DNA of 53,072 nucleotides from an uncultured Bacteroidia bacterium (GTDB lineage: Bacteria; Bacteroidota; Bacteroidia; NS11-12g; UBA9320): assembly GCA_905478335.1 (NCBI GenBank), contig CAJQIC010000045.1, forward strand, positions 1 through 53,072, written 5' to 3'. Positions 1-53,072 of this stretch are shown in pieces. Below the pieces are notes generated by a model that was not told the DNA's origin, made no database searches, and worked only from the letters and a program-made list of their open reading frames with translations. How positions within the stretch are numbered: position 1 is the stretch's first letter; each line of letters begins with the position of its first letter. The position numbers and the translations under genes are program-made.

Positions 1-9
1 TACACAGGT

Positions 10-702
10 TTAGGCCTCTATAAACTTGTAGCCCACACCGCGTAATGATTTAAAGAACATCGGGTTCTTTGGATCTGGTTCAAAGTATTTTCTGAACGCC
101 AAAATAAAGTTGTCGATTGTTCTTGTTGAAGGGTAAACCGAATACCCCCAAACTGTCTGAAGAATTTTTTCACGACTTACTACTTCATTTTTATTCTCAA
201 TAAGCAGTTTAAGAAGAAGTGCTTCCTTTTTCGTTAACGAAAACTCGCCTTTATTCCCTTTTGCTTCATAACTCACAAAGTTGACGTAGTTGTCACCAAA
301 TGAATAATCGTTAGAAGAGAGTTTGTTAGCCGTTTGATCGTTACGCTCAATTAAGTTTTTAACACGCAACATGAACTCTTCTAGGTTAAACGGCTTGGTC
401 ATATAATCATCGCCACCTTTTCGCAATCCAAGAACACGGTCTTCAGCAGAGCTTTTTGCCGACAAAAACATAATAGGCACTTGAGAATCATGCAGTCTAA
501 TGTTCTCGCAAACTGCAATTCCATCGATGTTTGGAATCATGATGTCTAAGATAACCAAATCGAAACGCTGTTCCTTAAATTTTGTTACTGCAGACAAACC
601 GTCGTGCACAACAACCGGATGGTACTCATCGATTTCTAAATTCAGTTTAATCGTTTCTGCTAGGTGTTTCTCGTCTTCAACAAGTAAAATCCGTTTTTTC
701 AT
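10..702 (-). CDS. OmpR-family response regulator (RprY-like)
   Basis: This is a two-domain DNA-binding response regulator of 230 residues, the normal OmpR/PhoB length. The receiver domain (about 1-120) shows the acidic pair D10/E11, the phospho-acceptor D53 in a LVILDIM context, S81 and K103 in a MTKPF motif. A winged-helix output domain fills about 130-228 and ends in the usual RGVGYKF hairpin. It lies 131 bases downstream of a histidine kinase on the same strand, so it probably receives phosphate from that protein. The pair resembles RprX/RprY of Bacteroides in gene order and length. The target genes cannot be read from this window. The family call is firm; the specific RprY name is inference. 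Confidence 0.93.
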   Translation of the reverse strand: MKKRILLVEDEKHLAETIKLNLEIDEYHPVVVHDGLSAVTKFKEQRFDLVILDIMIPNIDGIAVCENIRLHDSQVPIMFLSAKSSAEDRVLGLRKGGDDYMTKPFNLEEFMLRVKNLIERNDQTANKLSSNDYSFGDNYVNFVSYEAKGNKGEFSLTKKEALLLKLLIENKNEVVSREKILQTVWGYSVYPSTRTIDNFILAFRKYFEPDPKNPMFFKSLRGVGYKFIEA

Positions 703-833
703 AAGGGCAAATTTTGATGTACTAATTAATGTATTAACTCAAGTTAGCTACGCCGTAGTATGTTTTGTCAATAGGGTATCTAAAAAATATGACTCTCAAA
801 TATCTTTTCTTAAAATCTCTGGTATGTCATAGC

Positions 834-1979
834 CTACTCATTTTTTCTTTTAAGCGGCAACTCAACTATAAAAACAGTTCCTTTCGGTTGATTGTTTTTA
901 ATCCGTATAGTCCCATCGTGTTTCTCAATGGTCTCTTTTAAAATGAACAATCCTAATCCCGTACCTTTCGAATCTCTAACCTCCTCATCCTCAACTCGAT
1001 AAAACTTCTTAAATATCTTCTTTCGTTCCGACTCGGCAATGCCAATACCTTGGTCAATAACACGAATAACGGCCTTGTCCTTTTCTACCTTCATCGAGAC
1101 CTCAACGGGCAGATCATTACCATACTTAATGGCATTCTCTAACAAATTATTCATTGAGATTCTTAAAATGAACCGATCTCCAACAATTTCAACATCGTCT
1201 TCGATATCTGCAGTAAGGTCTGTACGCAATCGATAACTTTCGGCCAAGTTCTGCATCATATCAGTTATCGAGAAGACTTCACGACCATAGATATAATTGT
1301 CGTTTTCAATCTGCATGGCCGTTAGCATATTCTCTGTGAGTTCGTTTAAACGATCTGCATTATTCACTGCTTTATCAAGTAACTCGTTGCGTTTTTCCTC
1401 AGGTAATTTACGTGTGCGTATCGTTTGCAACAACAACTTCATCGAAGCGATTGGTGTTTTCAGTTCGTGCGTCACTGATAACAAAAAGTTGTTTTGCTGT
1501 TTGTTCAAACGATAAATCATTTGAATGGAGTAAGACACGCCGTAAACACCAACAGCGACCAGAACAAACAGCAGTAAGGCTTGAAATATATAGAGCCGCT
1601 CACGATTTTGTAGTTTCTGTTCTAAGCGATCGATTTGATGTGGCGCAATCTGAATGTCTAAATCCCAGCCTTGATAAACTTTTGTATATGCCGCCGTATA
1701 ACGACCATAATTATACGTTTCTAGAAACGCATTTAACAAGTTGGTATCCGCATCAATTTTTGCCTGCTTAAAGATGATATGGATTTCGCTTTCAGAGGAA
1801 AAATCGTAGTTCTTACTTTTCTCTATTAACCGTAGAACACAAGCTTGTCTTCCGGCCTCCAACACCTGCTTTTGCAAACCGTATTCTTTGTTACTGAAGT
1901 TAACCAACGAGTAGGTTAGCCAACCAAAGGTGCCTAGAATATAGATTATGATGAAGATGAATAAAAGCTTGAATTTCAT
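834..1979 (-). CDS. Membrane sensor histidine kinase (RprX-like)
   Basis: This is the sensor partner of the response regulator just downstream. Transmembrane segments are visible at about 4-27 and 131-152. They flank a periplasmic region of about 100 residues that resembles no domain I recognise. No clear HAMP domain follows the second segment. The HisKA box is SVTHELKTP with H171 as phospho-acceptor. The ATPase domain carries the N box (NLLENAIKYG), G1 (DQGIGIAE) and G2 (GTGLGLF). A length of 381 fits the RprX type. A degenerate -7 box (TATTTTCG on the minus strand) lies about 20 bases upstream of the ATG. The signal sensed is unknown. Confidence 0.92.
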   Translation of the reverse strand: MKFKLLFIFIIIYILGTFGWLTYSLVNFSNKEYGLQKQVLEAGRQACVLRLIEKSKNYDFSSESEIHIIFKQAKIDADTNLLNAFLETYNYGRYTAAYTKVYQGWDLDIQIAPHQIDRLEQKLQNRERLYIFQALLLFVLVAVGVYGVSYSIQMIYRLNKQQNNFLLSVTHELKTPIASMKLLLQTIRTRKLPEEKRNELLDKAVNNADRLNELTENMLTAMQIENDNYIYGREVFSITDMMQNLAESYRLRTDLTADIEDDVEIVGDRFILRISMNNLLENAIKYGNDLPVEVSMKVEKDKAVIRVIDQGIGIAESERKKIFKKFYRVEDEEVRDSKGTGLGLFILKETIEKHDGTIRIKNNQPKGTVFIVELPLKRKNE

Positions 1980-2047
1980 ACACTTAATTCGGGTTCACGA
2001 AAATACTTCATTCTTGTTTAAACATATTTTGCGTTTGTTTGCACTGA

Positions 2048-2281
2048 ATGAGAAAAATGATTTCTAAACGCGTACTATCTCTGCACAATGGGCAAGACAA
2101 ACAAGAGGTATGGATTGCCTACAAGGGTATCGTTTACGACGTCACACAAAGTAGGTTATGGCGCGACGGAAAGCATTACGAACACTGGGCAGGCCAAGAC
2201 CTTACGCATGAATTGCCAGACGCTCCGCATACGGAATCTGTATTTGAACGATTTAAAATCGTTGGAGAATTAACCGACTAG
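2048..2281 (+). CDS. Small cytochrome b5-like heme-binding protein
   Basis: This 77-residue protein matches the stand-alone prokaryotic cytochrome b5 fold. A WIAYKGIVYDVT strand is followed by H46 in HWAGQDLT, which replaces the HPGG ligand of classical b5, and by H61 in DAPH, the probable second heme ligand. There is no signal peptide or membrane anchor, so it is predicted to be cytosolic. A second ATG at codon 4 gives an equally plausible start. Its stop overlaps the stop of the convergent rpiB by four bases. No partner reductase is adjacent, so its electron-transfer role is unknown. Steroid-binding (MAPR-like) proteins share this fold and remain an alternative. Confidence 0.82.
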   Translation: MRKMISKRVLSLHNGQDKQEVWIAYKGIVYDVTQSRLWRDGKHYEHWAGQDLTHELPDAPHTESVFERFKIVGELTD

Positions 2282-2709
2282 CAAGAGATTTTATCCACTC
2301 TTCGTTGATGACGGCCACCTTCAAAATCTTCGTTTAAGAATGCCTCAAGCACTTCAAGCGTCGTTTCAAAATCAATGAATCGCGCAGGAATACAAATGAC
2401 ATTGGCATTATTGTGCTGACGTGCTAAAGCGCCCAATTCGGGATTCCAGCACAACGCTGCACGAATATCTTGGTGTTTATTGGCTGTCATGCATACGCCG
2501 TTGCCACTGCCGCAGATTAATATGCCAAATGCTGTTTCCTCTTTTTCAACTGAATTTGCTAATGGGTGGACAAAATCAGGGTAATCAACTGATTCTGATT
2601 CATCCGTACCGAAATTTACGAACTCGAATTTGTCCGCAAAATGTTTCATAACGTCAAATTTATATTCCGTCCCAGCGTGGTCGTTGGCTATAGCAATTTT
2701 AAGCTTCAT
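2278..2709 (-). CDS. rpiB: Ribose-5-phosphate isomerase B
   Basis: RpiB interconverts ribose 5-phosphate and ribulose 5-phosphate in the pentose phosphate pathway. The 143-residue length is typical of RpiB/LacAB enzymes. The N-terminal IAIANDHAG carries the D10/H11 phosphate-site pair. C66 in GILICGSGNG is the expected catalytic base. H99 and R110 fall where substrate-binding residues are expected. The start overlaps the end of tatC by 11 bases, so the two are likely translationally coupled in a fabG-tatC-rpiB transcript. The C-terminal HQRRVDKI is the usual family ending. Confidence 0.95.
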   Translation of the reverse strand: MKLKIAIANDHAGTEYKFDVMKHFADKFEFVNFGTDESESVDYPDFVHPLANSVEKEETAFGILICGSGNGVCMTANKHQDIRAALCWNPELGALARQHNNANVICIPARFIDFETTLEVLEAFLNEDFEGGRHQRRVDKISC

Positions 2710-3532
2710 TTAATTTTTCTTTAGTTTCTATTCTCTTGGCAATAAAAATACCTACTTCGTACAACAAATAAACAGGAATGGTCAATAATATTTGACTCAT
2801 GATATCTGGCGGCGTAATAACCGAGGCCAATACCAATATGACAACAATCGCATGTCTTCGGTATCGCTTTAGAAAGTCCGACGATACCAACCCCAGTTTT
2901 GCAAGGAAAAATACAATCAACGGCAACTCAAAAACAACGCCTGAGGCTAAGGTAAGTGTAGATACAAACGACACATACGATTGCATCGTAAAATGGTTAA
3001 CGATGTTGTCTGTAAGCTTAAAGTTGATAAAGAAGTTTACTGACAAAGGAGCCAATACCAAGTATCCAAACAACACACCTACAAAAAACAGCAGAGAAGT
3101 TGCCAGGACTATACCCGTCGTATATTTTTGCTCGGTAGGTTTTAAGGCAGGTTTAAAAAACCGCCAAAACTCCCATAATATATATGGCGCAGACAGTATT
3201 AACCCAATGGTGAATGAAACAACCATCAAGTAAATAAATTGACCACTGACAGCCAAATTCTGTGTGTTTAAATCAATGGAATCAAAGCACAACTTATCCG
3301 TTCCGTATAGCGTATATGACAGTTTACAGAAGAGCTTATAAATTGGAAACGATTTCTTGGTTACAGCGAATATTATCTTGTCAAAGATGAATCGATAATT
3401 GACCATGGCAACAACGGAAAAAACAACAATGGCAACAACTGATCGCATCAGGTGCCATCTGAGCGCTTCTAGATGATCTAGAAAGCTCATGTTTTTCTCT
3501 TCTTGTTCGATGTCGACCTGGTCTAATGGCAT
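2699..3532 (-). CDS. tatC: Twin-arginine translocase subunit TatC
   Basis: TatC is the signal-peptide receptor of the Tat pathway, which exports folded proteins across the inner membrane. The sequence has the hallmark MSFLDHLEALRW near the N-terminus, PYILWEFWRFFKPAL in the middle, FELPL in the third-to-fourth helix region and TPPD before the last helices. Six hydrophobic segments are visible. A Met at codon 15, directly before SFLDHLE, is a possible alternative start. A polar insert of about 40 residues lies in the first periplasmic loop, as in other Bacteroidota TatC. No tatA/B is in the window. It sits 14 bases downstream of fabG and overlaps rpiB. Confidence 0.95.
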   Translation of the reverse strand: MPLDQVDIEQEEKNMSFLDHLEALRWHLMRSVVAIVVFSVVAMVNYRFIFDKIIFAVTKKSFPIYKLFCKLSYTLYGTDKLCFDSIDLNTQNLAVSGQFIYLMVVSFTIGLILSAPYILWEFWRFFKPALKPTEQKYTTGIVLATSLLFFVGVLFGYLVLAPLSVNFFINFKLTDNIVNHFTMQSYVSFVSTLTLASGVVFELPLIVFFLAKLGLVSSDFLKRYRRHAIVVILVLASVITPPDIMSQILLTIPVYLLYEVGIFIAKRIETKEKLNEA

Positions 3533-3546
3533 CTTTATTTAACTAC

Positions 3547-4296
3547 TTAGGTAAGCATGCCTCCACAAACGTGTAATGTTTGACCAGTAACATAGCTCGA
3601 CATATCAGAAGCTAAAAAGATACATGCATTCGCCACGTCTTCTGGATTACCACCTCGCTTTAACGGGATTGTCTCCACCCATGATTTAACCACATCTTCG
3701 TCTAAAGCCGCAGTCATTTCGGTTTGAATAAAACCTGGTGCGATTGCGTTACATCGAATATTTCTGCTTCCAATCTCTTTGGCAATAGATTTTGTGAATC
3801 CAATAATACCGGCTTTTGAAGCCGCATAGTTCGATTGTCCAGCATTGCCATTTACCCCGACTACCGATGTCATGTTTATTATTGAACCAGACTTGTTTTT
3901 CAAGAACGTTCTCAGGCTGGCTTTGGTTAGATTGAAAACGGATTTAAGATTCACTTCCATTACCTCATCCCATTGCTCTTCGCTCATACGCATCAATAAG
4001 GTATCACGCGTTATTCCAGCATTGTTTATCAAAACATTGATGGTCCCAAAATCTTTAAGAACATCAGCAATAAGGGCTTCAGATGCTTCTAAAGAAGCGG
4101 CGTTACTTTTATATCCTTTGGCTTTTACACCAAATCTTTCTGCAATATCCTTTTCAACAACCGCTGCTTTCTCTGCTGAGTTGGCGTAGGTAAATGCAAC
4201 ATTCGCACCTTGTTTGGCACATGCTTCAGCAATACCAAGTCCTATCCCTCGTGTTGCTCCCGTTATAAGTACTACTTTATCAGATAATAAACTCAT
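3547..4296 (-). CDS. fabG: 3-oxoacyl-[acyl-carrier-protein] reductase
   Basis: FabG is the NADPH-dependent short-chain dehydrogenase that reduces 3-oxoacyl-ACP in fatty-acid elongation. The 249-residue protein has the cofactor loop TGATRGIG (12-19), NNAG (91-94) and the catalytic set N116, S144, Y157 and K161 (NYAASK). The end TGQTLHVCGGM is typical of FabG rather than of general sugar SDRs. It heads a run with tatC and rpiB. A perfect TATTTTTG -7 box lies 15 bases upstream of the ATG. Confidence 0.94.
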   Translation of the reverse strand: MSLLSDKVVLITGATRGIGLGIAEACAKQGANVAFTYANSAEKAAVVEKDIAERFGVKAKGYKSNAASLEASEALIADVLKDFGTINVLINNAGITRDTLLMRMSEEQWDEVMEVNLKSVFNLTKASLRTFLKNKSGSIINMTSVVGVNGNAGQSNYAASKAGIIGFTKSIAKEIGSRNIRCNAIAPGFIQTEMTAALDEDVVKSWVETIPLKRGGNPEDVANACIFLASDMSSYVTGQTLHVCGGMLT

Positions 4297-4311
4297 GATT
4301 CAAAATTTTGA

Positions 4312-4319
4312 CAAAAATA
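4312..4319 (-). promoter_or_regulatory. Bacteroidota -7 box upstream of fabG
   Basis: On the minus strand the bases read TATTTTTG, a perfect match to the Bacteroidota consensus TAnnTTTG. It ends 15 bases before the fabG ATG. No clear upstream TTG at 17-23 bases was seen. Confidence 0.55.
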
Positions 4320-4346
4320 TCCTAATGTTTTTTATTGACGCATAAA

Positions 4347-4378
4347 AAAGTCCATTCACCTGAAGATGAATGGACTTT
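4347..4378 (-). terminator. Rho-independent terminator after the orphan lipoprotein gene
   Basis: This is a perfect 12-bp inverted repeat (AAAGTCCATTCA / TGAATGGACTTT) with an 8-base loop. Read on the minus strand it is followed by a T run, about 20 bases past the stop of the gene at 4397-4951. The plus-strand side is also T-rich, but no plus-strand gene ends here. Confidence 0.85.
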
Positions 4379-4396
4379 CTTTTAAGTTCTTTGTTT

Positions 4397-4951
4397 TTAT
4401 CTATCCGCGTCACGTTCAATTTCCAAATATCCCTTAGAAAAAGACCTAGAATTGATACCTGATTTTAGTTCACCTGTAAAACTCACTTTTATAAGCTCTC
4501 CTACATCGCCGTACTCAGAAACTGTAACAGCCATATTTTGTGCCGCATCGCTTGAAGATTCTATACGTTTTGCACCTTCTCCTGTTGCAATCTCAAAAGA
4601 GAAATTTGGAGAATTTTGCGTGTATACACCAGCGTCTTTGCCAACAAACGATAATTCCAATTCGGCTTTCGAAGTGATCGAAGCTCCAGCGTTTCCTTTA
4701 GTCGAATACCCAACGATATTGATTAATGTCTCGTTTAAATCTTTTCTCCAACTTGCTTGAGATAAATTTTGATCTAATACCAGTTGATAATTCTGAAAAC
4801 TAACGGTGAATCCGCATGCAGGCGTATCTGTTGGTTCTGTATTGTCTGTTGTGTCAATTACTGGAGGTACTTCGTCTCCATCACATCCCGTATTTACTAG
4901 AAATAAAGGGCTGATCATCAAAGCTATGATTAGGTACTTTAGGTTTTTCAT
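4397..4951 (-). CDS. Orphan lipoprotein of unknown function
   Basis: I do not recognise this family. A hydrophobic signal peptide ends in a lipobox-like LVNTGC with C23 as probable lipidated residue. A D/T/P-rich stretch (about 24-45) then looks like an extended tether. The remaining 140 residues are a single polar, beta-strand-like domain with no sorting signal at the C-terminus. The DGDE right after the cysteine resembles the acidic surface-export signal described for some Bacteroidota lipoproteins, so surface display is possible. It is monocistronic: a strong terminator follows it and pepE lies upstream on the same strand. Confidence 0.7.
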   Translation of the reverse strand: MKNLKYLIIALMISPLFLVNTGCDGDEVPPVIDTTDNTEPTDTPACGFTVSFQNYQLVLDQNLSQASWRKDLNETLINIVGYSTKGNAGASITSKAELELSFVGKDAGVYTQNSPNFSFEIATGEGAKRIESSSDAAQNMAVTVSEYGDVGELIKVSFTGELKSGINSRSFSKGYLEIERDADR

Positions 4952-5027
4952 ATCTATTAATTATTTAGGGTACAATAATAAACTTTCTTGCCCAACATGA
5001 AGCGCACATTCTCGTAATTTTTTCTTC

Positions 5028-5726
5028 CTATTTAAAATAGGAATCTGCCTCATCGGTCTCAAAATCAAGTACTTGATTAGGATGTCGATACACCTTCATC
5101 GGAAGCTGCCCGATGTATTTTGTTTGGTTATTCTCGATTTCAAGCCACGATGATTCTGGCAAGCAAACCACGTCTGTTTTACTCAACATGATGTACTCCA
5201 TCAACCTAGCCTTTCTTGATTCACCTCCGTGATTGGGAACTGTGGCCTCGCTATAATGTGGATTGATTTGATAAGGCACTAACCCAAGACAATCAAAAGA
5301 TTGTGGTTGTACAATAGGCATGTCGTTGGTTGTACAAAGGGTTAACCCTGCTACATTCGAACCAGCACTCCAGCCGACATAAGGCGCACCTGCAGCCACA
5401 GCTTCTCGAATTGGTTCCATAAGATTTTGATCCTGTAACAATTGCACAAGCCTGAATGTATTGCCTCCGCCTATGGCTATGGCCTTGGCCTCTTTGACGG
5501 CTTGAATTGGGTCGTTATACTTATGAATACTCTTAATCGTTATGCCAAATCCTTTGAGCGCATTCTGGACGGTCTGCTCGTATTGATCGTAAGACACGGT
5601 GACTCCTGCATAAGGAATAAACAAAACCTCCTTGGCTTCACCCAAAAAAAGAGCTACCGCGTCTTTGGCGTGTTCCATATAAGAGGCACCATAGTTTGTC
5701 GAATTACTAAGTAATAAAGCCTTCAT
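5028..5726 (-). CDS. pepE: Dipeptidase E (alpha-aspartyl dipeptidase)
   Basis: PepE hydrolyses N-terminal Asp-X dipeptides in the cytoplasm and belongs to peptidase family S51. The 232-residue chain carries the oxyanion region GGGNTF (87-92), the nucleophile elbow GWSAGS with S120, D135 and H157 in NPHYSE. These are the positions known for the Salmonella enzyme. The family can also include cyanophycinases, but length and motifs favour PepE. It appears monocistronic; the terminator of the upstream operon ends about 25 bases before it. Confidence 0.93.
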   Translation of the reverse strand: MKALLLSNSTNYGASYMEHAKDAVALFLGEAKEVLFIPYAGVTVSYDQYEQTVQNALKGFGITIKSIHKYNDPIQAVKEAKAIAIGGGNTFRLVQLLQDQNLMEPIREAVAAGAPYVGWSAGSNVAGLTLCTTNDMPIVQPQSFDCLGLVPYQINPHYSEATVPNHGGESRKARLMEYIMLSKTDVVCLPESSWLEIENNQTKYIGQLPMKVYRHPNQVLDFETDEADSYFK

Positions 5727-5752
5727 GTTTTTTTGGCAATGGTAATGAAAAA

Positions 5753-5777
5753 AGGCCTTTTCAAAATGAAAAGGCCT
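5753..5777 (-). terminator. Rho-independent terminator of the sigma/anti-sigma/barrel operon
   Basis: An 11-bp perfect stem (AGGCCTTTTCA / TGAAAAGGCCT) with a 3-base loop is followed on the minus strand by six T. It lies 35 bases after the stop of the barrel gene that ends at 5812, so it closes the three-gene ECF operon. Confidence 0.85.
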
Positions 5778-5811
5778 CTAGATTTAGTATAAAAAGTATA
5801 AACAGATAACA

Positions 5812-6741
5812 TTAAAAAGGAGTCAAAACCAAACCAACACAGGCTGTGTTCACTTCTGGCCCTCTACCTGATTTAAACGTATTTGTTGGGTAATACTTAC
5901 CGTAGATTACAAGATCTCCGTACCCAAATTGAGCAACATAACCAATTCGGTAATCCTCGAATCCGTAGTCACCTTTTACTTTCTTCTTTTCTTTTTGCTT
6001 ACCAGAACCCCACTTTTGCTTTTGGTGTGATCCAATTAAGTAACCCGCTTGGATTCCAGCAGCAATCTTAAATGAATTGTCATCATCTCTAGGGTTGCTT
6101 TTAAAATTTAACATCAATGGCATTGTCGCATATCTGCTAACAATTTTATTCCGTTTAAAATCTACCACATCGTCAACCTGGTATTCCAATGGTTTAGAGT
6201 CTGGTGTAATTGTAACACCTTCTTTGAATCGATAGTTATTGTATTCAATTCCGATTCCATATACAAAACGCAGTTTTCCTCTAATCAGATTCACGCCTTG
6301 CTGTACAATACCTAAATGAAAATTCGCTGATATATTTTCAAGTTTCATGTCTTCAAAAGGAGCAGGTACATCAACTGAATTGTTTGACACCCAGTTGTTT
6401 ATTCCCCAATCCATCACCATGAAGCTAGTTTCAACAAACTTTGGTGCTTTTGGCAAGTTGTCTTCTTCCTCTTCGAATTCTTCAATCACCACTTCATCAT
6501 CACTTCCATCAACGGTAATCACTCGCTTTACCTTTACTCCGTCTTTAGAGTAGACTTCCATTTTGACGTTATCTTGGTCCATTGTGGTAATTTCTTCAGA
6601 AATTAAGGTATCGATCTTTCCATTGACATTTTTGATTTCAATGCGCACCCTTTTGGTTTCTATTACCTTAGGGTCTTCTTCCTGTGCAACAACGATTGTT
6701 GACAGAAGTACTGTTGCTAAAATTGTGTATATGTGTTTCAT
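5812..6741 (-). CDS. Outer-membrane beta-barrel protein, last gene of an ECF sigma operon
   Basis: A signal peptide of about 19 residues ends at VVAQ. Residues 20-85 form a small periplasmic, strand-rich region with a run of acidic residues (EEFEEEED) around 86-95. From about 105 to the end the sequence alternates hydrophobic and polar residues and finishes VGLVLTPF with a terminal aromatic, as in PorT/OMP_b-brl barrels. The specific function is unknown. It lies 16 bases behind an anti-sigma-like gene that overlaps an ECF sigma gene, so it is probably either the sigma target or the outer-membrane sensor of that system. Confidence 0.78.
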   Translation of the reverse strand: MKHIYTILATVLLSTIVVAQEEDPKVIETKRVRIEIKNVNGKIDTLISEEITTMDQDNVKMEVYSKDGVKVKRVITVDGSDDEVVIEEFEEEEDNLPKAPKFVETSFMVMDWGINNWVSNNSVDVPAPFEDMKLENISANFHLGIVQQGVNLIRGKLRFVYGIGIEYNNYRFKEGVTITPDSKPLEYQVDDVVDFKRNKIVSRYATMPLMLNFKSNPRDDDNSFKIAAGIQAGYLIGSHQKQKWGSGKQKEKKKVKGDYGFEDYRIGYVAQFGYGDLVIYGKYYPTNTFKSGRGPEVNTACVGLVLTPF

Positions 6742-6757
6742 TTTTATGTATTCATTT

Positions 6758-7576
6758 TTATTTTAAAGGTTTCAAACTAACCATGGCCGTGGCGTTATAC
6801 TGTTCTGAACTGTATATAATTTGTATTGACTGTTTATCTGCAGGTTGCACCTTAATCTTGGCATTTCTAAACGGTGCAGCGACCAAGGATAAACCCGAAT
6901 TTATGGTAGAGCGTATGCCGTTATAAGAAGGAGCTTCATCTTGAGGTATCAACATGTCCATATTGTACATCACATTCGCTCTGTGAAGTGACGCTACTGC
7001 TTTTGTTTCAGGGTTAAGGTCGATTTGCTGCCTCATTGGCTCTATACTTACCAGCTGCTCTGCTACATTAGGTATTGTTGTTTTTTCCTCTTTTACAGGT
7101 AGTTCAACAGATTTTTGTGATGCTTTGACTTGATTCGTGCTTTGGTTAGGCGCTTCTTGCACCGCTACTTGTATTTCTGGTACTGATTCTGACTTATTTA
7201 CGTTCACATCAGACTCATCCTCAGTTGGCAACACCAACTCATTGGCCGACCCGGCCAAACCTTCTACCGTATCTGTTTTTGGCATAAACAACTGCCACGC
7301 TGGGTAACACAGTGCTAGTATGGCTGCGATTGCTGCAGTACGTCGCCACTGCATCGCACTGAAAGCAATTAATGTGGTGTCTTTCTTTATCAGTTTGTCT
7401 TTACCCTGATATACAACATCTGGCGCATCCAACTGGGTCATTTGCATAAAGTCCCAATCTGCTGCTAAATCAGCATCCTCATTTATTTTTTCTAGTAATT
7501 CAGATTCTTCTTCAGGCGACAAATCACCTTCCAACATCTCGAATAATTCCCAGTCCATGTCTTTTTGATCTTTCAT
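6758..7576 (-). CDS. Probable anti-sigma factor, single-pass inner-membrane protein
   Basis: The N-terminal cytoplasmic region (about 1-50) has the LFEMLEGDLSPEEESELL pattern typical of Bacteroidota anti-sigma factors. One transmembrane segment lies at about 79-97. The periplasmic part is first a low-complexity S/E/Q/V-rich tether (about 100-170) and then a small strand-rich domain (about 190-272). No zinc-binding HxxxCxxC motif is visible. The start overlaps the end of the sigma gene by four bases (ATGA), a strong sign of stoichiometric co-translation. Anti-sigma activity is inferred from context and the N-terminal pattern, not from a conserved catalytic motif. Confidence 0.75.
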   Translation of the reverse strand: MKDQKDMDWELFEMLEGDLSPEEESELLEKINEDADLAADWDFMQMTQLDAPDVVYQGKDKLIKKDTTLIAFSAMQWRRTAAIAAILALCYPAWQLFMPKTDTVEGLAGSANELVLPTEDESDVNVNKSESVPEIQVAVQEAPNQSTNQVKASQKSVELPVKEEKTTIPNVAEQLVSIEPMRQQIDLNPETKAVASLHRANVMYNMDMLIPQDEAPSYNGIRSTINSGLSLVAAPFRNAKIKVQPADKQSIQIIYSSEQYNATAMVSLKPLK

Positions 7577-8058
7577 ATTACCAATTGCATGTCTTTTAAG
7601 TAAGCCTTCAAAAATTTTCTTGCACGAAAGATGTTAATCTTCACCTGCGCCTCTGTCATTCCAGTAATCTCTCCAATACTCTTGTAATCATACCCCTCAT
7701 AATCACGCAGTAGAATAACTGTCTTCTGTTTTTCTGGTAATCTTTCGACAGCACCATTTATAATTTCTAGCGTATCTGAGTATTGTTCTGAATGACTGTA
7801 CCTGTTTTCAACTACTTCATCCATCGTAGTGCTACGTTTTGCTTTCCGAATGATATCGATGCAATTGTTGTAGGCTATTTTAAATATGAATGCTTTCGCT
7901 GTAGTCATTTCTACTTTCTCTTTTCTGACCCAAAGTTTTTCGAATGTATTTTGCACAACATTTTCGGCTTCAAATTCATCTCTTAAATTTTTAAGAGCGA
8001 ATCTGAAAATCCCATCTGAGAGCAACTCAACACATTTATTATACTCTTTAGTGGTCAT
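7573..8058 (-). CDS. ECF-type RNA polymerase sigma factor
   Basis: This 161-residue sigma-70-family protein contains only regions 2 and 4. Region 2 (about 10-75) includes the core-binding AENVVQNTFEKLW and the -10-reading FIFKIAYNNCIDIIR. Region 4 (about 105-155) has LPEKQKTVILLRDYEGYDYKSI followed by a helix-turn-helix. It is the first gene of a sigma / anti-sigma / outer-membrane barrel operon. A GTAAC-N16-CGTA element lies just upstream and looks like an autoregulatory ECF promoter. The subgroup cannot be assigned by eye. Confidence 0.92.
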   Translation of the reverse strand: MTTKEYNKCVELLSDGIFRFALKNLRDEFEAENVVQNTFEKLWVRKEKVEMTTAKAFIFKIAYNNCIDIIRKAKRSTTMDEVVENRYSHSEQYSDTLEIINGAVERLPEKQKTVILLRDYEGYDYKSIGEITGMTEAQVKINIFRARKFLKAYLKDMQLVI

Positions 8059-8071
8059 TAATTGTTAGTGA

Positions 8072-8097
8072 TACGACTGTTCTAAATAAAAGTTACA
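8072..8097 (-). promoter_or_regulatory. Candidate ECF-sigma promoter (autoregulation)
   Basis: On the minus strand TGTAAC (8097-8092) and CGTA (8075-8072) are separated by exactly 16 bases. This is the spacing and base pattern of many ECF promoters (AAC motif at -35, CGT at -10). It predicts transcription starting about 6 bases before the sigma ATG. The motif was found by eye in one place only; its assignment to the adjacent sigma factor is inference. Confidence 0.5.
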
Positions 8098-8192
8098 GTA
8101 AAGTTAATTTTTTTAGCAACCAATATCTAAACACCTAATAATCAGATAAATAAATTAGTCGAATCCTAGTATATTTTCGCCAAATTTGCAGC

Positions 8193-8933
8193 GTGGAGAA
8201 TAAGAAGCCTTGGTTCGAAGATTGGTTTGACTCACCGTATTACCATCTGTTGTATGGAAACAGGGATCAAAACGAAGCGGGTAACTTCATAAACAATTTG
8301 TTACGTTTTCTTCAACCAGATAGTCACGACACTTTTCTTGACCTGGCCTGTGGCAAAGGACGACATGCACTAGAAATAGCAAAAAAAGGTTACCACACTA
8401 CTGGAATCGACCTCAGCGAAAACAGTATTGCCGAAGCGAAATCAATTGACAACGACTTTCTACATTTTCATGTTGGCGACATGCGACATGTGCATTTCCC
8501 CAATCAGTTCAATTTTATTCTAAACCTGTTTACTAGCTTCGGATATTTTGACACGCAATCTGGCCAAACAGAAACTTTGCAGGCGATAAACAAACAACTT
8601 AAACCTGGGGGAGTATTGGTTATTGACTATTTAAATGTAGTGCTGGCAGAAAAACAAATTGCTGCCAACCCCGACAACCAAATCATTGAAGATGGCGTGG
8701 CGTTCTCAACACGCAAACGCGTATCTAACCAATTCATTACTAAGGAAATACAGGTGAACGATACGGATTTCGATCACGTGTTTTACGAGCACATTTGGCG
8801 ATTGAATTTCGACGACTTTAATACGCTTCTGAAAAAAACCGGCTTCACCATACAAACAATTTTTGGTGATTACGAGTTAAACAGATTTAGCCCCGACACT
8901 TCTGACAGGTTAATAATTGTAGCACAGCGCTAA
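8193..8933 (+). CDS. Class I SAM-dependent methyltransferase
   Basis: The Rossmann methyltransferase core is clear: motif I FLDLACGKGRHALEIAKKG (about 47-65), the acidic residue after the second strand in TGIDLS, and FNLILNLFTSFGYF-like motif IV. The substrate is not evident; the family is widespread in Bacteroidota and usually annotated only as a methyltransferase. The start is GTG, because the frame opens at that codon and the MENKKPWFEDWFDSPYY N-terminus is typical of this family. A near-consensus box (TATATTTT, 8170-8177) lies 15 bases upstream. The stop TAA directly abuts the ATG of the next gene. Confidence 0.88.
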   Translation: MENKKPWFEDWFDSPYYHLLYGNRDQNEAGNFINNLLRFLQPDSHDTFLDLACGKGRHALEIAKKGYHTTGIDLSENSIAEAKSIDNDFLHFHVGDMRHVHFPNQFNFILNLFTSFGYFDTQSGQTETLQAINKQLKPGGVLVIDYLNVVLAEKQIAANPDNQIIEDGVAFSTRKRVSNQFITKEIQVNDTDFDHVFYEHIWRLNFDDFNTLLKKTGFTIQTIFGDYELNRFSPDTSDRLIIVAQR

Positions 8934-9521
8934 ATGCTGGACTGGATTCAACATATCGACACACAACTATTTTTTCACATCAATCACTGTGTGAAGAATG
9001 ATTTCTTTGATGTCATCATGCCATTGGCTCGTGATAAGTATACATGGATTCCGTTATACGCCTTGTTGGTTTTTCTGATTATTAGAAAATACAAAACACA
9101 GTCTGTCTATGTATTGGGTTACGCTTTGTTGGCACTTGTACTTGCCGACCAATTAAGTGCTAGTGTTATAAAACCCTTGGTTCAACGACTACGTCCTTGC
9201 AACGACCCATCAATCATTCAATACGTCCACAATGAATTGGTCGACTGTGGAAGTGGATTTAGCTTTGTTAGCAGTCATGCCACCAATCACTTTGCCTTGG
9301 CCATTTACTTCATCATGGTATTTGCTAAACCAAGTAATCGATTTTTTGTTGTTTTGGGTTTTGTAGTGTGGGCTGGGCTCATTTCCTTTGCACAAGTATA
9401 TGTCGGCGTGCACTACCCATTTGATGTTTTGGTAGGCGCATTGTTAGGCATGTTAATTGGCTACGGAGCAGGTTGGGCAGAACGCTACACACTTTGTTAC
9501 CGAGCAGGTAAGTTATTATAA
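8934..9521 (+). CDS. PAP2-family membrane phosphatase
   Basis: This is a 195-residue membrane phosphatase of the PAP2 superfamily, which dephosphorylates lipid phosphates such as undecaprenyl pyrophosphate or phosphatidic acid. The three motifs are present in order: KPLVQRLRP (about 82-90), FVSSHATN (about 107-114) and AQVYVGVHYPFD (about 157-168). In the third motif the usual SR pair is AQ, so the canonical arginine is absent, and motif 2 has SSH rather than SGH. Both catalytic histidines are intact. Five to six hydrophobic helices are visible. It directly follows a methyltransferase and precedes a ZIP transporter, all on one strand. Confidence 0.88.
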   Translation: MLDWIQHIDTQLFFHINHCVKNDFFDVIMPLARDKYTWIPLYALLVFLIIRKYKTQSVYVLGYALLALVLADQLSASVIKPLVQRLRPCNDPSIIQYVHNELVDCGSGFSFVSSHATNHFALAIYFIMVFAKPSNRFFVVLGFVVWAGLISFAQVYVGVHYPFDVLVGALLGMLIGYGAGWAERYTLCYRAGKLL

Positions 9522-9525
9522 GTCA

Positions 9526-10254
9526 TTGAATTTCTGGTCCTATTTTGTTCTGTTCTTTTTTCCACTATTGGGTGGAACTATTGGTTTAATTATACAAAAC
9601 CATAAGACGGAGCAATTAAAGCTTTTTCTTGCCTTTAGTGGTGCATTCCTTTTTTCGATAACTGCGATTAGCATTATTCCTGAAGTCTACTTACACGAGA
9701 CAGCATACAATGTTGGTTATTTCATTTTAGCCGGATTCTTCCTTCAAATCATTATCGACCTTTTCTCTCACGGTGTGGAGCACGGTCACTTGCACCATCA
9801 CGAGTCAGACAAAACGCCATACGGTATTTTTATCGCCTTGAGTTTACACGCATTTTTAGAAGGAATGGCCGTTGGCAGCAATCTATTTTCGGAGCACATA
9901 CAGTCTAGTTTCATCTTTGGCATTGCACTGCACGAAATACCTGCCGCATTTGCCTTGATAACCTTATTGAAGGCATCAAACGTTAAGAAGCAATACCTCT
10001 ATACCTGGTTGGTGGCATATGCGTTAATGACCATCTTTGGGGCATTGTCAAGTAGTCTGATTGTGACTACATTCCCCAATTTCGAACGATATATGGTGTA
10101 TTTAGTTGCCCTAGTGATTGGTGTATTTCTTCACATATCAACTACGATATTATTCGAAAACACAGATAACCATAAGTTTAGTCGATATAAACTTATGGCT
10201 ATCGCAATAGGCGTTGCCATTGCCGTTTTAAGTACACTGGTACATTTTCACTAA
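9526..10254 (+). CDS. ZIP-family metal transporter
   Basis: ZIP transporters import divalent cations such as Zn2+ or Fe2+. The protein has about eight hydrophobic segments. A histidine-rich loop (HGVEHGHLHHHE) follows the third, and the metal-site helices read HAFLEGMAVG and HEIPAAFALI. I placed the start at TTG 9526, five bases after the PAP2 stop. A further upstream TTG at 9457 would only add a polar stretch that overlaps PAP2 coding sequence. The stop is three bases from the stop of the convergent gene. Confidence 0.88.
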   Translation: MNFWSYFVLFFFPLLGGTIGLIIQNHKTEQLKLFLAFSGAFLFSITAISIIPEVYLHETAYNVGYFILAGFFLQIIIDLFSHGVEHGHLHHHESDKTPYGIFIALSLHAFLEGMAVGSNLFSEHIQSSFIFGIALHEIPAAFALITLLKASNVKKQYLYTWLVAYALMTIFGALSSSLIVTTFPNFERYMVYLVALVIGVFLHISTTILFENTDNHKFSRYKLMAIAIGVAIAVLSTLVHFH

Positions 10255-10257
10255 GAC

Positions 10258-11835
10258 TTAGTCGACAACAATTCTGCCTAGTTTGTAGGCCTTACGACCG
10301 CGCAAATAAATGGTAGATCTTCCGTCGCGCATACTTACAAACTCTTTAGGCACTGGTCTAAACTCTTTACGGTGAATCTCGCCCAAAGATTGCACCTCTT
10401 TATTTCCATCAAGGTCTAAAGATGCATAGATAAAATGATTGGCTTTATAGGCCTTTTTATCTGTTCTTCTGTCAATATCCAAGCCAGGTACGCTATACGC
10501 TTGGTCTACAAAATAAAAGTGCATTTTATCGCCTTTTACAACCATATTAAATCCGCTGTAGTATCCACCATCGTTCGTAGAGTACTGTGCCTTTTCGATT
10601 TTGTCGTGCCACTCTATTTCACCTTCTTCATCAAAACTCACAACAACAATGTCATTGTAATAATAATGATAGGTCGTTTGTGTTGACGTTGTGCCGTTGG
10701 CGTTTGTGGTAGTCGTTGTTGTGACCCTTACAAAATATTGCTCTGCAACCATAACCAATCCACCATCTTCCTTCTCGATAAGGTTTCTAACCTCATAAGA
10801 GTACAATTCAACGTCTTTCCCTTTTTTGGCTCTTTTCTTTGTTCTTTTGGTGGCGCGTTCGCTTAAACCTTGGGTAATAAAATCAAGGCTAAATTCAACG
10901 AGATTTTCAACAATAACTTCAAGCGTTTCGTTTTCTATTTCCAAATAGAATGCTCCAGCCGCTCCAGACGTACTTGTATTTGAGTATAAACCTGAGCACA
11001 GAATGTTACCATCATCCTTCACGAAATAAGTAATATCGGAAATAAACTTATTCGAAAGTCGTAAATCAAATTGCTGTCTGTCGTGACCCTCCTCAAAATA
11101 ACCAATGAGTTTGTAGGTTCCTCTAGGCTTTTTCTTTTGACGCTTAGACTTCTGCTTATAGTGCTTTCCTAGTATATATACATTCCCATCATTGTCTACG
11201 TCGTAATCGGTAATGGCAAAATCTTTATCTGCGTATGGTATGGATAAAACATCGTCCCAAATGATTTCAAAATCTTTATCCATCACGACAACACTTACCT
11301 CATCTCGTGCACCCTTTGAGCGTTTGTTAGGCGTGTTGGCAAAAGCAAGTAGTTTCGATGAGTCTCTAGACATAGCAATATCAAAACTCCCTGAGTTCCT
11401 TTTTGAACTGTATGTCAGACTAAAAACCTTAGTTTCGTCTTGCAACGATGTTAAATCGTCTTGAGAAAGCACGACATAAAACAGGTCATTTGTTTTTCTT
11501 GCTTTGTCAAGCTTTGAATAGAACATCAACAAACCTCCATTAAATGGAATAATAGATTCAATAGAAGATCGTTTCGGAACAATATTCGGCGTTAATAACA
11601 CCTTGGTTTCCACCTCCATGTTTTCATCGTACCGGATTAGGTATGGCTTTCTCTTGATGGTGTTGCGACTAAAAATAACATCGTTGTCGCCTAGAATAAG
11701 GTACCCGAGGTAGTTCTTTTTACTTATGATAGGTTCACTTTGTGATACTTCAATGCCTTCCCCTGTGAACTCTTGCGCATTGACGAATAAGCCGCCAAAA
11801 CATGTGATTAATGTAAATATGATTAGTTTTTTCAT
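10258..11835 (-). CDS. Secreted protein of unknown function, 525 residues
   Basis: I do not recognise this family. A signal peptide of about 20 residues ends at VNAQ. The body is rich in repeated strand-like segments with DGN/DND turns (NDGNVYILGK, KDDGNILCSG, EDGGLVMVAEQ), which suggests a beta-propeller-like fold. A basic patch (TKRTKKRAKKGK, about 330-341) and a threonine run (around 370-380) interrupt it. The C-terminus (AYKLGRIVVD) lacks a T9SS sorting domain, so it is probably periplasmic or held at the outer membrane. It is monocistronic between two converging or diverging genes. Confidence 0.7.
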   Translation of the reverse strand: MKKLIIFTLITCFGGLFVNAQEFTGEGIEVSQSEPIISKKNYLGYLILGDNDVIFSRNTIKRKPYLIRYDENMEVETKVLLTPNIVPKRSSIESIIPFNGGLLMFYSKLDKARKTNDLFYVVLSQDDLTSLQDETKVFSLTYSSKRNSGSFDIAMSRDSSKLLAFANTPNKRSKGARDEVSVVVMDKDFEIIWDDVLSIPYADKDFAITDYDVDNDGNVYILGKHYKQKSKRQKKKPRGTYKLIGYFEEGHDRQQFDLRLSNKFISDITYFVKDDGNILCSGLYSNTSTSGAAGAFYLEIENETLEVIVENLVEFSLDFITQGLSERATKRTKKRAKKGKDVELYSYEVRNLIEKEDGGLVMVAEQYFVRVTTTTTTNANGTTSTQTTYHYYYNDIVVVSFDEEGEIEWHDKIEKAQYSTNDGGYYSGFNMVVKGDKMHFYFVDQAYSVPGLDIDRRTDKKAYKANHFIYASLDLDGNKEVQSLGEIHRKEFRPVPKEFVSMRDGRSTIYLRGRKAYKLGRIVVD

Positions 11836-11897
11836 GATACAAGTTTAACAATTCAATGCAAATACCATGCAATGACTTTTACTTTTTCCCAAAAGCA

Positions 11898-11928
11898 TTG
11901 AAAGTGGTAAGTTTGAAGTCTTAATTTG
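11898..11928 (+). promoter_or_regulatory. Probable promoter of the enoyl-CoA hydratase operon
   Basis: TTG (11898-11900), a 20-base spacer and TTAATTTG (11921-11928) approximate the Bacteroidota TTG-N17-23-TAnnTTTG promoter with one mismatch. The box ends 8 bases before the ATG at 11937, which predicts a very short or absent leader. Confidence 0.5.
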
Positions 11929-11936
11929 TTACATCT

Positions 11937-12716
11937 ATGAACCCCGAATTAATTATAGTTAGCCCTTCATATAAAGAGCACATTGCCCTCATACAGTTGA
12001 ATAGACCTAAAGAGTTGAACGCACTGAATTTACAGGTAATGGGTGAAATTCGTGACGCGTTGAAAATGTTAGACGAAGACGATTCCGTTCGTGTGATCAT
12101 CATTACTGGAAATGAACGCGCCTTCGCTGCCGGTGCCGACATTAAACAAATGGCTGGTAAAGGCGCTGTTGATATGCTAAAAATTGATCAGTTTAGTACG
12201 TGGGATCAAATTAGAAAAACTAAAAAACCCATTATCGCTGCGGTGAGCGGATTTGCTTTAGGCGGTGGCTGCGAATTGGTCATGACTTGCGACATGGTTG
12301 TAGCTTCAGAAACTGCTCAATTTGGTCAACCAGAAATAAAGATTGGCATCATGCCAGGAGCTGGTGGCACACAAAGATTGCCACGTGCCGTTGGAAAAAC
12401 CCGTGCTATGGAAATGGTGCTAACAGGTAACTTCATTTCGGCAGAGGAAGCGTTAAAATATGGATTGATTAATAAAGTAGTTCCCAAAGAAGTATATCTA
12501 TCAGAAGCTGTTCGAATGGCTAAAGACATTGCTCGGCAAAGCCCGATTGCAGTGCAATTGGCCAAAGAAAGCGTGCTTAAAGCGTACGAAATGCCTTTAC
12601 AGGAGGCACTTTCATTTGAAAGAAAGAATTTTTATATGCTCTTTGCCACTGAAGATCAGAAAGAAGGCATGAATGCCTTTGTAGAAAAACGACGAGCAGA
12701 TTTTAAAGGAAAATAG
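11937..12716 (+). CDS. Enoyl-CoA hydratase (crotonase family)
   Basis: The enzyme hydrates trans-2-enoyl-CoA in beta-oxidation or related acyl-CoA pathways. The 259-residue chain shows the oxyanion regions AFAAGADIKQM (62-72) and GFALGGGCEL (105-114). The two catalytic glutamates are at E113 and E133, 20 residues apart as in rat mitochondrial hydratase. It ends with a stop that directly abuts the start of an aminotransferase, which suggests co-transcription, but the two reactions do not point to one pathway. A short-chain hydratase is the best guess; substrate length is not readable. Confidence 0.93.
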   Translation: MNPELIIVSPSYKEHIALIQLNRPKELNALNLQVMGEIRDALKMLDEDDSVRVIIITGNERAFAAGADIKQMAGKGAVDMLKIDQFSTWDQIRKTKKPIIAAVSGFALGGGCELVMTCDMVVASETAQFGQPEIKIGIMPGAGGTQRLPRAVGKTRAMEMVLTGNFISAEEALKYGLINKVVPKEVYLSEAVRMAKDIARQSPIAVQLAKESVLKAYEMPLQEALSFERKNFYMLFATEDQKEGMNAFVEKRRADFKGK

Positions 12717-13913
12717 TTGATTTCACACAGAAACGTATTTCTGCAGCATTTGGCCCAAACCTCAGATGCTCCTATGGCGCTTGAAATAAAAAAAGCCCAA
12801 GGAATCTACCTTATTGCAAGTGATGGCAAACGGTATGTCGATTTGATTTCTGGCATTGGTGTCAGCAATCTTGGTCATCGACACCATCGGGTAGCTCAAG
12901 CCATACGCAAACAGGTTGGAAAATACTGGCACACCATGGTTTATGGTGAGTATATACAAGCACCTCAGATTAAATTGGCACGTAAAATTGCCGGCGTTTT
13001 ACCACAAAATTTAGACGCTACATACTTTGTAAACTCAGGCAGTGAAGCCATTGAAGGTGCCCTTAAGTTGGCCAAACGATATACCGGAAAAACCAAGCTC
13101 GTGGCCATGAAAAATGCATACCATGGTAGTAGTCATGGGGCTTTAAGTTTGATGAGTGATCCTTACTTTTCAAATGCATACCGACCACTCTTACCAGAAA
13201 CCTATTTTGCCAATTACAACGACACGGATAGCTTAGCGATAATCGACCATCAGACGGCAGCGGTTGTGGTTGAAATGGTGCAAGGTGAAGCTGGATACCT
13301 TCCTGGCAATAAGGCTTTTTTAGAAGCTGTGTCGCGGAAGTGTAAAGAAACTGGTGCACTGATGATTGTAGACGAGATTCAGAGCGGTATGGGTCGTTCA
13401 GGGAAACTTTTCGCATTCGAACACTACGGTATAACGCCGGATATATTATGCGTAGCCAAAGCGTTTGGTGGTGGAATGCCGTTGGGTGCATTCATAGCCT
13501 CTCAAGAGCTTATGCATTGTCTTAGTCATGACCCCGTACTTGGCCATATAACCACTTTTGGTGGACACCCCGTTTGTTGTGCTGCTGGTTTAGAGAACTT
13601 GAACGTTCTACTTAAATCAAACTACATCTCAGCGGTAGAAGCAAAGTCAAAGCTGTTTAGAACGTTGCTTGTTCACGATGATATTAAAGAGATTACAGGT
13701 GTTGGATTTATGCTTGGTGTTCAGCTCGAAAGCAAAGAACGCTTGCATGCCGTGGTTGAGCATTGTATCCAGAATGGTGTTATCATCGACTGGTTTTTAT
13801 ACGCTGAAGACAAACTGAGAATTTCGCCTCCGCTGATTATCACAGAAGCGCAGATTAAGAAGGTGTGCAAGGTTATTTTGGCTGCACTTGATGCAACACA
13901 GAATACTGTTTAA
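12717..13913 (+). CDS. Class III PLP-dependent aminotransferase (acetylornithine/ornithine type)
   Basis: A 398-residue fold-type I aminotransferase. Visible motifs are the phosphate-site NSGSEAIEGALKLAKRYTG (106-124), D219 in MIVDEIQSGMGRSG and the PLP lysine K248 in VAKAFGGGMPLGA. Family members act on acetylornithine, ornithine, GABA or lysine. No arginine-biosynthesis gene is nearby, so the substrate is open. The start is TTG, immediately after the TAG of the crotonase gene; no ATG fits the conserved N-terminus before Met20. Expression is probably coupled to the upstream gene. Confidence 0.9.
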   Translation: MISHRNVFLQHLAQTSDAPMALEIKKAQGIYLIASDGKRYVDLISGIGVSNLGHRHHRVAQAIRKQVGKYWHTMVYGEYIQAPQIKLARKIAGVLPQNLDATYFVNSGSEAIEGALKLAKRYTGKTKLVAMKNAYHGSSHGALSLMSDPYFSNAYRPLLPETYFANYNDTDSLAIIDHQTAAVVVEMVQGEAGYLPGNKAFLEAVSRKCKETGALMIVDEIQSGMGRSGKLFAFEHYGITPDILCVAKAFGGGMPLGAFIASQELMHCLSHDPVLGHITTFGGHPVCCAAGLENLNVLLKSNYISAVEAKSKLFRTLLVHDDIKEITGVGFMLGVQLESKERLHAVVEHCIQNGVIIDWFLYAEDKLRISPPLIITEAQIKKVCKVILAALDATQNTV

Positions 13914-13991
13914 TTATTAGTGTTTAATCGTTAATGCAGTGTTAGACATAGTGACAACAACACTACATCTGAAGTCTGAAATCTGAATTCG

Positions 13992-14693
13992 TTACCCGCC
14001 AAAGTCCAACCTAAAACCAATGGTTAAAGGAGGAAGTTCAAAGTTGATATTTTCGTTGGTTAGATCAGATAATCGGTAGTCTGCCGTAAGTACAAACTTG
14101 TTAGACCCTATTCTTGCATGAGCAGTATAGTTGGGCCTGTTGATATAAGACAATCCCGTTAATTCAATTTTTCGTGTCTTGTGGTTAACGCTCGGATCAT
14201 CAATTGTTTGCTTGGTTAATTGCTTCGTTCCCGTAACATAATCTCCACTTATCGCAATTTCAACATAGTTACCAATCGTATTTCCACGTTTACCAAAATT
14301 AAATCTATTGGCAAATTCGAGCTCCACCGTGTTTACATTCAACCGATTGTACTTAAAATCTTCAGCAGTTTCAAACTCAAATTGAGACATCGAATAACGC
14401 AAAGAGGCTAGTATACTGTATGGTTTTGCCACCTTATATTTATAATAAATCCCGTACGCAAACTTTGTAGATTCACCAGGTTTAAGTTGTACTGAATCTG
14501 TTTCAAGTTGTCCAGGGGTTATTCCAAAATCAAAGTAACTGGACACATAGTGTTTCCTGTTTTTCCCAAACTTTGACACCACAGTATCTTCGTTCACATC
14601 TTGCTCCAGTTCCACTACCTGTGCAGAAACTGTTGACGTTAGACAGACCGCCATGACTATAGTTGATATTCTTATTAATCGATTCATTTTCAA
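13992..14693 (-). CDS. Probable outer-membrane beta-barrel protein, 233 residues
   Basis: A signal peptide of about 25 residues (ending VSAQ) is followed by alternating hydrophobic and polar strands through to a C-terminal LPPLTIGFRLDFGG, consistent with an 8- to 10-strand barrel. No specific family is recognised. It is the third gene behind an AIM24-like protein and a subtilase, separated from the subtilase by nine bases, so it is likely co-expressed with them. Confidence 0.7.
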   Translation of the reverse strand: MKMNRLIRISTIVMAVCLTSTVSAQVVELEQDVNEDTVVSKFGKNRKHYVSSYFDFGITPGQLETDSVQLKPGESTKFAYGIYYKYKVAKPYSILASLRYSMSQFEFETAEDFKYNRLNVNTVELEFANRFNFGKRGNTIGNYVEIAISGDYVTGTKQLTKQTIDDPSVNHKTRKIELTGLSYINRPNYTAHARIGSNKFVLTADYRLSDLTNENINFELPPLTIGFRLDFGG

Positions 14694-14702
14694 AACTTTA
14701 AC

Positions 14703-16364
14703 TTATTTACTTATTTCAACTGTTTCAACATAACCCTTATAAAAAACCCGAAGGGTAAACGGCTTCGCATATGCTGATTTTAAGATAACAAAAGGCGAAG
14801 ATGATTTTGTTCCTTTTCCTGCAAGCTCATCGTCTATATACGAAAGTCCTTCTGGGTTAACGACAAAATACTTATCTAAATACCCTTTTTCGTTTTCAAC
14901 GTGATAAAATACATAGTCTGGCCAGGCGACATAATTTCCATCTATTTTGTGCGCACCTTCTGTTAATCCGTCTGCCCATCCAACAGTATCCAGTTCAATT
15001 CTAATTGAGGTGTTGTCTACATCAATTTCAAAGGTCTTTCTCGGTTTAGTTGGCATGGCAAAAAAGTAGTTTGCTTGAGGCACACCATAACCGTGAGCAT
15101 AATCAAAATATGGATATAAATCTGCTGATTTCTGAATGTCTTCAAATACTTTCATGTTGGTATACGCTGGTCTAGTTTGCATTGCACAAGCTACAAAACC
15201 TGCTACTAGCGGACCACTAAAGCTTGTACCCTGGGTTTCAGAAACGCCTTTAGGTCCTGAACCAATAACATGACCGTATGCCGTCACATTTGGCTTCATT
15301 CGTTTGTCCCAAGTTGGCCCAAAAGAACTAAAAGACGTATGAATACCCGTTCGCGGGTTTATACCTCCAATAGACAGGACGCTGTCTGCATCCGCAGGAG
15401 TCCCTATGTTTTTCCAACGGTCAGTTCCTTCGTTACCGGCAGAGTTCACTACAAGTATGCCTTTACTGGCTGCCATATTAGCGGCACGGGCGACAAGGCT
15501 TGTTACGCCATCCATATCTTCTCTAAAATAGCGATGGAAGGTATATCCCAAAGAACTATTAATCACATCCGCACCATTTTTGTCGGCCCACTCTGCAGCG
15601 GCCAACCAATGCTCTTCTTCTGAATAAAACTCGGTCCAGGTTTCTGTTCGGGCAAGCAGAAACTCTGCGCCTGTTGCCAAGCCCATCTGTTGTCCATTTA
15701 TCATTCCACCTACACAGCTCATTACAAACGTGCCATGCGTGCCACCATTCTCAACATCTTCTTTGTCTTGAACAAAATTGTATGTTTTGATAATTCTATT
15801 ATCGTTCCGGATATGGTCAAAAGCTGGATTGGTTCTGTAAGACTTGAACCCAACATCAAATATGGCTACGCGAACACCCTTACCATCTACATTATTGTCT
15901 TTAAAGACAGATGCACCCATGCGTTGAACCTGTGCCTTCAATAATTCTATTTGTTCTTCATCTGGTTCGAAATCTCCGTCCATATCACTGCGAGTCATTC
16001 CAGCGGCATATTTCTCGATGTGATTGACTGTTTTCACGTCGGCTACAAATGACAAACCTTTTATGCGCTGCACTTGCTCTTCTGTTGCATCACAGCACAG
16101 GGCATTAAACCATCTGCTTGTGGCGCGAGACTTAGCACATATATTGTTCACCTGTGACAAGTAATCTTCGCTTACCGGAACATCAGTGTAATCATATAGG
16201 TCTATAACGTGTTTTACACGTCTATCAATGGCTTTTTGATCAAAAAACGTATAGGGATTAAACGCTTGTATGTCCGGTTTATCCTTAAAAAACACCCACA
16301 CTTTGCTTTGTGCGAACGCCAAACTGTAAAGTCCAATCAGACAAACTGTTAAAATATTTCTCAT
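14703..16364 (-). CDS. Secreted subtilisin-like serine protease (S8)
   Basis: This 553-residue exported protease has a signal peptide of about 18 residues (ending AFAQ) and an N-terminal propeptide-like region to about 120. The S8 catalytic domain carries D170 (AIFDVGF), H210 (GGTHGTFV), the oxyanion N311 (NSAGNE) and S381 (QGTSFSGPL), so the triad is complete. About 120 C-terminal residues follow the catalytic domain, but I see no convincing T9SS sorting domain, so the site of action (periplasm or surface) is unclear. It begins three bases after the AIM24-like gene stops. Confidence 0.92.
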   Translation of the reverse strand: MRNILTVCLIGLYSLAFAQSKVWVFFKDKPDIQAFNPYTFFDQKAIDRRVKHVIDLYDYTDVPVSEDYLSQVNNICAKSRATSRWFNALCCDATEEQVQRIKGLSFVADVKTVNHIEKYAAGMTRSDMDGDFEPDEEQIELLKAQVQRMGASVFKDNNVDGKGVRVAIFDVGFKSYRTNPAFDHIRNDNRIIKTYNFVQDKEDVENGGTHGTFVMSCVGGMINGQQMGLATGAEFLLARTETWTEFYSEEEHWLAAAEWADKNGADVINSSLGYTFHRYFREDMDGVTSLVARAANMAASKGILVVNSAGNEGTDRWKNIGTPADADSVLSIGGINPRTGIHTSFSSFGPTWDKRMKPNVTAYGHVIGSGPKGVSETQGTSFSGPLVAGFVACAMQTRPAYTNMKVFEDIQKSADLYPYFDYAHGYGVPQANYFFAMPTKPRKTFEIDVDNTSIRIELDTVGWADGLTEGAHKIDGNYVAWPDYVFYHVENEKGYLDKYFVVNPEGLSYIDDELAGKGTKSSSPFVILKSAYAKPFTLRVFYKGYVETVEISK

Positions 16365-16367
16365 AGC

Positions 16368-17168
16368 TTAAAACCCGTTATCACCATCAATTAAATCTCC
16401 AATTCCTCCAAGAATGCTTCCCTCACCTTTTCTTTTTCCACCAGCACGTGGCGCTGCTGATATTACGCGGTTGGCAAGCCTACTAAAAGGCAAACTTTGC
16501 AACCAAATTGTACCGGGACCTTGGAGTGTTGCGTAAAACATCCCTTCACCTCCAAAAATTGTATTCTTAATACCTCCAACAAATTGGATGTCGTAATTAA
16601 CGTCTTTCGTAAAAGCAACAATACAACCTGTATCTACCTTTAACGTCTCACCCGGATTTAAGTTACGTTGAATTATAGTACCCCCGGCATGAACGAATGA
16701 AAGTCCGTCGCCTTCGAGTTTTTGCATGATAAATCCCTCACCTCCAAAAAAACCGGAACCAAGCTTTTTTTGAAACTCTATTCCAACAGACACGCCTTTT
16801 GCTGCACATAGGAAGGCATCTTTTTGACAAATTACTTTACCACCTAAGTCAGACAAATCAAGCGGCACAATGCGTCCTGGATACGGACTTGCAAAGGCAA
16901 CCTTTGCTTTGCCAGTTCCTTGGTGCGTAAAAGCCGTCATGAATAATTTTTCGCCAGTTAATACCCGTTTGCCAGCATTAAGTAACTTATCGAAAAAGGA
17001 GTCTGTTTCACGTGCACCATCTCCAAAAATGGTTTGCATCGTAATGGTGTTGTCCATAAACATAAAGCTCCCCGGCTCGGCTACTACTGCCTCTTGTGGA
17101 TCTAATTCGATTTCCACAAACTGCATCTCTTCACCGTGTATATGGTAATCAATTTCGTGTGCGTTCAT
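16368..17168 (-). CDS. AIM24 / TIGR00266-family protein
   Basis: This 266-residue protein matches the widespread TIGR00266/AIM24 group, a double-stranded beta-helix fold of unknown biochemical role. Typical segments are [10 protein letters not shown] near 31-40, GEKLFMT, repeated [12 protein letters not shown] glycine turns, and ITVD-like VDTGCIVAF. There is no signal peptide, and the tail (about 240-266) is glycine- and basic-rich. It heads a tight operon with a subtilase and a barrel protein (three- and nine-base gaps), which may link it to envelope processes; that link is inference. Confidence 0.88.
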
Positions 17169-17247
17169 GATATAATTTGTTGCAATCTAAAAATATAATA
17201 GACGTAGAAATGTATTAATCGGTTAGTTAACACTAATGGTCTATAAA

Positions 17248-17466
17248 CTAACGGCGATATCTTCTATTCGTCCGTTTATCAAATACACCTTGTTTCACCT
17301 TCCTTTTCTTTCGTCGTTTATTTTTATCTATTGAACCACCTGTTTTTTGTGCTTCAGAAAATGCGGGACAACCTTTAGCCTTTCTTCCTCCGCACGAAGA
17401 AAGGGTTAAACCAAACGCAAAAATGAGGAGTGTAAATACAAGTGTCTTGAATTTATGCCATTGCAT
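17248..17466 (-). CDS. Small basic lipoprotein of unknown function
   Basis: From the ATG at 17466 this is a 72-residue protein with a short signal peptide ending in the lipobox TLSSC (C25). A second cysteine lies in KGCPAF and the tail is strongly basic (KNKRRKKRKVK and RTNRRYRR). An apparent longer reading frame starting at TTG 17502 is rejected, because that TTG is the -33 element of a well-formed promoter whose -7 box ends four bases before the ATG. It is divergent from a TonB-dependent receptor. Function unknown; the charge suggests binding to anionic surface polymers or lipids. Confidence 0.7.
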   Translation of the reverse strand: MQWHKFKTLVFTLLIFAFGLTLSSCGGRKAKGCPAFSEAQKTGGSIDKNKRRKKRKVKQGVFDKRTNRRYRR

Positions 17467-17470
17467 GGTC

Positions 17471-17502
17471 CAAATATAAAAGTTGGCATTACATTGACAC
17501 AA
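17471..17502 (-). promoter_or_regulatory. Promoter of the small basic lipoprotein gene
   Basis: Read on the minus strand: TTG (17502-17500), a 21-base spacer, then a perfect TATATTTG (17478-17471), four bases before the ATG. It decides the start codon of the gene and predicts a leaderless transcript. Confidence 0.65.
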
Positions 17503-17535
17503 TAAGTGCTTTAATTTGCGTTACAAATCAAACAG

Positions 17536-19938
17536 ATGTTAAGAAGGATGAGATGGAGTTTGTTACTTGCCTTTAGCGTATTAGGTGCTTCACAGTTGCG
17601 TGCCCAAAAAATAAAGGTCATGGATGAGTATACTGAACCTATCGACCGCGTGGAGGCGTATGTATATAGTGGCGCGAAGGATATTCAGTTTTTATCTGAT
17701 TTAAATGGAATCGTTCATGTGACTATCGAAAACTTTGACTCCATCGTTTTCAGACACCAATCGCATAAAACAACTACACTATCCAAGTCCGAGCTTAAAT
17801 CAAGGCGATATCACGTTACAATGCCATTTTTGGCCTACAGATACAAACCATTTGTTTTTAGGCACAATCAGGATTTCGAACTTCAGAAAGACCAGTCTAC
17901 CAAACTGGTTCGGCTTACACCTAAACAAACTAAGTTTTACAACCCTCAAACTACAGCAGATTTATTAGCACTTAGTAATCAGGTATTTATACAAAAATCT
18001 CAGATGGGTGGTGGAAGCCCAATGATTCGAGGGTTTGCGGCAAACAATGTACTTATCGTTGTAGATGGTGTTAGAATGAACAACGCAATTTTTAGAGATG
18101 GAAACTTGCAAAACGTAATTACACTTGATCCAAACCTTATCGAAGAAACGCAAATAATATTTGGCCCCGGTTCTGTTTTCTACGGAAGTGATGCCATGGG
18201 CGGCGTTATGGCGTTTGAGACCAAAACCCCAAAAATTAAAAAGGAATCGCACTACGAAGGCAACGTAATGCTGCGCACCGCATCGGCCAATAGAGAAAAC
18301 AGTTGGCATGTTGATTTGAGTTACGGAAAAGGCTCGGTTGCTGGCTTAAGCAGCATATCCCTATCCAACTACGGCGATTTGCGCATGGGCAATAACGGAC
18401 CAACAGAATACACCAGACCGAGTTACACCGAATACAACGGAAATACAGACAGCATTATTCAGAGTAATGACCCTAATATTCAATACTTTACAGGCTACAG
18501 TCAAATAAATTTTAATCAAAAATTTAGATGGAAGTTGGACAGCATTGGAGAAATTGTAGCGCATTTTGGCTATGCTACTTCTTCACCTATTCCAAGGTAC
18601 GACCGCATTATACAAGATAGAAATGGGCAACCGGTGTATGGTGATTGGCTGTATGGTCCACAGAAGTGGATTCAAATGAATGTGCGCTCAACATTCTTGT
18701 CCAAAAAAGGGCGTTTATACGACAAGGCGACATGGATAGTAGCACATCAAGCTTTCGAAGAAAGTAGGTTGGTCAGACGATTTAAAAGCTTCAATCTAGA
18801 AGAAAACAAAGAAGAAGTAAACGTGACTTCTTTCAATTTTGACTTTGACAAAAAAATAAAAAAGACCGACATCGTTTATGGTTTGGAATTTGTCACCAAT
18901 TACGTTGAGTCAACAGGGAAAGGCTCCCAAATAGATTCTGGGTATTCGTACGAAATTGCCACTAGATATCCCAACGAAAGCACCATGACGACAACAGCCG
19001 GTTATGTTTCAGTAAAACGTAAACTGACTAATAAGTTGTTGTCTACCATTGGCGCTCGATATACCCTAATCGACCTCGATGCGCCTTTCGAAAGTAGTTT
19101 TTACGACTTTCCGTTTTCAACTATTCAAATCCGCAAGTCGGCCGTGTCGGGCAGTTTTGGACTCAGACAAATGATTAACAAAACCTCGTTTGTCTATTCT
19201 AATGTAGCCACCGGATTTCGAGCCCCAAATATTGATGACATGGGGAAGATATTTGACAGCCAACCAGATCGGGTAATTGTGCCAAACGAGAAACTACAAC
19301 CCGAGTATTCTTACACCGCGGAAATTGGTGCGCATATGAAGGTGTTCAAGCAAATGGAAATCTTGCTAAATGGTTATTATACCATTATCGACAATGTGAT
19401 AACCCGTGCAGATTACACGTTAAATGGTGAAGACAGTTTACTTTACGGAGGTGAAATGTTGCGTATACAGTCTTTGGTGAATAATGATGAAGGTGTAGTG
19501 AAAGGCCTTGAAATTCAGGTGAAGACGGAGATTACACAAAACATAGATTTCAAAACTGCGTACAACTTGATTTCTGGAGAAACCAGTGACGGACAGCCTT
19601 TGCGTCACGTGGCACCAAACTTTGGTAACTCGAGTGTGGAATGGCGAAAGGGAAAGTTTAAATTGATTGCTTACGCGAATTATAACGCCGAGTTAAGTCA
19701 CGACAAACTTGCTGAATCTGAAAAATCGAAAATACATCTCTATGCAAAAGATGCGAATGGGTTGCCTTATTCTCCAGCGTGGTATACGATAAACGTAAAA
19801 ACCGGTGTCACATTTTCAAATGCATTAAAACTTAATGTGGGGCTAGAAAATATATTGAACAAACGCTACAGACCATACAGTAGTGGTATTTCTGCACCAG
19901 GGCGTAACTTGACTATTTCGTTGTACGGAAGGTTCTAG
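17536..19938 (+). CDS. TonB-dependent outer-membrane receptor, hemin/hemoglobin type
   Basis: This is an 800-residue TonB-dependent receptor. A signal peptide of about 23 residues (ending LRAQ) is followed by a carboxypeptidase-regulatory-like domain (about 25-95). The plug starts near 135 with the motifs GGGSPMIRGF, VLIVVDGVRMNNAIF and FGPGSVFYGSDAMGGVM. A 22-strand barrel ends with NILNKRYRPY and a terminal phenylalanine (LYGRF). The plug wording matches the hemoglobin/hemin receptor branch. No heme-handling gene is adjacent, so the ligand is a family-based inference. A degenerate -7 box (TTAATTTG, ending 17517) lies 18 bases upstream. Confidence 0.9.
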   Translation: MLRRMRWSLLLAFSVLGASQLRAQKIKVMDEYTEPIDRVEAYVYSGAKDIQFLSDLNGIVHVTIENFDSIVFRHQSHKTTTLSKSELKSRRYHVTMPFLAYRYKPFVFRHNQDFELQKDQSTKLVRLTPKQTKFYNPQTTADLLALSNQVFIQKSQMGGGSPMIRGFAANNVLIVVDGVRMNNAIFRDGNLQNVITLDPNLIEETQIIFGPGSVFYGSDAMGGVMAFETKTPKIKKESHYEGNVMLRTASANRENSWHVDLSYGKGSVAGLSSISLSNYGDLRMGNNGPTEYTRPSYTEYNGNTDSIIQSNDPNIQYFTGYSQINFNQKFRWKLDSIGEIVAHFGYATSSPIPRYDRIIQDRNGQPVYGDWLYGPQKWIQMNVRSTFLSKKGRLYDKATWIVAHQAFEESRLVRRFKSFNLEENKEEVNVTSFNFDFDKKIKKTDIVYGLEFVTNYVESTGKGSQIDSGYSYEIATRYPNESTMTTTAGYVSVKRKLTNKLLSTIGARYTLIDLDAPFESSFYDFPFSTIQIRKSAVSGSFGLRQMINKTSFVYSNVATGFRAPNIDDMGKIFDSQPDRVIVPNEKLQPEYSYTAEIGAHMKVFKQMEILLNGYYTIIDNVITRADYTLNGEDSLLYGGEMLRIQSLVNNDEGVVKGLEIQVKTEITQNIDFKTAYNLISGETSDGQPLRHVAPNFGNSSVEWRKGKFKLIAYANYNAELSHDKLAESEKSKIHLYAKDANGLPYSPAWYTINVKTGVTFSNALKLNVGLENILNKRYRPYSSGISAPGRNLTISLYGRF

Positions 19939-19964
19939 GGCACCAAACTAACTCTCGATTCCGT

Positions 19965-19972
19965 TATCTTTG
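19965..19972 (+). promoter_or_regulatory. -7 box directly before the barrel gene at 19977
   Basis: A perfect TATCTTTG ends four bases before the ATG at 19977, predicting a leaderless transcript. No matching TTG was seen 17-23 bases upstream. Confidence 0.55.
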
Positions 19973-19976
19973 TACT

Positions 19977-20630
19977 ATGCGTTTAAAGCAGCTCACATAT
20001 ATTACTTTGCTTGTTGTTGGATTAGCGTGTTCTACTTCACAGGCTCAAGCTCAAATTATTAATGGTTTCGGTATCGCAACTGGTATCAATTACGGAGAAT
20101 CTGTAATTAAAGAAACCTTCACATCCAATGGTGTGGATTATAACTATGCGAGTGATGAAGCTGATGTTGCGATAACTTGGGGAATTTTCGGCCGTTTTAA
20201 GGTGACTAAATTCATTTTCCAACCGCAACTGATGGCGAGCAATTACAACACTAAAATGCGTTTAAGCTCCCCTGAGTTTGATTCCATTTTGACCCTTAAA
20301 CAAAATCGTTTCGACATTCCACTGTTGTTTGGTTACGCACCAACCAAGCATACACGTTTATTGCTCGGACCAGTATACACAAGAATGTTGGAGAACAAAG
20401 TTCAAACTGATAAGTTTTTGTTTGAAGAATCTAAGTTTCTGTTTAGAGGCGGCACCTGGGCCCTACAAATGGGTTTTGGTTTTGATATGGGCAGACTGGC
20501 CATTGACTGCAAGTACGAAACAAGCTTAGGTCGGATTGCCGATGGTGTTGTACTTCGTGGGCAGGACTTTGACTTCGACCACAGAAACAATACTGTTCAA
20601 GTGGTTTTGGGTTATGATTTTATTAAGTAG
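19977..20630 (+). CDS. Outer-membrane beta-barrel protein (PorT-like), 217 residues
   Basis: A signal peptide of about 25 residues (AQAQ at the end) leads into an 8-strand-like barrel with GFGIATGINYG at the start, alternating residues throughout and VVLGYDFIK at the end. It resembles the PorT/OMP_b-brl group common in Bacteroidota. It has its own promoter box and is followed after 22 bases by the RluA N-domain-like gene. Function unknown. Confidence 0.78.
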   Translation: MRLKQLTYITLLVVGLACSTSQAQAQIINGFGIATGINYGESVIKETFTSNGVDYNYASDEADVAITWGIFGRFKVTKFIFQPQLMASNYNTKMRLSSPEFDSILTLKQNRFDIPLLFGYAPTKHTRLLLGPVYTRMLENKVQTDKFLFEESKFLFRGGTWALQMGFGFDMGRLAIDCKYETSLGRIADGVVLRGQDFDFDHRNNTVQVVLGYDFIK

Positions 20631-20652
20631 TTAGCTACAGCAACCTTTAGGT

Positions 20653-21453
20653 TTGACTGCACTCCCATCCACTTCCCTAAACCAATATTTCACAGACTTC
20701 TCGTCTGACATTACTGGTATCGAATTACCCAAAAAGTTCACCTACCCGTTTGACTACAAGCCACATCAACTTTCTGAATTGGCTTGCAATGAGGTTAAGC
20801 AGTTTCTTGAAACACAAACCGAGATCAACCACAACTTCGGTCTACGCTCTGGGCAAGAAGGACAAATCATTGGAAAAATGTTTGGCGTTTTGGTTGTCCA
20901 AAAACTGACCGGCGAAATAGGCTATTTGGCTGCCTTTTCTGGAAAAGTTGCTGGCAGGAATCATCATGCTCATTTTGTACCTCCTGTTTTTGATGGATTG
21001 ACGGAAGGTAGCTTTGTAAATGTGGGCATGACGGAATTAACCAACATTAACAACGAGTTAGCGCAGTTACAGAAAGATTCGAGTGCTTCAGGTAAAAAAG
21101 CCGTTTCGCATTTAATCGCGCATCGGACGCAACACTGTAACGACATTTTAAACGGAATTATTGACAGCTACCATTTTCTAAATATTGCCAAAACAGCTAA
21201 AGGACTGCGAGAAATCTTTGATGAAAAAGTCGGCAAAAACCCTCCTGGTGGTGCTGGTGAATGCGCCTTACCCAAACTACTTCAATTTGCCTTCATTCAT
21301 GATCTAAAACCAATAGCCATGGCAGAGTTCTGGTGGGGGAAATCACCCAAAGGAAGGTATATGGAACATGGGGCTTATTATCCCGCTTGTCTCGACAAAT
21401 GCAAACCTATATTAACGCATATGCTCGATGGGATTGAATTTGACAATGTTTAA
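20653..21453 (+). CDS. Stand-alone N-terminal domain of Bacteroidota RluA-type pseudouridine synthase
   Basis: The 266 residues match the long N-terminal extension that in Bacteroidota is normally followed by an RluA pseudouridine synthase domain. Recognisable segments are GKMFGVLVV, GYLAAFSGKVAG, HFVPPVFDGL, PGGAGECALPKLLQ, KPIAMAEFWWG and YYPACLDKCKPILTHML. The cysteine/histidine pattern and GAGE motif look like a catalytic or metal site. The chain stops right where the RluA domain should begin, and no RluA motif (GRLDxxTSG) occurs downstream. The start is TTG. It may be an independent family member rather than a decayed gene, because its frame is intact. Confidence 0.75.
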   Translation: MTALPSTSLNQYFTDFSSDITGIELPKKFTYPFDYKPHQLSELACNEVKQFLETQTEINHNFGLRSGQEGQIIGKMFGVLVVQKLTGEIGYLAAFSGKVAGRNHHAHFVPPVFDGLTEGSFVNVGMTELTNINNELAQLQKDSSASGKKAVSHLIAHRTQHCNDILNGIIDSYHFLNIAKTAKGLREIFDEKVGKNPPGGAGECALPKLLQFAFIHDLKPIAMAEFWWGKSPKGRYMEHGAYYPACLDKCKPILTHMLDGIEFDNV

Positions 21454-21485
21454 TTATCAATTATCAATTTACGAGATCGATAACT

Positions 21486-23360
21486 CTACAACACCAAAAA
21501 CTTAACCTCCGCAATTTTCTCATCCTTAGCATTAACCACTTGTACATAATACATGCCTTGCATCAATTCAACGGTGGGGAAGCTAATTTCATTCAACCCG
21601 CGCTCTACTTGAGTGGTTAGCAACTCTTGAACAAGCTTGCCATCTGTGCTGTAAATATTGAAGGACAGCACTTGATCTAAGTCAGACTCAAATTGAATGA
21701 CTGCTTTTTCTTCTACAGGATTTGGGAGTAATATCACTTTGGTTTCATCTGGCAAAACCGTCAACATATTATCAACTTTAACCGCTCCAACCTGAACGCC
21801 GTTTCTTCCACGAGTGCTTCCCTGAGCAAACGGTCTACCGTAAGACCCTGACAACCAAACTACACCTTCTTCGTTGTATTTTGTTTGAACACCGGTGTAA
21901 TCGCCCCATCGCTCCAAAGAATCAGTTAATCTATTAATGGACAACTCGCCTTGCTTTATTTGCACCACTGGCGAAAAAATGGCGTTTTGACCAACTACGC
22001 GATTATGCAAAACAGCCGAGGTGCCTGGATAATCTAATTCCGAGCTGTGCGAGAATGTAATCACACTGGCGTGCGGAAAACTTGCATTACCTGCAAAAGC
22101 AATCGAAGGATAGGCATATTCAAATGTGTCGGAGGTAATATAATTGGCATCAATTTTACCTGATTCAATGTCTAAGAATCCATGAAAAATGCCTGGGACG
22201 CCTGATTCGGGAACCACCGTACTTTGCACGTATTGGATGTAACCCGCTTCGCTTATTGCAGACAATACCCGCGTATCATTCGTTTGAAGTAGGTTTTCTG
22301 GATCAGGTTGATACGCGCTAGGTGGAACGCCGTACAATTTATTCGATTGTAAGACGCGTAAATTATACTCCGCATTTCCGGACAATCTGTTGTCCGTAAT
22401 CTCATGCAAGAATACTGAGTCGTTTGCTGCGTCACCAGGTCGCACAGAAAGAAACTGCATATTGGGTGACGTAAATACACTCCCCCCTTGAACAGCACAA
22501 ATGCTCCAAAGTGGTTTGTCATTGTACTTTAAGTCGTACCACAAATCTTCGTAAATGGTATCGTTACCAGCGTATCCAGCGTTTTTATCAATTTGCCAAA
22601 TGACGGATTGCGTAAAGCCTTCTTGCCAGCTTTCGCCGTCGCGTAACACGTTAACGGTTATAAATAAATCGTCCTTACTCTGTCCGATTATAGGATAATC
22701 AGACCAAGTTTTACCGATAAATGGATTACCATCCACCGCATAAAAATTCCAGTCACCTTCAGGGTCGTTTGACTCACTAAAACCAACAATTATCCGTGTG
22801 TCTGCGCTTGTAGATCCTTGTAAGTAGACCAATATAAATCGGTCATTAACAGGGTCATAGGTAACCTTCGGATCATAGGTTCGGTTAAGATTGGGTAATT
22901 GTCCATCAACAATTCTTTCTAAACTATAGTAGCGCACATACTTCCCATCTTCCTCCAAAATACTAAAGGACGAATTGACAACACTTATAATCTTGCCGTC
23001 ATTCGATATGGCCATATTGTTGTCGTTGGGTATACCAGGGACGGCAGTCAAACCAACAAACGACGCCTTAACGTCCGGCTTAATGTCTTGAGGTTCCTCC
23101 TGATATTTGTTATGTACCTGCTTAAAACGTCTTTCGCGCTTTGCATCCAGTTGGCTTTTCAGTTTGTCTGTAGTGGTCCATGGAGCCGGGGCTGCATCAT
23201 CAACCTTGTACACTTTTGGCTGCTCCCCTCCTATTTCAGAGAAAGAAACTGTCTTCACTTTTGGCGTTGCAATATTGCGTTCTACTTGATACGTAAAATC
23301 CTGAGCAAACCCAGAAAATGAGATACAAACACAACTGATAACACCCACCACTTTATTCAT
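21486..23360 (-). CDS. Secreted T9SS cargo protein with type A C-terminal sorting domain
   Basis: A signal peptide (about 1-19, ending GFAQ) and a final 75 residues of the Por/T9SS type A sorting type (LLPNPVEEKAVIQF ... FNIYSTDGKLVQEL ... GMYYVQVVN) mark it for export to the cell surface or medium. The central 450 residues contain repeated DPVNDRFILVYLQGS / SKDDLFITVNV strands that look like a beta-propeller similar to sialidase-like or exported surface proteins, but no enzyme motif is visible. The role is unknown. It is divergently transcribed from a glycolipid operon, and a -7 box ends four bases before its ATG. Confidence 0.82.
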   Translation of the reverse strand: MNKVVGVISCVCISFSGFAQDFTYQVERNIATPKVKTVSFSEIGGEQPKVYKVDDAAPAPWTTTDKLKSQLDAKRERRFKQVHNKYQEEPQDIKPDVKASFVGLTAVPGIPNDNNMAISNDGKIISVVNSSFSILEEDGKYVRYYSLERIVDGQLPNLNRTYDPKVTYDPVNDRFILVYLQGSTSADTRIIVGFSESNDPEGDWNFYAVDGNPFIGKTWSDYPIIGQSKDDLFITVNVLRDGESWQEGFTQSVIWQIDKNAGYAGNDTIYEDLWYDLKYNDKPLWSICAVQGGSVFTSPNMQFLSVRPGDAANDSVFLHEITDNRLSGNAEYNLRVLQSNKLYGVPPSAYQPDPENLLQTNDTRVLSAISEAGYIQYVQSTVVPESGVPGIFHGFLDIESGKIDANYITSDTFEYAYPSIAFAGNASFPHASVITFSHSSELDYPGTSAVLHNRVVGQNAIFSPVVQIKQGELSINRLTDSLERWGDYTGVQTKYNEEGVVWLSGSYGRPFAQGSTRGRNGVQVGAVKVDNMLTVLPDETKVILLPNPVEEKAVIQFESDLDQVLSFNIYSTDGKLVQELLTTQVERGLNEISFPTVELMQGMYYVQVVNAKDEKIAEVKFLVL

Positions 23361-23364
23361 ACGT

Positions 23365-23372
23365 CAAATTTA
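23365..23372 (-). promoter_or_regulatory. -7 box directly before the T9SS cargo gene
   Basis: TAAATTTG on the minus strand ends four bases before the ATG at 23360. It is a perfect TAnnTTTG match and predicts a leaderless mRNA. Confidence 0.55.
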
Positions 23373-23402
23373 ATTGGAAATTCAGTAAATGCTTCTGTCC
23401 AT

Positions 23403-23435
23403 TTGAAATACAAACACTGCCATGAAGTATCTTTG
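23403..23435 (+). promoter_or_regulatory. Promoter of the glycosyltransferase operon
   Basis: TTG (23403-23405), a 22-base spacer and a perfect TATCTTTG (23428-23435) form a complete Bacteroidota promoter. The box ends five bases before the TTG start codon at 23441, so the transcript is predicted to be leaderless or nearly so. Confidence 0.65.
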
Positions 23436-23440
23436 CCAAC

Positions 23441-25039
23441 TTGAAGTCCGTTTTACAAAAGTATTTCCTCGAAATCAGCCTGACAATAGGAATTGTTTTG
23501 GCCTTGTTTTATAAACTGGGCTTCATGCCTTTAAGCGCCGATGAGCCAATACGTGCCCTGGTTGCCATTGATATGATGCTCAATGGAAACTACGTGGCAC
23601 CCAAGATGAACGGCGTTCCGTACCTGAATAAACCCCCATTGTACAACTGGATACTGATCCTATTTTTTAATCTGTTTAGATCGTTCGACGAATGGGTTTT
23701 CAGACTGCCAAGTGTATTGTCACTCATTGCTTTTGGAGGCTTGGTATTCCACCTGGTTAAACGCCATTTAAACAACGTACGGTTTGCATGGATTGCCGCC
23801 GTTGCTACTGTTACTGGAGGAAACCTCTGGATTTATTCGGCCTACTTAGGGCATATAGACATCACCTATTCAGTGGTTAGTTTTCTGCAGATATATGTGC
23901 TTTACTTTTTTTCGGAAAAAGAAAACTGGAGAAAGGCATTTGTTTTATCCTACGGTCTTGCTTGTGTCGGGTTTATGATGAAGGGGCTGCCCAGTGTCGT
24001 TTTTCAAGGATTAAGTGTCATAACTATTTTGCTTTTAAAGCGCAGTTTCAGACGTATTTGGAGCCTGGAACATATTGTATCGACGCTTGTCTTCATCGTG
24101 CCCATTGGCCTATACATATTCGCTTACAGCAAACAAGCAGATATTTCGCGACTGGCCAAAACGATTGTTGTTGAATCCAGCAGCAGAACAGTCACAGACA
24201 AGAGCATTTTAGAAAGTCTTAGTCACCTCTTTGTATTTCCGGTGCGTTACTTGTTAGACATCATGCCATGGGGCTTGTCCATATTTATTCTTTTGCGTAA
24301 GGATGCACGTACTTTAATATGGAAGAATTCATTTCTTAAAACTTCCTTAATCCTATTTCTCGTAAACATTACCATATACTGGCTGTCGCCAGATTACAGA
24401 GCTCGGTATGTGTTTATGCTAACACCTTTCCTATTAATTCCCTGCCTGTATGCTGTTTACGAACTGATTAAGTCGAAAACTAGTCAGCAATTAGCCTTGG
24501 CCGTGTCCTTTCTGTTGGTTGCACTACCCATCGGGTTGTTCTTTTTTACGAATGGAACGATGAACGTAAGCCCGGTATTTGCAGTCGTGTTAAGTGTTTT
24601 AGGACTCGTTGGTGTGTGGTTTATTCATAAAAATGTAGCTAAACCATCTGTGTATCTATTGGTTCTAGGCTTAGTCATTTCCAGATTAGGTTATTCCCAT
24701 TACATGGTTCCTTTTCGTGTAGAAACTGGGCCTTACCAACAAGAGAAAATCCAAGGAAAGGAGATTGCGGCTATCACACTAGACGATGGTTTAGACATGT
24801 ATAGTTCCAATGTCGCTTTAACAATGAATTGGTATATAACTGTTGATCGACTAAAAACAGTCCATACCAAAACCAAAGATTTTAGTTTTGATTCTTATTA
24901 TTTGGTACCAACTGAGGTTATAAAGGATACTGCGAATGTCGACACGTATTATACCTTTGTCAGAAGATATGAATCGAAACCATTCAGCTTGGTTAAGTTT
25001 AAACATCGGTTTCCTGAAATGCCTAAAAAGAAGAAATGA
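23441..25039 (+). CDS. ArnT/PMT-like polyprenyl-phosphate-dependent glycosyltransferase
   Basis: This 532-residue integral membrane enzyme belongs to the GT39/GT83 group, which transfers sugar from a polyprenyl phosphate donor to lipid A, a glycan or protein on the outer face of the inner membrane. The first periplasmic loop has SADEPIRALVAIDMM with the D34/E35 pair and GVPYLNKPPLYNW, both hallmark motifs. About eleven helices and a short C-terminal soluble domain (about 430-532) follow. The start is TTG, set by the adjacent promoter. It overlaps the next gene by four bases (ATGA), so donor synthesis and transfer are translationally coupled. Confidence 0.88.
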   Translation: MKSVLQKYFLEISLTIGIVLALFYKLGFMPLSADEPIRALVAIDMMLNGNYVAPKMNGVPYLNKPPLYNWILILFFNLFRSFDEWVFRLPSVLSLIAFGGLVFHLVKRHLNNVRFAWIAAVATVTGGNLWIYSAYLGHIDITYSVVSFLQIYVLYFFSEKENWRKAFVLSYGLACVGFMMKGLPSVVFQGLSVITILLLKRSFRRIWSLEHIVSTLVFIVPIGLYIFAYSKQADISRLAKTIVVESSSRTVTDKSILESLSHLFVFPVRYLLDIMPWGLSIFILLRKDARTLIWKNSFLKTSLILFLVNITIYWLSPDYRARYVFMLTPFLLIPCLYAVYELIKSKTSQQLALAVSFLLVALPIGLFFFTNGTMNVSPVFAVVLSVLGLVGVWFIHKNVAKPSVYLLVLGLVISRLGYSHYMVPFRVETGPYQQEKIQGKEIAAITLDDGLDMYSSNVALTMNWYITVDRLKTVHTKTKDFSFDSYYLVPTEVIKDTANVDTYYTFVRRYESKPFSLVKFKHRFPEMPKKKK

Positions 25040-25974
25040 TGATTGAAGTTTCAATTGTAGTTGCCATGATGAATGAGGAAGAGAGTATTAAACCCCTCTT
25101 GAACCAAATTTACACCGCAATGGATAGTCTTTCGTATGAACTCATATTGGTAGACGATGGATCTACTGACGACACTGTGAGTCAAGTCAAGTCATTTGCC
25201 AATAGTCAAACCAAAGTGGTCGAGTTCATGAAAAACTATGGACAAAGCACGGCACTCCAAGCGGGAATTGACCAAACGACAGGTGCTTACGTCGTAACCA
25301 TGGACGCGGATTTACAAAACGATCCTTCGGATATCCCCATGTTGTTAGATTTACTTAAGACGGGCAAATGGGATTTAGTTGCTGGTGAGCGTGTAAACCG
25401 AAGAGACGGTATGCTCATAAGAAAAGTACCAAGCAAAATTGCAAATTATATCATTCGTAACTTAACGAAAGTACAGATTAAAGATTACGGCTGTACCTTA
25501 AAAATATTCAAAAGTCAGATAGCCAAAGACTTAAGTCTTTATGGCGAACTGCATCGTTTCATTCCTGTTTTAGCGGCCTTACAAGGGGCTAAAATCCACC
25601 AGGTACCGGTGAAGCATCACGCTAGGGAGTTTGGCAAATCAAAATATAATTTGAACCGAACTTTTAAAGTTATAAGCGATTTGATTTTGATGGTTTTCTT
25701 CAGAAAATATCTACAAAAACCCATGCACTTATTTGGCACCATGGGTGCTGTGATCTTTGGCATTGGCGGACTAATCAATCTTTATTTCTTAGTTCAAAAA
25801 ATTCAAGGTGCTGACATCTGGGGTAAACCCATGCTTTTACTTGGCATACTACTTTTACTTGGTGGTATTCAGCTCATTACAACAGGTATTGTGTTGGAGT
25901 TGTTGATGCGCACCTACTATGAATCACAAGACAAGAAAACATATACGGTTCGCTCCATTCATACCTATTCCTAA
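25036..25974 (+). CDS. GT2 polyprenyl-phosphate sugar transferase (GtrB/DPM1-like)
   Basis: The 312-residue protein is a family 2 glycosyltransferase. It has VVAMMNEEESI, the acidic D40/D41 in LVDDGSTDDT and the metal-binding DAD (D90-D92) in TMDADLQNDP. Two C-terminal transmembrane segments (about 228-255 and 265-290) place it with GtrB/ArnC/dolichyl-phosphate mannose synthases, which charge undecaprenyl phosphate with a sugar on the cytoplasmic side. It is the natural donor supplier for the ArnT-like enzyme it overlaps. The sugar transferred is unknown. The start could be either of two tandem ATGs; the first gives the ATGA overlap. Confidence 0.9.
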   Translation: MMIEVSIVVAMMNEEESIKPLLNQIYTAMDSLSYELILVDDGSTDDTVSQVKSFANSQTKVVEFMKNYGQSTALQAGIDQTTGAYVVTMDADLQNDPSDIPMLLDLLKTGKWDLVAGERVNRRDGMLIRKVPSKIANYIIRNLTKVQIKDYGCTLKIFKSQIAKDLSLYGELHRFIPVLAALQGAKIHQVPVKHHAREFGKSKYNLNRTFKVISDLILMVFFRKYLQKPMHLFGTMGAVIFGIGGLINLYFLVQKIQGADIWGKPMLLLGILLLLGGIQLITTGIVLELLMRTYYESQDKKTYTVRSIHTYS

Positions 25975-26841
25975 TTGACGTTGAATGATAAAATAAAGAA
26001 GTATGCTTGGGTAGGTTTAAAAATCACCCTCAGCATATTTGGATTTTGGTATGCTTTTAAATCAATTGACATTGACATGTTTAAAGCGACCTTACAGGAA
26101 GCAAACTATGTCTATGTTCTTCTGGCCATTCTAATCTATTTATTAAGTCAATGGCTTTCTTCCTATCGGCTTCGATACATCCTGACGGCTATTAACGATG
26201 AAGTACCCGCTATTTGGAATGCCAAATTATATTGGCAAGGCATGGCATATAACTTGTTCCTTCCGGGTGGTATTGGCGGTGATGCTTATAAAATGATTGC
26301 CTATTCAAGACGTTCGAATTATCCTGCAAAAAATTACTTTCCCCCTTTACTGGCTGATCGTTTAATTGGACTTTGCGCCATCGTGTTTTTAATCGGAATA
26401 TTACTCCCGTTAATTCCGGATACGGATGACTGGTGGTCCAATAATTGGTTGTTCATTTTACCGCTATTAGCGATTCCGATTGCTTGGCTAATCATTAGAA
26501 AATGGTTTGGTTCTTACGCATCGGTATTTAACAAATCAGCAGTACAATCACTAGGCATCCAGGTACTTCAAATGATAGCTATTTTATCAATTGTCTATGG
26601 ACTTGGAGTAGCCATAAATACAGCCGTTATCTACGTATTTTTCGTTTTCTTGATTTCGTCAATTGCCACAGCAATTCCCATATTCCTTGGTGGATTGGGG
26701 GCGAGAGAAGTTGTTTTTGCAACTTTATTTCCCCTGTTTGGCGTACCAGCACCTGACGGTGTTTGGATTGCCATCATGTTTAGCATTGTGGTGATTATAA
26801 GCTCTGTGCCTGGCTTATTCTTTGGATTTTCTAAAGACTAA
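25975..26841 (+). CDS. YbhN/AglD-like integral membrane protein (UPF0104)
   Basis: This 288-residue polytopic protein belongs to the lysylphosphatidylglycerol-synthetase transmembrane-region superfamily. Hallmarks are LYWQGMAYNLFLPGGIGGDAYK near 86-107 and the FLGGLGAREVVF segment near 238-250. It has about seven or eight helices and no soluble catalytic domain. The start is TTG, directly after the TAA of the GtrB-like gene. Position suggests that it serves the two-enzyme lipid-linked sugar pathway, possibly as the flippase that is otherwise missing (no GtrA or ArnEF is present). That role is inference. Confidence 0.82.
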   Translation: MTLNDKIKKYAWVGLKITLSIFGFWYAFKSIDIDMFKATLQEANYVYVLLAILIYLLSQWLSSYRLRYILTAINDEVPAIWNAKLYWQGMAYNLFLPGGIGGDAYKMIAYSRRSNYPAKNYFPPLLADRLIGLCAIVFLIGILLPLIPDTDDWWSNNWLFILPLLAIPIAWLIIRKWFGSYASVFNKSAVQSLGIQVLQMIAILSIVYGLGVAINTAVIYVFFVFLISSIATAIPIFLGGLGAREVVFATLFPLFGVPAPDGVWIAIMFSIVVIISSVPGLFFGFSKD

Positions 26842-28128
26842 CTAACGTACAACCGTTTGAACGCGATCTGGTCCTAAAGAAACAACTTTAATGGGCACGC
26901 CTACTTGTTCTTCTAACCAGTTGATATAATTTGAGAATGACTCTGGGAATTGATCTTCTGATCGAACAACCGTTAAATCATCGTGCCATCCCTCATGTTC
27001 TTTATACGTAGATGCAAAACCTGCAGTCACAAAATCAAAAGGAATTTCATTCACTTCCTCACCAGTATTGCTCTTATATCCTGTACCCACATACACCTTG
27101 TCAAAACCGCTCATAACATCGGCCTTCATCATGATCAGTTCGTCGACACCACTCAGCATTATAGCGTATTTTAAGGCAACCAAATCCAACCACCCGCAAC
27201 GTCTTGGACGGCCAGTAGTTGCACCAAATTCATGGCCTTTTTGTCTTAGCTCCTCTCCTACCTCATCTTCTAGTTCAGACGGGAAAGGACCACTACCGAC
27301 TCTTGTGCAGTATGCCTTAAAAATTCCCTTTACGGACCTAACGTGTTTGGGAGCCACGCCTAGACCCACAGTCATTCCACCAGAAATAGTATTGGAAGAA
27401 GTTACAAAAGGATACGATCCAAAATCAATGTCCAACATCGACCCTTGCGCACCTTCTGCAAGTATTTTTTTACCCTGTTTAAGTAAGTCGTTTATAAAGT
27501 ATTCGCCGTCTACAAATTGATATGTCTTCAACCGATCGACTGCTTCAAAAAATTCTTTCTCTAATTCAGGAAGATTATAATCTGAATAGTCAAAATGCTC
27601 CATTAGTGCAAGGTGGCGCTTAATGGCTGTGGCATATTTCTCTTTAAAATCAGGAGCAAACATGTCTCCAGCACGCACCCCGCTTCTACCGTATTTGTCT
27701 CTGTATGTCGGACCAATTCCGCGAAGGGTGGAACCAATTTTTTTATCTCCTTTGTTTTTTTCTGACGCCGCGTCCAACAATTTATGCGTTGGTAGGATAA
27801 TATTGGCTTTGCGGCTAATGAATAAGTTCTTCTTAACCTTTGCACCAGCAGCTTCTGTGCGACTTATTTCTTCCATTAATCGAACCGGGTCCATCACAAC
27901 GCCATTCCCAATAAGGTTTATGCAGTTCTCATGAAATATACCGCTCGGAATCGTATTTAAGACGTGCTTCTTACCATTCATTTCAAGGCTATGTCCAGCA
28001 TTTGGACCACCTTGAAACCTTGCAACTACATCGTATGTTGGCGTTAAGAAATCGGCTATTTTCCCTTTTCCTTCGTCACCCCATTGCAAACCTAAAACTA
28101 CATCAATAAATCCTGGTGTGTTTGACAT
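26842..28128 (-). CDS. purA: Adenylosuccinate synthetase
   Basis: PurA condenses IMP and aspartate with GTP, the first committed step of AMP synthesis. The 428 residues show the P-loop LQWGDEGKGK with D18, the PNAGH motif with catalytic H46, the GPTYRDKYGRSGVR switch loop, and GAQGSMLDIDFGSYPFVTSS. The C-terminal GPDRVQTVVR is as expected. It lies 12 bases downstream of a Fur-family gene and close to rsh, an order often seen in Bacteroidota. Its stop directly abuts the stop of the convergent membrane protein gene. Confidence 0.97.
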   Translation of the reverse strand: MSNTPGFIDVVLGLQWGDEGKGKIADFLTPTYDVVARFQGGPNAGHSLEMNGKKHVLNTIPSGIFHENCINLIGNGVVMDPVRLMEEISRTEAAGAKVKKNLFISRKANIILPTHKLLDAASEKNKGDKKIGSTLRGIGPTYRDKYGRSGVRAGDMFAPDFKEKYATAIKRHLALMEHFDYSDYNLPELEKEFFEAVDRLKTYQFVDGEYFINDLLKQGKKILAEGAQGSMLDIDFGSYPFVTSSNTISGGMTVGLGVAPKHVRSVKGIFKAYCTRVGSGPFPSELEDEVGEELRQKGHEFGATTGRPRRCGWLDLVALKYAIMLSGVDELIMMKADVMSGFDKVYVGTGYKSNTGEEVNEIPFDFVTAGFASTYKEHEGWHDDLTVVRSEDQFPESFSNYINWLEEQVGVPIKVVSLGPDRVQTVVR

Positions 28129-28140
28129 ACACTTGTCTAA

Positions 28141-28632
28141 TTATTCAAAAGATACTTGATTATCACAATTCAGACACAAACCATCACCGTCTAGTTTTGG
28201 CTTCCCATATAGATTCAGGGAATGCTGTGTGACTTCAAAATTTAACAAATCTCCCATTGTTGAAGAAGTTTGTTGTATTCGTGGGTCGCAAAATTCTGAG
28301 ACCTTACCACAAATCGTACAAATCATATGGTCGTGTTGTCTGAAACCATACGCCTGCTCAAACTGAGCCATGTTCTGTCCGAATTGGTGTTTGACTACCA
28401 AGTTACACTCTAGCAATAAATCCAGTGTGTTATACACCGTCGCACGGCTTACCTGATAATTTCGATTTTTCATTTGGATGTAAAGCGTATCAACATCGAA
28501 GTGATGTTTTTTTGAATAAATCTCATCCAATATCGCGTAGCGTTCAGGTGTTTTACGTTGCCCCTTCTCTTCAAGGTACTTCGTAAAAATATCCTTCACT
28601 TCAACTCGGATGTTATTTAATTGATCGCTCAT
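28141..28632 (-). CDS. Fur-family metal- or peroxide-responsive repressor
   Basis: The 163-residue protein has the Fur winged-helix ([11 protein letters not shown], then [15 protein letters not shown] as recognition helix, about 57-75). The dimerisation domain holds [15 protein letters not shown] with the CxxC structural zinc site, and a C-terminal CLNC (near 153-156) gives the second cysteine pair. Two CxxC pairs are typical of Fur and PerR. Which metal it senses cannot be told by eye. It is followed by purA after 12 bases. A complete promoter lies upstream. Confidence 0.92.
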
Positions 28633-28646
28633 CTAAATGTAAAGGG

Positions 28647-28680
28647 CAAAGTTAGTTAAAACGGGCGTTTATGAATGCAA
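28647..28680 (-). promoter_or_regulatory. Promoter of the fur-purA operon
   Basis: On the minus strand TTG (28680-28678), a 23-base spacer and a perfect TAACTTTG (28654-28647) match the Bacteroidota promoter. The box ends 14 bases before the ATG. Confidence 0.6.
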
Positions 28681-28722
28681 TTATATGCACACGTTATCCC
28701 TGTTTTAAATCAACCAAATTTT

Positions 28723-30921
28723 CTATTCTAAATCGGTTCTAATCACTTCAATATGATTGTCAATCGACTTTATTTTTCGTATTAACCCTTCGAGGTGATG
28801 GGTGCTATCTATCTCCAACACAAGATTACCTACAAAGGTTCCGTCTTTGGCCTTAAACGACACGGCCTCCATATTCACCTTTAACTCTTTTGAAATAATA
28901 TCGGTCACTTTACTCACCAAGCCTACACTGTCAATTCCTGTTACTTGCAGCCCAGCAAAAAAAGAATGATTGATGTTTGGGAAACCAGCCCATCGCGCTT
29001 TAATAATACGATACCCATAGTTAGACATCAATCGCTCTGCATTTTTACAGTTGGTTCTATGAATTTTTATACCGTCACCAACGGTTATAAAGCCAATCAC
29101 GTCGTCTCCAGGAATTGGTGAGCAGCATTTGGCATATGTATAGTCCAAATCCAAACCATCCTCTTCACCAATAATTAGATCACCCGCTTTCTTGTTACTT
29201 TCCGCAGGACGCTCATTTACCTTTTTAATAGGTTCCTTACGCTCCTTGTAGTTGTTGATGATTTCTTTGTAAGACAATGAGGATTTTGGCATTTTATCCT
29301 CTGCCACCAACACATAAAAGTCTTGTTCACTCATCACACTGAAAAACAGACACAAAATGCGCATGTTTTCCGTGTTCAACGGCAGCTTCCAGTTTCTAAA
29401 TTTACGGACAAGAATTTCTTTCCCGTCGGCTGCCTTTTTACGTGTTTGCTCCTTTAGAACTTGTTTGATTCTGGTCCGTGCTTTACCCGTTACTACAAAA
29501 TCCAGCCACCCTTTGTTCGGTTTCTGTTTTGCCGAAGTGATGATTTCAATTTGATCCCCTCTTTGCAGTTTTTCGCTTAATGGCACTAACTTACCATTCA
29601 CCTTTGCTCCTATGCATTTGGACCCAATTTCTGTATGTATTTCGAATGCAAAATCAAGTGCCGTCGCATCCTTAGGAAGCTTTCTAATATCTCCTTTAGG
29701 CGTAAAAACAAATATCTCTTCGCTAAACAGATTAAGTTTAAAGTCATCTAAAAAGTCAATGGCATTACTTTGTGGATTATCCAAAATCTCTCTTATTCTA
29801 CCTAGCCAATCGTCTAGACCAGAATCGCCGACATGGCCCTCTTTATAACGCCAATGTGCTGCATATCCCATTTCAGCGATTTCGTCCATTCGAACTGTTC
29901 GAATTTGTACTTCAACCCATTTACCAGATTGCCCCATAACCGTTGTGTGTAAAGACTCATAGCCATTACTTCTTGGCGTGGAAATCCAATCTCTAAGTCG
30001 ATCTGGATTTGGACGGTATATACTTGTAACGATGGAATAAATATTCCAGCAATCAAGTTTTTCTCTCTCAGGTTTTGAGTTTACAATAATCCGAACCGCA
30101 AACAGGTCGTAAACTTGTTCGAAGTCAACTTTTTGCTTCTGCATTTTCTGCAGTATCGAATAAATTGACTTAGACCGACCCTTTATCTCAATATCCAAGC
30201 CAAGCTCTTCGAGTGACGTCTTAATTGGCTTGATAAACTTTCTTATGAAGCGATTTCTTTGCTCCTTTGTTGCCTTTAGTTTATCCTTAATGCTGGCATA
30301 AATCTCTGGCTCTGTGTATTTTAATGCTAAATCTTCAAGTTCTGTTTTGATTGGATATAAGCCAAGTCTATGAGCCAAAGGCGCATACAGATATTTTGTT
30401 TCTGATGCAATTTTAAGTTGGCCTTTCACAGACATGTGTTCTAACGTACGCATGTTGTGCAGGCGGTCACACAGCTTGATAAGGATTACTCTAACGTCGT
30501 CGCTTAAGGTGAGCAACATACGTCGGAAGTTTTCTGCTTGTGGTGAATTTGATTGTCCAAAGTAGCCACTCATCTTCGTTAAGCCGTCAATAATATTGGC
30601 AACTTTTTTTCCGAATTCGGCTTCAATATAATCCAGTTCTATATCGGTGTCTTCAACTACATCATGCAGCAAGGCGCAAACAATTGAAGTAGTACCTAAG
30701 CCCACTTCTTCGGCAGCTATTCGTGCAACCGCGATTGGATGATAGATGTAAGGTTCGCCGGACTTTCGGCGCATGTCTTGATGCGCGCTTAAAGCAAGTT
30801 CAAAGGCCTTTCTGATGATTTTACCATCACCATCTTCACGTGTTCCTTTCGACACACGTAACAGACCACGATATCGATTTAATATTTCTTTCTTCTCTAA
30901 TTCTACATCGTACGTCTGCAT
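28723..30921 (-). CDS. Bifunctional (p)ppGpp synthetase/hydrolase (Rsh)
   Basis: Rsh makes and degrades the stringent-response alarmone in the cytoplasm. The 732-residue chain holds the HD hydrolase domain with H61 and HD86-87 in LLHDVVEDTDI. The RelA/SpoT synthetase domain is present (GRSKSIYSILQKM, YDLFAVRI, NGYESLHTTV with E322). A TGS domain (about 405-465) begins IFVFTPKGDIRKLPKDATALDFAF, and a C-terminal ACT domain spans about 655-732. Both catalytic halves look intact, so this is the usual single bifunctional enzyme. A -7 box TATTTTTG ends four bases before the ATG. Confidence 0.95.
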   Translation of the reverse strand: MQTYDVELEKKEILNRYRGLLRVSKGTREDGDGKIIRKAFELALSAHQDMRRKSGEPYIYHPIAVARIAAEEVGLGTTSIVCALLHDVVEDTDIELDYIEAEFGKKVANIIDGLTKMSGYFGQSNSPQAENFRRMLLTLSDDVRVILIKLCDRLHNMRTLEHMSVKGQLKIASETKYLYAPLAHRLGLYPIKTELEDLALKYTEPEIYASIKDKLKATKEQRNRFIRKFIKPIKTSLEELGLDIEIKGRSKSIYSILQKMQKQKVDFEQVYDLFAVRIIVNSKPEREKLDCWNIYSIVTSIYRPNPDRLRDWISTPRSNGYESLHTTVMGQSGKWVEVQIRTVRMDEIAEMGYAAHWRYKEGHVGDSGLDDWLGRIREILDNPQSNAIDFLDDFKLNLFSEEIFVFTPKGDIRKLPKDATALDFAFEIHTEIGSKCIGAKVNGKLVPLSEKLQRGDQIEIITSAKQKPNKGWLDFVVTGKARTRIKQVLKEQTRKKAADGKEILVRKFRNWKLPLNTENMRILCLFFSVMSEQDFYVLVAEDKMPKSSLSYKEIINNYKERKEPIKKVNERPAESNKKAGDLIIGEEDGLDLDYTYAKCCSPIPGDDVIGFITVGDGIKIHRTNCKNAERLMSNYGYRIIKARWAGFPNINHSFFAGLQVTGIDSVGLVSKVTDIISKELKVNMEAVSFKAKDGTFVGNLVLEIDSTHHLEGLIRKIKSIDNHIEVIRTDLE

Positions 30922-30925
30922 ATTT

Positions 30926-30933
30926 CAAAAATA
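30926..30933 (-). promoter_or_regulatory. -7 box directly before rsh
   Basis: TATTTTTG on the minus strand ends four bases before the ATG at 30921. A reduced TG element occurs 20 bases upstream of it. A leaderless transcript is predicted. Confidence 0.5.
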
Positions 30934-31017
30934 CATGATGCGATATTTTTTGACACGTACATGTGTATGAAATTTAGCAAAAAATGAAAGATTGATGCAT
31001 AAGGTTCGATTCGCCTG

Positions 31018-34000
31018 TTATCGAACAATGTTTATTGTGCCTTTGAGCTCGTAGGTTCTTCCTGATGTACTTGTTGCGTTTATTAGGTACGCATATATAC
31101 CCACTTTGCAATAACGCCCCCCAGACTTACCATCCCACTCTTCAGATAAGTTGTCAGACGCATACACTTGTTCTCCCCATCTATTAAAAATTTCGATGTG
31201 ATACCGACTTACATTTGTTCCTACCACCTTAAACTCCTCTGTGATTTCAGAACCCCTGCCATTTGGCGAAAATGCTGTCGGCACAAATATTTGAATGTCT
31301 GGAAGCACCCTGATTTTCTCCGTATACTCGTCTGTGCAACCATGAATGGATGTTGCAATGAGCCGAACATTGAAACTGCCTGTATCTATTCCAAAATCAA
31401 ACGATGGTGAATGGTTCGTAGAGATGTCTGTTGGCAAGCCAGTGTCAAATTTCCACAAATACGTACTGCTGTCTGCACCTGTACTTGTGTTGTTAAACTT
31501 CACAATAGGGTTTGCAACCGAAACAGCACCAGATGGATAGGCTCTAAACGAAGCGTTAGGAGATTCGTATACATCCACTGCATTTAACCAGGTTTTATTA
31601 AATACACATCCCTTAGGCGACACGGTATGTACCGAAATGGAATACGTACCAGCGTTTTTAAAGGTTGTAGCAGGTTCAAGCTTGTTTGATGGTTTTTGAT
31701 TACCACCAAAATCCCATTCAGTTTGCGCCAATGTCCAATCTACCCGTTCCGCATCATACATAAATCTAGGCTTAAACACGAATGGTGTACACCCGACAAA
31801 ATGAGAATCGAGCAAATCAATTTTCGCCTTTGGGTTAATTCTTATTTGGTATTGTTCTTTGTTTGTCGGACAATAACCATCACCTATAAGTTGCATGTCT
31901 AACAACATTTTTCTTTCACCAATTTCTCTCTTGGTCGGTCTGTAAGTAAATACGTTAGTACCGCTATTAAACACCGTATCGCCGTTCGAATAAACAACGC
32001 TTAAATCACCATGTTCCACCTGAAGTGGATTAAGTTCAATCGATTGGCCTTCGCACATGTGACTGGGCACACCGTCGACGATTGTGTAATTAGGCACTGG
32101 GACTACCGTTATTTTATGCGGATAATTGAACGTGCATTTATTGTCAACTACACAGTAATTCAGTACATACGTTTTGTTGTCATTGGTTATATTCAATACG
32201 TTACCTGAAACATCTTTTCCACTAAACGTACCCAACGCAGGATTAGCTATAAGTTCCAATTGTGGTGTAAATGCACAAATGGTGTCATGTAAATCAAACT
32301 GAATGCTGGGTTTACAAACGACCGCTAAGCTAACTTCCTTGTTTACATAGCAGCCAAACTGGTCATAGGTAAACAATAAATCTAAACCCCCACATTTTTC
32401 AGATGCCACACGGCCATTTATTACATCTGCCGGGTCTTTTAAGGAAGTCCAAAATCCTCCACCAAGATTAATATCAAATACCGAATTTAAATCTGTTGTA
32501 TCTCCTTGACATATTTTCTGATCCATTACATAAGATAGATCAATGTCGTCCAACAAAGACAGTATAGCGGTATCAGCTGTTTCACACCCATATTCATTTT
32601 TAAACACACCAACAATCTGATGATCTCCTATAGACAAACCTGTAAGCTGAATTAAGTGCTTGTTGCCCTGAGGATTATCGGCCAGAGGAACACCATCTAT
32701 CTTCCATTGTATGTCGTACGATCCGAAAGAAAAAAGTCCTGGATCCATATTGATCAGGTTGAAATAACCCGAAGCACCGCAAATCGTCGTTTTCTCAAGA
32801 CTTAGCTGCGGCTGTGGAATTACCCAAACACATAAGGTGTCGTGGCTTTTGCACCCGGAAATCATTGATTCCGTAGTGTAGACCTGACATACCTCGACGG
32901 ACTCTGTAATATCACCCAGTCGAGTCAAATCTAAAATGCTACCATTCAAAAGATCGTGGCTAACACCTTCCCAGGTTCCGGTTTTCACAGATGGCAGGTT
33001 GGTCAAGTCCAGCTGAGCCGTGCCTTCACAAATAGGTTGTATACTTTCTATCTCAACTTCTAATCCCTTATCCACCTTTACTTCCTTAGACAAGACATTC
33101 TTACACTGTAGATTTCCTTTAGACCCCGACACAAGCAATTCGATGTGATCGGCTGTTTCCTGGTAGGCGGCTAAGAAACTATATCTTGCAGTTATAGAAA
33201 CTGTATCTGCATTATGCAACCAAAAAAGATTGCTCAAAACAACCCCATTATTGGGTTTTACAACAAATCGAGCAGAATCACCGGCACAATAGGTGCTATT
33301 ACCTAGTATTTCACCGAAATCACTCGTCAAATCTTTCTCGCTCTTCTGTATTTCCTTCGATACAACGCGTTTACATCCCAAATCATCTGTAACGGTTAGT
33401 TCCATTTGGCCCACAATAGGCTTGTCAAACTGGATGGTATCTACAGCCTTATTAGAACTGAAATAAACATTACCGTTTTCTTCTCTAAACGACCATTCCA
33501 CTTTGTGACCTGCGTTACTGTTTAAACTATCAGACTCTAGTTTTAAGCTCCCACACCACAATTCACTCATACGCAAATGGCTTGATGGTAAATCATTAAC
33601 CTTAACAACGTATTTAGTCGATGCAGACGCATTAATAGGACAATTGTCGTCTGTAGCTTTTACGTCTAATTCAAACAATTTGCCAGCCGAAGATGCATTT
33701 GGAGTCCAACACACCCGTAATTTTTTATAAGGTGCGGTTGATATGGCAACTTCTTTAATTTCTGCATTAGGCAGTTGCGACACCCACTTATAGCTTACCG
33801 TATTTGCACTTTGGTAGGTGCCATCTGGATATACATAAGGAACATCTTGAGCTTGTATGTCGAAACATATTTCAGAACCAGCACACGCGTCTATGATATT
33901 TGCTGACCTATTGATTGACGTCCCGAACAATTGAGGTGGATTGTTGTGCTGACCTATTGATGTAACCTCAACTAAAATATCACGTCGAACAACGCTCACT

Positions 34001-34893
34001 AAATGCATTCCTGAGGACGTTTTTTGAAATTTCTCTACCTCAAAAACCAGCGACGCTTTCTCACTGTTTTTGATCGGCGTAAATGCTAAAAATCCCGTAA
34101 TAGGATCCAGTGTTACACCAATCGGAGGATTTGCATTCGGATTTGCATCACAATTTACGACATCACCATTGCACCAAACACTTAAGGGCCTATGCAAAAA
34201 GTATCCCGTCTGATAATCAATTTCATTTCCAGCACCTCGTAATGGTTTTGCAAAATGAATTGACACCGAATCACCCGAAATGTCGTCCAATACTAAACTC
34301 CTAGATGCTTGATTAACCGTAAGCAGAATCTCTGGTTGACTAGAAAATGTTGGAGAAGAATGTTTAACGTATGGGTCGATAAAACTGTAATTGTATAACG
34401 TCTCACCAAAAGAAGATTGACTGAGGTTATCAATGTCGTCGGCTCTTGTAGCCAGTTGTACATACATGTCAAAACCGCAGTTTTCATACGATTTATAGGT
34501 ATTGAAATCAATTTCTGTTGTAAAGGTATGTGCTTCTACGCCATAGTTTAATCCAGAGTCGCCACTACACTTTGACATAGTCGAAGCACAAATGGGCAAT
34601 ACCTTTTCAATGGACTGTCGTGTTAGAGTGAATTGAGCTAAACTTTTTGAAGTGCAACCATTTCTTGCCGATGAATTGAGATACAATAGGAATTGACCAC
34701 AATCCTTGGTGTTGGTTCCACCACCCTCTCCAGCAATCTTGCATTCGTTGCAGTCGCGGTATACGGTAACAAAAGCTTTATACTTATAGTCCTTAATATA
34801 TTTGTAAGTAATCTCCGCACCTAGGATATGAGATCCTAGTGATTGCATTTGGAACACCAAACATAAGGTCGATATAAGGACTAATTTTTTCAA
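31018..34893 (-). CDS. Giant surface protein with type B (gliding-motility-associated) T9SS sorting domain
   Basis: This 1291-residue exported protein begins with a signal peptide (about 1-20) and the conserved SHILGAEITYKYI domain that opens many Bacteroidota surface proteins. That region shares NPNANPPIGVTLDPITGFLAFTP and CWTP blocks with the neighbouring 1572-residue paralogue. The middle consists of Ig/PKD-like modules, each with one or two cysteines. The last 92 residues (from about 1200: FVPTAFSPNG ... IFNRWGEQVY ... EEWDGK ... GTINIVR) are the type B T9SS sorting domain. The start is TTG (TTGAAAAAA); no ATG lies before the signal peptide. A terminator separates it from the upstream paralogue. 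It is probably an adhesin or matrix protein; that is inference. Confidence 0.88.
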   Translation of the reverse strand: MKKLVLISTLCLVFQMQSLGSHILGAEITYKYIKDYKYKAFVTVYRDCNECKIAGEGGGTNTKDCGQFLLYLNSSARNGCTSKSLAQFTLTRQSIEKVLPICASTMSKCSGDSGLNYGVEAHTFTTEIDFNTYKSYENCGFDMYVQLATRADDIDNLSQSSFGETLYNYSFIDPYVKHSSPTFSSQPEILLTVNQASRSLVLDDISGDSVSIHFAKPLRGAGNEIDYQTGYFLHRPLSVWCNGDVVNCDANPNANPPIGVTLDPITGFLAFTPIKNSEKASLVFEVEKFQKTSSGMHLVSVVRRDILVEVTSIGQHNNPPQLFGTSINRSANIIDACAGSEICFDIQAQDVPYVYPDGTYQSANTVSYKWVSQLPNAEIKEVAISTAPYKKLRVCWTPNASSAGKLFELDVKATDDNCPINASASTKYVVKVNDLPSSHLRMSELWCGSLKLESDSLNSNAGHKVEWSFREENGNVYFSSNKAVDTIQFDKPIVGQMELTVTDDLGCKRVVSKEIQKSEKDLTSDFGEILGNSTYCAGDSARFVVKPNNGVVLSNLFWLHNADTVSITARYSFLAAYQETADHIELLVSGSKGNLQCKNVLSKEVKVDKGLEVEIESIQPICEGTAQLDLTNLPSVKTGTWEGVSHDLLNGSILDLTRLGDITESVEVCQVYTTESMISGCKSHDTLCVWVIPQPQLSLEKTTICGASGYFNLINMDPGLFSFGSYDIQWKIDGVPLADNPQGNKHLIQLTGLSIGDHQIVGVFKNEYGCETADTAILSLLDDIDLSYVMDQKICQGDTTDLNSVFDINLGGGFWTSLKDPADVINGRVASEKCGGLDLLFTYDQFGCYVNKEVSLAVVCKPSIQFDLHDTICAFTPQLELIANPALGTFSGKDVSGNVLNITNDNKTYVLNYCVVDNKCTFNYPHKITVVPVPNYTIVDGVPSHMCEGQSIELNPLQVEHGDLSVVYSNGDTVFNSGTNVFTYRPTKREIGERKMLLDMQLIGDGYCPTNKEQYQIRINPKAKIDLLDSHFVGCTPFVFKPRFMYDAERVDWTLAQTEWDFGGNQKPSNKLEPATTFKNAGTYSISVHTVSPKGCVFNKTWLNAVDVYESPNASFRAYPSGAVSVANPIVKFNNTSTGADSSTYLWKFDTGLPTDISTNHSPSFDFGIDTGSFNVRLIATSIHGCTDEYTEKIRVLPDIQIFVPTAFSPNGRGSEITEEFKVVGTNVSRYHIEIFNRWGEQVYASDNLSEEWDGKSGGRYCKVGIYAYLINATSTSGRTYELKGTINIVR

Positions 34894-34930
34894 AATCGTA
34901 ACGCACTACTAAGATACGATATATATAAAA

Positions 34931-34959
34931 AGAAAGCAGTGGGTTTAGCACTGCTTTCT
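34931..34959 (-). terminator. Rho-independent terminator of the 1572-residue surface protein gene
   Basis: A 10-bp perfect stem (AGAAAGCAGT / ACTGCTTTCT) with a 9-base loop is followed on the minus strand by TTTT and an AT-rich tail. It lies 18 bases past the stop at 34978, so the two giant paralogues are separate transcription units. Confidence 0.85.
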
Positions 34960-34977
34960 AATGGTTATTTCATTTTT

Positions 34978-37900
34978 CTAGCGGATAAGTGTAACTGTAC
35001 CCGAGTATTTGTATTCTTCGTCGTCCCAACTTACGAGTCTTAAGTAATACGCATATACGTCTTGTGGAACTGGTTCTCTGCGATCGTATGCAGTTGAATT
35101 TGCACTACCATCCCATCCAGCGTCACGGCCATATTTACCGTCCCACTCTGCTAAACGGTCTTTCGTTTCCCATATTACCTCGCCCCAACGGTTAAAGATA
35201 ATTAGATGGTACTCTTTAGCAGCGTCGTTAACAACTGGTCTAAATCCATCATTGGCTTCAGGACCTCCACCGTCTGGTGAGAAGGCGTTAGGAATAAATA
35301 CCAGAATATCAGGACCAATAATAACAGGGTATGTGAATTGCGACTCGCAACCATACTGCGTTCTTACGGTAAGTGTTACATCATATGTACCCGTATCTGA
35401 TGGGTAGAAGAACAATGGGCTTGCTTCAGTTGACGTATCATCTATTTCAGATAAAATACCGAAGTCCCAGATGTTTTCAGAGATGACACTATTTAGTTCT
35501 GTTGTTACCGTAGACTCATTATTAAACTGGAATTTAGGTAAAGCTGCTGTTTGACTATTGTTTGGATTTGGAGTAAACATAGCCACAGGAATAGGGTAAA
35601 CCTCTACATCAAGGGTTAAGTTCGTATCACAACCAAAGGCTGAAGTCAACTTCAACTGAACGTTATTGTTTCCATTTTGCGTGAATTGGTAATTTGGATT
35701 TTGGATGTTATCTGATCCTCCATCTGCATAGGTCCACTCGTAAACAGTTGCATTCGGGTCTATTTGGTTCAACATAGTTGTAGTAAACTGTACGTCTACT
35801 GGATTACAACCGTTTAAGGTATCACCCGTAATATCAGCAACCGGTTTAGGGTGCACAACCACACTCATGGTCTTATCTGTAAACGGACAAACGTTGTTGC
35901 TATTTTCAACGGTTTGAGCATACAATAGATGTGTGAATACAGAATCTGGGGAGTTTGCAAAACTAAACGTAGTTTGATCTGCACCATTATCCGCTACTGA
36001 ACCACCATTTAATGGCAGCCAGAAAACTCCAGTTGAATTTGTATAGTCTGCTTTTACATTTAACACCATATTATCTGTTCGACAAATCGCGGTGTCATTT
36101 GAAATCTCTAAGGTGTGCTGTTGATGTACAATTACTTTCACAGAATCTCGTCCTTCACAACCATGTAAATCAGCATAGTCGTAGAAGATGTCAATAGGTG
36201 AGTTATAATTAGTAACAGCGTCTGGCATAAATACTGCGCCACTTACTGCACCAGCTTCACTAGCAGACCATGTACCTCCAGAATAATTCACTTCCATATT
36301 AACATCGGCATCCAATTCACAGAAAGTAAATGGTTCAAACGAACTATGTACTTCAGAGAATTTAACCTCATTAATAATTGGAACTGGCAGCCCACGTATC
36401 GTTAACGTAGTATCCACAAAAGTTGGACAACCAGATCTGTCATGAGAATAACGCATAACATAGGTAAAGAAACTACCTTCTGGTGGTTGTGGCGTATTCA
36501 ACGTATTTAACGTATCACCATTCAACGTGTCTCCTGTAAGTGCAGCATTCAAACCAGCTGCAGCAGCAAATCCAGTTGAATCAATTGCTTTCCAGATACC
36601 GTCATAAGGAAGTACCTTACTTAATACCTTTAGGTCAACAATTCCTTCATCCCAACATAAATCGTTAAATCCTTGATGTGTGATTTCTGGAACCAATGCA
36701 ACTGTAATTTTGGCTGTATCTCTATTGTAACAACCAAACACGTTTCTAAATTCTAATTCCACAACTATAGAGTCAGACGTTTTAGACCCAAGTGGCATTG
36801 CATTCTTATCAATGTAAATTTTATATACCTGAGGGGCACCTGGGTTGCCAGAGCCTTCATCCTTAATAATGTCACTTTCTGTGTAGGTACCACAATCAAT
36901 ACACTTCCATGCTTGACGACCTAAACTTAACGTCGCTCCACCTGGTCTGGAAATGATTTCGGTCACATCAACCACTCCTTTATCCTGACAGAAATAACCA
37001 TCTCGGATATCGACAACTGGTAATGGATTAACTTTTATTTCAAAAGAATCTGTTCTTACACAACCCGTGGACGGATGTACATAAGTATAATACACCTGAT
37101 TTCGTGTTGAGTTAGTCGCATGTCCGGCTAAATCCGTAATGAACTCGTATCCATTCTCCACTAAAGATGTATTGGCTGGACAGAACCATACCCCACCTGA
37201 TGCATTTACATCTTCAACTATTCTCAAGTTAATTTTACCTGCATCATGACATACTTCCATGTCATTTGGCATATCAACATCTGGTAGCTGATTAACTGTT
37301 ATACTCACCGTATCTGCATCATAACAGGTAGTTGTATCTTCAGTTATATAAATTTCTAATTGGAAATCTGTACTGTTCTGTATGTTGTACCTAAATGTAT
37401 CAGGTGCATTCATATTGACCCTTGGGTTAGAGGTGATGTCCCACCAACGCAATGATCCAGTTTTCCAGTTACCGGCAGTATCGAATTCAGTTCCAATCAA
37501 TTCCATCAGGTCATTCCAACAGTATGTTTTGTCTGGACCTGCATTCGCAATAACAGAATCATTCACTGCAAGAATCATGGTGTCTGTTGCAAAACAACCG
37601 ATACTATCGATTACTTTGATAATATACTCGCCACCTGTATTGATATCTATAAGGGCAGTATCTTGACTAATCAAGTTGCCATCTAAGTACCATTCTTTGT
37701 ACAAGGTATCACCTTGCCTAATTCTTATTTCACTTGTATCACGTGGGTCATCCCAATAGGCTAGACTGTCATTGGGGAAGAGACTAATTGAATTGTAGGT
37801 ACAAATTCTTCTATCCGGACCAATCTGAACCAATGGGTTTTCCTTCAGGAATACCGTAGTACTATCCCATGCTGTACAGTTATTTTGATCTCTGATTTCT

Positions 37901-39696
37901 ACATAGAATGTTGTATCCGAAGTTCTATTTGGTACAGAAATATCAATGTATGCTGTGGTATCTCCAGTACCCCATTTGTAAGTCACTGGCAACGATCCAT
38001 TGTTTACTTTTGGCTCAAGACGTAACGTAGTACCTGCACAAACAAAGGTATCAGGACCGAAGGCTAAGTCAACCTCCAATAATGGTGGTACGACAATCGT
38101 ATCATAATAATCATTTGGACACTTCGGACTGTTGTTAATTGTATGCTGTACTATATATGTCCCTCCCTTTCGGAAAAGTATGGTATCATATTGTTTCGAA
38201 CTAATAAACGAACCTGTGCTTTCAAAGTAGCCAAGTCCTCTATCAAAAATAATCACGCCGTTTGAGTCCTTCAATTGCCATGAATATTTAGCAGGGTTCT
38301 TAAAGTTCGGGAAAGGTTTACTTTCAACGGCATATCTACCACAATCTAATTTTGTGATTTTTCTTTCTGCTTCTGCGATTGGGTTTACTTTTACCTGGAA
38401 TGCACGAACTGTTACTGCATTCAAAGGACAAGCGTCATCACGTGCAGTTACCGTATAGGTATAAGGCAAATCACTTGCAGTTCCGATTGGTGGTGTCCAA
38501 CAGAATCTACCAGACTGGTTCAGCGCTTTTGGGTTGACAACTGTAAATGTTGCACCAGGAATACCTCTGTTCCACTTAATGGTTACTGTATCCGGTGGAG
38601 GCTTGGGCAATGGTGGAGGTGGAACCTTCACCTTGTCTTCTGTCGTGATCGTATAACAAATTTGCGACCCTTCACAGACCGTAGTCGAGAATTTCCCCTT
38701 TATAATGGGCGGATTATTCCCTGGACACTGTTTCGTTATAAACTGCATATCCCGCCTCGTGACCCCGATGACTTCGTATTTGCCTGTGGTGGCATTTTTC
38801 CGCCACTCTTTCACCTCCAACACCGCAACTGTTATTTCATCACATTTTACCGGAGTAAAAATCAAATCACCAGTTTCAGGATCTAAATAAATACCGATTG
38901 GTGGATTTGCATTTGGGTTGTTGTATGGTGGCTTTAAAGTACCTGGGAAGTAAGAATCAAATGGGTTTTTGTATGTGTAGTTACCACTGTAGCTAATTTT
39001 GTTATTCCAACCTCTCAATGGGTTAGCAAAACTGTATGATAACGAATCAAAGTTAGCCGTATCCGACGCACCATTGTTATAATAGAACGGCTGGTTACAA
39101 CATAAGTAAGCAATTGGCTCTGTTGTCAGTGCAGGAGAAGAGTTACATGGCGCTTTACATAGGTCAATCGTAGCGTAGGTGTAAAAGTTCTGGTTTGCAG
39201 CACCCGATGTAATGTTCGAGTTACGACAACACTGTCCTGTTTCTAATCGAATTTCACAACACCCATTTTTAGTCAAATTACTATAGGGTGCTTTATTGAA
39301 GTCGATGGTTACCGTATAAAAGTGCTCCTCGATTCCATCACCAGTACGACTGGTATTTGAAGGATTACACGGCTTTGTAGCTGTAGCACAAACGGGCGTC
39401 ACGTCTCTAATACTAGTACGTGTCAAAGAGACCCCTTGAGAGGACCCCGTTTTTGTACAAATCAACTTCGTAATGTTACTCGGATTACCGAACGGAACAC
39501 CACCGCAATAGCGGTAATATTTCACAGTAAACTGAAATTTAAGCGTATCAAGACATTTGTACGTGATATCAGCTCCCATTACGTGGGTCGCTTTTGCCTG
39601 TTGGACATTGGCAAAGATGACAAATCCAACCAGTGCTAACGCACTTAAAATCAGGCGCTTCACCTGAAGTGTATGTTTTTGTAGACCTATTCTCAT
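34978..39696 (-). CDS. Giant surface protein with type B T9SS sorting domain (paralogue of the downstream gene)
   Basis: At 1572 residues this is the largest protein here. A long signal region (about 1-36, ending AKA) precedes THVMGADITYKCL and a cysteine-rich N-terminal domain (CNPSN, CCEIRL, QCCRN, LCCNQ) to about 230. The CDEITVAVLEV/CWTPP blocks shared with the 1291-residue paralogue follow. A proline-rich insert (PPPPLPKPPP) lies near 365. Then come about a dozen repeats with aromatic, cysteine and GG-containing turns (GGTWSAS, GGVWFCP), and PKD-like domains near the end. The sorting domain starts near 1464 (FIPNAFSPDGGG ... FNRWGEVIW). It contains an extra WDG-containing insert between EWDGKY and the PVPQDVYAYYL strand. 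Likely structural or adhesive. Confidence 0.88.
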   Translation of the reverse strand: MRIGLQKHTLQVKRLILSALALVGFVIFANVQQAKATHVMGADITYKCLDTLKFQFTVKYYRYCGGVPFGNPSNITKLICTKTGSSQGVSLTRTSIRDVTPVCATATKPCNPSNTSRTGDGIEEHFYTVTIDFNKAPYSNLTKNGCCEIRLETGQCCRNSNITSGAANQNFYTYATIDLCKAPCNSSPALTTEPIAYLCCNQPFYYNNGASDTANFDSLSYSFANPLRGWNNKISYSGNYTYKNPFDSYFPGTLKPPYNNPNANPPIGIYLDPETGDLIFTPVKCDEITVAVLEVKEWRKNATTGKYEVIGVTRRDMQFITKQCPGNNPPIIKGKFSTTVCEGSQICYTITTEDKVKVPPPPLPKPPPDTVTIKWNRGIPGATFTVVNPKALNQSGRFCWTPPIGTASDLPYTYTVTARDDACPLNAVTVRAFQVKVNPIAEAERKITKLDCGRYAVESKPFPNFKNPAKYSWQLKDSNGVIIFDRGLGYFESTGSFISSKQYDTILFRKGGTYIVQHTINNSPKCPNDYYDTIVVPPLLEVDLAFGPDTFVCAGTTLRLEPKVNNGSLPVTYKWGTGDTTAYIDISVPNRTSDTTFYVEIRDQNNCTAWDSTTVFLKENPLVQIGPDRRICTYNSISLFPNDSLAYWDDPRDTSEIRIRQGDTLYKEWYLDGNLISQDTALIDINTGGEYIIKVIDSIGCFATDTMILAVNDSVIANAGPDKTYCWNDLMELIGTEFDTAGNWKTGSLRWWDITSNPRVNMNAPDTFRYNIQNSTDFQLEIYITEDTTTCYDADTVSITVNQLPDVDMPNDMEVCHDAGKINLRIVEDVNASGGVWFCPANTSLVENGYEFITDLAGHATNSTRNQVYYTYVHPSTGCVRTDSFEIKVNPLPVVDIRDGYFCQDKGVVDVTEIISRPGGATLSLGRQAWKCIDCGTYTESDIIKDEGSGNPGAPQVYKIYIDKNAMPLGSKTSDSIVVELEFRNVFGCYNRDTAKITVALVPEITHQGFNDLCWDEGIVDLKVLSKVLPYDGIWKAIDSTGFAAAAGLNAALTGDTLNGDTLNTLNTPQPPEGSFFTYVMRYSHDRSGCPTFVDTTLTIRGLPVPIINEVKFSEVHSSFEPFTFCELDADVNMEVNYSGGTWSASEAGAVSGAVFMPDAVTNYNSPIDIFYDYADLHGCEGRDSVKVIVHQQHTLEISNDTAICRTDNMVLNVKADYTNSTGVFWLPLNGGSVADNGADQTTFSFANSPDSVFTHLLYAQTVENSNNVCPFTDKTMSVVVHPKPVADITGDTLNGCNPVDVQFTTTMLNQIDPNATVYEWTYADGGSDNIQNPNYQFTQNGNNNVQLKLTSAFGCDTNLTLDVEVYPIPVAMFTPNPNNSQTAALPKFQFNNESTVTTELNSVISENIWDFGILSEIDDTSTEASPLFFYPSDTGTYDVTLTVRTQYGCESQFTYPVIIGPDILVFIPNAFSPDGGGPEANDGFRPVVNDAAKEYHLIIFNRWGEVIWETKDRLAEWDGKYGRDAGWDGSANSTAYDRREPVPQDVYAYYLRLVSWDDEEYKYSGTVTLIR

Positions 39697-39750
39697 AATA
39701 AACGTGCTAAAATAATATTTTTTGTAGTAACCATTATCGTTTCAATGTCA

Positions 39751-41295
39751 TCAATTATTTATCAAAATCACTTTATTTATGGATAAACTATTTGAATTCA
39801 CTGCCTTTAAGTAGTAGACCCCAGACGTCAGTTTTTCGTTGCATGGAATCGTAAATTTATTTTCGGAGTTATCCACCTTGTGCAGAAATGCGATTCGCCT
39901 TCCTCTGGAATCGGTTAATTCAACCGATTCTACATTGAGATGAATGACCTCATCTTGTCCTAAAACAAAGGGGTTTGGATACGCCATAGGCTGCTCTTTG
40001 ACAGATACATTTTGGCTTGTAAGTGTTGAATTATAAAAAGTTAATACGTTATCAACTTCTTCCATCAACCTTGATTTGACATCACTTTTATCAACGGCAG
40101 CAACATAAGCCAAATCGATACGCTTGAATGACTTGGACTTAAAGCGATCGTATTTTATAACACCTAGTCCATGACGATGACCCGCTGTATCTCCAGAATT
40201 ATCGTCCGTCCAACTTTGATTCAATTTTGAATCAGTGGTGTTCGGATAGACAAAATTTGTTATTTGACTTGGGCTTCCAGATAATCCTGAACCTACACCA
40301 TACTTGGGATTCCCATTTGACCAAAGTCCTTGCATGACGTTTAACATTTCTTTCTCGTTTCTAGGCAAGCTTCTGACGGAATCACCATCAATAAAACCAA
40401 TTGAATTATGAATTTTGTGATTCAAAAAAACCGTTCCTGCTGCAGGAAGTGTTTCGCCAAAACCATTTTCGTCTAGTGCATCACCATTAAAACCAAAAAC
40501 CATATTTCGATTTACGTCCGTTTCTAATTGATTACCAAAACGATTACCCAGTTGATAATCAACATATTGACCAAAATAAAAGGGTGCATAATCATTGGTT
40601 GATCGATTGATTAAAAACAGCTTTACGAATATGGTATTTTCCAAGTCTTTTCTGTCGAATGCATAAACCAATCCTTGGATTTCGATACCAAGTTTATTGG
40701 CTTGGGGAAATATGTTTTCTCCAAATAAATCATTGGCAATAAAATAACAGGCGTAATCTCCTTCAAAGCTTGGGTAGTCACCATTTTCAGGATCATAAAC
40801 ACCGTTTAAATTCCAATCAATATAGGGCGCCATAAAAGGGCTAATATTGTTATCGCCATGCTTAGCTGGCCAGTTGTCAATGCGCTCTGAGACTTGATAT
40901 CCTGATGATTCAAAATGCGTTCTATGAAACTCAACACTTTCCCTACTTATTCTCCAAACTTTTGACCAGGTTACCGCGTTTTTGGGCAAATTGGTAACCG
41001 TATCGATTGGGCCGGGCCACAACTGTTGCTTATCCCAATTGCAATTCTTATTGGCGTATACTGTGTCTTCAACAGCACCTGCCATCCAACTTCCACTATA
41101 CCGCATAAAACTTGCCGCATTATTATCATCTAGATAATTTATGGGGTTTCCATCTTTGTTTGCGAACAGGCTTCCATTAGATTGAACGATAGAAGACAAA
41201 TGACCATTTGAAAGAATGGCGGACTCTGATTGACCAAAGCCAGCAAAAGGCATCGCCATTAACGCACTTAGCGCTATTTTTTTAAACGACACCAC
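39751..41295 (-). CDS. Secreted T9SS cargo with type A sorting domain, last gene of an ECF sigma operon
   Basis: The 514-residue protein has a signal peptide (about 1-21, ending GFGQ), a 400-residue body of unknown fold rich in W, D, N and G, and a C-terminal type A sorting domain from about 432 (MAYPNPF ... VELTDSRGRRIAFL ... GVYYLKAVN ... INKVILINN). The body has no enzyme motif I recognise, though DWNLNGVYDPENGDYP suggests calcium-binding turns. It starts with GTG whose G is shared with the TAG stop of the barrel-fusion gene. This is tight coupling to a sigma / anti-sigma-barrel pair, so its export state may be what that pair monitors. Confidence 0.82.
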   Translation of the reverse strand: MVSFKKIALSALMAMPFAGFGQSESAILSNGHLSSIVQSNGSLFANKDGNPINYLDDNNAASFMRYSGSWMAGAVEDTVYANKNCNWDKQQLWPGPIDTVTNLPKNAVTWSKVWRISRESVEFHRTHFESSGYQVSERIDNWPAKHGDNNISPFMAPYIDWNLNGVYDPENGDYPSFEGDYACYFIANDLFGENIFPQANKLGIEIQGLVYAFDRKDLENTIFVKLFLINRSTNDYAPFYFGQYVDYQLGNRFGNQLETDVNRNMVFGFNGDALDENGFGETLPAAGTVFLNHKIHNSIGFIDGDSVRSLPRNEKEMLNVMQGLWSNGNPKYGVGSGLSGSPSQITNFVYPNTTDSKLNQSWTDDNSGDTAGHRHGLGVIKYDRFKSKSFKRIDLAYVAAVDKSDVKSRLMEEVDNVLTFYNSTLTSQNVSVKEQPMAYPNPFVLGQDEVIHLNVESVELTDSRGRRIAFLHKVDNSENKFTIPCNEKLTSGVYYLKAVNSNSLSINKVILINN

Positions 41296-42842
41296 TATTT
41301 CAAGTCGTATTTCAAGCCTAGAGATACGCCGTAACCAAGATCGTTTTGATTGATTGGGTATGAAGCACTATTGGTCGGACTTAGGAAGAAATTCCCTTTT
41401 ACCTCAGCCAATATATTTAGTCTTTCTTTAGCCAACATGGTTACGCCGAATCCGACACCAACCATATTACCCATTCGTGTTCTTGCAAAGCCTTCATCAA
41501 TAACTACTTCCTCGTATTGATCATTCAGCACAACACCTGATGTTTTTGTCATGACTTCCAATCCGCCATTCACAGCGAGGTGAATGCCCAATTTCTTCCC
41601 ATATAAGGTATAACGCAAACCAACTGGCACATAAAAATGCTTGTAACTGTTGTTGAATGCACCTTTTGTCTCAACACTTCTTTGGTCGTAGGTAGTATCA
41701 TAAACGGTCACTTGTCGTGTACTAAATACTGGGTGATGCTCAATCACTTGTTTCGAGGTGACATTCATGTCTGTTACCATAGATTGTTGATAGTAATTCA
41801 TAGATTCTCGTCGATTGAAGAACCCAACACCACCAAAGGCCTCAAGATTATCCATTAGTCTGTAGTTCAACAATACTTCTGTTCCATAACTTAATTGGTT
41901 AGTCTCCGTATTGTCGCGCACTACAACGGTTGCGATGTCTCCACTCTGGTCAAGATTTCTACTCCCACTGCCTATTAGGGTGTTTAGTGAAACGCTCCAG
42001 TTTCTACCTTTTGTCTTAGGTAAGCCAAAATCCTCGTCTCCAATGGCATCATTCGCATCGGCGTCCGATTTCGACTCATCTGCTTTAGCGATGTCTTGTT
42101 TCGATTCAACTATTAAATCCGTTTTGGTTTCCGTTGACGTATTTTCTTGATTGCTAGTAATATTGTTGTTGTCATTGTTGTTGTCGCTTTCCGCAATGGC
42201 TTCACCGACATCTTTTTGGGTCAATGCATTGTCGTTTACTTCGCCTTGATCTTTATCAGTGGCATCGGCTAGGTTTTGCGTATTGATAGTATTCAAATCA
42301 GTATCGCCCTTACCATCTTCTATACTGTTGAGTTGACCGTCGTTATTACTTGCTTTAGCGTCAACATAAATTTTATTAGCATCTTCTAGCTTCGACAAAC
42401 TCTTGTGATCACTCTGTTCACCTTTTGTAGTTTTTAAACTTATCTGCTCTTCAACTATTTTCTGATCAGAATGATTAGAAGCTTTGTCTTTAATGATTTC
42501 TGCTTGCTCAATATCAGTAGAAATGGTTTCAGACGACTCATTTGTTGTTATTTGATTGTCTGATTGCGAAATGGCAGTTTGCTGCTCACTTACTGTGCTC
42601 TCGATAGTAGGTTCTGCAATTTCTGAACGATCCAGATTATAATTAACTAAGAAAGCCAATGCGCCAATTAAGGCCGCAGCAGCAATCAGTTTGTATTTAT
42701 TGAGAATCAACTTATTCCTAAATACATATAAAGGTGTTCGCTTTTCGAACACATTGTTCATCACATTCGGAGCTGCCTCCTCATGATTGTAAAGCAAATC
42801 CTTTACTTGATGTTCAAATTTCTTGTCTTGCATGTTCTTCAA
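41295..42842 (-). CDS. Single-chain inner- and outer-membrane protein: anti-sigma-like N-terminus fused to a beta-barrel
   Basis: Three parts are visible in 515 residues. Residues 1-48 are a soluble, helix-like N-terminus predicted to be cytoplasmic. A single transmembrane segment lies at about 50-68. About 210 residues of very low-complexity S/T/D/N/K/Q/E sequence follow (including NNNDNNN near 221). Residues 280-515 are a beta-barrel-like domain with GRNWSVSLNTLIGSGS at the start, alternating strands and LGYGVSLGLKYDLK at the end. The linker is long enough to cross the periplasm. It overlaps the sigma gene by four bases (ATGA), which argues for an anti-sigma role; no zinc motif is present. 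Confidence 0.8.
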   Translation of the reverse strand: MKNMQDKKFEHQVKDLLYNHEEAAPNVMNNVFEKRTPLYVFRNKLILNKYKLIAAAALIGALAFLVNYNLDRSEIAEPTIESTVSEQQTAISQSDNQITTNESSETISTDIEQAEIIKDKASNHSDQKIVEEQISLKTTKGEQSDHKSLSKLEDANKIYVDAKASNNDGQLNSIEDGKGDTDLNTINTQNLADATDKDQGEVNDNALTQKDVGEAIAESDNNNDNNNITSNQENTSTETKTDLIVESKQDIAKADESKSDADANDAIGDEDFGLPKTKGRNWSVSLNTLIGSGSRNLDQSGDIATVVVRDNTETNQLSYGTEVLLNYRLMDNLEAFGGVGFFNRRESMNYYQQSMVTDMNVTSKQVIEHHPVFSTRQVTVYDTTYDQRSVETKGAFNNSYKHFYVPVGLRYTLYGKKLGIHLAVNGGLEVMTKTSGVVLNDQYEEVVIDEGFARTRMGNMVGVGFGVTMLAKERLNILAEVKGNFFLSPTNSASYPINQNDLGYGVSLGLKYDLK

Positions 42843-43402
42843 CTTTCAATTTTTTCCAACATGGTCATCAAGTTTCTTCTCGCTCGCGTATATTGCGAGC
42901 GAGAAGTACTCTCATTAATGTTTAGTAGTTCACCAATTTCTTTGTGGCTATAACCTTCTACTGCAAACAGGTTAAAAACTAATTGATAACCTTCAGGCAG
43001 CTTTTTAATCATTGCCATAATTTCTTTTACGCCAATCGAATCCAAAACCAACTCTTGTTGAACGGGCTCTGCCACATTCTCCAAATCTCCTGGTTCAAAT
43101 TTGCGTGAGCGTTTATCCCAACTCCTCAATGCTGTATTGACCATGATTCTCCTCATCCAACCTTCGAAACTTCCTTCTTGCCTGAACTTAGATATCTTGT
43201 CAAATATTTTGATGAAGGACTCTTGTAAAACATCTTCCGCTTCCTCTCTGGTATTGGAATATCGCATACAAACAGCAAACATCTTATCAGCATATTTCTC
43301 GTACAACAACCCTTGCATCTGGCGATCTTCGCGAATGCAACCTCTTATTAGCTCTTCATCGCTATTCATCCAATCCACACTATGTTGTTCGTCCTTGCTC
43401 AA
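42839..43402 (-). CDS. ECF-type RNA polymerase sigma factor
   Basis: A 187-residue sigma-70-family protein with region 2 (YADKMFAVCMRYSNTREEAEDVLQESFIKIF, then GSFEGWMRRIMVNTALRSWDKR) and region 4 (LPEGYQLVFNLFAVEGYSHKEIGELL, then a helix-turn-helix INESTSRSQYTRAR). This is the sigma form common in Bacteroidota operons with a barrel-type partner. The annotated start is TTG; an ATG at codon 12 (before NSDEELIRGC) is an equally good start. It is the first gene of a three-gene operon with the trans-envelope protein and a T9SS cargo. I found no convincing autoregulatory motif upstream. Confidence 0.9.
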   Translation of the reverse strand: MSKDEQHSVDWMNSDEELIRGCIREDRQMQGLLYEKYADKMFAVCMRYSNTREEAEDVLQESFIKIFDKISKFRQEGSFEGWMRRIMVNTALRSWDKRSRKFEPGDLENVAEPVQQELVLDSIGVKEIMAMIKKLPEGYQLVFNLFAVEGYSHKEIGELLNINESTSRSQYTRARRNLMTMLEKIES

Positions 43403-43538
43403 GAATATGACACTTTATAAATCTAAAACGCTGCGTAAGTATTTAAAAAAAAATTAAAAATCGTTTTACTTGGCATAATTAACTGAAAAACAGCGAAATA
43501 CAAAGTAAAAAAATCATTCTCACTGGCACTGAGGTTCT

Positions 43539-43546
43539 TATATTTG
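43539..43546 (+). promoter_or_regulatory. -7 box upstream of the Ldh-family gene
   Basis: A perfect TATATTTG lies 19 bases before the ATG at 43566 (13 before the alternative TTG at 43560). No matching upstream TTG was seen. Confidence 0.45.
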
Positions 43547-43565
43547 CATTAAAATTTGTTTGTCG

Positions 43566-44651
43566 ATGCAATACCATCAAGTCTCTCCCCAAGAATTAAA
43601 AACACTTACAACCGCTATTTTTACAAAAATGGGCTGTTCGGCTTCGGATGCCGAATTGGCTTCAGATGTGCTTCAAAGCGCAGATCTGAGAGGAATTGAT
43701 TCACATGGGGTTGCGCGCTTAAGTGGGTATGTACGTCTTTGGAATGCCGATCGCATAAATGCCAAAGCACAACCTTCCATTGTTCACGAAACGAATACAA
43801 CAGCCACATTAGACGGCGATGGAGGATTAGGTCTGACCAATGCAGCCAAAGCCATGGACATTGCCATCGAAAAAGCGAAAGAACATGGGAGTGGTTGGGT
43901 TGCCATCCAGAATTCAAATCATTTTGGCATCGCGGGATACCACGCAATGAAGGCACTTGAACACGATATGATTGGCATGGCGTTAACCAATGCTAGCCCT
44001 TTGGTGGCACCAACCTATAGTAAAGAGCGATTGTTAGGGACTAACCCCATTTGTTATGCCATCCCAGCGGGTAAATGCGAACCTGTAGTAATCGATATGG
44101 CGACTTCGTCTGCAGCAAACGGCAAACTCGAAATTGCGAAACGCAAAGGGGACCAAATCCCAACTGGTTGGTTACAAAACCATTCAGGACAAGACACCAA
44201 TAATCCAGAAGATTTAAAAGCTGGTGGAAGCTTACTTACATTAGGCAGTACAAAAGAAATGGGAAGCCACAAAGGCTATGGTTTATCCGCCTTTGTCGAC
44301 ATATTTAGCGGGGTTCTAAGTGGTGCTAATTACGGCCCTTGGGTTCCCCCATTTGTCTCTTTTTTACCCCTTGCGCCTGACATGCCAGGCAAAGGAATAG
44401 GTCATTTTGTTGGCGCCATGCGTGTCGATGGTTTTAGACCCATTGAAGATTTTAAAAACAACATGGACCAATGGATAAACAGATTTAAAGCATCTGACAC
44501 GATCGAAGGACAAAACGAGGTTATCATTCCTGGGGAACCTGAAGCGCGCATGCACACCCAACGAATCAAAGAGGGTATTCCATTGATAGATCCTGTTTTC
44601 CAAGATCTGAAAGCTGTTTGTGAAGAGATGGATATTCCTTTTACGCTTTAG
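43566..44651 (+). CDS. Ldh-family (malate/L-lactate type) NAD(P)-dependent dehydrogenase
   Basis: This enzyme belongs to the MDH2/YlbC-type dehydrogenase family, unrelated to classical Rossmann malate dehydrogenases. From the ATG it has 361 residues with RGIDSHGVARL (42-52), NSNHFGIAGY (117-126, catalytic H119), LLGTNPICYAIP and SHKGYGLSAFVDI. Family members reduce 2-oxoacids such as oxaloacetate, ureidoglycolate or 2,3-diketo-L-gulonate, so the exact substrate is open. A TTG six bases earlier is an alternative start. Its end overlaps the convergent methyltransferase gene by 11 bases. Confidence 0.9.
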   Translation: MQYHQVSPQELKTLTTAIFTKMGCSASDAELASDVLQSADLRGIDSHGVARLSGYVRLWNADRINAKAQPSIVHETNTTATLDGDGGLGLTNAAKAMDIAIEKAKEHGSGWVAIQNSNHFGIAGYHAMKALEHDMIGMALTNASPLVAPTYSKERLLGTNPICYAIPAGKCEPVVIDMATSSAANGKLEIAKRKGDQIPTGWLQNHSGQDTNNPEDLKAGGSLLTLGSTKEMGSHKGYGLSAFVDIFSGVLSGANYGPWVPPFVSFLPLAPDMPGKGIGHFVGAMRVDGFRPIEDFKNNMDQWINRFKASDTIEGQNEVIIPGEPEARMHTQRIKEGIPLIDPVFQDLKAVCEEMDIPFTL

Positions 44652-45384
44652 CCGGCTTATTCCCGACTATAACAATATTGGGCGTGAACAAGACTTCATC
44701 CCAGGTACGTGCAGAAAAGAACAACTGCATTTTTAAGCATATCTTAGTGATTGACCAACCCACTTTACGCATTATCTCCTTCACCGGGTTTTCGATAAAC
44801 ACAATTCCTTCTGAAATCTCAACGCCTTGGTAGCCACAAGACTGCAACAATTGCTTGGCGGAACTTTTATTCAAGAAAACTTCATGGGTGAAGTCCGCGA
44901 AAGCAAAAACAGAAGCCAAGGGAGCGTCCATGTTAGGCGTTCTAAAAATGACTTTGCCGTTTGGTTTGAGACCAGTACGAACCATCTTTAGAAAATTCAC
45001 CAATTCGTCTTTTGCAAGATGCTCTATCAAATCAACAGCAAAAATCACATCATACGTTTCCTGTTTATCTTTTAGATAATCATTCACGTCGGCCTGTTCA
45101 ATTCCGGTAACGCCAAAAACACCTGCCATCTTTACTTGTTCGACGCTTAAGTCGATACCGTTTGTATGCGAATACCCCAAATTATTCAATGCTTTGATCA
45201 AAGAACCAGTCCCACATCCAATGTCTAAAATCTTGACCTCCTTGCTGGAAGGCATCAAGTGTTTAAACTCACGTTCAAAGTAACGCACTTGCTGTTTAAA
45301 GTGTTGAATTTGAACCGATTGATCCTGCTTCCCGGAATGGGTAGAGTAATAATTTTGATATAACGTTTCGCGATAATTATGCAT
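44641..45384 (-). CDS. Class I SAM-dependent methyltransferase (UbiG-like)
   Basis: A 247-residue methyltransferase with motif I ILDIGCGTGSLIKAL, the acidic NGIDLS after strand 2, VIFAVDLIEHL and KVIFRTPNMDAP, the wording of the UbiG / type 11 methyltransferase group. A C-terminal extension (about 190-247) contains one hydrophobic stretch. The substrate is unknown. Its promoter box is back to back with that of rnhB on the other strand, and its stop overlaps the Ldh gene. Confidence 0.86.
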   Translation of the reverse strand: MHNYRETLYQNYYSTHSGKQDQSVQIQHFKQQVRYFEREFKHLMPSSKEVKILDIGCGTGSLIKALNNLGYSHTNGIDLSVEQVKMAGVFGVTGIEQADVNDYLKDKQETYDVIFAVDLIEHLAKDELVNFLKMVRTGLKPNGKVIFRTPNMDAPLASVFAFADFTHEVFLNKSSAKQLLQSCGYQGVEISEGIVFIENPVKEIMRKVGWSITKICLKMQLFFSARTWDEVLFTPNIVIVGNKPAKA

Positions 45385-45397
45385 GTCGAATCGTTTG

Positions 45398-45416
45398 CAA
45401 ACATAGCTTATTTTTG
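45398..45416. promoter_or_regulatory. Back-to-back divergent -7 boxes (methyltransferase and rnhB)
   Basis: A minus-strand TATGTTTG (45405-45398) drives the methyltransferase and a plus-strand TATTTTTG (45409-45416) drives rnhB. Both are perfect TAnnTTTG matches, with only three bases between them. The plus box ends three bases before the rnhB ATG. Each promoter's upstream half would lie in the opposite gene or its leader, so the two are probably mutually exclusive. Confidence 0.55.
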
Positions 45417-45419
45417 CCT

Positions 45420-46034
45420 ATGCTTCGTTTGGCAATACAGGAAAATAGAATTGAAGCTGGCTGTGATGAAGCCGGTCGCGGATGTTTGGCCGGGCCTGTA
45501 TGCGCGGCTGCCGTAATCCTACCCAAAAAACATGGAATTATTGGTCTAAACGATTCAAAGAAGCTGTCTAAAACCAAACGAGAAAAACTGCGTTCTCAAA
45601 TCGAACAGAAAGCCATCGCTTGGTCTGTTGGTATGGTTTGGGAAAAAGAAATCGATCAAATTAACATTCTGAACGCCTCTATCAAAGCCATGCATATTGC
45701 CTTGGCCGGATTAGACAAACAGCCTCAATTTATAGCTGTTGACGGCAATCGATTTAAGCCGTACAACCAAATCCCACATGAGACAATCATTAAGGGAGAT
45801 GGAAAATATCTTCATATTGCTGCCGCATCCGTGTTGGCTAAAACACATAGAGATGATTACATGCAAGCGCTTCACGATAAATTTCCGATATACAATTGGC
45901 AAAAAAATAAGGGCTATCCAACTATAGAACATCGAAACGCTGTTATTAAATTCGGACTCTCGGAACATCATAGAGCATCATTCAAAACAACCGACCCACA
46001 ACTTAAATTATGGCCAAAAGAAAAATCTTTATAA
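45420..46034 (+). CDS. rnhB: Ribonuclease HII
   Basis: RNase HII cuts RNA in RNA-DNA hybrids and single ribonucleotides in DNA. The protein (204 residues from the ATG) has the signature AGCDEAGRGCLAGPV with D16 and E17, LNDSKKLS, FIAVDGNRF with a third acidic residue and IKGDGKYLHIAAASVLAKTHRD with the fourth. A TTG two codons earlier is rejected because it forms part of the -7 box. The last 25 bases overlap the start of the next gene in another frame. Confidence 0.94.
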   Translation: MLRLAIQENRIEAGCDEAGRGCLAGPVCAAAVILPKKHGIIGLNDSKKLSKTKREKLRSQIEQKAIAWSVGMVWEKEIDQINILNASIKAMHIALAGLDKQPQFIAVDGNRFKPYNQIPHETIIKGDGKYLHIAAASVLAKTHRDDYMQALHDKFPIYNWQKNKGYPTIEHRNAVIKFGLSEHHRASFKTTDPQLKLWPKEKSL

Positions 46035-46783
46035 TTCTCATTATCAGCTTTGTAGCGCAATTTGCCTCTGGCCAAAACGATTATTACATCGGGTTGGACA
46101 TTGGACCTAAATTTGATTATTACAGACTGGCTACTGGTGGCACTCGACCCTACCATCCGAGTATTAAAATATACAATCAAATGGCAGCTACATTCGGTGT
46201 TGTTGGCGGTGCCATCGTGGAAGAAAGATACCAAGTTGAAGTAGGCATTTATAAGTCAGACTATCGTGTAAATGTTGATTTATTAACCGAAAGTGGTGAC
46301 GTCTATTTTGCCAATACGCCAATTAATACATTTACCTCGTACATGGTACCTTTCAACTTTAACGTCGTAAAAACATGGCAAGGAAAATATGAACCGCGTC
46401 ACTTTATTTATGGTACCGGCGTTACGCTTTTGGCTGGAACAAAAATGGGATTGACAGAAACTTTTTTTAGCCCAGAAGTACCCATAAATCCATTAAACGC
46501 ATCGGCTGGTTCAATCTCCTATATCATCACCGACAATAGCTTTGATGCTAAGATTGTTATGCTAAATATCAACGTTGGCTACCAATACCCTATAAATGAA
46601 GCAGTTAACATCAACATAGGCATGAATTCAAAACTCGGTATTGCAGGCAACAATTACTTCGACATTACGCACAGAACACCCAATCATGCGTCGGTTAGAA
46701 ATTCGATATTTACCACAGGTACAAGTCTTCAATTTAATATTGGTTTCCGTTACTATTTGGATGCAGAAGAAGAAACTATGTGA
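46010..46783 (+). CDS. Outer-membrane beta-barrel protein, 257 residues
   Basis: A signal peptide (about 1-21, ending ASGQ) leads into a barrel-like protein with YYIGLDIGPKFDYY at the start, regular alternation, and LQFNIGFRYYLDAEEE near the C-terminus. The start ATG lies inside rnhB, overlapping it by 25 bases, so translation is likely coupled. I see no family-specific motif. Confidence 0.76.
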   Translation: MAKRKIFIILIISFVAQFASGQNDYYIGLDIGPKFDYYRLATGGTRPYHPSIKIYNQMAATFGVVGGAIVEERYQVEVGIYKSDYRVNVDLLTESGDVYFANTPINTFTSYMVPFNFNVVKTWQGKYEPRHFIYGTGVTLLAGTKMGLTETFFSPEVPINPLNASAGSISYIITDNSFDAKIVMLNINVGYQYPINEAVNINIGMNSKLGIAGNNYFDITHRTPNHASVRNSIFTTGTSLQFNIGFRYYLDAEEETM

Positions 46784-46816
46784 TAAACTTGTTGTTACTT
46801 TGAATGGCCTGAAGAT

Positions 46817-47671
46817 TTGAAAAAACAGAGAACTCTAGATAAAAAACACCTCACAACAAGGGAAAAGTGGCATGAAATAATTTTCGAAGCCGACACCCCT
46901 GATGCACGGCTTTTTGACGTAATCCTATTATGGGGAATCGTCATTAGTGTCTTCGTCATCATGCTGGACAGTGTGCAAACGATTTCAGCGTCGGTCTCAC
47001 AGGTACTGAATTACCTCGAATGGTTTTTCACCATCGTATTCAGTATCGAATATTTTTTGCGTATTTATCTGAGTGCAAAACCAAGAAAGTACATCTTAAG
47101 TTTCTGGGGCATTATTGATTTACTCAGTACAATACCCACGTATTTAAGTTTGATTTTTACTGGCACAAAGTACTTACTAATAATCCGCGTATTGAGATTA
47201 TTACGCGTATTCAGGATTTTTCGACTTAGTCGATACAGTAAGGAAGCAAACAGTCTTGCTAAAGCCCTAAAAGCAAGCAGTAATAAAATTACCGTCTTTT
47301 TTGGGTTCATTCTTATTTTGGTCATACTAATGGGTACCGTGATGTACATCATTGAAGGGGCTGAACACAACTATGAACTGAATGATGAAAACAAATTCTC
47401 CAGTATACCCGCTAGTATTTATTGGGCCGTGGTTACCGTGACAACGGTTGGTTATGGAGACATCACCCCAAGCACTATATTGGGTAAATTCTTATCATCT
47501 GCCTTGATGATTATTGGTTACGCTATCATTACCGTGCCAACTGGCATTGTAACTGTAGAATTCGCGGATCAAAAGCGCAAGAAAAACCCATGCAAACATT
47601 GTAAAACAAACAATGAAAAGGATGCGTTGTTTTGTAAAAACTGTGGGGAGTCAATGTCGAATACCCCATAG
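46817..47671 (+). CDS. Voltage-gated potassium channel with C-terminal zinc ribbon
   Basis: The 284 residues show a six-helix voltage-gated cation channel. S4 carries six arginines spaced by three (R124, R127, R130, R133, R136, R139). The selectivity filter TTVGYGD (209-215) is the K+ signature, and S6 follows (about 222-245). Shortly after S6, in place of an RCK domain, the chain ends with a two-pair zinc-ribbon-like module (C259, C262, C273, C276). The start is TTG, just after a TTACTTTG box. A small cysteine-rich gene lies 11 bases downstream. Confidence 0.9.
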   Translation: MKKQRTLDKKHLTTREKWHEIIFEADTPDARLFDVILLWGIVISVFVIMLDSVQTISASVSQVLNYLEWFFTIVFSIEYFLRIYLSAKPRKYILSFWGIIDLLSTIPTYLSLIFTGTKYLLIIRVLRLLRVFRIFRLSRYSKEANSLAKALKASSNKITVFFGFILILVILMGTVMYIIEGAEHNYELNDENKFSSIPASIYWAVVTVTTVGYGDITPSTILGKFLSSALMIIGYAIITVPTGIVTVEFADQKRKKNPCKHCKTNNEKDALFCKNCGESMSNTP

Positions 47672-47682
47672 GCCTCGACCTC

Positions 47683-47835
47683 ATGGATTTAAAGGAAAAC
47701 GAAGATTACTATATTAACGCTGATGGTTTGTTGGTAATGACAGAGGCATACCACTTAAAGCGTGGGACATGTTGTGGCAAAAAATGCAAGCACTGTCCTT
47801 ACGACCACGTCAATGTACCGCGGTGGCGTAGATAG
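47683..47835 (+). CDS. DUF5522-like small cysteine-rich protein
   Basis: An ATG at 47683 opens a 50-residue frame ending in TAG at 47833-47835. It matches the pattern of the small DUF5522 family: DYYINADGLLVMTEAYHL near the start, then KRGTCCGKKCKHCPY, with four cysteines in CC-x3-C-x2-C and a histidine between the last pair. A metal (zinc or iron) site is likely. It begins 11 bases after the K+ channel gene, whose own tail is a zinc ribbon. It ends one base before the stop of the convergent permease gene. Function unknown. Confidence 0.85.
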   Translation: MDLKENEDYYINADGLLVMTEAYHLKRGTCCGKKCKHCPYDHVNVPRWRR

Positions 47836-49056
47836 TTAGTTAAACCGAATCGCCTTTACAGGCGAGATCACACGAACCATAACCGCAGGTATAAGCATCA
47901 TCAACATGCTAATCACAAGGGTTCCGATATTAAGATACGCTATGGTTTCTATCGATATTTGAACAGGTACCGTTGCCATATAATAGGTTTCTTCAGGCAG
48001 TGTTATTAGCCCCGTTTTCAACTGCAGCCAAGCCAAACCCAAACCTAAGACATTCCCGATAATTAACCCAGGTATAACCATCGACAATCCCTTCAATAAA
48101 AACACCCGAACAACTTGTCCGTTGTTTGCCCCTAAGCTTTTAAGAACACCAATCATCTGAGTACGATCAACGATTAGAATAAGAAATGCTGTGATCAAAT
48201 TCACAACCGACACAATCGTCATTAAAATAATGATTATTAGCGCATTAGAGTCTACTATTTGTAGCCACTTGAAGATGACCCCGTGTTTTTCCTCAATATT
48301 CTCTGCACGGAGTTTTATGCCAATTTGATCGTCAACCCAATCGGTCATGGCTTCCATTTGTGTCAAATCTTTAATATTGATTTCAAAGCCACTGACTTGA
48401 CTATAATCCGTGGTATAAATCCGCTGGATTACGCGTAAATCAGTAAAACAAATGGTTTTGTCAAACTCCCCTAACCCTGTGCTAAAAATGCCAACAAGAC
48501 GCATGCGTCGTCGTCTCACTTTCGTATCTTGAATAAAAAAGATTTCGAGATTTTGACCTGTGTCCAATTGAAGCTTTTCAGCCACTTTTTGAGACAACAC
48601 AAACTCGTATGTATCGGTAGTGTCTGAAAGCAACGGCAGTCGTCCACGTTGCAGGTTGTCGTTGATAAATGACCAATCATAATCGACCCCAACACCTTTA
48701 AACACCATGCCTTCAATTTCTTTTTGGGTATTGATGATACCGGCTTTTAGGCAAAAAGGGGCAACCGAACTAACTTCAGGATGTGCCTTAACGATTGGTA
48801 TAAATTCTTGATCAAGTGGAATTAAGCGCAGCTCCCTACTTTGATTTAGGTCTAAGTTACGCACATGTATGTGCCCATCGAAGCCAACAATTTTGTTTTT
48901 TATCTCAGATTGGAAACCTTTAACCACTCCAACAGCCAAGAGCATCACTGCTAAACTGATGCCCACTGCGGCTATAGCCAAACGTATGATTAAACGAGTG
49001 AACGATTTACCAGAATGAGTGGCTAATTTTTTCCCGACGAAATAGCTAAAATCCAT
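47836..49056 (-). CDS. LolC/LolE-like FtsX-domain permease
   Basis: This 406-residue membrane protein has the architecture of the lipoprotein-releasing ABC permease. One N-terminal helix (about 24-46) follows a FVGKKLATHSGKS start. A large periplasmic domain (MacB_PCD-like, about 47-265) comes next, then three C-terminal helices with the FtsX domain (IGVLKSLGANNGQVVRVFLLKG). In Bacteroidota this family extracts lipoproteins from the inner membrane; the ATPase partner is not in the window. A degenerate -7 box TACGTTTC ends six bases before the ATG. Confidence 0.88.
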   Translation of the reverse strand: MDFSYFVGKKLATHSGKSFTRLIIRLAIAAVGISLAVMLLAVGVVKGFQSEIKNKIVGFDGHIHVRNLDLNQSRELRLIPLDQEFIPIVKAHPEVSSVAPFCLKAGIINTQKEIEGMVFKGVGVDYDWSFINDNLQRGRLPLLSDTTDTYEFVLSQKVAEKLQLDTGQNLEIFFIQDTKVRRRRMRLVGIFSTGLGEFDKTICFTDLRVIQRIYTTDYSQVSGFEINIKDLTQMEAMTDWVDDQIGIKLRAENIEEKHGVIFKWLQIVDSNALIIIILMTIVSVVNLITAFLILIVDRTQMIGVLKSLGANNGQVVRVFLLKGLSMVIPGLIIGNVLGLGLAWLQLKTGLITLPEETYYMATVPVQISIETIAYLNIGTLVISMLMMLIPAVMVRVISPVKAIRFN

Positions 49057-49093
49057 ACTTTCGAAACGTACAAAATGCGCTCAGCGTTCAAAA

Positions 49094-50353
49094 ATGCATA
49101 AAATTGGCCTTTTAGCTTCCATTCTTTTCGCCTTTAATTTTTCTGCCTGTGGAGAATTGAAAAATTCAACAACAGAACACGACACCAATTTGCCTAAAGT
49201 TTCAGCTAACATTTCACCTGTCATTGAAGTTGGCGCATCACAGCTTGAAACATATCTACCTCTTTTGGAAGGTAAAAGGATTGCCATGATGGTCAATCAA
49301 ACAAGTATGGTTAACCAATCGCATGTAGTGGATACGCTATTGCAATGGGGCGTCAACATTGTAAAAATATTTGCACCTGAACATGGCTTTAGAGGTGACC
49401 ACAGCGCCGGTGCGCATGTAAAAAGTACTATTGACACCAAGACTGGTTTACCAATTGTTTCGTTGTATGGTAAATCACGAAAACCTTCTGCAGCGATGAT
49501 GGAAGGAATTGACGTGGTGGTATTTGACATTCAAGATGTTGGAGTACGGTTTTACACCTACATATCGAGCATGCACTATCTGATGGAGGCATGCCAAGAA
49601 AACAACTTAGAAATGATGGTATTGGACCGCCCGAACCCCAATGGTCATTACGTTGATGGCCCAGTGTTGGACATTAAATACAAATCATTTATTGGTATGC
49701 ACCCTGTTCCTTTGGTCCACGGCATGACGGTTGGCGAATTTGCGACAATGATAAACGGAGAAAGGTGGCTGACTGGAGGCGACACATGTAAATTGACGGT
49801 AATAAAATGTAGGAATTACACCCATGATTCGATGTACCAATTGCCAGTTCGTCCATCTCCTAACCTCCCCACCATGGAGTCCATTTATTTGTATCCTTCT
49901 CTAGGTTTGTTTGAAGGAACGAACGTTAGTATCGGTAGAGGCACAGAAAATCCATTTGAACTTGTTGGACGACCCTTGGATGATTCCAAGCCATCTCAAG
50001 GAATCATACCACCTAAAGGATGGTATAAATTTACACCCAAATCCATTCCCGGTGTTTCAGACCACCCTAAATATGAGGGAGTTACCTGTTACGGACTTAA
50101 ATTATCAGATTTTGCGAACAACCATATAGTGCCAAATAAACGCATTCATTTGGACTTGCTTAGCCGATGGTATTCGACCAACGATTCGGAGTTAAATGGC
50201 GCTTATTTTAAGACATTCTTCACCAAATTAGCTGGAGGGCCAGAACTTCAAAAACAAATCGAAGCGGGTCTTTCTTCTGAAGACATTTATAAAAGTTGGC
50301 AGCCCGGCCTGGACCAATTCAATAATACTCGAGCAAAATACCTTCTGTATTAA
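49094..50353 (+). CDS. DUF1343 / NamZ-like exo-beta-N-acetylmuramidase, lipoprotein
   Basis: The 419-residue protein has a lipoprotein signal (FNFSAC, C19) and then the complete DUF1343 domain. Family motifs are MMVNQTS (65-71), FAPEHGFRGD (93-102), VVFDIQDVGVRFYTYISSM, LDRPNPNG and GLFEGTNVSIGRGTENPF. A member of this family, NamZ, removes terminal MurNAc from peptidoglycan fragments, so cell-wall recycling in the periplasm is the likely role. It is divergent from the LolE-like gene with a short intergenic region. Confidence 0.88.
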   Translation: MHKIGLLASILFAFNFSACGELKNSTTEHDTNLPKVSANISPVIEVGASQLETYLPLLEGKRIAMMVNQTSMVNQSHVVDTLLQWGVNIVKIFAPEHGFRGDHSAGAHVKSTIDTKTGLPIVSLYGKSRKPSAAMMEGIDVVVFDIQDVGVRFYTYISSMHYLMEACQENNLEMMVLDRPNPNGHYVDGPVLDIKYKSFIGMHPVPLVHGMTVGEFATMINGERWLTGGDTCKLTVIKCRNYTHDSMYQLPVRPSPNLPTMESIYLYPSLGLFEGTNVSIGRGTENPFELVGRPLDDSKPSQGIIPPKGWYKFTPKSIPGVSDHPKYEGVTCYGLKLSDFANNHIVPNKRIHLDLLSRWYSTNDSELNGAYFKTFFTKLAGGPELQKQIEAGLSSEDIYKSWQPGLDQFNNTRAKYLLY

Positions 50354-50371
50354 CAAAAATATTCGCTCAAC

Positions 50372-50396
50372 TTTTACGTTCTTTGACTACGTAAAA
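50372..50396. repeat. 8-bp inverted repeat upstream of porQ
   Basis: TTTTACGT (50372-50379) and ACGTAAAA (50389-50396) are separated by nine bases. No T run follows, so it is not a standard terminator for the NamZ-like gene. The loop contains TCTTTG, resembling a -7 box 21 bases before the porQ ATG, so an operator-like role is possible. Confidence 0.4.
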
Positions 50397-50406
50397 CGAG
50401 TAATCT

Positions 50407-51465
50407 ATGTTCCGACTTTTTATAGTCACAGCATTCATCTTTATCCACTTTACAAGCTTTGCTCAATTAGGTGGAAGTCAATCATTTGCTTTTGTGAATA
50501 TTGATCCTACTGCACGAACTGCAGGATTGGGTTCAAGCACCATGGCAGATTTTAAAAATGACATTGGCATCGGATACCACAATCCATCGTCATTGAATGA
50601 AACCATGGATAATTTTGCGTCTTTGTCTTACAACAATTATTTCGCTGATATCAATAGTGGTTTTGGAGGATTTGTCAAACACTTTGACAAACATGGTACG
50701 GTAAGTGGCGCGATAACCTATACGGACTATGGCCACTTTGACGAAACGGATATAACAGGAAAAGTAATCGGTCAGTTTTGGGCACAAGACTATGTCTTTC
50801 AAATCGGATACGGAAACATTTGGGAACGTGATACACACTTCACCTATGGCACTAATGTTAAATTTTTGTATTCGGTGTACGAAAAATATGTAGCCACTGC
50901 ATTTGCTGTTGATTTCGCTGGAGCATATCACCGACCAGACAAAAAATTCCATGCGTCATTATTGATTCGAAACTTGGGTTACAATGCCATACCTTATGTT
51001 ACTGAACGCGTTGATCTACCTTTCGACATACAAATGGGGTTCTCCAAAAAGTTACAGCATAACCCTTTAAAAATGACCGTTGTTGCCCATAACCTGCAAC
51101 AGTTTGACATCAGCTATGTAAATGTAAATTCAAGAAATAAAAATATAGATTTAGAGACTGGACAGGTCCGCAATGAAACTGTGCCATTTGGTGATAAAGT
51201 GATGCGACATTTCAATTTTGGGGCAGAACTCGTATTCTCAGAAAACTTCCAATTACGCGGTGGGTATAACCATATGCGCAGGAAGGAGCTGGCTCCGGAA
51301 ACAGCCAAAGGAGCAGCAGGTTTCTCTTGGGGATTGGGAATTGGTATTAGAAAATTCAAGGTGGATTATGCCATGGTTACCTATTTCCCAGGCATCAACA
51401 TTTCTTATTTTACGGTTTCCAAAAACATTTCGGATTTCAAAAAGGCAAAACCAGAAAACTACTAA
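50407..51465 (+). CDS. porQ: Type IX secretion system protein PorQ
   Basis: PorQ is an outer-membrane protein of the T9SS and resembles the FadL/PorV barrel group. The 352 residues begin with a signal peptide (about 1-19) and the family opening LGGSQSFAFVNIDPTARTAGLGSSTMADF, followed by GYHNPSSLNE, and end with strands up to FPGINISYFTVSKNI. Its presence agrees with the four T9SS cargo genes in this window. The next gene starts two bases later, so it is probably co-transcribed. Confidence 0.88.
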   Translation: MFRLFIVTAFIFIHFTSFAQLGGSQSFAFVNIDPTARTAGLGSSTMADFKNDIGIGYHNPSSLNETMDNFASLSYNNYFADINSGFGGFVKHFDKHGTVSGAITYTDYGHFDETDITGKVIGQFWAQDYVFQIGYGNIWERDTHFTYGTNVKFLYSVYEKYVATAFAVDFAGAYHRPDKKFHASLLIRNLGYNAIPYVTERVDLPFDIQMGFSKKLQHNPLKMTVVAHNLQQFDISYVNVNSRNKNIDLETGQVRNETVPFGDKVMRHFNFGAELVFSENFQLRGGYNHMRRKELAPETAKGAAGFSWGLGIGIRKFKVDYAMVTYFPGINISYFTVSKNISDFKKAKPENY

Positions 51466-51466
51466 C

Positions 51467-51868
51467 ATGCACCGCACATTTTCTACCATCATCCTAGGAT
51501 TTCTGCTGCTCGCGCCCAACCTCAATGCCGAAGAACCTCGTCTTGACAAAAAACAAGACCAGCTTAAAACCAACATGGCCAAGCTTGATAGTCAAATTCA
51601 AGAACTAAATACGGCAATAGAGGAAGGGAATGAAAAGGCTAAACAAGAACAGTTTGAGCGTTACATGAACAACAACTTACGAAACATGGAACGTTTAGTG
51701 GCTGAAAGAAAAGAGGAGCAAAAGAAGCGTGAACGATGGAATATGTTTCGTGGCCTGATATTGGTTATAACCGTTATCGCAGCTATTGTTGCTCGTTCAG
51801 CAAAGAAAAAAGCAAAAAACGCACAAGATGAAGTAAACCAGACCGGTGGTCAAAATCAAAGCGAATAA
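51467..51868 (+). CDS. Small coiled-coil membrane protein downstream of porQ
   Basis: From the ATG at 51467 this is 133 residues. A signal peptide or anchor (about 1-21, ending LNAE) is followed by a heptad-like charged stretch (about 25-93) predicted to form a coiled coil. One hydrophobic segment lies at about 95-112, and a short K/Q/N tail follows. No family recognised. The tight spacing (two bases after the porQ stop) suggests a role in the same envelope machinery. A longer in-frame ORF from 51218 is rejected, because that part overlaps porQ coding sequence. The end overlaps the convergent hydrolase by 13 bases. Confidence 0.75.
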   Translation: MHRTFSTIILGFLLLAPNLNAEEPRLDKKQDQLKTNMAKLDSQIQELNTAIEEGNEKAKQEQFERYMNNNLRNMERLVAERKEEQKKRERWNMFRGLILVITVIAAIVARSAKKKAKNAQDEVNQTGGQNQSE

Positions 51869-52509
51869 GTTCCGTTTAAGAACGGATTATACTTTATCTC
51901 GTGACCAATGGTTGTTTCAGCTCCATGTCCTGAATAGACTAAAAAATCTGTAGGCAAAGTAAGCAGCTCCTGCTCAATAGAATTCATCAATACATCTTTG
52001 TCCCCGCCTGGTAAATCAACGCGACCAACGCTGTGTCTGAACAATACATCACCAGAAATCACAAACTTCTCGGCTCTTGCTATAAAGGAAATACTGCCAG
52101 GAGAATGACCAGGCGTAAACACTATCTCCAATTCCGATTCACCAAATTTCAAATTTATACCTTCCTTAAGGTAAGCGGTTGGCCGAGGTGACGTTTCATA
52201 TGGAATTTGATACATCATGGCTGTAGGCGTGCCACTATCAAGCACAGGGAGGTCTAACTCGTGCATGTAAAAGGGTATGTTATATTTCTCAACACAGAAT
52301 GCGTTGCCTAAGATGTGGTCGATGTGGCAATGTGTGTTAATGAGTTGAACCGGCTTAAGATTATGTCCAGCGATAAACGTGCACAACTCCATTTGTTCAG
52401 TGGCATTTGAACATCCGGGATCGACAATAAGGCAATCCAGCGTATCATCCCAGATTACATAAGTATTCTCCTGGAAAGCATTAAATGTGAATCGATAAAG
52501 ATGAATCAT
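51856..52509 (-). CDS. MBL-fold hydrolase (glyoxalase II-like)
   Basis: The 217-residue protein has the dinuclear-metal motif THCHIDH (H60, H62, D64, H65), plus TPGHSPGS and SGDVLFRHSVGR with further ligands and SGHG near 192-195. This is the short glyoxalase II / hydroxyacylglutathione hydrolase-like branch common in Bacteroidota. The true substrate may be a thioester other than S-lactoylglutathione. A near-consensus box (TACTTTCG) ends four bases before the ATG. Confidence 0.9.
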   Translation of the reverse strand: MIHLYRFTFNAFQENTYVIWDDTLDCLIVDPGCSNATEQMELCTFIAGHNLKPVQLINTHCHIDHILGNAFCVEKYNIPFYMHELDLPVLDSGTPTAMMYQIPYETSPRPTAYLKEGINLKFGESELEIVFTPGHSPGSISFIARAEKFVISGDVLFRHSVGRVDLPGGDKDVLMNSIEQELLTLPTDFLVYSGHGAETTIGHEIKYNPFLNGTYSL

Positions 52510-52579
52510 ACTGCGAAAGTATCATCGTTAAAATTAATTTCAGTAACAATTTCTATTCAACTGACAACGTTTGACAGTT

Positions 52580-53072
52580 ATGGCCTTCAACTCATTCCTA
52601 TTTGTTTCGGTATTCGCTTTCATTTCTTGTACTTCACCAAATGAAACTAAACACAAAACTAGCAGGCCAATAGTTGTTCAAGATAGTTCCGAGATTACAA
52701 AATATCGGCAGCAACATACAAGTGATAGCATTCCTAGCACATCGACTGGAAGTGTTTCTAACGGTCAATTAAAACATGGCAAACTTGTTCCGTTTGACGG
52801 AGACAACTTTAGATATTTTGACACCACAAGTTATTTGAATGACAGGGCATTTGTACATGATAAGGTGTTAAAGACAGTATTAGAGACGTATCGTGTATTA
52901 GCATCCTCGCCCCCAGGAAGAACGTTTACAATCATGGAATGTTCCCACAAAAACGGAGGTAAGCTATACCCACATAGAACGCATCAGAACGGTTTGAGTA
53001 TAGATTTTATGATGCCTTAGTAAAAGATGGAAAACCTTATTACAAACTAGACACGATCGGTCAATTTCATTA
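52580..53072 (+). pseudogene. MepA-like murein endopeptidase lipoprotein, interrupted by a frameshift and cut by the window edge
   Basis: The frame from ATG 52580 has a lipoprotein signal (FAFISC) and a tether. The body matches the penicillin-insensitive murein endopeptidase (M74) group: VSNGQLKHGKLVPFDG, YFDTTSYLNDRAF, IMECSHKNGGKLYPHRTHQNGLSIDFMMP, with the catalytic zinc HxxHxxGxxxD pattern. It stops at TAG 53018-53020. Translation resumes perfectly in the -1 frame from 53017 (LVKDGKPYYKLDTIGQFH to the window end), where the family continues. One T appears missing at a CCTT site. This is either a sequencing error, a recent mutation, or less likely programmed frameshifting. A TTG at 52571 is an alternative start. 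Confidence 0.78.

Follow-up and report, generated by a model that had tools for sequence, protein, structure and literature searches.

The window analyzed here comprises a 53,072 nucleotide stretch of the genome of an uncultured Bacteroidia bacterium. Three adjacent genes on its minus strand, located where the original prediction placed them, encode an ECF sigma factor, a 515-residue protein, and a type IX secretion system (T9SS) cargo protein (Table 1). The sigma protein is matched by the Pfam families Sigma70_r2 (6e-16) and r4_2 (2.5e-15). A start at TTG 43402 is questionable, as this codon lies 4 nt beyond the end of the predicted promoter, and ATG 43369, which yields a protein of 176 aa, is the likelier start; alignment of the sigma proteins shows the start region to be conserved. 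The sigma gene is directly upstream of the gene for the 515-residue protein, and a 4-nt overlap between them had been foreseen correctly. However, the overlapping sequence is TTGA rather than ATGA, such that the second gene starts with TTG (the nearest ATG, at 42833, is 5 nt past the sigma stop). Overlaps of 4 nt are common at the sigma/anti-sigma junction of relatives. The end of the gene for the 515-residue protein and the start of the cargo gene have one base in common (TAGTG).

The proposal that these three genes form a coupled operon stands with respect to coupling, but not with respect to its end at position 39751, since two further genes lie downstream. The first of these encodes a protein of 1572 aa, begins 54 nt after the cargo gene, and represents the fourth gene of a conserved cluster, occupying the same position in relatives; its match to TIGR04131 (25.4 bits) is under the cut-off of 35. 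The second, encoding a protein of 1291 aa, begins 84 nt after the first and is possibly the last gene of the operon. The gene upstream of sigma encodes an Ldh_2 dehydrogenase, and the downstream genes encode T9SS-type secreted proteins. Elsewhere in the window, another ECF sigma gene (7588-8058, minus strand) scored above the cut-off of the GFO_1088/PG0214 family.

Table 1. Positions of genes, protein regions, and predicted promoters at the sigma locus and of sister promoter sites in the same genome.
Feature	Coordinates	Strand	Details and basis
Predicted ECF-type promoter, GCAGCG-N17-GTCAT	43407..43434	-	Sole exact match in window
ECF sigma factor	42839..43402	-	187 aa from TTG 43402; Pfam Sigma70_r2 and r4_2
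Dma-type anti-sigma factor (assigned by architecture)	41295..42842	-	515 aa from TTG, or from ATG 42833; alignment and AlphaFold2 model
N-terminal domain, residues 1-48, presumed cytoplasmic and sigma-binding	42699..42842	-	Conserved helical motif after same sigma family; binding inferred
Inner-membrane helix, residues 49-73	42624..42698	-	Hydropathy peak at residue 52; helix in model
Disordered tether, residues 74-278 (~205 residues)	42009..42623	-	pLDDT <50 over 69-278
OmpA-like outer-membrane barrel, residues 279-515	41298..42008	-	pLDDT ~90; OmpA Z 17.4, NspA Z 16.3
T9SS type A cargo, 514 aa, beta-supersandwich fold	39751..41295	-	TIGR04183; fold matches
Type A sorting domain of cargo	39766..39984	-	Sorting-domain profile search
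1572-aa secreted protein, PKD domains, CHU_C (T9SS type B) end	34978..39696	-	PF13585 1.5e-10
1291-aa T9SS type B protein	31018..34893	-	TIGR04131 38.4 bits, above cut-off
CCAACC-N17-GTCA sites (L395, L399)	G000:C36:1630-1656 and G000:C42:18724-18750		Upstream of porP-gldKLMN or second sigma

Structure prediction supported the layout anticipated for the 515-residue protein, namely a soluble N-terminus, one helix, a low-complexity stretch, and a C-terminal barrel. The AlphaFold2 model, computed from an input alignment of 24 sequences, comprised N-terminal helices, a helix at residues 49-73, a region with pLDDT below 50 at residues 69-278, and a barrel at residues ~280-515. OmpA was the best VIA-align match of the model (rmsd 2.7 over 170 residues), and OmpA and NspA were at or near the top in both Foldseek and VIA-align. 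VIA-align returned no fold outside residues 276-515 and is therefore uninformative with regard to the N-terminus, which, given its conserved helical motif, presumably holds the sigma factor. The protein had no Pfam match of its own, including to the FecR domain, while some of its homologs matched PF13505 or PF13568.

An adjacent ECF sigma factor, a single helix after a short N-terminal domain, a long disordered tether, and a C-terminal beta-barrel are all traits of Dma proteins, and we file the 515-residue protein as Dma-type by architecture alone. This architecture was reportedly presented in the founding Dma1 paper (PNAS, 2024). In the Dma family of Bacteroides thetaiotaomicron, an N-terminal anti-sigma domain, a helix, a long disordered tether, and a C-terminal barrel are encoded beside an ECF sigma factor (PMC13088901). 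The design, a barrel coupled to a sigma factor with no TonB receptor involved, had been put forward as undescribed; that part of the original prediction must be given up, as published Dma proteins are built in the same way (PMC13088901). The dma2 gene is within a three-gene operon, the effect of its deletion requires its sigma factor, and its barrel has been proposed to sense a surface ligand (PMC13088901). The B. thetaiotaomicron proteins and the 515-residue protein thus share the order of their parts, adjacency to an ECF sigma factor, and placement in an operon. The sigma factor expected beside a Dma protein is of group ECF21, and genes for sigma factors similar to that of the window stand ahead of Dma-like proteins in Bacteroidales. 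In contrast, the outputs of Dma in B. thetaiotaomicron are vesiculation and PUL expression, whereas the operon partners and predicted targets identified here are T9SS cargo. Accordingly, the new part appears to be the T9SS connection of the Dma-type switch, including a conserved sigma-Dma-cargo gene order.

A lack of conservation of the three-gene order outside this strain had been named beforehand as grounds for refutation, and the proposal withstood this test. Relatives were gathered through the sigma alignment and not through the 515-residue protein. A sigma gene, a barrel anti-sigma gene, and a gene of the same cargo family occurred in a row at 20 loci from the genus, family, and order of the window, which represent an uncultured order-level lineage, and many of these continued with a gene for a protein of roughly 1190-1620 aa. 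Since 20 loci keep the same order, the coupling of sigma, Dma, and cargo is above chance. A barrel-ended relative was encoded directly downstream of sigma at 21 of 22 loci of the family and order. At one locus (L042) the cargo sequence was recognizable yet absent from the called ORFs, and two loci of a single genus (L054 and L055) were without cargo. The triad was also detected in Acidiluteibacter (L079) and on several further contigs. In an rpoB tree with some inner branches left open, the lineage of the window was separate from the sampled Flavobacteriales, Sphingobacteriales, Cytophagales, and Chitinophagales/Saprospiria.

The cargo had been predicted to be of T9SS type A, which was confirmed by a TIGR04183 match above the cut-off (28.5 bits versus 23; NCBIfam); its PF18962 score of 26.8 was just below the Pfam cut-off of 27. 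The structural model of the cargo (pLDDT 81.5) matched the non-catalytic N-terminal domains of GH94/GH116-type enzymes with Z up to 18, and the catalytic domain of these enzymes is absent. Sorting-domain matches in the genome that includes the window numbered 103 for type A and 30 for type B, which over an assumed 2,500 genes corresponds to a background of ~5%.

The predicted promoter upstream of the sigma gene is probably autoregulatory. A pattern of the form G[CG]N[AGT]C[GA]-N17-GTC was present near the start of 20 of 21 sigma genes of the family and order, always with a spacer of 17 nt, and more distant sigma genes were preceded by related sites, in many cases GCAACC...CATCT at a distance of about 40-45 nt. 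To identify further candidate targets, five genomes of the genus were scanned for the exact pattern GCARCR-N17-GTCWT, with the reversed pattern as a control. The motif yielded 98 matches versus 52 for the reversed form. Among resolved sites, 19 of 96 motif sites were upstream of genes compared to 1 of 45 control sites (the control tally covers 45 of the 52 reversed-pattern sites; Fisher p 0.003). Two of the 19 precede the sigma gene itself and are circular. The remaining 17 represent 12 ortholog groups, six of which were counted as T9SS cargo in our own grouping. This frequency exceeds the sorting-domain background (p 1.6e-5) and also exceeds a background three times as high (p 0.005). One target group (AGHVSSNEITYRWIDTL), with the motif in three species, has an N-terminus that resembles that of the 1572-aa protein, and another (ENKGQWN) has the motif in four species. 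Eight target ORFs have confirmed sorting domains, while a PKD protein (L289) was seen as its N-terminus alone. Some matches, such as those at MgsA-like and CNNM-like genes, look like chance. The promoters of paralogous sigma genes in the genome of the window differ in sequence (several contain GCAACC and one contains CCAACC), which suggests that the GCARCR sites belong to the window sigma rather than to a paralog. In a separate observation, the T9SS cargo gene beside one predicted target promoter (L200 4059-7892, on G000:C9) is broken by an in-frame stop in the genome of the window, while the copies in G002 and G004 are intact.

A second sigma gene in the same genome (contig C42) is accompanied by a gene for a Dma-like partner of 389 aa with a weak PF13568 match under the cut-off, and is preceded by CCAACC-N17-GTCA. 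Within the genus, this sequence occurs before the second sigma gene in four species and before porP-gldKLMN in all five, at a distance of ~60 nt from porP (gldKLMN was read directly in one species, G001, and is presumed in the other four). A GCARCR-type motif 124 nt upstream of porP in G001 had pointed to the window sigma as a direct regulator of the T9SS core. That motif is not conserved across species whereas CCAACC-N17-GTCA is kept in five, and direct control of porP by the window sigma was therefore dropped. The SM6 ECF promoters of Flavobacterium psychrophilum precede T9SS genes as well as one sigma/anti-sigma pair (PMC9723704). With their CGT box and their association with T9SS core genes, they are nearer to the sister site than to the promoter in the window.

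A census of proteins encoded after the same sigma family, conducted with our own HMMs on 80 named and 30 Bacteroidales loci, indicated that the C-terminal module is exchangeable. A barrel end was identified at 37 of the 80 named loci and 20 of the 30 Bacteroidales loci. A T9SS type B sorting domain formed the end at 13 and 8 loci, respectively, and at 22 loci overall, including one in the genome of the window (L061, contig C20; by CHU_C), with nine such ends at or above cut-off (Pfam CHU_C, TIGR04131). Type B ends that replace the barrel were encoded in Bacteroidales (L357, L368, L374, and L383), in Crocinitomix (L147), and at L135, L129, L107, and L095. No module was detected with these HMMs at 22 named loci and 1 Bacteroidales locus. 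A single 560-aa anti-sigma-like protein (L087, 10535-12214) combines a PKD domain with a T9SS type A tail. The Dma-like relatives that carry T9SS sorting domains or no module differ in this respect from Dma of B. thetaiotaomicron. Furthermore, Pedobacter, Arcticibacter, and their relatives have split loci (L099, L105, L110, L114, L121, and others), where sigma and a short anti-sigma without a module are followed by a separate protein of ~270 aa that has a signal peptide and, by appearance, a putative barrel. A further module type is found in the genome of the window (L068, G000:C49), where the anti-sigma-like protein after sigma carries PKD and vWF_A domains.

Barrels are separated from the helix by 64-289 residues (median 161), and sorting domains by 118-399 residues (median 196). 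Assuming 0.35 nm per residue and a periplasm 20-30 nm wide, most tethers could be long enough to cross the periplasm. A search of open-licence papers returned no anti-sigma factor described as carrying a T9SS sorting domain, and the anti-sigma-like proteins with such ends are possibly the most novel observation of this study.

Collectively, the predicted link to the T9SS was strengthened by the shared sigma promoter, the T9SS cargo among the targets, and the relatives with sorting domains. We regard it as fairly probable that the locus encodes a Dma-type switch, in which a sigma factor is held at the inner membrane, is freed by an outer-membrane module, and transcribes genes for T9SS surface proteins. 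Here, residues ~1-48 would hold the ECF sigma factor at the inner membrane, one helix would anchor the protein, the tether of ~205 residues would cross the periplasm, and the OmpA-like barrel would reside in the outer membrane. A change reported by this module might free the sigma factor via tether tension or proteolysis, after which sigma would transcribe its own operon and a few large T9SS surface proteins from GCARCR-N17-GTCWT promoters. We infer sigma binding, the nature of the signal, the release step, and the use of the other promoter sites by this sigma factor instead of a paralog.

With respect to the signal, the swapping of barrel and sorting domain favors failed delivery of the module, whereas the published Dma2 proposal favors a surface ligand; the earlier suggestion that the signal is the export of the co-expressed cargo is a conjecture. 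Under failed delivery, a specific form of the Dma-type switch that we advance tentatively and with less than even confidence, the C-terminal module would be the sensor. The anti-sigma would be stable only upon delivery of its module, a barrel by BAM or a sorting domain by the T9SS, and failed delivery would expose the tether to proteases and free the sigma factor. The occurrence of barrels and T9SS sorting domains on the same N-terminus and helix, the T9SS cargo among predicted targets, and the promoter sequence common to the sister pair and porP-gldKLMN are consistent with such an export checkpoint. However, this presumes that the T9SS engages a sorting domain on a membrane-anchored protein, and loci without any module exist.

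In a ligand sensor, which we consider rather unlikely, a glycan or another ligand at the cell surface would instead be recognized by the barrel or its loops, and the beta-supersandwich cargo would help to handle it. This matches the hypothesis published for Dma2, and non-catalytic domains of glycoside hydrolases and phosphorylases have a fold similar to that of the cargo. Yet fold likeness by itself does not show binding, no PUL or SusCD genes were seen in the cluster, and versions with a sorting domain lack the barrel.

Signaling of the FecI-FecR-FecA type resembles the proposed switch in that an outer-membrane event reaches an ECF sigma factor via a single-helix anti-sigma, but it involves a separate TonB-dependent transducer and a FecR domain, neither of which was seen at the locus. 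A version in which such a transducer, encoded elsewhere, acts on the 515-residue anti-sigma would accord with the adjacency of sigma and a single-helix anti-sigma and with the barrel-like gene of the split loci in Pedobacter and relatives. Nonetheless, it is highly improbable given that the 515-residue protein has no FecR match and that no TonB receptor is encoded among the genes of the conserved cluster. We give equally little credence to the idea that the protein is a non-regulatory outer-membrane protein with an unusual N-terminus that adjoins sigma by descent; while its sigma binding is a prediction, in several orders the same sigma family is followed by this N-terminus and helix even as the C-terminus varies.

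The PorXY-SigP pathway of Porphyromonas gingivalis, where SigP is activated by PorX, is autoregulated, and targets T9SS components (PMC7712824, PMC4800418), likewise places T9SS genes under an ECF sigma factor with a sorting-domain protein, PorA, acting upstream. Unlike the Dma-type proteins, PorA is a separate surface protein and not an anti-sigma factor, and the step that joins surface PorA to inner-membrane PorY is still missing (PMC7712824).

How Bacteroidota sense the function of their own T9SS is the question at stake. It is possible, although we put it forward with some reserve, that Dma-type anti-sigma factors are export and assembly checkpoints with exchangeable ends (a barrel, a T9SS sorting domain of type A or B, or a barrel on a separate subunit) that couple the state of outer-membrane or T9SS delivery to the transcription of T9SS cargo and, through the sister pair, of the T9SS core operon. 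If so, a single protein, an anti-sigma factor with a barrel or sorting domain at its end, would connect the outer membrane to promoters, and the Dma family would extend beyond vesiculation in Bacteroides to a general switch between envelope and transcription whose sensor ends can be swapped.
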